From IMG/VR virus record IMGVR_UViG_3300028388_002027, positions 1 through 41,373 of that record: a stretch of DNA of 41,373 bases; one strand, given 5' to 3'. Every line of letters begins with the position of its first letter. The first letter of the stretch is position 1. A program made the translations under genes and the position numbers. This document shows, one piece after another, positions 1 through 41,373 of this stretch. The notes under the pieces were generated by a model. It was not told where the DNA came from, ran no database searches, and was given only the letters and a program-made list of their open reading frames with translations. Source of the stretch: a virus.

Positions 1-99
1 CTGCGTACTCCAGCAACAGACATGCATCCTCAACAGCCTGGATCGGATCGGTATCGGATGGGATCTCCAACACATGAACCCCGTCTATCCGCGCTCTTG
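1..99. repeat. Terminal direct repeat, left copy
   Basis: Bases 1-99 are identical to the last 99 bases of the window. The repeat lies inside a small minus-strand gene whose two parts join into one uninterrupted frame when the ends are overlapped. This shows a circular assembly of a complete genome. A 99-base exact overlap equals a common assembler k-mer size, so I infer an assembly overlap rather than physical terminal repeats. Confidence 0.95.
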
Positions 100-115
100 C
101 TTGCTCAAATGCCAT
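1..115 (-). CDS. Small hypothetical protein, 5' part (split by contig ends)
   Basis: The ATG is at 115-113 and reading runs off the left edge. It continues without interruption from the right end (41373 down to 41183), giving a 68-residue protein that begins MAFEQARARI. It is acidic and helical-looking, with no motif I recognise. It overlaps the end of the upstream gene by 31 bases and lies in the lysis-proximal part of the late block. It is split only because the circular genome was opened here. Confidence 0.7.
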   Translation of the reverse strand, partial: MAFEQARARIDGVHVLEIPSDTDPIQAVEDACLLLEYA

Positions 116-495
116 GACAACTCACTTTCCATGCACCGCAGAATATCGACCTGCCCGCCATAGTGATCCGCGTCGCCTTGGTGACTACTCCACATCCCGT
201 GGTAAAGCCCGAGCGACGTTGCGTAGTGCAGGATCTGGTTGACCAACTCTGTGACATCCACGTTTGCCAAGAAGTCCTGCATCTGCTCGTAACTTGTGAC
301 TTGATCCAACTGGTCAAGCTGGCGAAGCACTGGCGGTAGACGCGGCTCAGGGTTGCGCTCCTGCCAGTCGGCAAATCGGCGGATCGTATGGCGCATACTG
401 TCTTCCGCCTCCTCGCGCCGCTCCACGACGTACTGCAGGATGAGGTGCAGTTCACGCAAGGAAGCAGTGTCAAGATAGGGCCGGTCATGTGTCAC
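85..495 (-). CDS. Hypothetical protein in the lysis region
   Basis: 136 residues starting with GTG at 495-493; an AGGAAG ribosome-binding site lies just upstream, inside the previous gene, which it overlaps by 11 bases. The sequence is hydrophilic and rich in Glu, Arg and Gln, and looks mostly helical. I see no signal peptide or membrane segment and do not recognise the family. Its place between the coiled-coil membrane proteins (485-1011) and the endolysin suggests an accessory lysis or late function, which is inference from position only. Confidence 0.7.
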   Translation of the reverse strand: MTHDRPYLDTASLRELHLILQYVVERREEAEDSMRHTIRRFADWQERNPEPRLPPVLRQLDQLDQVTSYEQMQDFLANVDVTELVNQILHYATSLGLYHGMWSSHQGDADHYGGQVDILRCMESELSWHLSKQERG

Positions 496-670
496 GCTCT
501 TCCTTCCATGCTGCCTCGACTTCTGTTGCCAGTCGCCTCATCTCGCCCGCGACCATCTGATTAACGAATGCACTCAGATAGTGGTGCTGCTTTAGATCCT
601 TGGCGATGTCGTGCTCTGCGCGAATAGCACGCTGCTCTAACGCCGCCAGGATCTGAGGGAAACAGCTCAC
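485..670 (-). CDS. Small hypothetical protein, possible lysis accessory
   Basis: 61 residues if translated from the GTG at 670-668, which overlaps the TGA of the upstream membrane protein as GTGA; I prefer this to a longer frame that starts inside the neighbour. The product is amphipathic and helical (VSCFPQILAALEQRAIRAEH at the start) and has one Cys near the N-terminus but no convincing lipobox. A spanin-like role is possible from position but not shown. Confidence 0.6.
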   Translation of the reverse strand: MSCFPQILAALEQRAIRAEHDIAKDLKQHHYLSAFVNQMVAGEMRRLATEVEAAWKEERDT

Positions 671-1011
671 CCCGATACCTTCTCGAACACGTACACTGCG
701 AAATACCCGATGACGGCCAGTAGCGTGCTCGTCACTATCCACAACAGCTTGCCCCGGTCCTTGTCCTCCTGGTCTGTGTGCGCCTTCAACGTATGCCCAA
801 TGTTGTCCATTACAGACCGCAGGCCGTCGACGCGCCGACCAACACCGTCGATCTTCTCATCAAGGCGGGAATGCGCTTCTTTCATGACCGCGTCAAAGCC
901 ATCCTGCCGTCCTTCCACTTTCGCAATTCGCGCCTCCTGGTCTAGCTGACGGCGCTCGATGTGATGAACGGTGTTCTTGATGTCCTTGATGTCATCATGA
1001 TGTTCAGGCAC
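667..1011 (-). CDS. Coiled-coil protein with C-terminal membrane anchor (XhlA-like)
   Basis: 114 residues from a GTG at 1011-1009 with a GGGAG ribosome-binding site five bases upstream. Residues 1-85 are highly charged and heptad-like, consistent with a coiled coil. Residues about 88-108 (LLWIVTSTLLAVIGYFAVYV) form one transmembrane helix. This arrangement matches small phage proteins of the XhlA/haemolysin type, which sit in the inner membrane and assist a holin. Genes of unknown function follow with a 4-base overlap; a separate three-helix holin lies at 40197. The family call is from architecture only. Confidence 0.6.
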   Translation of the reverse strand: MPEHHDDIKDIKNTVHHIERRQLDQEARIAKVEGRQDGFDAVMKEAHSRLDEKIDGVGRRVDGLRSVMDNIGHTLKAHTDQEDKDRGKLLWIVTSTLLAVIGYFAVYVFEKVSG

Positions 1012-1048
1012 AACTACTCCCTGACTGACGTAATAGCCCCCTGATAAT

Positions 1049-1432
1049 CTACGCGGCGTGCTGCAGAGTCCCGGTGATCAACTTGACCGCCTGGCCGATC
1101 GCAGCAATCGACGTCGTGTCAAGCTGGATGTCGCCTGTACCGGCGGCCACCGTCGATACCGTCAGCCCAGTGATCTTATCCACGTCGGCTGACGTCGTGA
1201 TCTTAGCTTCAGCCGCCGTGCCAACAGCCGTTGCGGTCTCTTCCAGGTCGGGGTCCATGTCGAACGTCAGGGTGTCGCCCGCCACCGTGCCCGAGGGGCT
1301 CGGCAGCGTGAACGTCACCAGTGTTTGCGCCAAACCGGCCGTACCAATCACGATCTTTGCGCCTGCGCCGATCTGGGCCAGAACAGCCTCCATACGAGCA
1401 GTCTTAACTGCCGCCACATAATTCACAGCCAT
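1049..1432 (-). CDS. Small putative virion protein
   Basis: 127 residues starting MAVNYVAAVKTARMEAVLAQ. It is rich in Ala, Thr, Gly and Val with alternating polar and hydrophobic residues, which looks like a beta-rich structural protein. It follows three fibre-like genes and precedes the membrane/lysis genes. A hairpin with a UUCG loop and T-rich 3' side separates it from the gene upstream. I do not recognise a named family; a fibre-associated or capsid-decoration role is inference from position. Confidence 0.65.
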   Translation of the reverse strand: MAVNYVAAVKTARMEAVLAQIGAGAKIVIGTAGLAQTLVTFTLPSPSGTVAGDTLTFDMDPDLEETATAVGTAAEAKITTSADVDKITGLTVSTVAAGTGDIQLDTTSIAAIGQAVKLITGTLQHAA

Positions 1433-1442
1433 CTCATTCTCC

Positions 1443-1475
1443 TCGAATTAAAGCCCCGGCCGAAGCCAGGGCCAT
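1443..1475 (-). terminator. Terminator-like hairpin between fibre genes
   Basis: On the minus strand GCCCTGGC, loop TTCG, GCCGGGGC forms an 8-bp stem with one G-U pair, followed by TTTAATT. It lies between the genes at 1489-2304 and 1049-1432. A similar hairpin follows the capsid gene near 4537-4556. The short T tract suggests partial termination or 3'-end protection. Confidence 0.55.
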
Positions 1476-1488
1476 GAACACATTTCAT

Positions 1489-2304
1489 TTAGTCCGCTGT
1501 CCACAGTGCAGGCACGTTAGGCGGCTCCCAGCCCGCGAGTGTCGTATGGCCTTGCAGGCACTCATACGTCACTCCTTCATAGGATCGCAGATCGCCCGGC
1601 ACTACTGTCTGCCCGGCAGCCCACTCGATCAACTCACCTGATCCATTGTCATCGCCTACGGGCGGCAGTCCGAACCGCAGGAACAGCGCGGCGGCATCTG
1701 CATCGGCCGGCAGTGTGCCTTGCTGCTCTTTGATCGATGCCCATAGGATTGCCCAATGCACGTCGGCTGCGGCTGGCTTCCCCTCATTCCATTCGGTTGC
1801 CCACTTGGTGCCGTCCAGAACGAAAGCGGCTGTCGTGTAGAGGTACTGAGTACAAGCGGCGTCTGCGTAAACACCGATAGCGCGAACCCCAGGCTCGAAC
1901 GACTGAGATTGCACTGACATCTCCGCCCGCCAGCCCCATTGACCCGGCGAGAATTCCTTATGGGTCAACACAATCGAGTCACCGATCATTGCGCCAAATG
2001 TGCCGCTTGCATCGGCCGGGTCTGTGTCGATCTTGTCTAGCGTGGTTGTCTCGTCACCACTGACCACGATGTTTGAATCCGCAAGCACGGTGGCGCGCAG
2101 AGACTCAAGATCGCTGATTGTGTTTTCGTTGTCGTTGACCCACCAATGCGATGCGTAATGGGTCGGAGTTTCTTCTTCATGCGCTGGCTGATCCCCGACA
2201 TATGGCGCAGACGGAATGCCGGGGCCATATCCTAGAGCCTCAAGCTCTGCCGCTACTGCATCACGGGATGCGGCCGGAGTAATTATTGCAACTGCTTTTG
2301 TCAT
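1489..2304 (-). CDS. Tail fibre-associated protein with C-terminal carbohydrate-binding module
   Basis: 271 residues. The N-terminal 220 residues are not recognised. The C-terminal about 45 residues contain WAAGQTVVPGDLRSYEGVTY, followed by GWEPPNVPALW; this is the aromatic pattern of chitin/carbohydrate-binding modules of the CBM5/12 type that are common at the ends of phage adhesins. The likely role is binding host-surface glycan. It lies directly after the leucine-rich-repeat fibre gene, two bases from its stop, so the two are probably cotranscribed parts of one receptor-binding assembly. Confidence 0.75.
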   Translation of the reverse strand: MTKAVAIITPAASRDAVAAELEALGYGPGIPSAPYVGDQPAHEEETPTHYASHWWVNDNENTISDLESLRATVLADSNIVVSGDETTTLDKIDTDPADASGTFGAMIGDSIVLTHKEFSPGQWGWRAEMSVQSQSFEPGVRAIGVYADAACTQYLYTTAAFVLDGTKWATEWNEGKPAAADVHWAILWASIKEQQGTLPADADAAALFLRFGLPPVGDDNGSGELIEWAAGQTVVPGDLRSYEGVTYECLQGHTTLAGWEPPNVPALWTAD

Positions 2305-2305
2305 T

Positions 2306-3685
2306 TTAGTTAGTCTCCACCGTCCAGCTTTTTGCCTGCAGCGATGCTTTCGCGGTTAATCCGGCCCCAGTAGCCGCAGCATTACCAGTCCCTCCGAGAT
2401 TTAAAGTTCCCGATGTGCTTCCAGCGTTATCGAAGGCGATAAGTAGTCCGTTCACAGCCGATTCAGAAAGCAAGTTGTTTTGTGCCTCAAATTCGCTGAT
2501 GGCACTGCTTACAGTACCGCCAGCCCAGCCGGTGAGTTCGTTGTTGTTGCAGTAGAACAGCTGCAACGCAGTGTTGCTGCTCAAGTCTGGAATACTTCCG
2601 GTTAGCTGGCCTCTGTCGCAGGAGAACCACTCCAACGCTGTATTGCTGCTCAGACCTGGAATACTTCCGGTTAGCTGGTTTCTGCCGCAGGAGAAATACT
2701 CCAACGCTGTATTGCTGCTCAAGTCTGGAATGCTTCCGGTGAGTTCGTTGTTGTTGCAGTAGAAATGCTGCAACGCAGTGTTGCTGCTCAAGTCTGGAAT
2801 ACTTCCGGTTAGCTGGTTGTTGTAGCAGTAGAAATACTGCAACGCAGTGTTGCTGCTAAGGTCTGGAATACTGCCGGTTAGCTGGTTGTTGTGGCAGTAG
2901 AAATACTGCAACGCAGTGTTGCTACTAAGGCTTGGAATGCTTCCAGTTAGCTTGTTGTCGTAGCAGTAGAACCGCAGCAACGCAGTGTTGCCAATCAAAT
3001 CTTCACTCCAAACTAAGGCGTGAGGAGAAGTTAGCGTTGTTGTTCCAAGGTCAAGGCTGGAATTGCTATTAGCGCCAAGCGTAATCGTAGTTGTGTCACC
3101 ATTTGCACCGACAATCAAAAGGTCGCTCGTTGACGCATCATTTAGCCATGCACGTAAATTTGCCAGCGTCGAATCGTTCGTGACGCTAATCATAAATTTC
3201 TGCGTGCCGTATGCGTTCGCAATGGCTGTCAACTGAGCCTCTGTAAGCCCTTCGTGGACTATGACATCAGTCGGCCAGTTCAGCGGTACGCGAACATTGA
3301 CCCCATCAAATTGCATGTCTGGCGTGTACTGCCAACCGTATGGCGTAGCAATTACCATGTCGCCAGTTGTCAGCGTATTGGTCGCCACCAGCGCATCATC
3401 AACGAAGTCGCTTTCGATAACCGACTGCCCGTCTATCGTATCTGCAAGCGGGCGGGCTGCATCGGACGGGGCGGTTGCGTCATTGTCATTACCGCTCTTA
3501 TCAAGCATGTGGCCAACAGTCTGACCAGCCGCCGTAACAGGCGTAGTCCCTGCGCGGTCCTGGAACAGCGTCGAGAAGTCTGACAGGTCATACCATGCGC
3601 CTTCTTCGCTTGCGGCAAATAAGTCGGCCGGGGTCCACACTCCGCCAGATGACGCCTGAGCGACAAAACCCAATTGGAAACGCAT
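2306..3685 (-). CDS. Tail fibre with seven 23-residue leucine-rich repeats
   Basis: 459 residues from the ATG at 3685-3683, which overlaps the upstream stop as TGATG; a longer frame from 3721 would overlap that gene and is not preferred. The N-terminal about 70 residues (GAWYDLSDFSTLFQDRAGTT and following) resemble virion proteins that carry a concanavalin-like region. A middle region follows. Then come seven repeats of 23 residues built on SSNTALQYFYCYNNQLTGSI, and a C-terminal cap. The repeats match the LTGSIP type of leucine-rich repeat. Predicted role: adhesin whose solenoid binds the host receptor. The 69-bp DNA repeats are nearly identical. Confidence 0.8.
   Translation of the reverse strand: MRFQLGFVAQASSGGVWTPADLFAASEEGAWYDLSDFSTLFQDRAGTTPVTAAGQTVGHMLDKSGNDNDATAPSDAARPLADTIDGQSVIESDFVDDALVATNTLTTGDMVIATPYGWQYTPDMQFDGVNVRVPLNWPTDVIVHEGLTEAQLTAIANAYGTQKFMISVTNDSTLANLRAWLNDASTSDLLIVGANGDTTTITLGANSNSSLDLGTTTLTSPHALVWSEDLIGNTALLRFYCYDNKLTGSIPSLSSNTALQYFYCHNNQLTGSIPDLSSNTALQYFYCYNNQLTGSIPDLSSNTALQHFYCNNNELTGSIPDLSSNTALEYFSCGRNQLTGSIPGLSSNTALEWFSCDRGQLTGSIPDLSSNTALQLFYCNNNELTGWAGGTVSSAISEFEAQNNLLSESAVNGLLIAFDNAGSTSGTLNLGGTGNAAATGAGLTAKASLQAKSWTVETN
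2515..2990 (-). repeat. 69-bp tandem repeats encoding leucine-rich repeats
   Basis: About seven in-frame 69-bp units share the core GTTGCTGCTCAAGTCTGGAA (plus-strand view) with few substitutions, concentrated at codons for the variable surface residues (YCYNN, YCHNN, SCGRN, SCDRG). This fits expansion and contraction by recombination while frame is kept. Confidence 0.85.
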
Positions 3686-4314
3686 CAGCTTACGGCCCCA
3701 ATTCCACCAACAGCAATCCACTCATCAGTGCCGCGCTTATACAGCGTGATACCCGCATACTGATCCGAAGCATCACCAGAGCCGGCAGACACGCCATTAA
3801 CCGTCACCCCGGTATCGCCTGCGATGGTGGTGGTGCCTGCCCCGTACTGCACGACATCGACCCTGGACCCTGTAGGAAACGCAACAGACGCATTTGTCGG
3901 GATGGTCAAGGTGTTGGCATTGGCGTTGTTCATTTCGACAATCTTCCCCTTGTCAGCCAACGCAAGCGTGTAGGCGGTTCCGGTCTGCGTGTTGATCGCA
4001 GTCACTTCACCCAGGGGTTCAAAGTTTGTGTCAGCATAGGCTTTCACGCTCTGCTGCGTCGGCACCTTGGTGGCAAGGTCGGAGGACATATCGTCCTCAT
4101 CGACAACCCAGCCGTTGCCAGATACGTCCGTATCGGCGTTGTAGGTAATGTCTGCAGTATCGGACAGGTCTGTTGACGCTACAGATCCGGCAAGATTGCC
4201 GACAGTGATTTTCTTGGATACGGGAGAGCCTGCCGGGTCGTCAACGATATACAAAACATCTGCAGCAGCAGCAGACGTTAACGCGGTGAGATCAGTTGTC
4301 TTAGTATCTGCCAC
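3685..4314 (-). CDS. Phage tail fibre / appendage protein
   Basis: 209 residues starting MADTKTTDLTALTSAAAADV, an opening I know from N-terminal regions of phage fibres, with a C-terminal beta-rich half (TLTIPTNASVAFPTGSRVDV) and a short tip. It probably forms a trimeric stalk. It is the second gene after the capsid and overlaps the leucine-rich-repeat fibre by one base. The exact attachment point in the particle is not evident. Confidence 0.7.
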   Translation of the reverse strand: MADTKTTDLTALTSAAAADVLYIVDDPAGSPVSKKITVGNLAGSVASTDLSDTADITYNADTDVSGNGWVVDEDDMSSDLATKVPTQQSVKAYADTNFEPLGEVTAINTQTGTAYTLALADKGKIVEMNNANANTLTIPTNASVAFPTGSRVDVVQYGAGTTTIAGDTGVTVNGVSAGSGDASDQYAGITLYKRGTDEWIAVGGIGAVS

Positions 4315-4317
4315 TGG

Positions 4318-4518
4318 TCACTCCAAAATCATTTTGTCGCCGGATTCCAAAAGGAAAAAGTCACCTGTCACTAACAGCAAAAGATCCCCATCATCGTATG
4401 GCTTTTGGCTTGCCATACTTGCGAAGGGTTGCAGAAGACCCAAGCGATCGCCGTTGAATACGTCAGAAGAATCACCTATCAGCGCAAGCCGTAAGGGATT
4501 ATTGCGATGTGTCGCCAT
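4318..4518 (-). CDS. Small hypothetical protein after the capsid gene
   Basis: 66 residues beginning MATHRNNPLRLALIGDSSDV, with a C-terminal part rich in Leu, Asp and Phe. It lies between the capsid gene and the fibre genes, four bases from the next start. No motif is recognised. Position could suit a head-decoration or fibre-linker protein, but this is a guess. Confidence 0.6.
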   Translation of the reverse strand: MATHRNNPLRLALIGDSSDVFNGDRLGLLQPFASMASQKPYDDGDLLLLVTGDFFLLESGDKMILE

Positions 4519-4532
4519 GATCGACCCTTTGC

Positions 4533-4558
4533 TAAAGCCCCGGCCGGAGCCGGGGCCG
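4533..4558 (-). terminator. Hairpin after the capsid gene
   Basis: On the minus strand GCCCCGG and CCGGGGC pair around a short GC-rich loop and are followed by TTTAGC, 16 bases after the capsid stop. The T run is short, so I read it as a partial terminator or mRNA-stabilising hairpin that sets capsid expression above the downstream fibre genes. It shares sequence with the hairpin at 1443-1475. Confidence 0.55.
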
Positions 4559-4573
4559 TCAGCTCAGACCCTG

Positions 4574-5944
4574 TTAGGCGCCCGCGTTCTTGTAACCGCC
4601 GCGCCAGTCGTTGGCGGCAACGCCGTAGTCCATGCGGACTTTCCAGCGCACTTCGTCGGTCATGAACTGAACCTCCTCTTCAAGGTACGGAGTCTGGTTG
4701 CCCTCGAGGAAGTGGACTTCCATGAGCGGGGCGTCCATCGGAGACGCAACCAAATACCAGGCGGTCGCCGAGACGGCGTCGAGGTACGGATCAGAGACAA
4801 CTTCCATGGCGCCGCGGAGCGGGTTCACGGAGCGGGTGTTGCCGGTGTCATCCGGATCGTACTCTGAAGCCATCAAGACGCGGGCGGTGTCTTCCAGCGC
4901 CACCGGCACCAGGAAGGTGCTCGGGAAGATGTTCAGGTAGTCGTGGCCTGACGGGTCTTGCTGAGTGCGCATCGCGACGCGACCGGCGCCGACCGTAGCT
5001 ACGCTGATAGCGCCTCCGGATGCGGCCAGGTTGCCGTGGTTGACATTGTCGAACAGCTGGTTGGTGTCCGACATGGTCGGGCCGTTGTTGGACACTCCGG
5101 AAGTCAGCGCGGTGTACACGTCTTTGTTGACGGTACGGGCGGCTGCGCGGCCGAGCAGGCTAGCCATCCGGCTGAAGCCCTGCAGATCATCGTTGATGAT
5201 CATCTTGCGGGACAGACCGATGTACTTACCCTTGGTGACCGCGGTGAGCTGCTCGCGCTCTTCCGAGATCGCGCCCTCGGTGTAGGGGTCGTTTTCAGCG
5301 ATGGTATCCAGGCTGTTGAACGAACCCATGCGGATCAGGTTGGCGGTCTTGAAGTCGGGCACCGAGCCGGTAGCACACCAGCGGTTCCAGGTGCTCGGGA
5401 ACGCGTCGTAGGCTGCCTGCAGCGACTTGTTGGCGGCGTCCACCAGGAGCAGCGGGAAGTCCGCGGTGGTCTTGGCGGCGAGCACCTTGCCGGCGATCTC
5501 ACTGCGGGTCAAGCCACGGGTGTCGAGACCGGCACGGGCCAGCGACTCGGCGGCGATCTCCGACAGCGAGTTGCCGCGGTACGGGTTCTGGCGGTCGTCT
5601 TGGCCGACCCCCATGCGGTGCGCCAGCGCAGCGGTAGCGCCTTCGCGCCACTTGTCGGTTGCGTCGATCTCGATCGAGGCGTGACTGGCCGCCGGGCCGA
5701 CTTCATCATCTTCCGGAAGACCAGCGATCTTGTTGAAAACGTCTTCTTTGCTCATCGTCGGGTTGGCGATTGCCTCGTCGAAGATGGCTTTCTGGGCATC
5801 CGTCTTGGCAATGCCACGCAAGATGCGGAGTTCTTGATTGCGGGCGGCGATCTCTGCTTTCACCTTCTTCTCGGCAGCAGCTTCGATCTCGACCACGTTG
5901 AGTTTCGACTGCTCGGTGACAGTCGCCTTGGTATCGTCGGCCAT
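4574..5944 (-). CDS. Internal in-frame start: scaffold - major capsid protein without protease
   Basis: Inside the fusion gene, Met220 (ATG at 5944-5942, MADDTKATVTEQSK) is preceded by GAGGAG with a 6-base spacer, at the boundary between protease and scaffold domains. Translation from here would give 456 residues: a charged helical segment, then capsid. This parallels lambda C/Nu3, where an internal start makes scaffold from within the protease gene, and would allow hundreds of capsid subunits per few proteases. What I see is the ribosome-binding site, ATG and domain border; use of the start is inferred. Confidence 0.6.
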   Translation of the reverse strand: MADDTKATVTEQSKLNVVEIEAAAEKKVKAEIAARNQELRILRGIAKTDAQKAIFDEAIANPTMSKEDVFNKIAGLPEDDEVGPAASHASIEIDATDKWREGATAALAHRMGVGQDDRQNPYRGNSLSEIAAESLARAGLDTRGLTRSEIAGKVLAAKTTADFPLLLVDAANKSLQAAYDAFPSTWNRWCATGSVPDFKTANLIRMGSFNSLDTIAENDPYTEGAISEEREQLTAVTKGKYIGLSRKMIINDDLQGFSRMASLLGRAAARTVNKDVYTALTSGVSNNGPTMSDTNQLFDNVNHGNLAASGGAISVATVGAGRVAMRTQQDPSGHDYLNIFPSTFLVPVALEDTARVLMASEYDPDDTGNTRSVNPLRGAMEVVSDPYLDAVSATAWYLVASPMDAPLMEVHFLEGNQTPYLEEEVQFMTDEVRWKVRMDYGVAANDWRGGYKNAGA

Positions 5945-6601
5945 CTTGGGCTCCTCTGTTGGGGCGGCGACTGTACTGGCCGCCGTAGGTTTTGCAGCCT
6001 CTTTCGGCTGCGTGAATCGGTTGTCTTGGTACATCGCTGCGACCTGCAGCGCGTCGGTGACATTGTCGACTAAGCCGGCCTCGAGGGCCTGGCTCGCGCC
6101 AAACCAGTGGTCGTCGCCGTCGGTCAGCAGCGCCATGGCATCGTCGTGCGTCATGCCCTTACGAGTGTAGGCGGTCGCCATGCTCTCGGCCCAGCCGTCG
6201 AGCTGGTCAGCCACGTCACGCATGTGTTTTGCGTTGCCGACTGCGCCCGCCCAGGGGGCGTGGATCATCAGCCGGGCGTTCTCGGCGATACCAACATAGT
6301 CGCCGGCCATAGCGATCAGCGATGCAATGCTGGCTGCAATACCGTCGATCTCGACGTTGACCGTCGCCGGGTGCCGGCGCAGCGCGTTGTAGATCGCCAG
6401 ACCATCGCTGACCGACCCACCGTAACTGTTGACGCGCGCCGTAATGACCTCGGCGTCGACTTCCTGCAGCGCCTGGACAAACTCCGTGGCCTCTACCGAG
6501 TCGCCAAAGATGTTCTCGCCGATGTCTCCATAGATGAAGACCTCGGTCTCGGCGTTGCCTTTCGCTTCAATCCTGAAGCAGGAATGTCCGATCTTGTGCA
6601 T
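4574..6601 (-). CDS. ClpP-type prohead protease - scaffold - major capsid protein fusion
   Basis: 675 residues from the ATG at 6601, with GGAG seven bases upstream; it overlaps the portal gene by 35 bases. Residues 1-190 are a ClpP-family (S14) prohead protease: VNSYGGSVSDG oxyanion-loop region, nucleophile Ser91 in GIAASIAS and His114 in LMIHAPWAG. Residues 195-300 are charged and helical, like a delta/scaffold domain. From about 305 to the end is a capsid fold (DFPLLLVDAANKSLQAAYDA, then SRKMIINDDLQGFSRMASLL). The protein should build the HK97-type shell, with the protease removing scaffold. Protease-capsid fusions are known in some phages. A strong internal start at residue 220 is listed separately. 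Confidence 0.88.
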   Translation of the reverse strand: MHKIGHSCFRIEAKGNAETEVFIYGDIGENIFGDSVEATEFVQALQEVDAEVITARVNSYGGSVSDGLAIYNALRRHPATVNVEIDGIAASIASLIAMAGDYVGIAENARLMIHAPWAGAVGNAKHMRDVADQLDGWAESMATAYTRKGMTHDDAMALLTDGDDHWFGASQALEAGLVDNVTDALQVAAMYQDNRFTQPKEAAKPTAASTVAAPTEEPKMADDTKATVTEQSKLNVVEIEAAAEKKVKAEIAARNQELRILRGIAKTDAQKAIFDEAIANPTMSKEDVFNKIAGLPEDDEVGPAASHASIEIDATDKWREGATAALAHRMGVGQDDRQNPYRGNSLSEIAAESLARAGLDTRGLTRSEIAGKVLAAKTTADFPLLLVDAANKSLQAAYDAFPSTWNRWCATGSVPDFKTANLIRMGSFNSLDTIAENDPYTEGAISEEREQLTAVTKGKYIGLSRKMIINDDLQGFSRMASLLGRAAARTVNKDVYTALTSGVSNNGPTMSDTNQLFDNVNHGNLAASGGAISVATVGAGRVAMRTQQDPSGHDYLNIFPSTFLVPVALEDTARVLMASEYDPDDTGNTRSVNPLRGAMEVVSDPYLDAVSATAWYLVASPMDAPLMEVHFLEGNQTPYLEEEVQFMTDEVRWKVRMDYGVAANDWRGGYKNAGA
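5951..5955 (-). promoter_or_regulatory. Internal ribosome-binding site for scaffold-capsid form
   Basis: The plus-strand CTCCT reads AGGAG on the minus strand, six bases before the in-frame ATG of residue 220. Confidence 0.55.
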
Positions 6602-8033
6602 TGCTCACTCCATCTTCCTCGTTGTTCGACAGACCACGCTCCTCAAGGGCGTCGCGCCAGGCGGCAGCTTGCTCGAGGACGTCGTCTGGGTTCTGCCCGC
6701 GCTTGCGGATAATCTCCGGGGCGCTGGCGTGATGATTCTTCTGCAGAGTTTCCCAGGCAGTGGCTTCTTTCATCGGATCGATCCACGGCATCTGCGGGGC
6801 CACGTAAAGCGCGTCGTTCAGGCTGTACTCGTCGACACCGGTCGGCAGCGCCAGTTGCCCGGTGAGTAATGCCATCTCCAGCCAACGCTCGTAGACCGGG
6901 CGCACCAGTTGATCGGTGAACTCGGCGGCCAGGATCTGATAGGCGCCCCACCCTTCGACCAGCTCTTGGCGCTGCGCGCTGAAGGTGCCGTCGTAGGTCT
7001 TGGCGACCGAGCTGAACGTGGCGCCTATACCAGCCGCCATTGCGCGTATCTGAGAGTTCCGGAACGCTTCGAGCGAGGTGTTGGGTCGATTGGTGTCGAT
7101 CATGCCGATGTCTTCGCCCGGCAGCAGGTCATCGAACACCATGCCAGGGCGGAAGCGCATCTCGCGCGGCTCCCACTCACCATCCTCATCGGGGTCATCC
7201 GCGTAGGAATCCGGGTTCCCCTTCTTGATGTAAGCGGCCATCGAAGCGGCCACCTTGGCGGCGATGCGCTCCGACTCCTCGTAATCTTTGATGTCGTCGA
7301 GCCGGGCCATGACCGGGGCGAACAGTGAGACGCCGCGCGTCTGGCCGATCCGATCGATCATCTTGATGTGGGTCATGCGCGCCGAACTGACCCGTTTGAG
7401 GTCTTGCATCGACACACCGTGCAGGAGGTGATTAGGGTGGCGCTTGTAGACGTAATACGCCGCCGGCCGGCCCCACTCGCTTTTCTCCACACCGTTGATG
7501 ATCATCGGCGGGCCTTGCTGCGAGTAATCGAGCGGCACAAAGTCAGCCTCGACCATCTCTAAGGTGTACGGGACCGCGGAGTTGTGCGTCAGTTTCGGCA
7601 CGCGCCCGGCCAGGTGCTGGACGAACACCTCGCCGTCGCGGAGCCAAGAGCGGGCCAAGAGCCGCTGCACGGACGCGAACGAAAACTCGTTGGTGACCTC
7701 CGGCCGGCGCGCCCAGAGACGCCACTGTTTGCGGATGTCGCGCGCAAACTCGCGCAGGATCTCGCCGTTGGCGGCCCGCGGTTGGGGCTCGATCTGGATT
7801 CCGGTCGACCCCACGGTGTTCTGCACCAGGGTGTTCAGCGCCCCGCGCGCCAGGTCGTGGTTCTGTTCAAGATGGCGGGCCTGCTGACGTAGGCTCTGGC
7901 CGGCGCGAGTGACTGCGACGTCTCCACTGCCGGTCTCTGTGCGCTGCTTGCGCGTACGATCGGGCCGAGCCGACTCGTAATACGCTCTGACCGGGACGCC
8001 GCCGCGCCAGTGGATGGTGTGTCTAACAGTCAT
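6567..8033 (-). CDS. Portal protein, lambda gpB family
   Basis: 488 residues. Several regions match lambda-type portals: RARTARDLARNN-like GQSLRQQARHLEQNHDLARG near residue 50, VGSTGIQIEPQ near 75, WLRDGEVFVQ near 135, and GVSLFAPVMARLDDIKDYEE near 240. It forms the dodecameric ring at one capsid vertex through which DNA enters and leaves. It follows gpW with an 11-base overlap and overlaps the protease-capsid start by 35 bases, the usual lambda order W-B-C. Length is close to lambda gpB. Confidence 0.92.
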   Translation of the reverse strand: MTVRHTIHWRGGVPVRAYYESARPDRTRKQRTETGSGDVAVTRAGQSLRQQARHLEQNHDLARGALNTLVQNTVGSTGIQIEPQPRAANGEILREFARDIRKQWRLWARRPEVTNEFSFASVQRLLARSWLRDGEVFVQHLAGRVPKLTHNSAVPYTLEMVEADFVPLDYSQQGPPMIINGVEKSEWGRPAAYYVYKRHPNHLLHGVSMQDLKRVSSARMTHIKMIDRIGQTRGVSLFAPVMARLDDIKDYEESERIAAKVAASMAAYIKKGNPDSYADDPDEDGEWEPREMRFRPGMVFDDLLPGEDIGMIDTNRPNTSLEAFRNSQIRAMAAGIGATFSSVAKTYDGTFSAQRQELVEGWGAYQILAAEFTDQLVRPVYERWLEMALLTGQLALPTGVDEYSLNDALYVAPQMPWIDPMKEATAWETLQKNHHASAPEIIRKRGQNPDDVLEQAAAWRDALEERGLSNNEEDGVSNAQDRTFLLQD

Positions 8034-8232
8034 CGCAGAACACCGCCGTCTGGTAGCGAACGTGCGTACGGTCGGACGTCGACTCGATCTCAGCGAGCAT
8101 CGCAGAGCGCAACGCTCGGAGTTGGTCGAGATCTTGGTACGTGACGAGCTTCCCCTCGGGGGTGCGCACAGTCAGAGTGCCCGATGCGATTACTTCATCG
8201 AGCGCATCGATGTCATCTTGAGTCCATGCCAT
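8023..8232 (-). CDS. Head-tail joining protein, gpW-like
   Basis: 69 residues from the ATG at 8232 (MAWTQDDIDALDEVIASGTL); an upstream in-frame extension to 8259 is possible but lacks a better ribosome-binding site. The pattern of a short helix, a beta hairpin around VRTPEGKLVTYQDLDQL and a second helix is that of gpW, which plugs the portal after packaging and builds the tail-docking surface. It lies between terminase and portal as in lambda. Confidence 0.75.
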   Translation of the reverse strand: MAWTQDDIDALDEVIASGTLTVRTPEGKLVTYQDLDQLRALRSAMLAEIESTSDRTHVRYQTAVFCDDC

Positions 8233-8280
8233 GCTCGGCAGGATAGAGCGACCTGACAACGGGTTTGGGGCGGAAAGTGA

Positions 8281-8634
8281 CTACAAATTCCAAGTATCGT
8301 CGCCAAATCCTTGATTTGGGTGTCGTAAGTTCTGCAGATAGCGCGAGATCACGCGATTGATCGTCTGCACCGGCACTTGGTATTTTGCGGCCAGGAGCTT
8401 GCGGTTGTCCTGGCCGTTTTTCCGCTGCTTCTGCCAGTCGCGGATGATATGGCGGTTACGGATGTGCGGCGACGTGGCGTCGCGCACGTAGTGTTTGGTG
8501 CCGCCCCAGCGCAGACGCAGCTCACTGGTCACCTTTTCGACCACTGCGGCGGCCTGGGCGTCGCTCAGAATTGCCCGAAGTTCCCGGCGCATCTCTCGTT
8601 CGACCTCGTTGAGGATGTCGCCTTCTTTCTTCAC
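8281..8634 (-). CDS. Mor-family transcription activator-like protein
   Basis: 117 residues from the GTG at 8634, which overlaps the terminase stop as GTGA; a GTG at 8646 is possible but sits directly against the ribosome-binding site. The C-terminal half contains RLRWGGTKHYVRD, then RNRHIIRDW, then LAAKYQVPVQTINRVISRYL. That is the Mor/C family layout of a beta-strand dimer region followed by a helix-turn-helix. In Mu such proteins activate middle or late promoters. Here it sits within the late operon between large terminase and gpW, so self-reinforcing late activation is a reasonable inference. Confidence 0.75.
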   Translation of the reverse strand: MKKEGDILNEVEREMRRELRAILSDAQAAAVVEKVTSELRLRWGGTKHYVRDATSPHIRNRHIIRDWQKQRKNGQDNRKLLAAKYQVPVQTINRVISRYLQNLRHPNQGFGDDTWNL

Positions 8635-10547
8635 CGGATGGCCCACTCCTCAGAACCAAAACCATGGCCGGGCGTCGGCCGGCGCGTTCGTTTTGGCGGC
8701 GGGGTATCGGACGGCGCCTTGAGCGGTTTAAGCGCCGCTGCGCCCCCGGCCAAGAGCAGAGCGGCGTACGCCAACACCCTATTATCCAGCGCCTCGTTAC
8801 GAGGCCGTGTCGCGACCCACTCTTTGAAGGGGCGTCCCTTCTTATAGCGGACCACCAGCTTCTCCGCGGTCAGCTGCAGGAAGTACTCCTCATCCCGCCC
8901 CTCGGGGAAGTGACAGTACCCTGGCCCCGGCACCGCCACCTTGAGCTGCCGCTGGACGACAGATTTACCTTCGTCGACGCCGACCAGTTCCGGGCGCACG
9001 CCCTTCTTCGCGCGGGTCTTGCGCAGCCGCTTGCGCCGATCGACCAGGGGCTCGACGACCGGGCGGCCCTGGCCGGTCACACCCTTTGTCGGGTAGCAGT
9101 GCATGCCCGCCCTACGACAGAAGTCGTAGACCTTCTCCGGCAAGTAGCCGGAGTCGACGCAGACCGAGCTGATACCGATGTCCATGCCGTTGGCATGCCG
9201 GTAGCGGGCCTTTGTCAGCTCGAGAAGGTCGTCCCAGACCTGGTCCTGGGTCGTCTCACCGGGGAGGATCTGGTAGTCGATCGACCAGCTCTCGAGGGTG
9301 GGCGACCAGGCCACGATCTCAGCCTCGATGCGGTCGGCCTGGATGTCGCAGCCCATCGTCAAGATGACACCGTCAGGAACTTCGTCTTCATACGGTTCAC
9401 AGCGGTCAAGCAGCGTATGCCCGCTGACCTTCTCGCCGCGCTCTTCGTACGTCTCGCCGAGGACTGTGTTGACGTAGGTCTTCAGCTCCTCGGGGTCTTC
9501 TTTGACCGCCAGGAACTCTTTGACCAGTTTTGCTGGGGTGCTGTTGGGCGAGTAGCTGTAGCCAGCCCAGATGCGGAACCCGATATCGCCGGCAAAGCCG
9601 GGGAGGAACGTGAAACCGGTTTCCTGCCGCCATTCCCAGTGCTCGCCCAGCCAGTAGCCGGCCTGCATCATTCGTCGGTGGTTGGAGTGGTCGATCAAAC
9701 TGCCACAGTCGGGGCAGACCCAAGCTGCGGTCTCCGGTTTGCCGTCCTCCCAATGGAGATGTGAGACGGGTATTTTCCGTTCGCGAATTACGATCGGGTC
9801 TTCCGGTTGCCGAAACAACCGGATGTGCTCGCCACCACACTCGGGGCACCGCAGCATGAAGTGCCCTTTGCTGGATCGCTCGAAGGCCTTCTCGATACGT
9901 GAGAAGTCCTTCTCGGTCGGTGTCGAGCCGATGCCAATCTTGCGGTTCCAGAACGTCTCGGTGCGCTTCTCCCCCAGTTTGATCTGGTCGCCTTCCGTGC
10001 CGGCCGTGGGCGGATAGCCGTCGACCTCATCAAACAAAGTCAGCCGCACGGTGATGCGCCGGAAACCTCGAGGGCTGTTGGCGCCGATGACGTGCAATAT
10101 GCCGCCAGGGTAATGTTTCTTGTTGATCGTGTTGCCGGTGGCCCGGCTCTTCTGGTCGCCCACGCGCTCAAGCAACACCGGAGTGTCCTCGATCGCCGTT
10201 GTCAGCTCTTCTTTCGACCACCCCTCGGCGTCATCGATCGTCGGCTGCACGATCAACATGGAGCAGGGGTCCAGGTGGATGTGGTATCCGATAACGTGAC
10301 CGAGGATTTTCGTCCAGCCGATCCGCGCCGACTTGAGCGTTACGACGCGCTCGACCTCCGGCGCGCAGAAGGCGTCCATCATTGCCTTCTGATAGGGGTA
10401 GGTGCGCCACGGGCCTGGCTCGGCTGATGACTCGGCCGAAAGCACGCCGTATTGATCCGCCCACTCGCTGACCGTCAGCGTCGGGGGCGGCGCCCCCGCG
10501 TGTGTGAATTCAGTCTTGAGCAGGGAATGCAGCGTCGAGTGCGTCAT
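8631..10547 (-). CDS. Terminase large subunit, lambda gpA family
   Basis: 638 residues, the usual gpA length. The ATPase half shows LKSARIGWTK (residues 71-80) as the variant Walker A and LTLFDEVDGYP as Walker B. A zinc-binding pair (LRCPECGGEH, later WVCPDCGSL) follows. The nuclease half has acidic residues in TMGCDIQADRIEAEI and SVCVDSGYLPE and the closing RNEALDNRVLAYAALLLA typical of the family. It cuts and pumps DNA into the prohead through the portal. It overlaps the small subunit gene by 38 bases, with AGGA upstream of its ATG. Confidence 0.94.
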   Translation of the reverse strand: MTHSTLHSLLKTEFTHAGAPPPTLTVSEWADQYGVLSAESSAEPGPWRTYPYQKAMMDAFCAPEVERVVTLKSARIGWTKILGHVIGYHIHLDPCSMLIVQPTIDDAEGWSKEELTTAIEDTPVLLERVGDQKSRATGNTINKKHYPGGILHVIGANSPRGFRRITVRLTLFDEVDGYPPTAGTEGDQIKLGEKRTETFWNRKIGIGSTPTEKDFSRIEKAFERSSKGHFMLRCPECGGEHIRLFRQPEDPIVIRERKIPVSHLHWEDGKPETAAWVCPDCGSLIDHSNHRRMMQAGYWLGEHWEWRQETGFTFLPGFAGDIGFRIWAGYSYSPNSTPAKLVKEFLAVKEDPEELKTYVNTVLGETYEERGEKVSGHTLLDRCEPYEDEVPDGVILTMGCDIQADRIEAEIVAWSPTLESWSIDYQILPGETTQDQVWDDLLELTKARYRHANGMDIGISSVCVDSGYLPEKVYDFCRRAGMHCYPTKGVTGQGRPVVEPLVDRRKRLRKTRAKKGVRPELVGVDEGKSVVQRQLKVAVPGPGYCHFPEGRDEEYFLQLTAEKLVVRYKKGRPFKEWVATRPRNEALDNRVLAYAALLLAGGAAALKPLKAPSDTPPPKRTRRPTPGHGFGSEEWAIR

Positions 10548-11055
10548 TGGTGTCCTTGAGAACTACGTTCAGTTCTGCTTTGACCGCCAGAATGGCGGCG
10601 GCTTCAGACTCGGCGGCCAGCGCGGCGTGCGCCAGGCGAGGCGGGGACGCCAACAGTCGGTCGCGCTGCACTCGAAGAATGTCGAAAACGGCTTTGCGGA
10701 TCTTGCTCAGTTCGACCAGGTCGCCGCGGCGCTTGAGGTACTCGAGCTTCGCCAGGCGGGCCTTGTGCAGCTCGTTCTGAGTACGCGCGGTCTGGTAGTC
10801 GATGTGGTCCGAGGCCAGGGGGTCGTCTTGACCGTCATCGGGGAGGTCAGGCAGCTCGGCCGCGGGCTCGGTGTAGCGGATATGCTTCTGGGTGTTCCGC
10901 TCCCACTCCTGGTCGGCCTTCTCGAAGTCGATCTTCCAACGCTTGCCAACGCGCCGGAGACTTTTTTTCAGCCTCCCTTTTTTAATGGCCTCCGTGACGG
11001 TATTTGGCGAGCAACCGCGGTGCTTGGCGTACTCGCCCTGATTACCAAACGGCAT
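10510..11055 (-). CDS. Terminase small subunit, Nu1-like
   Basis: 181 residues. The N-terminus has a winged helix-turn-helix of the Nu1 type (EYAKHRGCSPNTVTEAIKKG, then VGKRWKIDFEKADQEW). A linker and a long helical region (QTARTQNELHKARLAKLEYL) follow, as in small terminases that bind the packaging site and recruit the large subunit. It is the first gene of the late block, directly downstream of a sigma70-like promoter and the DnaA-box region. Confidence 0.85.
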   Translation of the reverse strand: MPFGNQGEYAKHRGCSPNTVTEAIKKGRLKKSLRRVGKRWKIDFEKADQEWERNTQKHIRYTEPAAELPDLPDDGQDDPLASDHIDYQTARTQNELHKARLAKLEYLKRRGDLVELSKIRKAVFDILRVQRDRLLASPPRLAHAALAAESEAAAILAVKAELNVVLKDTNDALDAAFPAQD

Positions 11056-11085
11056 AGATTTGGTCCGAGTGAAAATATCACGCGC

Positions 11086-11113
11086 AGTATAGAAAAAATA
11101 TTATCCTTGTGAA
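11086..11113 (-). promoter_or_regulatory. Candidate sigma70 promoter for the late block
   Basis: On the minus strand TTCACA (11113-11108), a 16-base AT-rich spacer and TATACT (11091-11086) lie about 30 bases upstream of the terminase small subunit ATG. The AT-rich context (11085-11135) could also act as a DNA-unwinding element beside the DnaA boxes. It could be a middle promoter helped by the Mor-like protein. Confidence 0.55.
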
Positions 11114-11228
11114 AACTTTTCAAAATTTTTAAGTAATACAGGTACTTACGGAACCATATGGCTGCACGAAAAGCGCGGTCCCCACCCGCAAGGGCCGGCG
11201 GCCCCAGGAGAACCTACAGAGAACGGGG

Positions 11229-11292
11229 TTATCCACAGGTTATCCACAGGTTATCCACAGGTTATCCACAGGTTATCCACAGGTTATCCACA
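11229..11292 (+). repeat. Six DnaA boxes in tandem, 11-bp period
   Basis: TTATCCACA, a perfect match to the DnaA box consensus TTATNCACA, occurs at 11229, 11240, 11251, 11262, 11273 and 11284, each unit TTATCCACAGG. The 11-bp spacing puts all boxes on about the same face of the helix, suiting cooperative DnaA binding. Possible roles are replication origin, DnaA titration, or DnaA control of the nearby late promoter. Confidence 0.9.
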
Positions 11293-11340
11293 GATAAGTG
11301 GGTGCTTACTAACCTTTAACCCTTTGATATTGCGCTGTCA

Positions 11341-11524
11341 GGGTGCGGAGGCGGCAGCCAGGGTGCGGAGGCGGCAGCCAGGGTGCGGAGGCGGCAGCCA
11401 GGGTGCGGAGGCGGCAGCCAGGGTGCGGAGGCGGCCGGAGGCGGCAGCCAGGGTGCGGAGGCGGCAGCCAGGGTGCGGAGGCGGCAGCCAGGGTGCGGAG
11501 GCGGCAGCCAGGGTGCGGAGGCGG
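11341..11524 (+). repeat. 20-bp GC-rich tandem array, about nine copies
   Basis: The unit GGGTGCGGAGGCGGCAGCCA starts at 11341, 11361, 11381 and 11401, then a 30-bp variant at 11421 carrying an internal 10-bp duplication, then 11451, 11471, 11491 and a partial unit at 11511. Copies are otherwise identical, which implies recent expansion or homogenisation. Copy number may be miscounted by short-read assembly. Confidence 0.95.
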
Positions 11525-11628
11525 CCCGATCGATACCACTATAGGCTCAGGGTATGGGCGCGCGACAATCGCCGCGGAAATGGCCGCGCAAGGCGCCTAG
11601 TAGGAAAGGCGCGCGCGATGGGTGCAAC

Positions 11629-11654
11629 AAAAAAGGCGCGCCGATTGGCGCGCC
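11629..11654 (-). terminator. Strong intrinsic terminator for the island operon
   Basis: On the minus strand GGCGCGCC, loop AATC, GGCGCGCC, then TTTTTTG: an 8-bp all-GC stem and a six-T tract, 25 bases after the stop of the last small island gene. It should end leftward transcription before the repeat and DnaA-box region. Confidence 0.88.
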
Positions 11655-11678
11655 TCGTTTAGGGGTTAGGGGTTCCGG

Positions 11679-11759
11679 TTATTTGCGACGCCGCATGCCG
11701 CCAGCAATCGCCCAAATCAAAACGAATAGAGACCAAAGGATAAGGAGTAGGGTTTTCAA
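11679..11759 (-). CDS. Tiny single-span membrane peptide
   Basis: 26 residues if started at the TTG (11759-11757), which overlaps the preceding TGA as TTGA. The peptide is one hydrophobic helix (KTLLLILWSLFVLIWAIAGG) followed by MRRRK, a positive-inside membrane anchor. The frame ends 25 bases before a strong terminator. Coupling by overlap, clear membrane character and position support a real gene, but it is very short and starts with a rare codon. Function unknown. Confidence 0.5.
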   Translation of the reverse strand: MKTLLLILWSLFVLIWAIAGGMRRRK

Positions 11760-12424
11760 TCGGGCCCCCCAATACCTTCTACCAACCATGCCGAGTATTT
11801 ACCCGGTTTACCGTCTTCGCACTGTTTGCCGTCTTCAGTCCAACCCGCAAGGTCGTTTAGGATGTTATCCGCTAACACTAACTCCTTCTCAACGGGCTCC
11901 AAAACTCGCGACAGTCTCTCGACAATTGCGGCCGCGGTTGCGTCAACGTCCAGTTCCGAGTCAGTAAAGACCAGATCAACCGAGAAATCGATACTTTCGG
12001 ATAAATACCACGCGTCGCCGTCCCAATCCCCAGCGACGTTACAACCGCAAATAACCTCAGCCGCCTGGTCTAAATAAATCTCCATCGCACGGTCAATATC
12101 AGCGTCCGTAGTATCGAACGGCAAATTCAACGCGACATCCAACCCCGAAAAGGTTTTGCCGATATGCGCGATACAGTCCGCGCGCGTATCGTCGCAGCAA
12201 ACAACTTCAACCCCTTGCCGCCCCCAAGGTTCTAAATCTGCGTCTTTACCAGTCGCGCAATAGTCGATACGGTCCCATCGCCATTTATTGGTCGATAGCT
12301 CGCGCAGTCTTTTGCGCAAAGCTTCGCAGTCGTGCTCCGCCATGTCGTCAACCTCGTCCTGATTATAAGGCGCGTATGGGTCATCCGCCGCACCGGGCGG
12401 GTAGCTCCAACCAAAAATTCCCAT
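11756..12424 (-). CDS. Hypothetical acidic protein of the accessory island
   Basis: 222 residues from the ATG at 12424-12422 (MGIFGWSYPPGAADDPYAPY), with GAGAGGA as ribosome-binding site; a TTG six codons upstream is less likely. The protein is strongly acidic (many Asp/Glu) with several Cys (VVCCDDTRADC, VICGCNVAGDW). I recognise no family. It is the fourth of the leftward island genes, and its upstream neighbour's stop lies inside its ribosome-binding region, so the two are coupled. Confidence 0.7.
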   Translation of the reverse strand: MGIFGWSYPPGAADDPYAPYNQDEVDDMAEHDCEALRKRLRELSTNKWRWDRIDYCATGKDADLEPWGRQGVEVVCCDDTRADCIAHIGKTFSGLDVALNLPFDTTDADIDRAMEIYLDQAAEVICGCNVAGDWDGDAWYLSESIDFSVDLVFTDSELDVDATAAAIVERLSRVLEPVEKELVLADNILNDLAGWTEDGKQCEDGKPGKYSAWLVEGIGGPD

Positions 12425-12438
12425 GTTTTTCAATCCTC

Positions 12439-13119
12439 TCAATTAATGGTTAATGCAACAGTCGACGCCGCGCACTTGCGCGCGCCATGGGCGGGAAAAC
12501 CGATAATGACTTTCCTATCCGCTCTTGCGCATAGTTGACAACTAGCACAAGTCACGTCATCGCGTTGAGTCGCGGGGCAAACTACCACGCGTCGCCCTTG
12601 CGGGGTTACTGTGTTTTGGTTTTGATCTGCGGGCAGTACTGCCGCGATTGGCCAGCAACGGCGATTAGCCAGGGTATCGGCGTGCTGTAGATTATCCGCT
12701 GACCAATTGATAGTAAATCCGGCCGCATTGGCGGATTCTATCCCCGCGCGGTTGTTATCAGTCGGTGCGTGATGGGTGTAAGTAAACCCGCGGCGCCCGA
12801 TATTCGCAACGATCAACTGCGCAAGCTTGCGACGGTTAATCTCCGGGCTTGCGCCCAATGGTTCAAGGTCACCCGCCTGATTATGCCGCCACAATTGCCC
12901 CGCGGGTAATGCGCGGATTTTATCCAAAAAATCCGCCCATGTGTCGCCACGCTCGCCACGTGTCACTTTGTCCCAGTGTAAACGAAGCGGGAAATTTTCC
13001 GCATAGCATCCGGCGCCTTTATATCCGCAAGTGTCGGGGCATGTAGCGCGGCTGGACGTCGTAACAGGAATGGCGCCTGTTTTGGCATTGCTGCTTTTTT
13101 GGGTGAAGTGATAACGCAT
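12439..13119 (-). CDS. Cysteine-rich phage protein (DUF7227-like)
   Basis: 226 residues from the ATG at 13119 (MRYHFTQKSSNAKTGAIPVT) with GGAGG eight bases upstream, in preference to an upstream in-frame start. Conserved-looking features: CPDTCGYKGAGCYAEN near residue 30, LWRHNQAGDLEPLG near 80, FTYTHHAP near 117, and a C-terminal CASCQLCARADRKVIIGFPAHG. The cysteine pairs suggest metal binding. I associate this pattern with a phage family of unknown function (DUF7227), from memory and unverified. A stable hairpin separates it from the RadC-like gene upstream. Confidence 0.7.
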   Translation of the reverse strand: MRYHFTQKSSNAKTGAIPVTTSSRATCPDTCGYKGAGCYAENFPLRLHWDKVTRGERGDTWADFLDKIRALPAGQLWRHNQAGDLEPLGASPEINRRKLAQLIVANIGRRGFTYTHHAPTDNNRAGIESANAAGFTINWSADNLQHADTLANRRCWPIAAVLPADQNQNTVTPQGRRVVVCPATQRDDVTCASCQLCARADRKVIIGFPAHGARKCAASTVALTIN

Positions 13120-13143
13120 TGTAAAACCTCCAAGTGAAAAGAG

Positions 13144-13167
13144 GCGCGAGCGGGTCAAGTCTCGCGC
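13144..13167 (-). terminator. Intergenic hairpin with shared TTGACCC loop, copy 1
   Basis: On the minus strand GCGCGAG, loop with TTGACCC, CTCGCGC, then CTCTTTTCA. It sits between the RadC-like stop and the ribosome-binding site of the next gene. It shares loop and flanking sequence with the hairpin at 13669-13690, so the island genes carry a repeated inter-gene element. Weak terminator, RNA-processing site or operator are all possible. Confidence 0.55.
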
Positions 13168-13186
13168 TATGTGAAACTAGCAGGCG

Positions 13187-13645
13187 CTAAATTAGGCCTT
13201 TCTCAGCAAACGAGAAACTATCAGCGCCCACAATAATATGGTCGAGTACCCGCACGTCGACGAGGCGCAGCGCATCGACCAGGCGCGTAGTCAATCGGAC
13301 ATCGGCGGTAGAGGGCTCAGAAACACCGGAAGGGTGATTATGGGCGAAGACAACCGCCGCGGCGTTTAATTGGAGCGCGCGCTTTACTATCTCGCGCGGC
13401 CAAACACTGGCGCCGTCAATAGTACCGGTGAACATGGTTTCGCACGCGATAAGCGCATGGCGCTGAGTTAAGAATGCAACAGCGAATTGCTCAGACTCAT
13501 AACCCCCGACTTTTAACCGCATAAAATCGGCGGCCGCGGTTGTTGAGGTAAACGCGCTAACATCCGCGTCGACTGTATAAGCGTATTCGCGTTCCAAAAC
13601 TTTCAACGCGCGGGCGATTAGTCTTTTGTCTTTGTCGGTTAGCAT
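13187..13645 (-). CDS. radC: RadC-like JAB-domain protein
   Basis: 152 residues with GGAGA eight bases before the ATG. The JAB/MPN metal site is intact: Glu in the N-terminal part, [20 protein letters not shown] near residue 97 (the HxHPSG...D signature), and KGLI at the end. It equals the C-terminal domain of bacterial RadC and lacks the N-terminal helix-hairpin-helix part, as in plasmid and phage RadC-like proteins often placed among antirestriction genes. The biochemical activity of the family is unsettled. Island neighbours of unknown function fit an accessory or anti-defence role. Confidence 0.88.
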
Positions 13646-13668
13646 AATTAAGTCTCCGGTTGAAAAGG

Positions 13669-13690
13669 CGCGCGGGGGTCAATCCGCGCG
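13669..13690 (-). terminator. Intergenic hairpin with shared TTGACCC loop, copy 2
   Basis: On the minus strand CGCGCGG, loop ATTGACCC, CCGCGCG, then CCTTTTCA, between the small membrane protein and the RadC-like gene. It is the sister of 13144-13167. Confidence 0.55.
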
Positions 13691-13697
13691 GGTTTAA

Positions 13698-13937
13698 TTA
13701 CTCGGACAGCGCCACATTAGCGGCATATTCTGAGCGAAGCGCGCGGGTGTCGCGTCGCATGCTTTCAGCTGCGCGCCTGGTACGGCGAGTATCCAAGTAC
13801 GCAACGGCGCGCGCTTTCGCTTCGCGACGGTCGCGGATACGGTCAATAAACGTATCAACAAACGCCGCAACGATACAGAGCACGGCGCCTGCAAAAATAG
13901 CGATAGTCCCAGCAAAAGCAAAGGCGGTATCAGTCAT
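13698..13937 (-). CDS. Small membrane protein of the accessory island
   Basis: 79 residues from the ATG at 13937, with GGAGA upstream. Residues 5-28 (AFAFAGTIAIFAGAVLCIVA) are a single transmembrane segment; the remainder is charged and helical (DRIRDRREAKARAVAYLDTR), rich in Arg and Ala, and probably cytoplasmic. Function unknown. The preferred frame differs from an alternative hydrophobic frame in the same stretch because of its ribosome-binding site and spacing. Confidence 0.65.
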   Translation of the reverse strand: MTDTAFAFAGTIAIFAGAVLCIVAAFVDTFIDRIRDRREAKARAVAYLDTRRTRRAAESMRRDTRALRSEYAANVALSE

Positions 13938-13954
13938 GGCTCAAGGTCTCCGGG

Positions 13955-14097
13955 TTAATCAACCGGCGCAACAATCACGCCGTCAGGTACAAAGTTAGCG
14001 CAACGCGTGCGAATCCGCAACAATTACCGCAAAAAATAAAACTATCGGCGAGACGCGCTTTTTTAGGTTTCGCTATTAGTGAAACGCGCGCACGCAT
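13955..14097 (-). pseudogene. Possible small zinc-ribbon gene with a frameshift
   Basis: An ATG at 14097 opens a 40-codon frame (MRARVSLIAKPKKARLADSF, then FCGNCCGFARVALTLYLTA, stop at 13975). In the next frame the same stretch reads RTRCANFVPDGVIVAPVD with a stop at 13957-13955. A one-base indel near TTGTTGCGG would join CGNC with the Cys-containing tail into one small metal-binding protein. Either the frame-A ORF is real as read, or this is a decayed gene or sequencing indel. Low certainty. Confidence 0.3.
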
Positions 14098-14188
14098 GGC
14101 GGCGCCCGCTCGGCGGCGCCCGCTCGGCGGCGCCCGCTCGGCGGCGCCCGCTCGGCGGCGCCCGCTCGGCGGCGCCCGCTCGGCGGCG
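14097..14188 (+). repeat. 14-bp GC-rich tandem array, six copies plus partial
   Basis: The unit CGGCGGCGCCCGCT repeats from 14097 (first base varied) every 14 bases, with a partial seventh copy ending at 14188. Each unit contains the self-complementary GGCGCC. Confidence 0.95.
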
Positions 14189-14198
14189 TTAACTTAGA

Positions 14199-14262
14199 TT
14201 ATATTAGAGTCGGCTTATATTAGAGTCGGCTTATATTAGAGTCGGCTTATATTAGAGTCGGC
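14199..14262 (+). repeat. 16-bp AT-rich tandem array, four copies
   Basis: The unit TTATATTAGAGTCGGC is present four times without mismatch and is flanked on both sides by TAACTTAG. The AT-rich half could melt easily, like origin 13-mers. On the minus strand a perfect TATAAT occurs at the array edge (14203-14198) and could serve the leftward island genes, though no good -35 is seen. Confidence 0.95.
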
Positions 14263-14279
14263 TAATATTAACTTAGGTT

Positions 14280-14351
14280 AAAAAGCCAAAGCCGTTTGAA
14301 AAAGCCAAAGCCGTTTGAAAAAGCCAAAGCCGTTTGAAAAAGCCAAAGCCG
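14280..14351 (+). repeat. 19-bp tandem array, three copies plus partial
   Basis: The unit AAAAAGCCAAAGCCGTTTG repeats at 14280, 14299 and 14318, with a 15-base partial copy from 14337. It starts within 20 bases of the end of the 16-bp array. Confidence 0.95.
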
Positions 14352-14444
14352 CCGCTTCGACCAGGGGTTACGACGTTGTGTCGCGCGCGAGTTTTAGGGC
14401 CCGACCAGGTCGTCATCTCGCGCGGCTCAGGACGGAGTCCTCCA

Positions 14445-14518
14445 GGGAGGGCAGTGCGCCGGCCGCGTCAGCGGGAGGAGGCGTGCGTAGCGCCTCCCGA
14501 GGGATGCTAGGGCATCCC
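14445..14518. other. Consecutive GC-rich hairpins
   Basis: Inverted repeats follow one another: GGAC/GTCC near 14430-14443, GGAGGCG/CGCCTCC at about 14475-14497, and GGGATGC/GCATCCC at about 14500-14517. They could form a folded RNA or DNA cruciforms. No T tract follows, so they are not simple terminators. Confidence 0.45.
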
Positions 14519-14532
14519 GAGGAGGACAGGGG

Positions 14533-14736
14533 TTGACACGAGTGACACGAAGCTCCAATTTCCTAAAGCCGATCAACAACTTACAGCCGATACCTGAGAT
14601 GACATATAGCTGCTTCGTGTCACTGATGTCATGCACTTTTTTTGCAAAACCCTGTTTTTACGCAGTAAGTATTTGATTTTAAACGCTCAATCCTTCATGT
14701 CACATGCACCAAACCCTGGTGACATGTTGACATGAA
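14533..14736. repeat. Cluster of eight TGACA/TGTCA motifs with a 13-bp inverted repeat
   Basis: TGACA or its complement occurs near 14534, 14543, 14600, 14618, 14627, 14698, 14720 and 14728. AGTGACACGAAGC (14541-14553) is matched by its exact reverse complement at 14612-14624. A second dyad, CATGTCAC/GTGACATG, spans 14696-14726. By chance fewer than one such 5-mer would be expected in 200 bases counting both strands. This looks like a protein-binding array: operator sites or iterons. Confidence 0.65.
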
Positions 14737-14750
14737 GCTTTGCGCACTTT

Positions 14751-16916
14751 TTATGCATCCGTCCCAATTTGCCGGCGGTTTGCATAAATTATGCGACCCT
14801 CCCGCGACCACCAGAACCGCCACTCCACGCCCGGTGCCTGCCCGGAAACGACAATATGCTTGTCGGCCTCCAGGTGGTCGAGCGTGCGCTGGAAGGTCGA
14901 TTTCGATACCTCTTGATTGGTGCCGTGGAGCCGGTTGACGCAGCGATCGATCAGGCTGTTTCGCGGCTCTCGGTCGGCCGCCATGCTGTTGCACAGGTAG
15001 GTGATCCGCTCGAGGCGGATGTCCTCGTCGTCCACCCCGCCGGCCGCGGTCGTCTCCGGCAGCTCGTAGGGCCGCGGCACGCCCACCTCGTCGCCGTTCA
15101 ACAAGGCCACAGACTCGAGGCGGAACCAGTTGGCCTCGGCGTCGGGCAGCCCAAAGTTGCTCTTGGCGATGTCATGGCGGAACAGCCGCACCCTATTGTC
15201 GTCGCTGATCCCGCGGTCCTCGGCAGTCTCGGTCGACATGCGCGCCAGGGTTGACGTCACCCGTGCGGCGTCCCTGATGGCCGAGGCGCCCCGGCCGGCG
15301 TCCCCCGAGGCCGCGTGTGCCTCGCTGTTCTTGCCCGACCCCTTGGCCGAGTGGTGGATCAACGTCACCCCCACGTTGGCCTCGGCGGCCAGGCGGCGGA
15401 AGCACATCATCACCTTGTTCATCTCGATGTTGTCGTTCTCGTTGGCGTCGTGCGTCGCCACGAACGGGTCGATGACCACGTTCAGCACGTTCTGCCGCTG
15501 GCAGATCCCGATGATCGCCTCCATCGCCGCCGTTGGCTGACCGCTTGCCACCAGCAGGCCCTCTTTGCCGTAGAGGGATTGCAGCAGCAAGCGGTCACCT
15601 AACCCCAAAGCCGCCATGTCCAGTTTGAAGGCCTGGCAGGCCCCGTGCAGGCGCCGGGCGATCTCCAGCTTGTCGTCCTCCCAGTTGATCATCATCACCT
15701 TGCCTTGCTGATGCACGCGCTCGCCGGTCAGCTCCTGCCCGGTCACCAAAGCTAAAGCCGAGACCAGTGAGAACACCGACTTCCCGACCCCGCCGGGGGC
15801 CATCTCGACGTTCACGTACCCGCGCAGCACCCGGTGCCCGAGCAGCCACTCGCGCCGGGGGATCTCCTCGATCGGTGGGATCTCGAGCGCGCCCATCTTG
15901 ATCGTCTTGCCTACCTCCACAGCGGCCTCCTGGGTGACCTGGTCGGGCGGCATCGTCCACCCGGTGTCCTTGGCGGCCTTGATCAGCGAGGCCATCGTCA
16001 CCGGGCGGTTGCTCGACGGCACCAGGCGCAGCTGGTCCCACTTCCGGAGCGTCGCGTCCCAGCCGTCGTAGCCGGCGACGCGCTCGCTGAAGTAGTGGAA
16101 AAGCGCAAAGCCGTCAGCGGAGTCGTCGTCCCACTTGAGTGCGTGGCCCACCGCGACCCAGCTGTGGTAGTTGTGTGCGTCAGCGTACTCGGGCAGCGTC
16201 GCCAGGTGCTCGAGCAGGCTGCGCTTCTGGGCGTCGTCGAGGTTCGACCGCGGTGGCAGGTCGGCCAGTTCGCGGTGCTCCAGTGGCGCTGAGGGCTCGG
16301 GTGGCGGTGCCGCGTTGTCGGCCGGGGCCAGCAGCTCGCCGGCCTGACGGCGGAACAGATAGTCCTGACCGTCCGACGTGGTTGGTAGGAACGCCGGCTG
16401 GGATGGGGTCAGACTGGCCCGCTCGTCGCACGACACCCCGGTCATCTTGAGTCGGTAGATGATGTTGCGAGTCGCGGTCTGGTGCGCCCCCACGTCGACC
16501 GGGTGGGCGTACGGGATCAACAACCGGTAGCGTCGATCGCCGGCCAGGCTCGACCGGGTCGAGTGGACGAGACACTCCCGGTTGGGCACGCACTTCAAGA
16601 TTGCGTCTATCGAGGCATCAGAACCTTCTATGTCGATCTGTGCGCCGGTTCTGTAGCGAACGGCGCCGTTGTTGCGGCGATCGCCGTCGAACTCGGCGAG
16701 AATAAAGTAGCCGCGCTTGGCCTTGCGCCTTGTGCGTTCCTCTTTTGAGAGGGCCTGGTACTCGTCGATTGAGATCGGGTCGACCGGCGCCATGCGCAGC
16801 TTCTCTACCAGGGCGCCCCAGGCGATGGTCTCGTTGTGGATGGTCGCGCCCGTCCCTTTACCGACAGCGATGGACAGCAGTAGATCGTGGTGGCTTGTAG
16901 TCTCCAAGGGTCTCAT
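14751..16916 (-). CDS. Primase-helicase: AEP-type primase, PriCT_2 and RepA-like helicase
   Basis: 721 residues; the ATG at 16916 has GGAG five bases upstream. Residues about 55-210 resemble the primase-polymerase region of phage replication proteins (TGAQIDIEGSD, CLVHSTRSSLAGDRRYRLLI). Residues about 230-300 carry the PriCT_2 linker (HNYHSWVAVGHALKWDDDSA, DGWDATLRKWDQL). From about 355 onward is a RecA-fold helicase: Walker A MAPGGVGKSVFSL, Walker B NVVIDPFVATHDANEN, and VTLIHHSAKGSG. It would open origin DNA and prime synthesis for the family A polymerase on the opposite operon. Its 3' end borders the TGACA cluster and tandem arrays. Confidence 0.87.
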   Translation of the reverse strand: MRPLETTSHHDLLLSIAVGKGTGATIHNETIAWGALVEKLRMAPVDPISIDEYQALSKEERTRRKAKRGYFILAEFDGDRRNNGAVRYRTGAQIDIEGSDASIDAILKCVPNRECLVHSTRSSLAGDRRYRLLIPYAHPVDVGAHQTATRNIIYRLKMTGVSCDERASLTPSQPAFLPTTSDGQDYLFRRQAGELLAPADNAAPPPEPSAPLEHRELADLPPRSNLDDAQKRSLLEHLATLPEYADAHNYHSWVAVGHALKWDDDSADGFALFHYFSERVAGYDGWDATLRKWDQLRLVPSSNRPVTMASLIKAAKDTGWTMPPDQVTQEAAVEVGKTIKMGALEIPPIEEIPRREWLLGHRVLRGYVNVEMAPGGVGKSVFSLVSALALVTGQELTGERVHQQGKVMMINWEDDKLEIARRLHGACQAFKLDMAALGLGDRLLLQSLYGKEGLLVASGQPTAAMEAIIGICQRQNVLNVVIDPFVATHDANENDNIEMNKVMMCFRRLAAEANVGVTLIHHSAKGSGKNSEAHAASGDAGRGASAIRDAARVTSTLARMSTETAEDRGISDDNRVRLFRHDIAKSNFGLPDAEANWFRLESVALLNGDEVGVPRPYELPETTAAGGVDDEDIRLERITYLCNSMAADREPRNSLIDRCVNRLHGTNQEVSKSTFQRTLDHLEADKHIVVSGQAPGVEWRFWWSREGRIIYANRRQIGTDA

Positions 16917-16923
16917 TTATACT
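16895..16923 (+). promoter_or_regulatory. Candidate promoter for a rightward small RNA
   Basis: TTGTAG (16895-16900), a 17-base spacer and TATACT (16918-16923) form a good sigma70-like promoter reading right. It overlaps the start codon and ribosome-binding site of the leftward primase gene. No plus-strand gene follows, but an intrinsic terminator does, about 60 bases on. Confidence 0.5.
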
Positions 16924-16929
16924 CCAGGT

Positions 16930-17019
16930 GCGTTTTCACTGACTGTGAGGATGCAGTGGCGGGTTTGGTCCCCCGTCGTCTCCGGCGGCGCCCCTATTCG
17001 GGGGCGCCGTTTTCTATTT
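16930..17019 (+). ncRNA. Candidate antisense small RNA in the primase leader
   Basis: Between the promoter at 16895-16923 and the terminator at 16986-17019 lies room for a transcript of about 90 nt with no start codon-led gene. It can fold into CACTG/CAGTG and CGGG/CCCG stems before the terminator hairpin. It would be antisense to the leader between the HTH gene and the primase-helicase gene, so it could control primase expression much as antisense RNAs control plasmid Rep genes. The promoter and terminator are seen; transcription and function are inferred. Confidence 0.4.
16986..17019 (+). terminator. Intrinsic terminator facing right
   Basis: CGGCGCCCC (16986-16994), loop TATTCG, GGGGCGCCG (17001-17009), followed by TTTTCTATTT: a perfect 9-bp stem with a T-rich tail on the plus strand only. 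Adjacent genes run left, so it cannot serve them in this orientation. Confidence 0.8.
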
Positions 17020-17060
17020 GAAGAACCGCTCCGGTAAATCACCGCACGACGGTCCTCCCC

Positions 17061-17297
17061 TTAAAAGCAATCGGGCGCCAGGCGCTGCGCGGATACGCCG
17101 GTTTTCTTTTCAATCTGCAAAGCACGGCGCAGCGGGATGAAGCCGCGGTAGCGCCAGGTCGATATGGTCTGAGGCTGTACTTCTAGTCGCCCGGCCAGGT
17201 TGGTCAGGGCGCTGGCGTCAGAGTCCGCGGCGCAAACCGCGATCGCGTCGTCCAAAGCCACGCGTACTTGTTCGGGAAGCGCGTTCATACGGGTCAC
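17061..17297 (-). CDS. Small HTH regulator (Cro-like)
   Basis: 78 residues, starting at the GTG 17297 (AGGA spaced about nine bases upstream) or at the ATG three codons later. Residues 28-55 (ALTNLAGRLEVQPQTISTWR, then YRGFIPLRRALQIEKKTG) form a helix-turn-helix of the Cro/DNA-binding YdaS-like type. It is transcribed away from the early operon, and the intervening 240 bases contain small dyads, so it probably controls the divergent early promoters. No CI-like partner is seen. Confidence 0.78.
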   Translation of the reverse strand: MTRMNALPEQVRVALDDAIAVCAADSDASALTNLAGRLEVQPQTISTWRYRGFIPLRRALQIEKKTGVSAQRLAPDCF

Positions 17298-17496
17298 AGT
17301 GTGGATTCCTACGGTCGAAGTGTGAGTATATCTTGCAGTGAGTGAAGTGTAGCCGGAACCGGAGCCACCTCACAAGATGTGATATAGTGGTGGTTACTGA
17401 TGGACCGGGCGATAGACTCTACGGAGACCTAAACCCCAAACCCGCCGAAGCGGGTTGTGTATGGGTCTTGCTAGCGAAAAAAGTGCTGCAAAAAAG

Positions 17497-17526
17497 TTGC
17501 ACAGAAAGAAAAAGCCGTGCTAGGAT
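17497..17526 (+). promoter_or_regulatory. Early promoter
   Basis: TTGCAC (17497-17502), an 18-base spacer and an extended -10 TGCTAGGAT (TAGGAT at 17521-17526). Transcription would start near 17533, about 33 bases before the first early ATG. It drives the plus-strand operon to 26.1 kb. Confidence 0.72.
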
Positions 17527-17533
17527 TCTCACA

Positions 17534-17551
17534 CGGTGCGAGATTGCACCG
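17534..17551. promoter_or_regulatory. Dyad at the early transcription start
   Basis: CGGTGC, spacer GAGATT, GCACCG: a perfect 6-bp inverted repeat just downstream of the early -10 box and upstream of the ribosome-binding site GAGGAGA. Suitable as an operator or 5' mRNA hairpin. Confidence 0.5.
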
Positions 17552-17565
17552 AGGAGACCATCCAG

Positions 17566-17784
17566 ATGACCAACGACCAACTGCTCGCACTTTTTGCGAT
17601 CAACCACGCTCTCGATGTCGGCCCCACGATGTTTCTGGCGGATGTCGTCGAGGAAGTGGCAGCCGCAGCCGAGCGCCCCGCCAGCGAGATCATTGCTTTT
17701 GCGCTGCACAACGCTGAGTTCGCCGAGCACCTGGTCTTGATCCTGGACAACGCCTACCACCGTTATCAGCAGAGGCTTAATTGA
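17566..17784 (+). CDS. First early gene, small hypothetical protein
   Basis: 72 residues from the ATG at 17566 with GAGGAGA eight bases upstream; an in-frame GTG at 17536 lies in the dyad and is not preferred. The protein is all-helical in appearance and acidic (MTNDQLLALFAINHALDVGP, later AEFAEHLVLILDNAYHRYQQ). No family recognised. Its stop overlaps the next ATG (TGATG). First position behind the early promoter suits a host-takeover or regulatory protein, unproven. Confidence 0.72.
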   Translation: MTNDQLLALFAINHALDVGPTMFLADVVEEVAAAAERPASEIIAFALHNAEFAEHLVLILDNAYHRYQQRLN

Positions 17785-17966
17785 TGGCTGCAAAAAGAGG
17801 ACGCTTGCCGACCACGGGTCGGTTTAACACCCGCGAAGAACTCGAGGAGTTCGTGTGGGAAACCTACTGGTCGACCGAGATCAGCCAAGAAGATCTCGCA
17901 CGTCGTGCTCGGATTTCACCTAACACGCTTCGACGGATTCTAAACAAGTGGGAGAAGCCGGAATGA
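17784..17966 (+). CDS. Small helix-turn-helix protein
   Basis: 60 residues, ATG at 17784 overlapping the previous stop. The C-terminal half ISQEDLARRARISPNTLRRI fits a helix-turn-helix, preceded by a basic N-terminus (MAAKRGRLPTTGRFNTREEL). It may regulate early transcription through the dyads upstream. The next gene starts inside its stop (ATGA). Confidence 0.7.
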   Translation: MAAKRGRLPTTGRFNTREELEEFVWETYWSTEISQEDLARRARISPNTLRRILNKWEKPE

Positions 17967-18241
17967 ACGTCATCGACCACAAAGTGCTGGCCCGGCGCTA
18001 CGCCGACCATCTCAAGCGCAACGAGCGCAAGAAGGTGCAGCTGTACCCGGTGCAGGATTTACCGGGCGCCATCGTCGACGAAATCCGGCACGCGGTGTTC
18101 TGCGGCCTGCTCGAGGTCGACGAGCCCGACCTAGAGTGGCCGACATACCGAATCCTCGACTGGCGGGGGAAGCTGCGCTTCCTGCAGGACCGGGTCGAGG
18201 AACAGGGCTACATCATCGAGGAGGTGTACCGTGGTAACTGA
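17963..18241 (+). CDS. Hypothetical early protein
   Basis: 92 residues from the ATG at 17963 (MNVIDHKVLARRYADHLKRN), overlapping the preceding stop as ATGA. A charged helical N-terminal part is followed by a mixed C-terminal part (WPTYRILDWRGKLRFLQDRV). I do not recognise it. Tight coupling with both neighbours supports a real gene. Confidence 0.7.
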   Translation: MNVIDHKVLARRYADHLKRNERKKVQLYPVQDLPGAIVDEIRHAVFCGLLEVDEPDLEWPTYRILDWRGKLRFLQDRVEEQGYIIEEVYRGN

Positions 18242-18392
18242 TCAAGACCTGGGCGTGATTGCCGTGTTGTTCAACCTGGCGGTGTTCGTCACAGGGCTGA
18301 GTTTCATCCTACTGGTCCTGGCGGTGTTCGCCGACCATATCCTGACCCCCATCTTGCGGCGCTGGCCTCGGCGTGTGCGTCGCTTTCGCTAG
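18231..18392 (+). CDS. Small membrane protein of the early operon
   Basis: 53 residues from a GTG at 18231, preceded by GAGGAGG; it overlaps the upstream gene by 11 bases. A transmembrane helix (IAVLFNLAVFVTGLSFILLV) is followed by a strongly basic tail (LRRWPRRVRRFR), a positive-inside topology. Its stop is part of the ribosome-binding site of the next gene. Function unknown; early phage membrane peptides often alter host membranes or exclude other phages, but nothing specific is seen here. Confidence 0.62.
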   Translation: MVTDQDLGVIAVLFNLAVFVTGLSFILLVLAVFADHILTPILRRWPRRVRRFR

Positions 18393-18403
18393 GAGTGAGA
18401 ATA

Positions 18404-18745
18404 ATGCTCGAGCAGCACATCCAAACCCTGACACAGGAAATCGTTGCCTTGCGCCAGTCGATCGAACAGCTTGCCTCGGTCGACCGCGAATTCGTTTCCC
18501 CGTCCTCGAACCCCCAGCCGGCATCCTCCCCAGCGCCGACAGAGGACGGGGCTTTTTCTTCCGTCGAGGTCGTCGAAGAGGAGTTCAACTTCGACAACCT
18601 GGTGCTCCGTGCCATCCAGTGGACGGAACGCCACAGCGAAGCCGCCATGGCCCAAAAGCTGCAGGAGATGAAGCCGGGCGCCGGCAAGCTTTCCGACCTG
18701 TCCCTGGACGAGCAAAAGCAGCTCTTCATGGAGTTGGCGCCATGA
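18404..18745 (+). CDS. Hypothetical early protein with N-terminal coiled coil
   Basis: 113 residues, ATG at 18404 with AGGAG nine bases upstream. Residues 1-25 (MLEQHIQTLTQEIVALRQSI) are heptad-like. A Ser/Pro linker (SPSSNPQPASSPAPTEDG) follows and then an acidic helical domain. The architecture suggests an oligomeric adaptor. Family not recognised. It overlaps the next gene as ATGA. Confidence 0.68.
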   Translation: MLEQHIQTLTQEIVALRQSIEQLASVDREFVSPSSNPQPASSPAPTEDGAFSSVEVVEEEFNFDNLVLRAIQWTERHSEAAMAQKLQEMKPGAGKLSDLSLDEQKQLFMELAP

Positions 18746-18936
18746 CACGTCAAGAACGCCTCGGCCACCCCGACCTGGCAGTTGCATACCAGGCGCTACT
18801 CGAGGGTGATGTACAGGGCCAGAACGCGCGCATCTTGCTGCAGAACATGCTGAAACAGATGCGCGAGCTGCAGGCCACGGTCCAGCGTCTTGAGCGTTCA
18901 CAAGGCGCGCGTCGGAGGAAAAACGATGTCGCATAG
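18742..18936 (+). CDS. Small coiled-coil protein
   Basis: 64 residues from the ATG at 18742, overlapping the upstream stop. The sequence from residue 15 on (YQALLEGDVQGQNARILLQN, MLKQMRELQATVQRLERSQG) forms a coiled coil ending in a basic tail. It overlaps the nuclease gene by 11 bases and may be its partner, as inference from position. Confidence 0.65.
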   Translation: MTRQERLGHPDLAVAYQALLEGDVQGQNARILLQNMLKQMRELQATVQRLERSQGARRRKNDVA

Positions 18937-20104
18937 TCTGTACGGACCTTCGTCTCTGTCGCGGCGCCTGCTGTGCCCGGCCTCGGCCCGTGTCGAAGCG
19001 GAGCTGCCGGATGAGACCAGTGTCTACGCCAAGGAAGGCAGCTGCGCGCATGAGGTTGCGGAGCGGGTGCTGCGTGCGTGCCTCGAGGCCCACCAAGTCA
19101 AAGCCGACAGCTACGTCGGGCAGCACTTCCACGACACGGAGGTGACCGAGGAGATGGCGCAGTTCGTCCAAGGCTACGTCGATCGGTGCCTCGAGTACCT
19201 CGAGTTCAACAGCCACGCGCAGGTTGAGGTCAAGCTGGATCTGGGGTTCCTAAAGGACGACCAGTTTGGCACGGCGGATTTCACTTGCGTGCTGCCGAGT
19301 CAACGCCGCCTGGTGGTGCGGGACTTCAAGTACGGGCAGGGCGTCGAGGTGGACGCGAAAGAGAACGACCAGGCGTATGCCTACGCCGCCGGCGTCTACC
19401 GCGCGCACCGAATCGTCCTCGACGGCGTCATCGACGAGGTGACGGTGGAGATCGACCAGCCGCGTCGGGATCATCAGTCCAGCTGGACGATCACAATCGA
19501 AGAGCTGGAAGCGTGGATCGAGAAAGCGCGTGCCGGCATTGCGCGATGCGAGGAGCCCGATGCCCCGTTCATGCCAGGTGAGAAGCAGTGCAAGTTCTGC
19601 AAAGCCAAGGCCCACTGTAAGGCCCGTGCGGAGGCGGTAGCTGAGTTGATCAGCAACGAGCCGATCCAGTTTGAAGATCTGACGACGCCCGATCGGCGCC
19701 GGGTCGCGCTCTACAACGACCATGAACTGGCGGCGCTGATGTCGCAGATGCAGATGGTCAAGGATTGGATTACCGCGGTCGAGAAGACCGCCCAAGAACG
19801 GGCCCTGGCCGGCGTACCTATCCCTGGATACAAGCTGGTGCATGCCAGGGCCAACAGACGTTGGGCAAGCGAAGACGACGTGAAGCGCCGGTTGAAAGGC
19901 ATGCGCTTCAAGGTCGACGAGTACGCCCCGCGGCAGCTGAAGTCACCAGCACAGGTTCAGAAGCTTCTCAATCGTGAGCAGTGGGAGCGCCTGGACAACT
20001 TAGTGACGAAACCTGAAGGACGCCCCGTCCTCGCCCCAGAAGACGACAAGCGGCCGGCAATCGACAACTTGGAATTTGAAAACCTCGAAGGAGAAGCAGC
20101 ATGA
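18926..20104 (+). CDS. DUF2800 protein, RecB/Cas4-like PD-(D/E)XK nuclease
   Basis: 392 residues from the ATG at 18926 with GGAGG upstream. It opens HSLYGPSSLSRRLLCPASAR and shows the nuclease core FGTADFTCVL...RLVVRDFKYGQG (Asp then Asp-x-Lys) followed by NDQAYAYAAG. A C-terminal KQCKFCKAKAHCKA provides three cysteines, with an early Cys, consistent with a Cas4-type Fe-S cluster. Such proteins precede the DUF2815 ssDNA-binding protein and polymerase genes in many phages and act in replication or recombination-linked DNA processing. Overlaps the next gene as ATGA. Confidence 0.87.
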   Translation: MSHSLYGPSSLSRRLLCPASARVEAELPDETSVYAKEGSCAHEVAERVLRACLEAHQVKADSYVGQHFHDTEVTEEMAQFVQGYVDRCLEYLEFNSHAQVEVKLDLGFLKDDQFGTADFTCVLPSQRRLVVRDFKYGQGVEVDAKENDQAYAYAAGVYRAHRIVLDGVIDEVTVEIDQPRRDHQSSWTITIEELEAWIEKARAGIARCEEPDAPFMPGEKQCKFCKAKAHCKARAEAVAELISNEPIQFEDLTTPDRRRVALYNDHELAALMSQMQMVKDWITAVEKTAQERALAGVPIPGYKLVHARANRRWASEDDVKRRLKGMRFKVDEYAPRQLKSPAQVQKLLNREQWERLDNLVTKPEGRPVLAPEDDKRPAIDNLEFENLEGEAA

Positions 20105-20637
20105 CGATTAAAGTAAAAGGCAGACTGGCATTCCCCAACATCTTCGAGCCGCATCCGAATGGCGGCAAGTTTGGCGCGACGATCATCTTCGAGCCCGGCG
20201 GCGAGACCGACCTCGCCGTGCAGGCCGAGATCCAGAAGGTCATGAACGAGAAGTGGCAGGGCAAGATTACCTCGCCCAGCCAGCTGCGCCAGTTCTGTTA
20301 CAAGGACGGCTCGACCAAGAGCCAGTACGACGGTTTTGAGGGGATGAAGTTCATCTCGGCCAACCTGGACGCACAGCCCACAGTGATCGACGCTGACGGT
20401 GTCACGCCGGTCACGAAGCAGTCTGGGAAGGTTTACCCAGGGTGCTACGTCGTCGCCTACGTCGAGATCTGGGCGCAAGACAACCAGTACGGCAAAGGCG
20501 TCAACGCCGCCCTGCGCGGCGTGCAGTTCTGGAAAGACGGTGTGTCGTTCGGCGGGACGCGGCCGATGGACACCTCGGAGTTCGAGGCCCTCGGTGACGT
20601 TGAGCCGGCGGCCCCGGCCGGCGGGATGTTTGGTTAG
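20101..20637 (+). CDS. DUF2815 single-stranded DNA-binding protein
   Basis: 178 residues starting MTIKVKGRLAFPNIFEP, with an OB-fold-like beta pattern (GGKFGATIIFEP, then GCYVVAYVEIWAQDN and GKGVNAALRGVQFWKDG) and an acidic, Pro/Gly-rich tail ending GGMFG, which resembles the protein-interaction tails of phage ssDNA-binding proteins. It should coat single-stranded DNA for the polymerase encoded next. The family pairing DUF2800-DUF2815-PolA is common. Confidence 0.88.
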   Translation: MTIKVKGRLAFPNIFEPHPNGGKFGATIIFEPGGETDLAVQAEIQKVMNEKWQGKITSPSQLRQFCYKDGSTKSQYDGFEGMKFISANLDAQPTVIDADGVTPVTKQSGKVYPGCYVVAYVEIWAQDNQYGKGVNAALRGVQFWKDGVSFGGTRPMDTSEFEALGDVEPAAPAGGMFG

Positions 20638-20648
20638 CGTGTCACACC

Positions 20649-22892
20649 ATGCCCCTCTTCTTCCTCGACACTGAGACCTACCAGGGAGATCCTGCAAAGG
20701 ATCTCCCCAAGGTGGGGCACTGGAAGTACAGCACCGGGGCTGAGATCACCCTGGCGGGGTATTTCTGGAACGGGACCGCCACGGTCTGGGATCTGCGTCA
20801 AGACGCCACCCCCGACGAGACCTTCGTCACGGCGGTCCAGAACCCGGAGCTGGTCAAGGTCGCGCACAACGCACCGTTCGACTACGTGATGGTCAAGAAC
20901 GCACTGCAGCTCGACACGGCCATCCAGCACTGGCACTGCACCTCAGTCCAGGCGCTTGCCCACGGCTTGCCTGGCAGCCTCGCTCAACTCGGCGAGGCGC
21001 TCGGGCTCGACGAGGACAAAGCCAAGATGAAGGACGGCAAGCGCCTGGTGCTGAACTTCTGCAAGCCCGCAGGAGACCACCGCAAGGCCGACCGCTATGA
21101 CCACACCAACCGTCCCGACGACTGGGAGCGGTTTGTGGAGTACTGCCGGCAAGACGTGGTCGCGCTGCGCGAGATCTACGATCGACTGCCGACGTGGAAC
21201 TACCCCGACAACCGCGACGAGGTCGAGCTGTGGCATCTCGACCAGAAGATCAACGAGACCGGGCTGCCGATCGACCTCGAGACCGTGAACAAAGTCATCG
21301 ATGTCGTCGACCGGGAGGCCGAGCGCCTACACGCGATCATGCGCGAAGTGACCGGCGGCGCTGTCGAGTCGGGCACCGCGGTCAAGCAGTTGAAGGACTG
21401 GATGGCCGCGCAGGGCGTCGAAACCGACAGCCTGGCGAAACCGGCCGTCAACGCGCTCCTGGCCGGCGAGCTGCCGGAGAGCGTGCGGCTCGCGCTCGAG
21501 ACCCGCCAGCAGGCAGGCAAGACGAGCACCGCCAAGTACATCAAGCTGAAAGAGGCCACCGACGCTGACGGCCGGCTCCGCGGCACGCTGCAGTTCTGCG
21601 GCGCGTCGAGGACTGGCCGCTGGGGTGGAAGGCTCTTCCAGCCACAGAACCTCCCACGGGGCAAGGTGAACGGCACCGTGGCCGCCGAGGCCTTCGCCGC
21701 CGGCATTGCCCACCTCTGTTACGCCGACCTGATGGAGGCGGCCAGCTCGGCGGTGCGCGGTATGATCTGCGCGCCGCCAGGCAAACGCCTTGCGGTCGCC
21801 GACCTGGCGAACATCGAGGGCCGGGTGCTGGCCTGGGTGGTTGAGGACGAGGAGAAGCTCGAGCGGTTCCGCGCGTACGACGCCGGCACCGGGGCGGATC
21901 TCTACAACGTCGCGTATACCGATACGTTCGGCGGTGATCCGTGGAACTGCACCAAGGCGCAGCGGACGGTCGGCAAGCCGATAGAGCTTGGCCTGGGCTA
22001 CGAGGGCGGCGTGGGCGCGTTCAACACGATGGCCGCCGTCTACGGGGTCAACCTGGACGACATCTACACTGAGATCTGGCCGACTGCGACCGAGGAGGAG
22101 CAGGAACGCGCTGAGTGGATGCTGCAGTTGATGCGCGGTAAGAAGGTGCTCTCGGAGATGACCGACGAGCAGATCCTCGGCGCCGACGTTGTCAAGCAGC
22201 GGTGGCGGGCCAAGAACCCCAAGGCCGTGCAGTTCTGGCGCGACATGCGCGACGCCACGACCGACGCGGTGCTGTCGGGCATCTCAACCAAGGTCGGTCG
22301 GGTGGTGGTCAGCAAGACGCACCACAGCGGAGCTGGCTACCTACTGATCCGACTGCCGTCAGGCCGGTTCCTGTCTTACCCTCACCCAGAAATCGTCTAC
22401 ACCCGCTACCAGGTGCGCGGCGTAGTCGAGGTCGACGGTGAGGCGCACCCGTTCCGCAACGAGTACCCGGTTTACAGTTGCCGCGAGGCCCGCAAGAGAA
22501 CCGAGGCCGACATCGCCGAGCGTTTCGGCGCGGAGGTGGATTGCACTGTTTGTGAGTTTTTTTGCGAAGCAGTGAAAACGTCGGCCTGCGTAACGTACAT
22601 GGGGCTCAATCAGCAGACCCGGCAGTGGGAACGGTTGACCAGCTACGGGGGCAAGTTCACTGAAAACATCTGCCAGGCGGTCGCCCGCGACGTGTTGGCG
22701 CACGGCATGAAGCTGGCCGATGCTGCCGGCTACAAGATCGTGACCACAGTGCATGACGAGATCGTCACCGAGATCAGCGAGGGTGAGCTGAACCACACCT
22801 ACCTCGAACAGCTCATGTCCGACAACCCGCCTTGGGCCGAGGGGCTCCCCTTAGCCGCCGAGGGCTACACCGCGAAGAGGTACAAAAAGTGA
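20649..22892 (+). CDS. DNA polymerase, family A, with 3'-5' exonuclease
   Basis: 747 residues. Exonuclease motifs: DTE at residues 7-9, HNAPFDY near 75, and YCRQDVVALREIYDRL near 160. Polymerase motifs: GASRTGRWGGRLFQPQNLPR near 318, motif A VADLANIEGRVLAW near 382, the O-helix region KAQRTVGKPIELGLGYEGG near 435, and motif C VHDEIV near 701. Motif A has DLANIEGR where bacterial Pol I has DYSQIELR, as in a phage subgroup of family A. It is the replicative polymerase. The stop overlaps the next gene's GTG. Confidence 0.95.
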   Translation: MPLFFLDTETYQGDPAKDLPKVGHWKYSTGAEITLAGYFWNGTATVWDLRQDATPDETFVTAVQNPELVKVAHNAPFDYVMVKNALQLDTAIQHWHCTSVQALAHGLPGSLAQLGEALGLDEDKAKMKDGKRLVLNFCKPAGDHRKADRYDHTNRPDDWERFVEYCRQDVVALREIYDRLPTWNYPDNRDEVELWHLDQKINETGLPIDLETVNKVIDVVDREAERLHAIMREVTGGAVESGTAVKQLKDWMAAQGVETDSLAKPAVNALLAGELPESVRLALETRQQAGKTSTAKYIKLKEATDADGRLRGTLQFCGASRTGRWGGRLFQPQNLPRGKVNGTVAAEAFAAGIAHLCYADLMEAASSAVRGMICAPPGKRLAVADLANIEGRVLAWVVEDEEKLERFRAYDAGTGADLYNVAYTDTFGGDPWNCTKAQRTVGKPIELGLGYEGGVGAFNTMAAVYGVNLDDIYTEIWPTATEEEQERAEWMLQLMRGKKVLSEMTDEQILGADVVKQRWRAKNPKAVQFWRDMRDATTDAVLSGISTKVGRVVVSKTHHSGAGYLLIRLPSGRFLSYPHPEIVYTRYQVRGVVEVDGEAHPFRNEYPVYSCREARKRTEADIAERFGAEVDCTVCEFFCEAVKTSACVTYMGLNQQTRQWERLTSYGGKFTENICQAVARDVLAHGMKLADAAGYKIVTTVHDEIVTEISEGELNHTYLEQLMSDNPPWAEGLPLAAEGYTAKRYKK

Positions 22893-23176
22893 GGGCAAAC
22901 GACAAACAAGTAGCCGGCCAGCATTACAAGGATATGGATATCGAGCCCTGGGATGTCATCGACACCTGGCCCATAGAACAGCGCATCGGCGCGTATCGAG
23001 CCGGGCTGCTCAAGTACACGATGCGTATGGGCAGTAAAGACGCACGGCTACAGGAGATCGAGAAAGCCGGGCATTACGCCGAGAAGCTCGCCGAGGTTTT
23101 ACGTGAGATACATCGCGTATCTGGCGTGCCCTACCCAGTAGATCTTGAAGACTTGGGGCAGGTAGACCACACATGA
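22889..23176 (+). CDS. DUF3310 protein
   Basis: 95 residues from the GTG at 22889 (GTGA overlap with the polymerase stop). It contains VAGQHYKDMDIEPWDVIDTW and later AYRAGLLKYTMRMGSKDARL, the HY...IEPxDVI and KYxxR pattern of the DUF3310/SaV-like family found beside phage replication genes. Function unsettled; sometimes labelled nucleotide kinase without firm evidence. No Walker motif is present here. Confidence 0.85.
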   Translation: MRANDKQVAGQHYKDMDIEPWDVIDTWPIEQRIGAYRAGLLKYTMRMGSKDARLQEIEKAGHYAEKLAEVLREIHRVSGVPYPVDLEDLGQVDHT

Positions 23177-23349
23177 AGATTTGGGTATTCACCGATGAGC
23201 AACTGCGCCTCGCCCTGCAAGAGTGGGGCACACATAACGGATCAATGCCAACCGAGGTCTCGGCTTTTTTCCAGAGCAAGGCCGCCAAAAAACACCTGCT
23301 GTGGGGAGACGACCGTGAGTTTAAAGCCGATGAGGGAGAGCACCGTTGA
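23173..23349 (+). CDS. Small hypothetical early protein
   Basis: 58 residues (MKIWVFTDEQLRLALQEWGT...), ATG overlapping the preceding stop as ATGA. Charged and helical, with SKAAKKHLLWGDD near the centre. It overlaps the VRR-NUC gene by 35 bases in another frame. Coupled start and coding-like sequence support it; function unknown. Confidence 0.6.
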   Translation: MKIWVFTDEQLRLALQEWGTHNGSMPTEVSAFFQSKAAKKHLLWGDDREFKADEGEHR

Positions 23350-23602
23350 AAAACTTTTTATCAAAGCTTGTCAGCAAAAAGGTGCGCTCTGCTGGAAGTT
23401 CTCAAGCCCCGGTCTATCCGGTGTGCCTGATCGCATCGTCCTTGCCCCCAAAGGCCGCGTGTTCTTCGTCGAACTCAAACGCCCCGGTGGCCGCGCCCGT
23501 CGACTACAGCGTTACGTCCACGGATTGCTCGAACGAATGGGACATGAAGTGCTGTTGATCGACGACCTGGAGAAAGTGCATGCCTTCGCGGCTCGACTTT
23601 GA
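23315..23602 (+). CDS. VRR-NUC domain nuclease
   Basis: 95 residues from the GTG at 23315, preceded by GGGGAGA; an ATG five codons later has a weaker site. The VRR-NUC core is visible: STVEKLFIKACQQKGALCWK, SGVPDRIVLAPKGRVFFVEL and KRPGGRARRLQRY, with catalytic Asp in VPDR and the ELK motif. Such small stand-alone nucleases of the PD-(D/E)XK class resolve branched DNA and are usually next to the SNF2-type helicase gene, as here. Confidence 0.9.
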   Translation: MSLKPMRESTVEKLFIKACQQKGALCWKFSSPGLSGVPDRIVLAPKGRVFFVELKRPGGRARRLQRYVHGLLERMGHEVLLIDDLEKVHAFAARL

Positions 23603-24995
23603 ACCTCGGGACTGGCAGCCGGCGGCGATCGACCATCTGATCCGCACGCCTAAAGCCGGGCTCTTCATGCGCCCCGGCATGGGCAAGACGCCGGTCACGC
23701 TTTACGCCATCCGGCAGCTGCTGGCCGCCCGTGCCATCAACCGGGTGTTGGTGCTCGCGCCCAAGCGCGTCGCTGACCTGGTCTGGCCGAAAGAGCTGGA
23801 CAAGTGGTCTTTCACAAAGGACATCTGCTACCGCAAGCTTGGCGCGGACTGGCGGCACCGCCTGACGCAGCCCACCGAGGCGCAGATCGACATCGCCTCG
23901 TTCGAGAAGGTGGCGAGCAGGACGGTACGCAGGAAGGGCCGCGAGGATCACTACCCCGGTTTGGTCGAGCTGTGGCAGCGGGCCAAACATTGGCCGTACG
24001 ACTTGGTCGTGATCGACGAGAGCACGCGGGTCAAGAACCACAGCGCAGCGGTCTTTAAGGCGTTGAAAAAGACGGTCAACGTCACCGATCGCATTGCCAT
24101 CTTGACCGGGTCGTTCATCAGTCGAGATGTGCAGGACGCCTGGGCGCAGATCTACCTGCTGGACCGTGGCAAACGGCTCGGAGAGAACGTCACGCGGTTC
24201 CGTGAACGGTACTGCTACCGGGATCACTTCAACCAGTGGCACGCCCACCCTGGCGCCGAGAACGAGGTCACAGACCTGGTTTCCGACATCTGCCTGTCGA
24301 TGCGCCTCGAGGATTACGTGGACATCGAGCAGCCGCAGGAGATCGACATACCGGTCTACCTGACCGACGACCTGGCGCAGCAGTACCGGGAGTTCGAGCG
24401 CGAGATGTTGATGGAACTTGGCGGCGGGCAGACGGTGGCGGCCAACGCGGCGGTGCTTTCCGGCAAGTGCCGCCAGTTCGCCAACGGCGCGATGTACCTG
24501 ACCGATGAGAACGGTCAGCCGTCCCGTGAGTGGCGCGCCGTTCACGACCTCAAGCTTGAGGCTCTGGAAGAACTGGTGGAAGAAGTCGCCGAGCCGGTGG
24601 TCATCAGCTACGCCTACCAGCCTGATCTCGAACGATTGCGGAAGCTCTACCCGAAAGCGTTGACGCCGCATGACGACGACTTTCTCGACCGGTGGCAGCG
24701 CGGGCAAAGCGACGTGTTGTTACTGCACCCTAAGAGCGCGGCGCACGGCCTGGATGGCCTACAGGACCGCTGCCGCACGGTCATCGTGTATTCCGGCGAG
24801 TGGTCGTACGAGCTTTACGACCAGCTTATCGAGCGGGTCGGCCCGACTAGGCAGCTGCAAAGCGGCCACCCCCGGTCGGTCTTCGTCTACCGCCTGGTTG
24901 TCGAAGGCACCGTCGACGAGCTGATCTGCGAGCGGTGGCGTACGCGGGAAAGCATTCACGACATTTTGATGCGCGGGCTGCGGAGGGCCGCATGA
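23580..24995 (+). CDS. SNF2-family DEAD-box-like helicase
   Basis: 471 residues. Motif I GLFMRPGMGKTPVTLY near residue 30, motif Ia VLVLAPKRVADLVWP near 60, motif II DLVVIDESTRVKNHS near 143, motif III AILTGSF near 180, and C-terminal VLLLHPKSAAHGLDGLQDRC and QLIERVGPTRQL near 385-425 for motifs V-VI. Catalytic residues look intact. It probably remodels branched DNA or moves along duplex DNA in phage replication together with the VRR-NUC nuclease, whose gene it overlaps by 23 bases. Confidence 0.92.
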   Translation: MPSRLDFEPRDWQPAAIDHLIRTPKAGLFMRPGMGKTPVTLYAIRQLLAARAINRVLVLAPKRVADLVWPKELDKWSFTKDICYRKLGADWRHRLTQPTEAQIDIASFEKVASRTVRRKGREDHYPGLVELWQRAKHWPYDLVVIDESTRVKNHSAAVFKALKKTVNVTDRIAILTGSFISRDVQDAWAQIYLLDRGKRLGENVTRFRERYCYRDHFNQWHAHPGAENEVTDLVSDICLSMRLEDYVDIEQPQEIDIPVYLTDDLAQQYREFEREMLMELGGGQTVAANAAVLSGKCRQFANGAMYLTDENGQPSREWRAVHDLKLEALEELVEEVAEPVVISYAYQPDLERLRKLYPKALTPHDDDFLDRWQRGQSDVLLLHPKSAAHGLDGLQDRCRTVIVYSGEWSYELYDQLIERVGPTRQLQSGHPRSVFVYRLVVEGTVDELICERWRTRESIHDILMRGLRRAA

Positions 24996-25144
24996 GACCG
25001 ACGTTCGAGGACGCTCTACGCAAACTGCGCATGGCAGGCAACCGTGATCAGCAGCTCAAGTTGATCGAGTTCTACTACCAAACGTGTGGACGTCGCTTCG
25101 CCCAGCGCCTCGAGAAAGCAATGCGTGTCCGCGGTTATCAATAG
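24992..25144 (+). CDS. Small hypothetical early protein
   Basis: 50 residues from the ATG at 24992, overlapping the helicase stop (ATGA). It is basic and helical (MRPTFEDALRKLRMAGNRDQ, later RRFAQRLEKAMRVRGYQ), which may suit nucleic-acid binding. Not recognised. Confidence 0.62.
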   Translation: MRPTFEDALRKLRMAGNRDQQLKLIEFYYQTCGRRFAQRLEKAMRVRGYQ

Positions 25145-25153
25145 GAGACCCAC

Positions 25154-25465
25154 ATGGGCAACACCCCGCAACCGGCCAAGTACAAGACTGGTGATACGAA
25201 AGGCCGCTTGACTGTCGTACGCCCGTTGAAACGAGATGTTTACCACCCGGTGACTGGCCGCCACCAGGCCAAACCCATCTGGTGGTACGAGTGCCGATGC
25301 AGCTGTGGCAACACGGTGGTCTGCTCTCAGTCGTTGCTGAATGACGGTAGAAAGACACCAAAGTGCCCGGAATGCAACAAGGACAGCAAGTCGCGAAAAC
25401 TCTCGGCGCGCTACCGCAAGGCAGCCGAGCCAGCACCTGACTTCGCCACTATGAGGCTGCGGTGA
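25154..25465 (+). CDS. Zinc-ribbon protein
   Basis: 103 residues with GGAGA upstream of the ATG. CRCSCGNTVVC and, 20 residues on, KCPECNKDS supply two pairs of cysteines for a zinc ribbon, preceded by KGRLTVVRPLKRD and PIWWYECRC, a layout I know from small phage DNA-binding proteins of unknown role. Transcription-related function is possible. Its stop overlaps the next ATG. Confidence 0.75.
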   Translation: MGNTPQPAKYKTGDTKGRLTVVRPLKRDVYHPVTGRHQAKPIWWYECRCSCGNTVVCSQSLLNDGRKTPKCPECNKDSKSRKLSARYRKAAEPAPDFATMRLR

Positions 25466-25548
25466 TGTACGAAACGCTGATCGGACTGGGGTTCTTTGTA
25501 GCAGCGGCGGTCGCAGTGATAGCGGCTAAGGGTGAGCGTGATGACTAG
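25465..25548 (+). CDS. Tiny membrane peptide
   Basis: 27 residues (MYETLIGLGFFVAAAVAVIA then AKGERDD): one hydrophobic segment with a short charged tail. The start is coupled to the previous stop (TGATG) and its own stop overlaps the next gene by eight bases. Function unknown. Confidence 0.5.
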   Translation: MYETLIGLGFFVAAAVAVIAAKGERDD

Positions 25549-25708
25549 CGGACAAGAATTGATGCGCCGGGTGCTGGAGTTGGAGACCGAGAACGAGCGG
25601 CTGCGTGAGTTGATGCGAAAAACGTTTAATCGATGCGCCGACGTTGGTTTTGATATGGAACTTCCACGGGAGTTCTGCGAGGAAGCACTGCGCGGCGAGG
25701 GGGAGTGA
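25541..25708 (+). CDS. Small coiled-coil protein with ENERLRE and ALRGEGE modules
   Basis: 55 residues starting MTSGQELMRRVLELETENER. It has a short leucine-zipper-like helix and ends EEALRGEGE. Both modules recur in the following genes, and the DNA encoding them is repeated, so these small genes are mosaics of shared segments. Coupled to its neighbours by overlaps. No function assigned. Confidence 0.6.
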   Translation: MTSGQELMRRVLELETENERLRELMRKTFNRCADVGFDMELPREFCEEALRGEGE

Positions 25709-25944
25709 TGGACCGATACGTAGTTGAATACGAAGGCGTCAACTTCGAGCTTCACGGGGTCGGCGCAAAAGCAGTAAGAGCTTTGGTAGATGAAATCGTG
25801 GAACTCCGCACCGAGAACGAGCGGCTGCGCGCTGAAAGCGAACGCCGCAAACATGAGCTTTTGCACATGCACCGATGCTGCCAAGAACAAACAGCAGAAA
25901 ACGAGCGGCTGCGTGAGTTGGTAAAAAATACCGTTGTTCAGTGA
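25708..25944 (+). CDS. Coiled-coil protein with two ENERLR modules
   Basis: 78 residues from the ATG at 25708 (TGATG overlap). N-terminal part MDRYVVEYEGVNFELHGVGA, then VELRTENERLRAESERRKHE and QEQTAENERLRELVK: two copies of the coiled-coil module found in the preceding gene. Probably a small oligomeric early protein; role unknown. Confidence 0.65.
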   Translation: MDRYVVEYEGVNFELHGVGAKAVRALVDEIVELRTENERLRAESERRKHELLHMHRCCQEQTAENERLRELVKNTVVQ

Positions 25945-25956
25945 GATTTAGCAACA

Positions 25957-26094
25957 ATGAAAGACGCAGAACGGTATCGTTGGGTTGTCGAAAATTGTAT
26001 GTGCTACGACCCCAAAGGTCGCGGTGTGATAATGCGACCAAAAGATCCTGGCGAAATCACAATCGATGAAGCCCTGCGCGGCGAGGGGGAGTGA
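25957..26094 (+). CDS. Small hypothetical protein ending in ALRGEGE
   Basis: 45 residues (MKDAERYRWVVENCMCYDPK...), ending IDEALRGEGE like the gene at 25541. DAERYRWVVEN is a pattern seen in small phage proteins of the Ead/Ea22 type. It is followed by an overlapping ATG that opens only a nine-codon frame, MDRRRDNVS, a truncated copy of the start of the gene at 25708. It is the last plus-strand gene. Confidence 0.6.
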   Translation: MKDAERYRWVVENCMCYDPKGRGVIMRPKDPGEITIDEALRGEGE

Positions 26095-26222
26095 TGGACC
26101 GACGCAGAGATAACGTCAGTTGATTGATTTTATTAAGCGATAAATAGCGTCAGTCAGTTAATCTTATTGCGCTGGATTAATCGCTGAAACCGGAATCGAA
26201 CCGACGTGGGCGGATTTAAACG
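26095..26222. other. Gap between convergent early and late blocks
   Basis: 128 bases where the rightward early operon meets the leftward tail genes. It holds a degenerate direct repeat (CGTCAGTTGATTGATTTTAT / CGTCAGTCAGTTAATCTTAT) and a tRNA T-arm-like segment near 26184-26205. No strong intrinsic terminator is visible. Confidence 0.55.
26184..26206 (-). other. tRNA T-arm-like segment
   Basis: The minus strand reads GTCGG, loop TTCGATT, CCGGT, then TTCAGCG: a canonical T-loop and a five-pair stem using two G-U pairs. No matching acceptor, D or anticodon arms lie within tRNA distance upstream, so this is not a complete tRNA gene. It could be a chance match, or a tRNA 3'-end fragment of the type found at phage attachment sites, but no integrase gene is present. 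Confidence 0.3.
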
Positions 26223-27716
26223 TTAAACGTAGCCGACATCTTCGCCCGGATAATACACAAGAACATCGTTCCCCGGATCCCAGCCAATGCCTTGCGGGAA
26301 CATATCTGCGGCACTTGAGTTAGAAAAAGATGACAGATCAGGTAGAGCAAGCGTCGCCCCAAAAGGCGAAACGACAGTTCTAGACCAAGCAGTTGAAGAC
26401 CCGTTGAAATAAGGTTTTATGACAAGACAAACGCCGCTCAAGCCTAGCAGTGAGACCCAACAATCAGTTCTATTCTGGTCGCCTGTTTCGGTATCTGACA
26501 CTAAAGTCTCGCCAAGAGCTGGCACTGTACCTGAAGGGCAGAATAATCCTGAATATTCCTCACTCTTGTCGGTGCTGTAGCTTCGCGTGCGTGAATACTG
26601 ATTGTTTATTGAAACACCGCCAACATTAACGGCCCCGCCTTTTACTATCTGGTTGCTAGAAGTTCCAGAAAATTCAAAAGTTTGACCATTAGCACTTGGG
26701 TAGTAATTAGAAACTAAGCTAGCAGACGATATATTTTCGTCTCTGTTTGTCTGTGTAATGTATTGAATCACGTCGTTGTTGTCATAAAAAACCCCGACTT
26801 TTGCTTCAACATTGTCTTTTATCGTTTTATTGCCCGATAAAGAATCCTCGTACCATTCATCAGGCGCGCCATTTTTCACGATGCCCCAATCGTCATTTCC
26901 GAACGAAATGGTGTAACAAGTCGCCAAAAATGGTGGGTCGTCCATGTTCGAGGGAGATCGTGAATCCACTACCTCTTCCTCGTGCAACGTGCTGAACGTC
27001 GCAATCGTATTGCTAGAAACGCTTATCCCTTGCCCAATAGAACCTGGCACAAGACTGCCGGTGCCTGCAATAGTCAGCTCATAAACGTCTGACAGACGCG
27101 ACCCACCTGGGCGCGTTGTCGAGCCTGCGTACTTTATGAACCTATAGCGGTCAGCATACGCTGTTCCTTCAATATACCTTTCCGTGTACATCAGTATCTT
27201 GTCGCAGGCAGAATTTTGCAGGAATTGCGTCAAATAATAATTGTTGGCAGCCAGCGTCCCATTATCGGATGGGGTGAGCGTCGTCGAGAATAATTCAATG
27301 TCACATGATAAATCAGGGGCAGGCTTTCCGTAGTATAAGCGACCAAAAACGCCTTTTAGTCTCAACACCGGGCTGGTTGTTGATCCAGTGCTTTCAATTA
27401 TCCATGGCGTTCCAGCCGGATCGCAATACAAGAACCAGCGGCGGCTAGATATTCTCTGACCGCTGACATGCCTGCCGTTTCGGATCAAATAAGGCAGCCA
27501 TTGTTGACCGCTTGCTGTGTCATGTGCTTGTTCTGCAGCCGTTCGTGTTGGCGCGTTGGCGGCCCCGACAGAGTTATATAAAGCCTGCGCGTCAGCAGAC
27601 GGAGTAAATAGAAACGGGTCATACGTCATTGTGTCGCCGTTCGGCAGGGTTAGCGTCGTTTCTCTCACAAACCCATGAAAAGGGCAGCCAATGGCGTTGA
27701 ACTTTCGAAGGCGCAT
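26223..27716 (-). CDS. Putative tail tip or receptor-binding protein
   Basis: 497 residues, ATG at 27716 just after the previous stop; a later Met (MTYDPFLFTP) is possible. It is beta-rich with many Ser, Thr, Asn and Gly and no helices of note (VSGQRISSRRWFLYCDPAGT, then DAGTPWIIESTGS-like segments). Last gene of the late block after the hub-like gene, where siphoviruses encode central tip or host-contact proteins. No named family recognised. Confidence 0.7.
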   Translation of the reverse strand: MRLRKFNAIGCPFHGFVRETTLTLPNGDTMTYDPFLFTPSADAQALYNSVGAANAPTRTAAEQAHDTASGQQWLPYLIRNGRHVSGQRISSRRWFLYCDPAGTPWIIESTGSTTSPVLRLKGVFGRLYYGKPAPDLSCDIELFSTTLTPSDNGTLAANNYYLTQFLQNSACDKILMYTERYIEGTAYADRYRFIKYAGSTTRPGGSRLSDVYELTIAGTGSLVPGSIGQGISVSSNTIATFSTLHEEEVVDSRSPSNMDDPPFLATCYTISFGNDDWGIVKNGAPDEWYEDSLSGNKTIKDNVEAKVGVFYDNNDVIQYITQTNRDENISSASLVSNYYPSANGQTFEFSGTSSNQIVKGGAVNVGGVSINNQYSRTRSYSTDKSEEYSGLFCPSGTVPALGETLVSDTETGDQNRTDCWVSLLGLSGVCLVIKPYFNGSSTAWSRTVVSPFGATLALPDLSSFSNSSAADMFPQGIGWDPGNDVLVYYPGEDVGYV

Positions 27717-27717
27717 A

Positions 27718-28026
27718 TTATGGACTTGGGTCCAAGTGAACGACCTCTACCGTGTCGCTGTTGGCGTCTAGGTATTCTGTAGTTGCTGGATATTCCAGAA
27801 CAAAGAAACCGTCACTACTCGTTAAATTGTAAAAAGTCGCACCAGTGTATGCCTGTTCGGTCAATGGCGACGCAATACCGCCACCACCTGTGCTAGTTTC
27901 GTTTGCGGTCGGCAACCCTTCAGAAGTCGCAATTCCGATTGCATCACGTTCGGGTGCCGGATCCAGCCGCCCGCGACCGCGTGACGTGTTAATAAAGCGT
28001 TTTAGCTGATCGGATAAATTCGCCAT
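27718..28026 (-). CDS. Small tail-tip-associated protein
   Basis: 102 residues starting MANLSDQLKRFINTSRGRGR, with a Gly/Ser/Thr-rich centre and a beta-like C-terminal part (GFFVLEYPATTEYLDAN). Lies one base after the tip gene's end and two bases before the next start, so clearly cotranscribed. Probably a virion component linking hub and tip; inference from position. Confidence 0.65.
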   Translation of the reverse strand: MANLSDQLKRFINTSRGRGRLDPAPERDAIGIATSEGLPTANETSTGGGGIASPLTEQAYTGATFYNLTSSDGFFVLEYPATTEYLDANSDTVEVVHLDPSP

Positions 28027-28027
28027 A

Positions 28028-29683
28028 TTAATAGCTCAGGGTTAATTCGTCCTCTGGCACTTCGACCTCATACGATTGCGTCGCCTGCACCTCGGTAGCG
28101 TTGCGCGCCGTCTCTTCGATCTCTGGCATACGCACCACAAAGCGTTCGCGATACAAGTTCGTCGGGTCGGTCTGTGCGTCGGCGTAAGCATTGCACACGT
28201 AACCATCCCAGTCGGGATCATCGGCCCCTGCGCCAATCACGCCGCCGATGTGAACGCCTAAAGCATAGGTCCGCGATGTCGGCGTTTCATCGGGCTGCTC
28301 TGGCTGCGTCGGTGCCGTGATTGGGTCATCAGTTGCGATGCCACTGCCACCGTGCCGACTGATGGCGATCTCCAGCGTCTGTTCCTGCGCCCCGGTGGAA
28401 ACGTCCAGTCGCTCTGTATAGGCGAACACCTTTCCCTTGGCGACAAGACTTGGCGTGTTGACCCGCACCGTGCTCGCCAGTGTGATCGAAGGATCGTAAA
28501 CCGCGCCGACCGACACGCGATTGCGCCGCGCGCGCTCGAGGATTTCGGTCTTGGCCTTCGACAGCGCGACAGCCTGCGCCGCTTCCATTTCCGTACGCCC
28601 ATTGGCTGTCGTGGCGTCGGCGTCTAGCTGGTAGTCATCGGTCTTTGGCGACAGCGTTGAGCCTGTCGGTGATGAGTCAAACGCCGTGATGTTCTCATAA
28701 TCGCGCGAGTCGTAGATTGCCTCGACACCGTAGTTTTCTGATACGGCCTGGACACCGACCGCCGCCTCGATGTCCGGCGCGGTGACTGTCATGGCGTACT
28801 GTTCCGTCACGGTCTGCGCCCATCGCCGCGCGGCAGTCCATGATGCGCCAAGGCAGAAAAACTCACTGCCGTCCTTGATCCAGTTTTTTCCGCTGCAGAT
28901 CGTGCCGGTGTCGGGGAAGTCGGTAAACGATATATCCGAGATCCGAGTCCACTGATTCGAGTCTGCCGCTGATTGGATCATCGACCTCTGCGGGACTGTC
29001 GCGTCGCCGTCAAGATAGCCGCAGATCCCCGGCGAATAGGTGAACGTCACCGCGATCTCGCGATGTCGCAGCCGGGTAAATCGGAAATCAAAATTGATCA
29101 CGTTTTCACTGATCAAGTCGCGGCGCGTGTTGCGTTTCAACGTGAGGGTATCGGCGAAACGTTCCGTGTCAGTTAACGTCACGTCAGGCGTCGTTTTTGC
29201 TGCCCAATCAATAACCTCGAGATTACCTGAAGGATCAACGTGCAACTCCGCAGGGGTGGTAGACAGTCGGTCTTGCGTGTACTGCCAGTTGTCAGCGCCT
29301 TCATCAAACACGTGCTTCGACCAGGAGCCAGTGGGGATCAGCGTGTCAATTGTGGCGCGATCGCTAGTTTCCATGCGGCCCTGCAAATCATTGGTTGCCT
29401 CTACAGAAAGCAAGCCGCTGTCAGGGTCGTACCAAGCCGTTGTTGTCGTGCCAGTAAACCTTCTGATAGTTGAGAGCGTCGCGCCGGTCGCGTCCTTTAC
29501 CAGGTAGCTAACTTCGACACTTTTGTTTTCGTAATCGCCCAGTACGATAGCCCCGGTGCCAGGGATCAGTTGAAACGCACACAACCCGCTTGCGGTTTCC
29601 TCGGCGGTAATCCGAACTTCATTGACAAGCTGACTTGATATGTCGACTGCGTCCAGCGTTACTAAGACCCCCCAATACGCCAC
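28028..29683 (-). CDS. Tail hub-like protein
   Basis: 551 residues from a GTG at 29683 with GGAGG upstream, adjacent to the previous stop. The N-terminus MAYWGVLVTLDAVDISSQLV with following ISAEETASGLCAFQLIP-like strands, and a later charged region with SKAKTEILERARRNRVSVGA, resemble the tail-hub (gp27-like) proteins that close the tail tube distally. Its location directly downstream of tape measure and one small protein agrees. The family is assigned by pattern and position only. Confidence 0.68.
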   Translation of the reverse strand: MAYWGVLVTLDAVDISSQLVNEVRITAEETASGLCAFQLIPGTGAIVLGDYENKSVEVSYLVKDATGATLSTIRRFTGTTTTAWYDPDSGLLSVEATNDLQGRMETSDRATIDTLIPTGSWSKHVFDEGADNWQYTQDRLSTTPAELHVDPSGNLEVIDWAAKTTPDVTLTDTERFADTLTLKRNTRRDLISENVINFDFRFTRLRHREIAVTFTYSPGICGYLDGDATVPQRSMIQSAADSNQWTRISDISFTDFPDTGTICSGKNWIKDGSEFFCLGASWTAARRWAQTVTEQYAMTVTAPDIEAAVGVQAVSENYGVEAIYDSRDYENITAFDSSPTGSTLSPKTDDYQLDADATTANGRTEMEAAQAVALSKAKTEILERARRNRVSVGAVYDPSITLASTVRVNTPSLVAKGKVFAYTERLDVSTGAQEQTLEIAISRHGGSGIATDDPITAPTQPEQPDETPTSRTYALGVHIGGVIGAGADDPDWDGYVCNAYADAQTDPTNLYRERFVVRMPEIEETARNATEVQATQSYEVEVPEDELTLSY

Positions 29684-30205
29684 TTAGACCTCCTCCGCGG
29701 TCAGCGTCCAGCCGTAGACCGGCCCGTGGCTTGGGTGGTCTTCCGTTGCAGGGTCGGCGATCACCGTCAGCTCAGGGAAGTAGACCACCTGATACTGTGT
29801 CGCGCCGCTGACCGGAGTCAGCTCAGCGACGTTGCCGTTCATCGTGACGGGTGTACTCTCCCAGGTGTCGCCGGTCAACGCGCGGCCGTAAGGCGTCGAG
29901 CCCGCATCAGTGCGCCTGGCCGCCGGGATCGTGATGTTTGCAGACGCAGAGACCAACGATCGAGGCGCGACGCACGACAGCGTGAAGCTGCTGCTGTAGT
30001 CGATATCTGAAATCCCCGGCGGGATGACGCCAGAACCGGTCACCACGGTGCGCAGCTTGCTATCCCACAGTGTGCGCTGTACCAGGCTGCCGCCGGCCGT
30101 ACGCGCCCGGTAAACCGCCTGCAGCGGCGTGTACTGCTGCGAGATGTTAAGCATTGCGTAGACCGGGACCGCAACACCGTTAATCTTTAACTGCCGCACG
30201 CTCAT
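29684..30205 (-). CDS. Distal tail / minor tail protein
   Basis: 173 residues beginning MSVRQLKINGVAVPVYAMLN; beta-rich throughout. The ATG overlaps the tape measure stop by one base (TAATG). Genes directly after the tape measure usually encode the distal tail protein or a lambda gpM/gpL equivalent. No motif decides between these. Confidence 0.68.
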   Translation of the reverse strand: MSVRQLKINGVAVPVYAMLNISQQYTPLQAVYRARTAGGSLVQRTLWDSKLRTVVTGSGVIPPGISDIDYSSSFTLSCVAPRSLVSASANITIPAARRTDAGSTPYGRALTGDTWESTPVTMNGNVAELTPVSGATQYQVVYFPELTVIADPATEDHPSHGPVYGWTLTAEEV

Positions 30206-32832
30206 TACTTAGCCCCCTGCTGCAAAGAGAACCGCTCAAGGGCCGTTCGTAGTTCGCCAGAGTCCGACCCGGAGATCGTACCGCGGAGCTGTTGCCCGTT
30301 GATGTTGAAGATGATCGGTGTGCCAGACGCCGCTGCCCCAGCCCCAGCCCCAGCCGTCACGGTGCGAACCAGGCCGCCGGCCGCGAACCGCGGCAGACGC
30401 ATATTGTTCAACGAGTCGAGCAAATTCATGCCGTAGTACTTGGCCGCGGCGGCGCGAATCACGTACTCGCCATTCGACAACCACGACAGGATGGAGTCAC
30501 TGGTCCCGGTGCCGGGACCGCGGATCTGACCGCCGGAGGCAAACGCAGGCGCTTCTGCGCCGGGTGGAGCGGAGTTACCCCAACGCAAAAAGACAAGATT
30601 CTCGTCAAGCGTTTCCTGCACCGCTTCTGCCGTGCGCGCCGCTTTAGCCCTGACCAAGTTTTCATCTAGGTCAACATCCAAGTCGAACCCAAACAGGTTC
30701 TTAACGCCTTCCCGCCAGTTTGCAATCTCGTCGGCGGCCCGATCTAGGTCATCCACCGGGGCAGGTAGCAGCTTTGCTTGGTCGATCTCCCCCGCTTCTT
30801 CGGCCAACTCCTTCAGAAGTTCAACTTGTGTTTGTAGGTAGCTCTTACCCACCCCCGGTTGGTCGCGCAGGGCTTCGATCCCTTGCTGCGCCTTCTTCAG
30901 ATTCTCGAGCGCCGACTCCACGTCGTTGTCATCGAGGTTGGTTTGGATCTCGTCACGCAAACGGTTGACGGCAAAGATGTTGGCCGCCGAGGTCTGTTCT
31001 TCGAAATCGATATCCGGCCCGGCCAGCTCTTGAGACAGCTTGTCTAGCGCGTCGATAACCTTGCGGCGCTCTTTTTCGATGTCCTTCAGTTTTTCGTTTG
31101 CGTCGTCTTGTTCGGCGATCGCATCTTTTAGCTTTGCAGGTACACCGCCAACCGCGTCGTTTTCACGCGCTTCGCGCAGTTCGTTTTCAACATCAATCTG
31201 CTTTTTGACTTCTTCACGATACTCGGCGACGAGTTCTTTCGCTTCTTCCAGCTCTTCGCGCAGCTGGATGGTGGTGTTAATAAACGCTTGGCGCGCTCTG
31301 GGGCTTGCAGCTTCGTCGGCCTTAGCTAGCGCCTCGTCAAGTTCGCGCTGCAACTTGGCAACCGCAGCTTCACCCTGCGCCAAGGTTGCGATTTCCCGCG
31401 CAAACTTGGCGCGCGTCTCGTCCGTTAGCAGCCCGTCTAACGACGTGCTGAGTTGCCCCGTCGCCTTCTTAACGTCATCCGCCGCTTCTTCAGTCTTTTT
31501 AATCTGGTCGCGGAAATCCTCCAGGGCTTCGCTACCCGTTTCGATGCTGTCATCGAGCAGCTTAAAGGCGACGCCCAGGCCAATAACCAACGCAGTCAAC
31601 GCCCCGACCGGGCCGCCTAAGAACGTCACCACACCCTGGAAAGACCGTAGCAATAGCGATGCTTTGGCGCTAGCCGCCGCGGAGGCTGTGGCCGCTGCTG
31701 CCGCCGCCTGCTCGGCCGCTTGCCGGGCAGCGACCGAAGCCGTCAACCGTTGGTTCAGGAGAATCTGCGTTTCCAGATTGATCTTTTGCTGCCGAGCAAG
31801 AACAACCAGGCGACGCGCCGCATTCTCTTGCTGGAGTGCGACTTGCACCGCACGCGTTGCCGCCCGCTCTTTTGCTGCGACAAACGCGAGCTCGGCCTGC
31901 GTTGCTTGTCGCGTCGCCAGCGCGGCGCGAATAGTCGATTGTGCTGCCGCGGTTTGCGCCGCAACGAAACGCCCCGTCAAGAACGCCACAACCGTTCCGC
32001 CGGCTGTCAAGAGGCCGTCAGCAAGTTCATCGAAGTTAAACGCGATTGCTTGGATCGACTCCGCGATCGCCAGGGTGACCCCTTCTTCCTGGTTGATACG
32101 GCCGACAGTCTGAAGGAAAGCATTCTGCAGCTGAGTCAACGACCGCGCAACGGTCAACGGGAGCTGCTGGAACTCTTCGTTGATCTTCTCGGCCTGCGGC
32201 AAGAAATTATTGACGAAGAAGTCAGTCGTCAACTTGCCTTCGTTGGCGAACTGTCGCAGCTCACCGGCCGACAGCCCGGTAGCGTCCTTCAGCGCGAACA
32301 GAATCCGGCGGCCCTGCTCGGCCACCGAGTTGAATTCCTGGCCTCGCAACTGGCCTGACGCGAGGGCCTGCACCAGCTGGATGGTCGAAGCTTTCGCTTC
32401 CTGCTGGGTCGACCCAGAGATGATGTAGGCCTCGGAAAGCGCCTGGGTGATCGTCAGAAGGTCTTCCGACTCCAGGCCCACTTCTTTGGTCGAGGCGGCG
32501 AGGTTACCGTAGATCTGGACGATCTGGTCGTAGGACGAAAAGGTGTCCTGGGCGACCTGAAAGACCTTCTCCTGTAGCGCCGCAAAGTTCTCAGTCTCGC
32601 CCGAGAGCAACTGCAAGCGGGCCGTCAGGAGCTGATAACTGTCCGCGGTGGCGGCGAGCTGCGCCAGGCCGCCCAGACCGAAGTTGATGCCGGCCAGGGC
32701 AAGCGCCTGGTTCTTGATCGTGGTGAGGGCGTTGCCCATACCAAGCAGTTCTTGCTTGGTCTTGGTGATCGCCCCCTTAGTCTCATCGCGGGCGATGATC
32801 CGTAGGACTGTACTGAGGTTCTGGCTAGCCAT
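30205..32832 (-). CDS. Tail tape measure protein
   Basis: 875 residues. The N-terminal region has the tape-measure domain found in many siphoviruses (AATADSYQLLTARLQLLSGE, SGSTQQEAKASTIQLVQALA, SGQLRGQEFNSVAEQGRRIL). Long Ala-rich coiled coils follow, a hydrophobic stretch near residue 410 (GGPVGALTALVIGLGVAFKL) and further acidic coiled coils. A Gly-rich C-terminal part with FASGGQIRGPGTGTSDSILS matches tape-measure C-termini. At about 1.5 angstrom per residue it predicts a tail near 130 nm. Starts inside the frameshifted chaperone gene's end (8-base overlap). Confidence 0.93.
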   Translation of the reverse strand: MASQNLSTVLRIIARDETKGAITKTKQELLGMGNALTTIKNQALALAGINFGLGGLAQLAATADSYQLLTARLQLLSGETENFAALQEKVFQVAQDTFSSYDQIVQIYGNLAASTKEVGLESEDLLTITQALSEAYIISGSTQQEAKASTIQLVQALASGQLRGQEFNSVAEQGRRILFALKDATGLSAGELRQFANEGKLTTDFFVNNFLPQAEKINEEFQQLPLTVARSLTQLQNAFLQTVGRINQEEGVTLAIAESIQAIAFNFDELADGLLTAGGTVVAFLTGRFVAAQTAAAQSTIRAALATRQATQAELAFVAAKERAATRAVQVALQQENAARRLVVLARQQKINLETQILLNQRLTASVAARQAAEQAAAAAATASAAASAKASLLLRSFQGVVTFLGGPVGALTALVIGLGVAFKLLDDSIETGSEALEDFRDQIKKTEEAADDVKKATGQLSTSLDGLLTDETRAKFAREIATLAQGEAAVAKLQRELDEALAKADEAASPRARQAFINTTIQLREELEEAKELVAEYREEVKKQIDVENELREARENDAVGGVPAKLKDAIAEQDDANEKLKDIEKERRKVIDALDKLSQELAGPDIDFEEQTSAANIFAVNRLRDEIQTNLDDNDVESALENLKKAQQGIEALRDQPGVGKSYLQTQVELLKELAEEAGEIDQAKLLPAPVDDLDRAADEIANWREGVKNLFGFDLDVDLDENLVRAKAARTAEAVQETLDENLVFLRWGNSAPPGAEAPAFASGGQIRGPGTGTSDSILSWLSNGEYVIRAAAAKYYGMNLLDSLNNMRLPRFAAGGLVRTVTAGAGAGAAASGTPIIFNINGQQLRGTISGSDSGELRTALERFSLQQGAK

Positions 32833-33258
32833 CGATCCGCTCTGCTTCCTCTGTCAAGATATCCGCGGCGGCTTTGTACAGTTCATACGGATAGTCGAGA
32901 ATGTTCGAGTGGCCTGCCCTCGCGAGTGCGGCTATTGACCGGTCGAGGTTGACGAGGGCTTCAACTGCTGTAGCAGCACGTTGACTCGACGGGTCATGTC
33001 GAAAAAATCGGGGTTGACCTCCCGACACTTCTCGGCCAGTTGCTTGATCTCTGACGGCCGCCAGTCCTCGAACTCTTGCTCTTCCCGATCCGACATCGCT
33101 GCCAGGACGCCCAGTGGTGCGTCTTCGATCAGCCAGGCGCCCAGCGGGTCGTCCTGGTTGACTGCCTGGCTCTTCGCCATGTCGCGCACTTGCTTCACCG
33201 TCAGCTCAAAAACGGTGACCTCGCGGTCACCGATCTTGAACTTGGTTTCAAACGCCAT
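32825..33258 (-). CDS. Tail assembly chaperone, -1 frameshift product (GT-like)
   Basis: Produced if ribosomes slip -1 at TTTTTTC (33007-33001): the chaperone sequence up to VNPDFF continues as RHDPSSQRAATAVEALVNLD and ends AERIDG at the TAG 32827-32825, about 143 residues in all. This matches the G/GT arrangement of lambda, in which the extended form binds the tape measure and tube subunits and is absent from the virion. The -1 frame lacks its own plausible start, and its end overlaps the tape-measure start. Confidence 0.85.
32932..33258 (-). CDS. Tail assembly chaperone (G-like)
   Basis: 108 residues, ATG overlapping the tail-tube stop (TGATG). MAFETKFKIGDREVTVFELT and a following helical domain (WRPSEIKQLAEKCREVNPDF) fit small tail chaperones in the V-G-GT-H position. 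It contains the slippery heptamer near codon 87. Acts in tail assembly in the cytoplasm with the tape measure. Confidence 0.87.
   Translation of the reverse strand: MAFETKFKIGDREVTVFELTVKQVRDMAKSQAVNQDDPLGAWLIEDAPLGVLAAMSDREEQEFEDWRPSEIKQLAEKCREVNPDFFDMTRRVNVLLQQLKPSSTSTGQ
33001..33007 (-). promoter_or_regulatory. Slippery heptamer for -1 frameshift
   Basis: In the chaperone zero frame the codons are GAT TTT TTC, giving the heptamer T_TTT_TTC (X_XXY_YYZ type). After slippage the next codons are CGA CAT GAC, which open the 59-codon extension ending at 32825. Both the position between tube and tape measure and the frame (-1) are as expected. Confidence 0.85.
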
Positions 33259-34025
33259 CAGACAGGCACGCCGTCGACGTAGACCTGGGCGTAACCGTCA
33301 CGCGTCAGGATCGACAGGTCGAACGTGGCGGTCATCGCGTTGTCGCGGTCCTTGAAGGCCAGGTCGCCGTTGGGCGCCAGCTCGACTTTCGGAATGTAGA
33401 CTTCGCGGTTTTCACCGTTGGTGTTGTCGCCTACGAACCGGATCGCGCCGCGCTTGGCGCCGCTACCGTCCGAGGCCACGCGAACACGGCTGTTGGCATC
33501 CGGCGTGTAGGTCACGGAGATCTCGGTGTCGTCGGCGATGCCGCCGCCCGGCACGATGTAGATCCGGCCTTCGTCAGCGTTGACGATGTAGTCGTCGGTG
33601 ACGGTGTAAGTCGCAACGCTCACACCGCTGACGCCCTTCACTCCGGTCGGGTTAGAGACCGACGCGCCCAGCTGGTAGTAACGGCCCTGCTTGACCGTGT
33701 GGGTCTCGCCCACCACCTCGACTGCCGTCTGAGTGACCGTGCTCTCGGCGCCCTGGATGAACCGCGCAAACGTCGCGTCGTCCATGTTCTTGGTCGAGAG
33801 TGAGCCCCCGCGGGTGACCTTCTTGACCAGCGAGACCAGGGTCTCAGCGACGGGGGTATCTGAGGAATCGATCTCGGTCTTCTCGGTCGAGACGTTCAGC
33901 GAGAAGCCGTCCGTCTCAGCCATGTACTGTTCACCGGTCAGCGCACCGCTACTGTCTTCCTCGTCGAAGTAGATGTAGCCAGCGCCCAAGACGATGTTCT
34001 TGTTTACGCTCTGGGGGGATGCCAT
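33258..34025 (-). CDS. Major tail tube protein
   Basis: 255 residues, MASPQSVNKNIVLGAGYIYF. It is beta-rich with TEKTEIDSSDTPVAETLVSL and a C-terminal segment VELAPNGDLAFKDRDNAMTA, then TFDLSILTRDGYAQVYVDG, characteristic of siphovirus tube subunits. Position between terminator and chaperone is that of lambda V. It polymerises around the tape measure to form the tail. Confidence 0.85.
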   Translation of the reverse strand: MASPQSVNKNIVLGAGYIYFDEEDSSGALTGEQYMAETDGFSLNVSTEKTEIDSSDTPVAETLVSLVKKVTRGGSLSTKNMDDATFARFIQGAESTVTQTAVEVVGETHTVKQGRYYQLGASVSNPTGVKGVSGVSVATYTVTDDYIVNADEGRIYIVPGGGIADDTEISVTYTPDANSRVRVASDGSGAKRGAIRFVGDNTNGENREVYIPKVELAPNGDLAFKDRDNAMTATFDLSILTRDGYAQVYVDGVPV

Positions 34026-34040
34026 ACGTCAATCCTCTGT

Positions 34041-34499
34041 TCAATTGCCGGTGAGCACCAGTCCAGTCTCGAAGAGCACCGGAAACTCTCCAAAACCGGG
34101 CGCGTAAATCGGGACAGCGCGCCCCGCGTACCGCATCGGCTTGAAGCCTTCCAGCCTCGAGCCTTGATATTCAGGCCGCCACCCCACCAGGGCCCCGTTG
34201 ATCTTCGCCATCAATGCGCCGGCTCGAATAGCGGTGGTGTCGACGTCGTTCTCGTCGGGACTGTGCCCGACAAAGATCGAAATCATCCAGAGCTGGTTCT
34301 CGACCTGGAACGCTTCCGGCCCATCGTCAGTCACTTCCGAGTCATCCGGCATGATCACTGCGCATGGCAGGGGCGGTACGTCCGACACAGAGAGCCAACT
34401 CTGGTACTTTGCAAAAGAGCCTACGCCGGCAAGTTCAGGTATTTCGGCCGAAAGGTGCGCTATCAGCGCGGTTTCAATGATGAAAGGGTTGGGGTTCAT
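34041..34499 (-). CDS. Tail terminator-like protein (gpU / Gp37-like)
   Basis: 152 residues: MNPNPFIIETALIAHLSAEI, then VPPLPCAVIMPDDSEV and FGEFPVLFETGLVLTGN. The alpha-beta pattern and length fit tail terminators, which cap the tube and dock to the neck. Located between gpZ-like and tube genes as in lambda (Z-U-V). It overlaps gpZ by four bases. Confidence 0.78.
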   Translation of the reverse strand: MNPNPFIIETALIAHLSAEIPELAGVGSFAKYQSWLSVSDVPPLPCAVIMPDDSEVTDDGPEAFQVENQLWMISIFVGHSPDENDVDTTAIRAGALMAKINGALVGWRPEYQGSRLEGFKPMRYAGRAVPIYAPGFGEFPVLFETGLVLTGN

Positions 34500-35149
34500 A
34501 GGCGTCGCTTCTGCACGTTGAGACGGAAATTCAGCTCCTGGCCGAGCACCGTACGCAACCGGCCCCCAGCCTCCAGTTCGATCTTCCGAGCGGCGTCCTC
34601 GGCCTGCTCGAGGTAGACCAGTACCTCGTCGATCGGCAGCTCAGTGATCCCCCACTTGTTCCGGCTCAGAGGCCGCCGTTCACGCCGTGGGACGCGCTTG
34701 CGGCGCTTTGACTTCACCCCTTGGCTCTGCGGGTCGGTCGCCCTACGGAAGATTCCACGGTGCCCGGTGGGCATGGTCGCTACGAAGGCGCCGGGGTACG
34801 AGAAACTGCGCACGCGAGGAGTCTGCCCGCGGGTCCAGGGGCGGATGGCGCCCACGTAACCCGTCTTGATGGGGTTGTACCCCAAGTAGACCGAGCCGCC
34901 GGCTTGCGCTTTGCGACGGGTCGGAAACCGCTTGTAGATCCGGCGCGCCTTGCCGCTGCGGCCGGCGCCGGTCAGACTGCGCGGGCCGACCCCTGATCGC
35001 GCGGCCACTTCCCTTGCCAGGCGCGTCGAGGCCCAGTTCACAGTCTTGCGTACGGCGGTGTTGGCTGCGATGCGGGTCGCCGGGCTGACTCCCTGGAGGT
35101 AGCGAACAACTTTTTCGAGGTTGTCGACTTCGATGTAAGGAACCGTCAT
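34496..35149 (-). CDS. Minor tail protein gpZ-like
   Basis: 217 residues. NTAVRKTVNWASTRLAREVA, RSGVGPRSLTGAGRSGKARR, then GSVYLGYNPIKTGYVGAIRP and GAFVATMPTGHRGIFRR match the prophage minor tail protein Z family. In lambda gpZ is needed for a functional tail that delivers DNA and lies near the head-tail joint. The start overlaps the stop of the large fusion gene by one base. Confidence 0.85.
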   Translation of the reverse strand: MTVPYIEVDNLEKVVRYLQGVSPATRIAANTAVRKTVNWASTRLAREVAARSGVGPRSLTGAGRSGKARRIYKRFPTRRKAQAGGSVYLGYNPIKTGYVGAIRPWTRGQTPRVRSFSYPGAFVATMPTGHRGIFRRATDPQSQGVKSKRRKRVPRRERRPLSRNKWGITELPIDEVLVYLEQAEDAARKIELEAGGRLRTVLGQELNFRLNVQKRRL

Positions 35150-37761
35150 CAGAGAGTGCCCCGCACGTAGATCACGGTCATTCCATGCCCGTCGTCCATC
35201 GGATCGGAGACCGCGGTCAAGTGTTTGCCGCGGATCTGGATCTCCTGACGGGCTTTCAATTCCATCCCTTCGATTGAAGCCGTGCGCATCATCAAATACG
35301 GCTGCGGGCGCTCGGCCATGGCGTTGCCAACGCTACGGTCGGGTGTGGGCCACTCGAGGAAAGCCCTGACCGGGTATGCGTTGCCGCCCGCGTCGAGCAC
35401 CACATCTTCACCGAAGATCCTGACCAGGGCCTTGTTGAGTTGTCTTTGCGCTACGGAGAATACCGAGTAGTTGATTTTGCTAGGATCGGATAGCAGCCGC
35501 AGGATGTCTTGTCCAGCTTCCTGTGCAGTCAAGGAGCCGATGATCTGTGGCAAACCTTCGCTGATATAGGCCGTGTCGCTACCGAGTTCCTGCGCGCTGA
35601 GAACACCCTGGATCGTGATGCTGCCGGTCAACAAAGCGGTGTCGCTGGCGCCCTCTTGCGCTGTAACGACCCCCGTTACAATCAGGGCGCCCAGGACGTT
35701 GGCGGTGTCGGAACCCGCCTCGGTGGCTGCCAGAACCCCGGTGATGATCTCCGGAGCGTCACCGATGATGTTCAGCGCGTCTTGACCGGTCTCGACCGCC
35801 TGCAGGAACCCTTCGACATGGACCTGGCCGACCACCGCGGCGGTGTCGTTGCCGGTCTCCTGAGCCGCCAGGGTGCCGTTGATAACCTCGGGCGCAGCAC
35901 CGAGCATCTGCAGGGTGTCGACACCGGTCTCTTGGGCGGCCAGGGTGCCGGTGACCTCGACCTGCCCGGAGACGTTAGCCGCATCTGCTCCGCTCTCGAC
36001 CAGGTTTAACGTGCCGGAAACCAGCACGCCCCCGGTGACGACTGCGGTGTCCGCCCCAGTCTCCTGACCGGCCAGCAAGCCTTCGATCAGCTCAGGCGCC
36101 TCGCCTAAGAACTGCAGCGCATCTACACCGACTTCCTGAACGGCCAGGGAACCCGTGACTGTGACTCCACCCGTAACGGCAGCGGTGTCAGACCCGACTT
36201 CCTGAACGGCCAGTGCGCCGGTCAGACCGACTCCACCAGTAACTGCTGCAGTGTCGCTGCCGGTCTCGGTTGCGGCCAGGTCGCCAGTAATCACCACACT
36301 CTGAAAATCACCCGCCTGATACCGATCTAACAACGCGCCGCCGAAATGCTGACCAAGCGTTTCAAGCGTTGAAACCGGCCAATCTATAGTTGTTTCTGGC
36401 GTTAGCGCCAACTCTACCGGCGTGAATGGCGTATCTACTGACCGCGACGGAATCGCCCAAGCGCGCGAGTGCGTTCCTGTTTCGTTAAATGCCTCGATCA
36501 GTTCGACGACATTAGTCGAGTATCGCGCGTAGAGAGCACTGGCGTATTCCTGCGACTTATCTGTCGTGCCTATTTCTTGGCCAAAAAACTTAAATTGCTG
36601 CGAGCTAAACCCGTAGCCGTGAAAGTCGAGGAACACGTTGAGCTTTGGGCCGACATCGGTCTCAAATATTGTTTTAAGAGTACCGATTAAGTTTGTTTTG
36701 CTGCTCGCGACGTTCCAGTCGCGGTTGGGGTCAAGGTTGGTCGGAGTAGTGGCTTCAAACTGAGCGCGTGCGGTGCCCGAGTCACGACCTACCGGGTTAG
36801 CCAGTGGCACTACATAAAATTCAAACGCTTCAAGTACCGCAAGCGCGTCGGCTGACCCGGCCAAAAGCCAGTCGATAAGCGATTTAAGGGTATACGTGCC
36901 AGACGACTCGAACGCATGCAGACCGCTCATCAAAAGCGCCTTGCGCTTACCGTCTGCCGGTGTATTAGCTGAGTCCGTCAGCACAAATCCGTAAACCGGC
37001 TTTGCGGCTTCGGTTTTGCCCCACTTTGTCGTGCCGCCCGCTTGGGTCAATAAGACCCAATCGTTGTCGGTGTCGCTGGGGAAATAATCAGAGTATTGCG
37101 ACGTTGCAACAGTCGTTGTTACCCAGTCCGCGATGTCGGTATTTGATAACGGCGCACTGCTGCACACATATACTGTGTCTGAAGTAAACGCGCTGTTGTG
37201 GCTAAATACGTGTGCGCTTCCGTTCGTCGAATAATTATCAAACTCTGTCCACGGGCCGTTTTGGTTGTAGCTGAACACCGGGCGGATTAGACCGCCTACT
37301 GTGTTCCATTGGTCGGAATAATCGACGGTGAAAGTCGGGGCAGCACCGTTGAGTTGAGTAAACCTCGCCCCGAACGCCGCCCATTTATTTACGAAATTGG
37401 CGGTGCCGTCGTACTCATAAGAGTCGCTCAGCTCTGGTGTAAACGAGATTGCCGTCGCATCACCGCTGAATGTAGTGACGTTGCCCGTCTCGAACGCGTC
37501 CATCCCGTCTGTCGTAAACGGATCGCTGATCACTGGCGTAGCGGTTGATACGTTGCCGTCACTCCAAACAAACGCGGCTTTGTATTGCGTACCAGACGCT
37601 AGCCCGGTTATTGGTATGTCGTATGAGCCAGAGACGGTAGTGGTTGTGCTACCAAACTGAACGCCGCTCGCCCAGGTGCCAGCAATGATGTCCGCAACAT
37701 CCCCCGCGCCGGGGTCAGCATCAAAACTTTTATAAATGACCGTGTAAAGCGTATCAGCCAT
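35149..37761 (-). CDS. Fusion: M14-like zinc carboxypeptidase - 12 repeats - gpFII head-tail joining domain
   Basis: 870 residues. 1-86: fibronectin-III-like domain (ITGLASGTQYKAAFVWSDGN). About 87-470: M14 metallopeptidase pattern with HxxE at His282/Glu285 (SGLHAFESSG), NLDPNRDWN at 342-350 (Asn-Arg substrate site), third ligand His381 (FLDFHGYG) and possible catalytic Glu450. 491-757: twelve 20-24-residue repeats of the form TGxLAAQETGSDTAAVxGxV. 768-870: domain like lambda gpFII (AQRQLNKALVRIFGEDVV, then ERPQPYLMMRT and DPMDDGHGMTVIYVRG). No in-frame ATG, GTG or TTG lies near the gpFII border, so a separate gpFII is unlikely. gpZ, terminator and tube follow as in lambda. Unusual and probably a neck appendage with enzymatic tip; inference. 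Confidence 0.8.
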   Translation of the reverse strand: MADTLYTVIYKSFDADPGAGDVADIIAGTWASGVQFGSTTTTVSGSYDIPITGLASGTQYKAAFVWSDGNVSTATPVISDPFTTDGMDAFETGNVTTFSGDATAISFTPELSDSYEYDGTANFVNKWAAFGARFTQLNGAAPTFTVDYSDQWNTVGGLIRPVFSYNQNGPWTEFDNYSTNGSAHVFSHNSAFTSDTVYVCSSAPLSNTDIADWVTTTVATSQYSDYFPSDTDNDWVLLTQAGGTTKWGKTEAAKPVYGFVLTDSANTPADGKRKALLMSGLHAFESSGTYTLKSLIDWLLAGSADALAVLEAFEFYVVPLANPVGRDSGTARAQFEATTPTNLDPNRDWNVASSKTNLIGTLKTIFETDVGPKLNVFLDFHGYGFSSQQFKFFGQEIGTTDKSQEYASALYARYSTNVVELIEAFNETGTHSRAWAIPSRSVDTPFTPVELALTPETTIDWPVSTLETLGQHFGGALLDRYQAGDFQSVVITGDLAATETGSDTAAVTGGVGLTGALAVQEVGSDTAAVTGGVTVTGSLAVQEVGVDALQFLGEAPELIEGLLAGQETGADTAVVTGGVLVSGTLNLVESGADAANVSGQVEVTGTLAAQETGVDTLQMLGAAPEVINGTLAAQETGNDTAAVVGQVHVEGFLQAVETGQDALNIIGDAPEIITGVLAATEAGSDTANVLGALIVTGVVTAQEGASDTALLTGSITIQGVLSAQELGSDTAYISEGLPQIIGSLTAQEAGQDILRLLSDPSKINYSVFSVAQRQLNKALVRIFGEDVVLDAGGNAYPVRAFLEWPTPDRSVGNAMAERPQPYLMMRTASIEGMELKARQEIQIRGKHLTAVSDPMDDGHGMTVIYVRGTL
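35490..36291 (-). repeat. Coding repeats of the neck fusion protein
   Basis: Twelve units of 60-72 bases encode the repeats at residues 491-757. Units alternate between a 22-residue type (…DTAAVTGGV) and a 24-residue type (…DALQFLGEAPELI). They are degenerate at the DNA level, unlike the leucine-rich repeats at 2.5-3.0 kb, suggesting older duplication. Confidence 0.85.
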
Positions 37762-37762
37762 G

Positions 37763-38908
37763 TCAGTAGGTCACTGTGCAACTAACTGTTGCTGTTGTCG
37801 AGCTGGTCACGTTGACGCTCGGCGATGAAAGCGTAGGGGCAACAGGCTCAACAGGCGCGACAAAAAGGCTCGGGGTCGTCTGGTTTGTATATTCAGCGTC
37901 AAGTTGCGCTGCGGATATAACCTCATTGCTGACACGATACTCGTCTGTCGCGCCATCAAGTGCGGTCGCGTGCGGCTCTCGATTTCGGTATCCGATTGTG
38001 AAATCTAGCGTACTTGTGCCGCTAAACGTGTAGCTGAACGTATTAACTTGCGACCCATCAGAGTAAATGCGGGCCGTTCCAGAATCTGCGGCCATTGCGA
38101 TGTGATGCCAGGTTCCATCCGAATACCCGCACGCGACATCTAGCGTGCCAAGTCCGCAGAACCCCGTACCTAGCCCCGCAAAAAAGTTGCCGTCTTGCTC
38201 GACACCAACATAAAAACGACGATTTGATCTATCGTCCGCCCCCTGCGTTGAACCAAAGCCCGTTGCCTCAACAACATCTGTTAGGTTGATAAAAAATTGA
38301 AGAGTCCCGGTAGACGATGACGGAAAATAGTTTGTGCTTATGCCGTACTCAACGTCGTCTTTATTGCTCGACGCGAACGCTGTACCAAGCCCGGCCGGCC
38401 CAGTCGTCGTGCTGATGTTCGTCGAGTTGTTTAGCGTGCCGTCTTGATTGCCAGAGCTGTCTACATAATGGCCGGTTGCAGTGCTGACGCTTTCTTCTAA
38501 GTGATAAACGCGCTCATAATTCGCCCACACCGCATTTCGGCCATAAGTATCCGTAACTGATGGCTGGCTATCGGTTCCGCTGGTGTCCCACCAAACATAG
38601 ACCGATGTATCACCCGACGCTGAAACGCTCGGAACTTTTACCCATATTTGCGCCGTGCCGTTTGCGGGGTTGTTGTCTGTGACGAAGGAAACGACCTCGC
38701 AGGCGAGCTGTGTGCTGCCTGCTGCGTCAGAAGAAAATCGAATATCCCCGCCACCGTTTTGCGCGGGATTACTGCCGTCCGCATCAAACATCTCGGACGG
38801 CAATGTGTCCGCCGTCAGCAGTAGCGGGAAATCAGTCAGTGCGGATGACACCTGCGAGGCTTGAATAACAAGCTCGGCACTTTGGTTCCATCCTGTCGGG
38901 AAAGCCAT
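37763..38908 (-). CDS. Adhesin with DUF2341 and LamG/concanavalin-like domains
   Basis: 381 residues. The first about 105 (WNQSAELVIQASQVSSALTD, then IWVKVPSVSASGDTSVYVWW) match DUF2341. About 130-335 match a LamG/concanavalin-like lectin (YHLEESVSTATGHYVDSSGN, GTWHHIAMAADSGTARIYSD, ATDEYRVSN). The tail is Pro/Ser/Thr-rich. Probably a sugar-binding virion protein. It lies immediately before the peptidase-gpFII fusion gene, one base apart, suggesting that both work in the same appendage. Confidence 0.78.
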   Translation of the reverse strand: MAFPTGWNQSAELVIQASQVSSALTDFPLLLTADTLPSEMFDADGSNPAQNGGGDIRFSSDAAGSTQLACEVVSFVTDNNPANGTAQIWVKVPSVSASGDTSVYVWWDTSGTDSQPSVTDTYGRNAVWANYERVYHLEESVSTATGHYVDSSGNQDGTLNNSTNISTTTGPAGLGTAFASSNKDDVEYGISTNYFPSSSTGTLQFFINLTDVVEATGFGSTQGADDRSNRRFYVGVEQDGNFFAGLGTGFCGLGTLDVACGYSDGTWHHIAMAADSGTARIYSDGSQVNTFSYTFSGTSTLDFTIGYRNREPHATALDGATDEYRVSNEVISAAQLDAEYTNQTTPSLFVAPVEPVAPTLSSPSVNVTSSTTATVSCTVTY

Positions 38909-38917
38909 CGGTTAACC

Positions 38918-39205
38918 TCAGACGACCGCCGTCACCAGCGCGTCGACCGTGGCCTTCAAAGCCTGGAAGTCGGCTACCATCTGGTCTTTCTCAGCCTTCG
39001 CTGCCTGCCACGCCGGGTCGCTCGGATTATCGATTGCGGCTTGATTCAAGTCTGCAACGATTGGGCTGTAGGCAGTCTGCATTGCGGCAAGATCAGTCTG
39101 CGCCTGCTGCAGTTGCGCCTTAGCTTGTGCAACTCGCTTGCTGTTTTGCGTAGTACGCCCGGCGATCTCGTCGAGCGCCTGCTTGACTTCAGTGTATGTA
39201 GCCAT
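38918..39205 (-). CDS. Coiled-coil protein
   Basis: 95 residues, MATYTEVKQALDEIAGRTTQ; heptad-like throughout (NSKRVAQAKAQLQQAQTDLA, later AEKDQMVADFQALKATVDAL). Length and helix content fit a small oligomeric linker or chaperone for the neighbouring adhesin. Not recognised. Confidence 0.65.
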   Translation of the reverse strand: MATYTEVKQALDEIAGRTTQNSKRVAQAKAQLQQAQTDLAAMQTAYSPIVADLNQAAIDNPSDPAWQAAKAEKDQMVADFQALKATVDALVTAVV

Positions 39206-39230
39206 CAGTTGTTTCCTCTCGTGTATCCAT

Positions 39231-39258
39231 CTGGCACCGGCACTTTTGCCGGTGCCTG
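39231..39258. terminator. Perfect hairpin between small late genes
   Basis: GGCACCGGC, loop ACTTTT, GCCGGTGCC: a 9-bp stem in the gap between 38918-39205 and 39270-39500. T-rich sequence (TGTTTAC) follows on the plus strand only, so for the leftward mRNA it is more likely a stabilising or pausing hairpin than a terminator. Confidence 0.5.
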
Positions 39259-39269
39259 TTTACGCGCCT

Positions 39270-39500
39270 TTACCGGCGGCGCATGTTCTTCAAGGTCTCG
39301 GCGGCAGGTCCGTTGCCTGTCATTTCTGCCTTAACGCCAGCCATAGCCGTTACCTGCCCGACAACACCATCTGCCAGCGCCATGCTCATCGCGTTGGCGT
39401 CATTACGGTCCATGCCGTACCACTCACACACGACATGCGAGATCGGGCGCCCGGTCTCTTCATCAACTTGATCCATTACGATTTTCACTGAGTCGGCCAT
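39270..39500 (-). CDS. Small hypothetical late protein
   Basis: 76 residues from the ATG at 39500 (MADSVKIVMDQVDEETGRPI) with GGAGG eight bases upstream, chosen over a longer frame from 39563. Mixed alpha-beta, ending NMRRR. Function unknown. Confidence 0.68.
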   Translation of the reverse strand: MADSVKIVMDQVDEETGRPISHVVCEWYGMDRNDANAMSMALADGVVGQVTAMAGVKAEMTGNGPAAETLKNMRRR

Positions 39501-39619
39501 TTGTAACCTCCAAAAGTTGTATACCATTGGATGAACTCTGAGATCATCCACCAATACCACCAAGCCAATAAACCCGCCGCAACCGTGACGGCCAAGCCCT
39601 TAGCGACTTTGCCCGCCAC
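39485..39619 (-). CDS. Small Trp-rich membrane protein
   Basis: 44 residues from a GTG at 39619: VAGKVAKGLAVTVAAGLLAW then WYWWMISEFIQWYTTFGGYK. One membrane segment followed by a cluster of Trp. The gene fills the gap between the two neighbours and overlaps the downstream start by 16 bases; no clear ribosome-binding site. Located two genes after the holin, so a lysis accessory (antiholin-like) role is possible but speculative. Confidence 0.45.
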   Translation of the reverse strand: MAGKVAKGLAVTVAAGLLAWWYWWMISEFIQWYTTFGGYKWPTQ

Positions 39620-39629
39620 GGTCTATTGC

Positions 39630-40178
39630 CTAGTAGTTGCTGCGGATCGGGGCCTGCGGAGTCGGTTCCTGCAGGTCCGCATCCGGCAGGTCGTGAGTAG
39701 GCTTTGGGCTGATGATGTCGTTGATGAACTTGTCCAGCTTGTCATACTCAGCCGCCAGACGATCACGGTCATACGTCGACAGGCCAGTGGCCCGCTCTGC
39801 GCTGTCCATGAACCCCAGCTGCACGCGAATAGCAACCAGTGAGTCGATGATGTGCTGAACGTCAGCATTCTCGACGCGGTTCAACTGCGGGCCTTTCTTC
39901 ACCGGGATGTCTTCCGGGTGATATTTCGGACGGTCAAGCTCAGGGATACCCGCGAAATGCTCCGTTCGTGCGCGAAGTGCTGCCACACATTCACCGATGC
40001 GGCGAAGGTCTGCAGCAGTCGTGTCGCGGCGCGTTGCGCTCTGGCAACGGCTGAACTCGATCAGGTATGAATCTACCCAGTAGATCAGGTTGTTTGCGTC
40101 AGGGTTGGAAATCACCGCAGGGCTGCGGACCTCAATCATTGGGCCGAGAAGCTCGGCGTCTGTCGTCGGTTGTGCCAT
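39630..40178 (-). CDS. Hypothetical late protein after the holin
   Basis: 182 residues from the Met at 40178 (MAQPTTDAELLGPMIEVRSP), which has GAGG eight bases upstream; an ATG six codons earlier lies directly on the holin stop. Hydrophilic and mostly helical (DRDRLAAEYDKLDKFINDII), with a Pro-rich tail. No membrane segment. Not recognised. Confidence 0.68.
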   Translation of the reverse strand: MAQPTTDAELLGPMIEVRSPAVISNPDANNLIYWVDSYLIEFSRCQSATRRDTTAADLRRIGECVAALRARTEHFAGIPELDRPKYHPEDIPVKKGPQLNRVENADVQHIIDSLVAIRVQLGFMDSAERATGLSTYDRDRLAAEYDKLDKFINDIISPKPTHDLPDADLQEPTPQAPIRSNY

Positions 40179-40196
40179 CGTCATACCCTCAAACAT

Positions 40197-40628
40197 TCAG
40201 GCCCCCACAAGCCCTAGCGTCTGAGTTGCTCCGCCGTGGAATATCGTCAGCATGACCGCGGTCCATAGGCTGACCCACGCTTTCAATGCGTTGATTTGCC
40301 CTTCAGTCAGCACGCCGAAAATAGTGATAAACGTTAGTATCGTTACCGCGAGCGTCACAAAGATCAGCGTCATGGGACGGATGTTCTTTGACAACCAACT
40401 ATCGCTTGCCATATCGGCCTGCAGGCGTTTTGTGATCTCCTGCTGTTCGACCTCGTTGGCTTTCAGCACAGCAAGCTCAAGATCGGCCAGGATTTCCTTG
40501 ACCTCTTTCTCGATCTGCAACCGTTCGTGATCCGTGGTCAGATTCTTGTCGATAGCATTACCAACGCTGTCCACGATCTTTGCCGTGGCACTGGTGAAGA
40601 TGCTGCCGATAGCCGCCAGGAAGCTCAT
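40197..40628 (-). CDS. Holin, three-transmembrane (GTA holin) type
   Basis: 143 residues. An amphipathic N-terminus (FLAAIGSIFTSATAKIVDSV), a charged coiled coil, then two strong membrane segments (LIFVTLAVTILTFITIFGVL and WVSLWTAVMLTIFHGGATQT) after SWLSKNIRPMTL. This is the layout of the 3TM/GTA holin family, whose WxxxxxRPxxxL motif is visible. It permeabilises the inner membrane so that the endolysin encoded just upstream, with a four-base overlap, reaches peptidoglycan. Confidence 0.83.
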   Translation of the reverse strand: MSFLAAIGSIFTSATAKIVDSVGNAIDKNLTTDHERLQIEKEVKEILADLELAVLKANEVEQQEITKRLQADMASDSWLSKNIRPMTLIFVTLAVTILTFITIFGVLTEGQINALKAWVSLWTAVMLTIFHGGATQTLGLVGA

Positions 40629-41065
40629 ACTATTGCCTCCATTGCCTCAGTCATAGTCACATATCGCTGACGCCCGATCTCCGTATTCACGGCTCCCCAG
40701 GTTGCCGGGTAGCCGATAGCCTTATCAGGCCGGACATCCACATGGAAACCGATAGAGGGACTCCAGTGTGGGTAGACGCCTATTCCGGTCATGCCAGCGT
40801 CCGTCGCTACGTTCACAAAGCGTTCTACGTCATCTTCCGTAACAACCCCTTCCGGGAAAATATCAACCGCCCGAACCTCGCCATGAGCCGCCCAGTTGTG
40901 CTGACTCTGGCTGTTGTCATCACGGCCGACAGCCCCAGAAGCAGACGACACATGAATGGGCCTGCCCCACTGGTGGCGCAATATGTCCAACTTAACGAGC
41001 AGTTCCTGACTCATCTTGTCGTACCAGCCGTGGAACTCGTCCTTGTCGAAGTAGTGCAGCTTCAT
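40625..41065 (-). CDS. Endolysin, M15-type peptidase
   Basis: 146 residues from the ATG at 41065 (MKLHYFDKDEFHGWYDKMSQ); a longer frame to 41167 lies in another small gene. Zinc-peptidase M15 motifs: SQHNWAAHGEVRAVDIF (His ... Asp ligands) near residue 58 and GFHVDVRP near 115 (His ligand and Asp). Ser-His-x2-Gly-like layout is typical of phage L-alanyl-D-glutamate or D-Ala-D-Ala peptidase endolysins. No signal peptide, so it depends on the holin. Confidence 0.87.
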   Translation of the reverse strand: MKLHYFDKDEFHGWYDKMSQELLVKLDILRHQWGRPIHVSSASGAVGRDDNSQSQHNWAAHGEVRAVDIFPEGVVTEDDVERFVNVATDAGMTGIGVYPHWSPSIGFHVDVRPDKAIGYPATWGAVNTEIGRQRYVTMTEAMEAIV

Positions 41066-41183
41066 GCGGTTCCGCCTCCAAAACGTATGCAGGGTTGGGC
41101 ATGTATTCACGAACCTGTTCGCAAGAACTCTCTCGATACGCGAGGAAGTGCGGCGTACACAGGACATAGAAGATCTCCCACAT
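40992..41183 (-). CDS. Small hypothetical protein overlapping the endolysin start
   Basis: 63 residues from the ATG at 41183, coupled to the preceding stop (TGATG): MWEIFYVLCTPHFLAYRESS, ending basic. It overlaps the endolysin gene by 74 bases in a different frame, larger than is typical. The N-terminal half looks protein-like; the overlapped C-terminal half may simply be read-through until a stop. Function unknown. Confidence 0.5.
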   Translation of the reverse strand: MWEIFYVLCTPHFLAYRESSCEQVREYMPNPAYVLEAEPHEAALLRQGRVPRLVRQDESGTAR

Positions 41184-41373
41184 CACTCCAGATCCTTGAT
41201 CGACCGCCCCGCGAAATCACGCGCATACTCCAGCGCCTTTAGTTGTTTCCGGCTAAACATGCCCGTGTGCATTTCTGCGTACTCCAGCAACAGACATGCA
41301 TCCTCAACAGCCTGGATCGGATCGGTATCGGATGGGATCTCCAACACATGAACCCCGTCTATCCGCGCTCTTG
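41183..41373 (-). CDS. Small hypothetical protein, 3' part (split by contig ends)
   Basis: This is the 3' part of the 68-residue protein that starts at 115 across the junction; it ends in DFAGRSIKDLE with a TGA at 41185-41183. The stop overlaps the ATG of the next small gene (TGATG), a spacing typical of translationally coupled late phage genes. Function unknown. Confidence 0.7.
   Translation of the reverse strand, partial: RARIDGVHVLEIPSDTDPIQAVEDACLLLEYAEMHTGMFSRKQLKALEYARDFAGRSIKDLE
41275..41373. repeat. Terminal direct repeat, right copy
   Basis: Identical to bases 1-99. Removing one copy gives a circle of about 41,274 bp. Confidence 0.95.

Follow-up and report, generated by a model that had tools for sequence, protein, structure and literature searches.

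Phased DnaA boxes in a non-coding island of a phage genome: a candidate replication origin activated by host DnaA

We analyzed a phage genome in which six DnaA boxes are arranged in strict phase next to the terminase genes. On balance, we lean towards the view that the non-coding island carrying these boxes is, or contains, a replication origin of the phage or an origin enhancer, which would be activated by DnaA of the host. The GC skew of this genome gave no signal at the boxes, and therefore the origin reading for this phage rests on anatomy and analogy. The original prediction, made from the DNA letters, was partly supported as a whole. Its description of the region as origin-like was well supported by comparison, namely by the helical phasing of the boxes, by chromosomal oriC arrays and by GC-skew minima in other phages.

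Results

The window, i.e. the whole stretch of DNA analyzed here, is an IMG/VR virus record of 41,373 bp. Its ends overlap by 99 bp; therefore it looks like a circular assembly and its ends are arbitrary. Besides the genes presented in Table 1, domain or profile matches identified a portal, a fused protease-capsid protein, a tape measure protein and an Enc34-type SSB, and the window also encodes a DUF2800/PD-(D/E)XK nuclease and an SNF2-type helicase. No integrase was found among the window ORFs scanned. Searches for DNA-level relatives of the window in named phages, and for a relative of its helicase-primase in IMG/VR, returned none.

Several other features were observed along the genome. The small gene between terL and the portal gene (8281-8646) matched phrog_532, a family of late transcriptional activators (E 3e-7), and a RadC-like JAB domain protein is encoded in the early region (13187-13645; PF04002, E 1e-40). 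The protein encoded at 1489-2304 has a C-terminal carbohydrate-binding module (CBM_5_12) and is possibly a chitin- or sugar-binding part of the tail. ORF 2306-3721 encodes leucine-rich repeats (LRR_4) and contains a 69-bp tandem repeat (2529-2991), unusual in a phage structural region.

Table 1. Location of the features of the window discussed in the text.
Feature	Position	Strand	Basis or remark
Terminase large subunit (terL), lambda gpA type (cos-cutting family)	8631..10547	-	phrog_15, GpA_ATPase, GpA_nuclease
Terminase small subunit (terS)	10510..11055	-	phrog_57, E 1e-24; weak HTH_17
Non-coding island, 700 bp, between terS and an upstream gene (starts 11756) with no assigned function	11056..11755		ORF map
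Candidate sigma-70-like terS/terL promoter, TTCACA-16-TATACT	11086..11113	-	consensus scan, 10/12 matches
AT-rich stretch, candidate unwinding element, overlaps the terS promoter	11088..11137		nearest-neighbour stability profile
GC-rich segment between array and terS; expected place of a lambda-type cosN	11174..11215	-	weak similarity only
Six consensus DnaA boxes as GGTTATCCACA x6, same orientation, exact 11-bp phase	11227..11292	+	
Spacer, moderately AT-rich, 3' of boxes (DUE side in oriC)	11293..11338		
Iteron-like array, nine 20-bp GC-rich units (CAGGGTGCGGAGGCGGCAGC), one 10-bp internal duplication	about 11339-11525		
Predicted intrinsic terminator of the leftward genes upstream; would shield the island from read-through	11633..11656	-	consensus scan
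Second repeat island: 14-bp GC-rich x6.5, 16-bp AT-rich x4.5, 19-bp x3.8	14098..14351		non-coding
Phage helicase-primase (primase-like N-terminus, PriCT_2, AAA_25 RepA-like helicase)	14751..16916	-	
Phage family A DNA polymerase	20649..22892	+	phrog_17, PF00476

From left to right, the island contains the terS promoter-like site, the AT-rich stretch, the GC-rich segment, the boxes, a 46-bp spacer, the 20-bp units and the terminator. The six boxes had been predicted to repeat at exact 11-bp intervals and this was confirmed: exact TTATCCACA starts at 11229, 11240, 11251, 11262, 11273 and 11284, always on the + strand (array 11229-11292), and nowhere else in the 41,373-bp window. The repeat unit GGTTATCCACA is present in 6.1 copies with 100% identity. 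Allowing up to one mismatch to the box, we counted 12 matches in the window, a number that no shuffle reached. Judging from the comparisons with other arrays given below, the six boxes are very likely bound by DnaA.

The nine GC-rich repeats expected to the right of the boxes were found as well, as copies of AGGGTGCGGAGGCGGC in a 20-bp register with one 30-bp interval, where approximately 10 bp are duplicated (near 11436-11445). The 20-bp unit is no multiple of three, and therefore a coding repeat was rejected. We also rejected a G-quadruplex reading (G4Hunter mean 0.81, maximum 1.08, under the usual 1.2). Elsewhere the core of the unit occurred once, in a single copy, and the array form was not found. 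BLAST of the array alone against phages and plasmids gave no match, the low-complexity filter probably masking it, and there was no Rfam match. Among the window ORFs scanned with Pfam or PHROGs, i.e. all but the smallest ones, no Rep-type initiator for the 20-bp units was identified.

The AT-rich DNA noted to the left of the boxes proved to be less stable than any other 50-bp window in the genome. In E. coli and B. subtilis, the unwinding element lies 3' of the boxes. The island resembles an oriC in having multiple boxes, spaced as in viral and oriC arrays, with an unstable element adjacent to them, but this element is located approximately 90 bp away on the 5' side. Thus the strongest AT-rich stretch of the island has a position opposite to the E. 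coli and B. subtilis layout, which argues against an origin. The spacer on the 3' side has just two trio-like triplets, TTACTA, as in shuffles; neither a DnaA-trio nor a basal unwinding motif was located beside a box, and phage arrays in general were not enriched in DnaA-trios.

The location of the island directly upstream of terS, together with the lambda-type TerL, would also suit a packaging start. The island would then be a cos site and its repeats terminase-binding sites, with DnaA boxes that are incidental or couple packaging to replication. In relatives, the distance from cosQ-cosN to the terS gene downstream is approximately 85-175 bp. A cosQ-like GGGTCCTT, with at most one mismatch, was recovered in about half of the TerL relatives that we examined, and in most cases a cosN-like core comes after it; the annotation of cosL in phage BZS1 anchors this assignment. 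In L198 and L229, too, terS is preceded by GC-rich tandem arrays. We consider this explanation rather improbable, as cosQ GGGTCCTT is missing from the region, a profile of 11 cos sites from relatives has no match in the window, and the consensus DnaA box is not known as a terminase site. No lambda-type cosQ-cosN upstream of the window terS was detected by homology, by which a diverged site could be missed. By eye, the segment at about 11183-11207 resembled a lambda cosN, but it scored within shuffles and had no profile match. Likewise, the 20-bp unit as a multiplied cosN was rejected, with no match to the annotated cos of BZS1 or to lambda cos. The original prediction had proposed a search for the array in relatives. 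The TerL and capsid relatives (about 30-47% identity) have neither the array nor a DnaA cluster, so that this packaging module does not carry the array as a conserved element; their lack of it also counts against the origin reading. The arrays of L198 (5117-5354) and L229 (1048-1291), found in distant terminase relatives, are about 240 bp long and consist of CTGYGCCTGCC-type units.

We compared the spacing of boxes in IMG/VR contigs from the scan sample that had two boxes within 39 bp (dereplicated to 112 viral loci). Start-to-start distances between neighbouring TTATCCACA boxes were mostly 11-13, 20-22 and 29-34 bp, while spacings of 14-17 and 26-28 bp were almost never seen (Rayleigh p about 1e-32 at 10.3 bp). 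Such clustering is as predicted by binding to one face of the helix. The exact triple GGTTATCCACA was present in 27 viral stretches, and three or more boxes at 11 bp with any two-base linker were present in at least 120. Therefore the array, called unusual by the original prediction, is indeed rare, but it is also recurrent, among others in phages with their own replisome. Intergenic location was observed for 44 of 49 arrays. Several IMG/VR phages (L014/L021, G005, G013, G034, G066, G068) have, like the window, phased consensus boxes in non-coding DNA and no dnaA. One of them, the unrelated phage L014/L021, has its elements in the order seen in the window, namely six boxes at 11 bp and, directly after them, a 20-bp array, which is perfect and of different sequence. 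Of 102 dereplicated loci, 21 had tandem repeats close to the DnaA cluster (8.2 expected, unadjusted for the preference of both kinds for non-coding DNA).

Two candidate regularities in the location of the arrays were rejected. Terminase genes were the commonest family of neighbours, yet of the 111 proteins that flank arrays they accounted for just about 7, which does not clearly exceed chance, and arrays at gene-strand switches were as frequent as expected (6 vs 5.1).

In a prokaryote collection of 257 billion bases, the exact triple GGTTATCCACA was present in 15 stretches. Arrays of this unit, with 3-11 copies at 11 bp, adjoin dnaA and/or dnaN in Candidatus Binatia, Orenia and Poribacteria, i.e. 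they are located at oriC; in Candidatus Binatia and Orenia identical arrays lie between the two genes. We confirmed the dnaA/dnaN neighbourhood by Pfam in L272, L278, L279 and L280. In a related case, an array of seven boxes at 11-bp spacing is present twice in the 3.8-kb plasmid pSOE2 of Pantoea edessiphila (L267:3164-3618), with 61 bp between the two arrays; this is probably the origin of the plasmid.

GC skew was analyzed in the window and in 46 other viral contigs read whole, of which 7 had an end overlap and 39 did not. In the 7 complete, end-overlapping contigs the cluster coincided with the minimum of cumulative GC skew or was close to it (Fisher p = 4e-5); in four of them the distance was 171-416 bp. 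In the contigs with no end overlap, the skew was low at the position of the cluster (KS p = 2e-5); 3 of the 39 had the cluster within about 50 bp of the minimum. The window differs from the other full phage contigs, in which the array is often at the minimum: its array is 7.4 kb off, and there is no gene-level skew switch there. Thus the GC-skew check suggested by the original prediction gave a negative result, yet it was a weak test, since the skew amplitude of the window is just 0.010.

We did not find a DnaA gene in any of 14 phages with clusters, window included (the control search was positive in 13 of 14 known genomes). A DnaB-type helicase together with PolA is encoded in seven of the 14, matching the set-up of the window, and phage terminase, portal and head genes are present in a set of cluster-bearing contigs. 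The polymerases of the compared cluster phages showed no relation to that of the window detectable by BLASTP. Of the skew-positive phages, four belong to one PolA lineage (43-55% identity), while G042, G050 and G066 are outside it; therefore these four are not fully independent. The skew position, together with a phage's own replisome and the lack of a DnaA gene, suggests that DnaA arrays in such phages behave like origins.

A second repeat-rich non-coding island, which the original prediction did not include, is located at about 14 kb. Its three arrays are perfect or near-perfect, one of them is AT-rich and ranks second in the genome for low stability (14189), and the island lies directly downstream of the helicase-primase gene; small tandem repeats also adjoin helicase genes in CRP-811 and CRP-406. 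On anatomy this island is an equally good origin, which counts against an origin at the boxes. The working origin could then be the region of 14.1-14.7 kb, with the DnaA array as an accessory enhancer or secondary origin. We regard this as unlikely: the 14-kb island has no DnaA site or known initiator site, its repeats could serve the flanking genes as promoter or terminator elements, and there is no skew switch at this place either. Still, replication may start mainly at the 14-kb island, helped by the DnaA array as an enhancer, or both may cooperate. At about 14540-14745 we also observed TGACAYGAAGC motifs repeated in both orientations.

Discussion

The island combines features of two kinds of origins. 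Like the iteron plasmid origins RK2 oriV and P1 oriR, it has DnaA boxes, an AT-rich element and direct repeats of approximately 20 bp within a few hundred bp, and in those plasmids the boxes, iterons and AT-rich element act together (PMC4980987). The window has six perfect head-to-tail boxes, whereas RK2 has four. Direct repeats in the range of about 17-22 bp next to DnaA boxes are what an iteron-type origin would have, but the repeats of the window are GC-rich, a cognate Rep (winged-helix) gene was not found among the ORFs scanned, and the neighbours are terminase genes instead of a rep gene. The other likeness is to the oriC of Candidatus Binatia and Orenia (L272, L278, L280), where the same GGTTATCCACA unit forms an 11-bp tandem array. 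However, those arrays adjoin dnaA and dnaN, and the phage has neither gene; in Binatia, moreover, a CTACTACTACT run follows a further box pair, and the window has no such run.

If the island is an origin, host DnaA would fill the six boxes early after entry as an oligomer on the same face of the helix. This oligomer would strain or melt the adjacent AT-rich DNA. The opened single strand could then be offered to the phage helicase-primase, and the phage polymerase would copy the genome. The 20-bp units may bind a second protein, phage-encoded or host, that regulates or assists opening, and the repeat island at 14.1-14.7 kb might serve as a second origin or as a loading site for the helicase-primase.

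DnaA could also be bound for other purposes. The original prediction proposed that the array titrates DnaA or couples the expression of packaging genes to replication, and both proposals are possible but unsupported. As a DnaA sponge, phage copies would titrate DnaA or promote its inactivation in a datA-like manner and so stop host initiation. Each genome copy does offer six high-affinity boxes, titration by box-bearing plasmids is established (PMC5835720), and E. coli datA is likewise a cluster of high-affinity DnaA boxes outside oriC. But datA consists of two consensus and four one-misfit boxes with an IHF site, which it needs, and works with fewer consensus boxes (PMC5835720), while the window has six identical boxes in strict phase. 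We find a sponge very improbable, as there are just six boxes in one cluster and the position of clusters at GC-skew minima in other phages would be left unexplained.

Even less credence can be given to DnaA as a transcription factor for terS and terL, with occupancy of the array tuning late transcription. Six tandem boxes exceed the known need of DnaA-regulated promoters, and arrays in other phages flank many different genes. A terS promoter-like site is present in the island, and DnaA can be an activator or a repressor (PMC8203912). The array had been described as abutting the late promoter, but approximately 115 bp separate the best terS promoter-like site from the nearest box, the intervening DNA being GC-rich, and this distance speaks against such regulation.

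We return to the origin reading and to its extension beyond this phage. Phages with a complete replisome are usually thought to be independent of host DnaA. We tentatively propose, as a possibility somewhat short of probable, a widespread and undescribed class of phages that have their own helicase-primase and polymerase and start replication at oriC-like phased DnaA arrays. In the phage analyzed here, an iteron-like array of 20-bp units would come in addition, so that its origin, located next to the packaging genes, would resemble that of a plasmid. In the literature searched, which lay mostly outside subscription journals, phased arrays were not described as a phage class, and DnaA boxes were predicted in a single phage origin (PMC11512268). 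That origin, in phage PseuGes_254, was likewise predicted from DnaA boxes and AT repeats, but by Ori-Finder and in a different, larger genome.

In summary, the helical-phase and GC-skew results make the origin idea testable with existing genomes. If phased arrays are origins, the level and ATP state of host DnaA would gate phage replication, and DnaA would be a host-range and defence target. Moreover, origins would be readable directly from many uncultured phage genomes.
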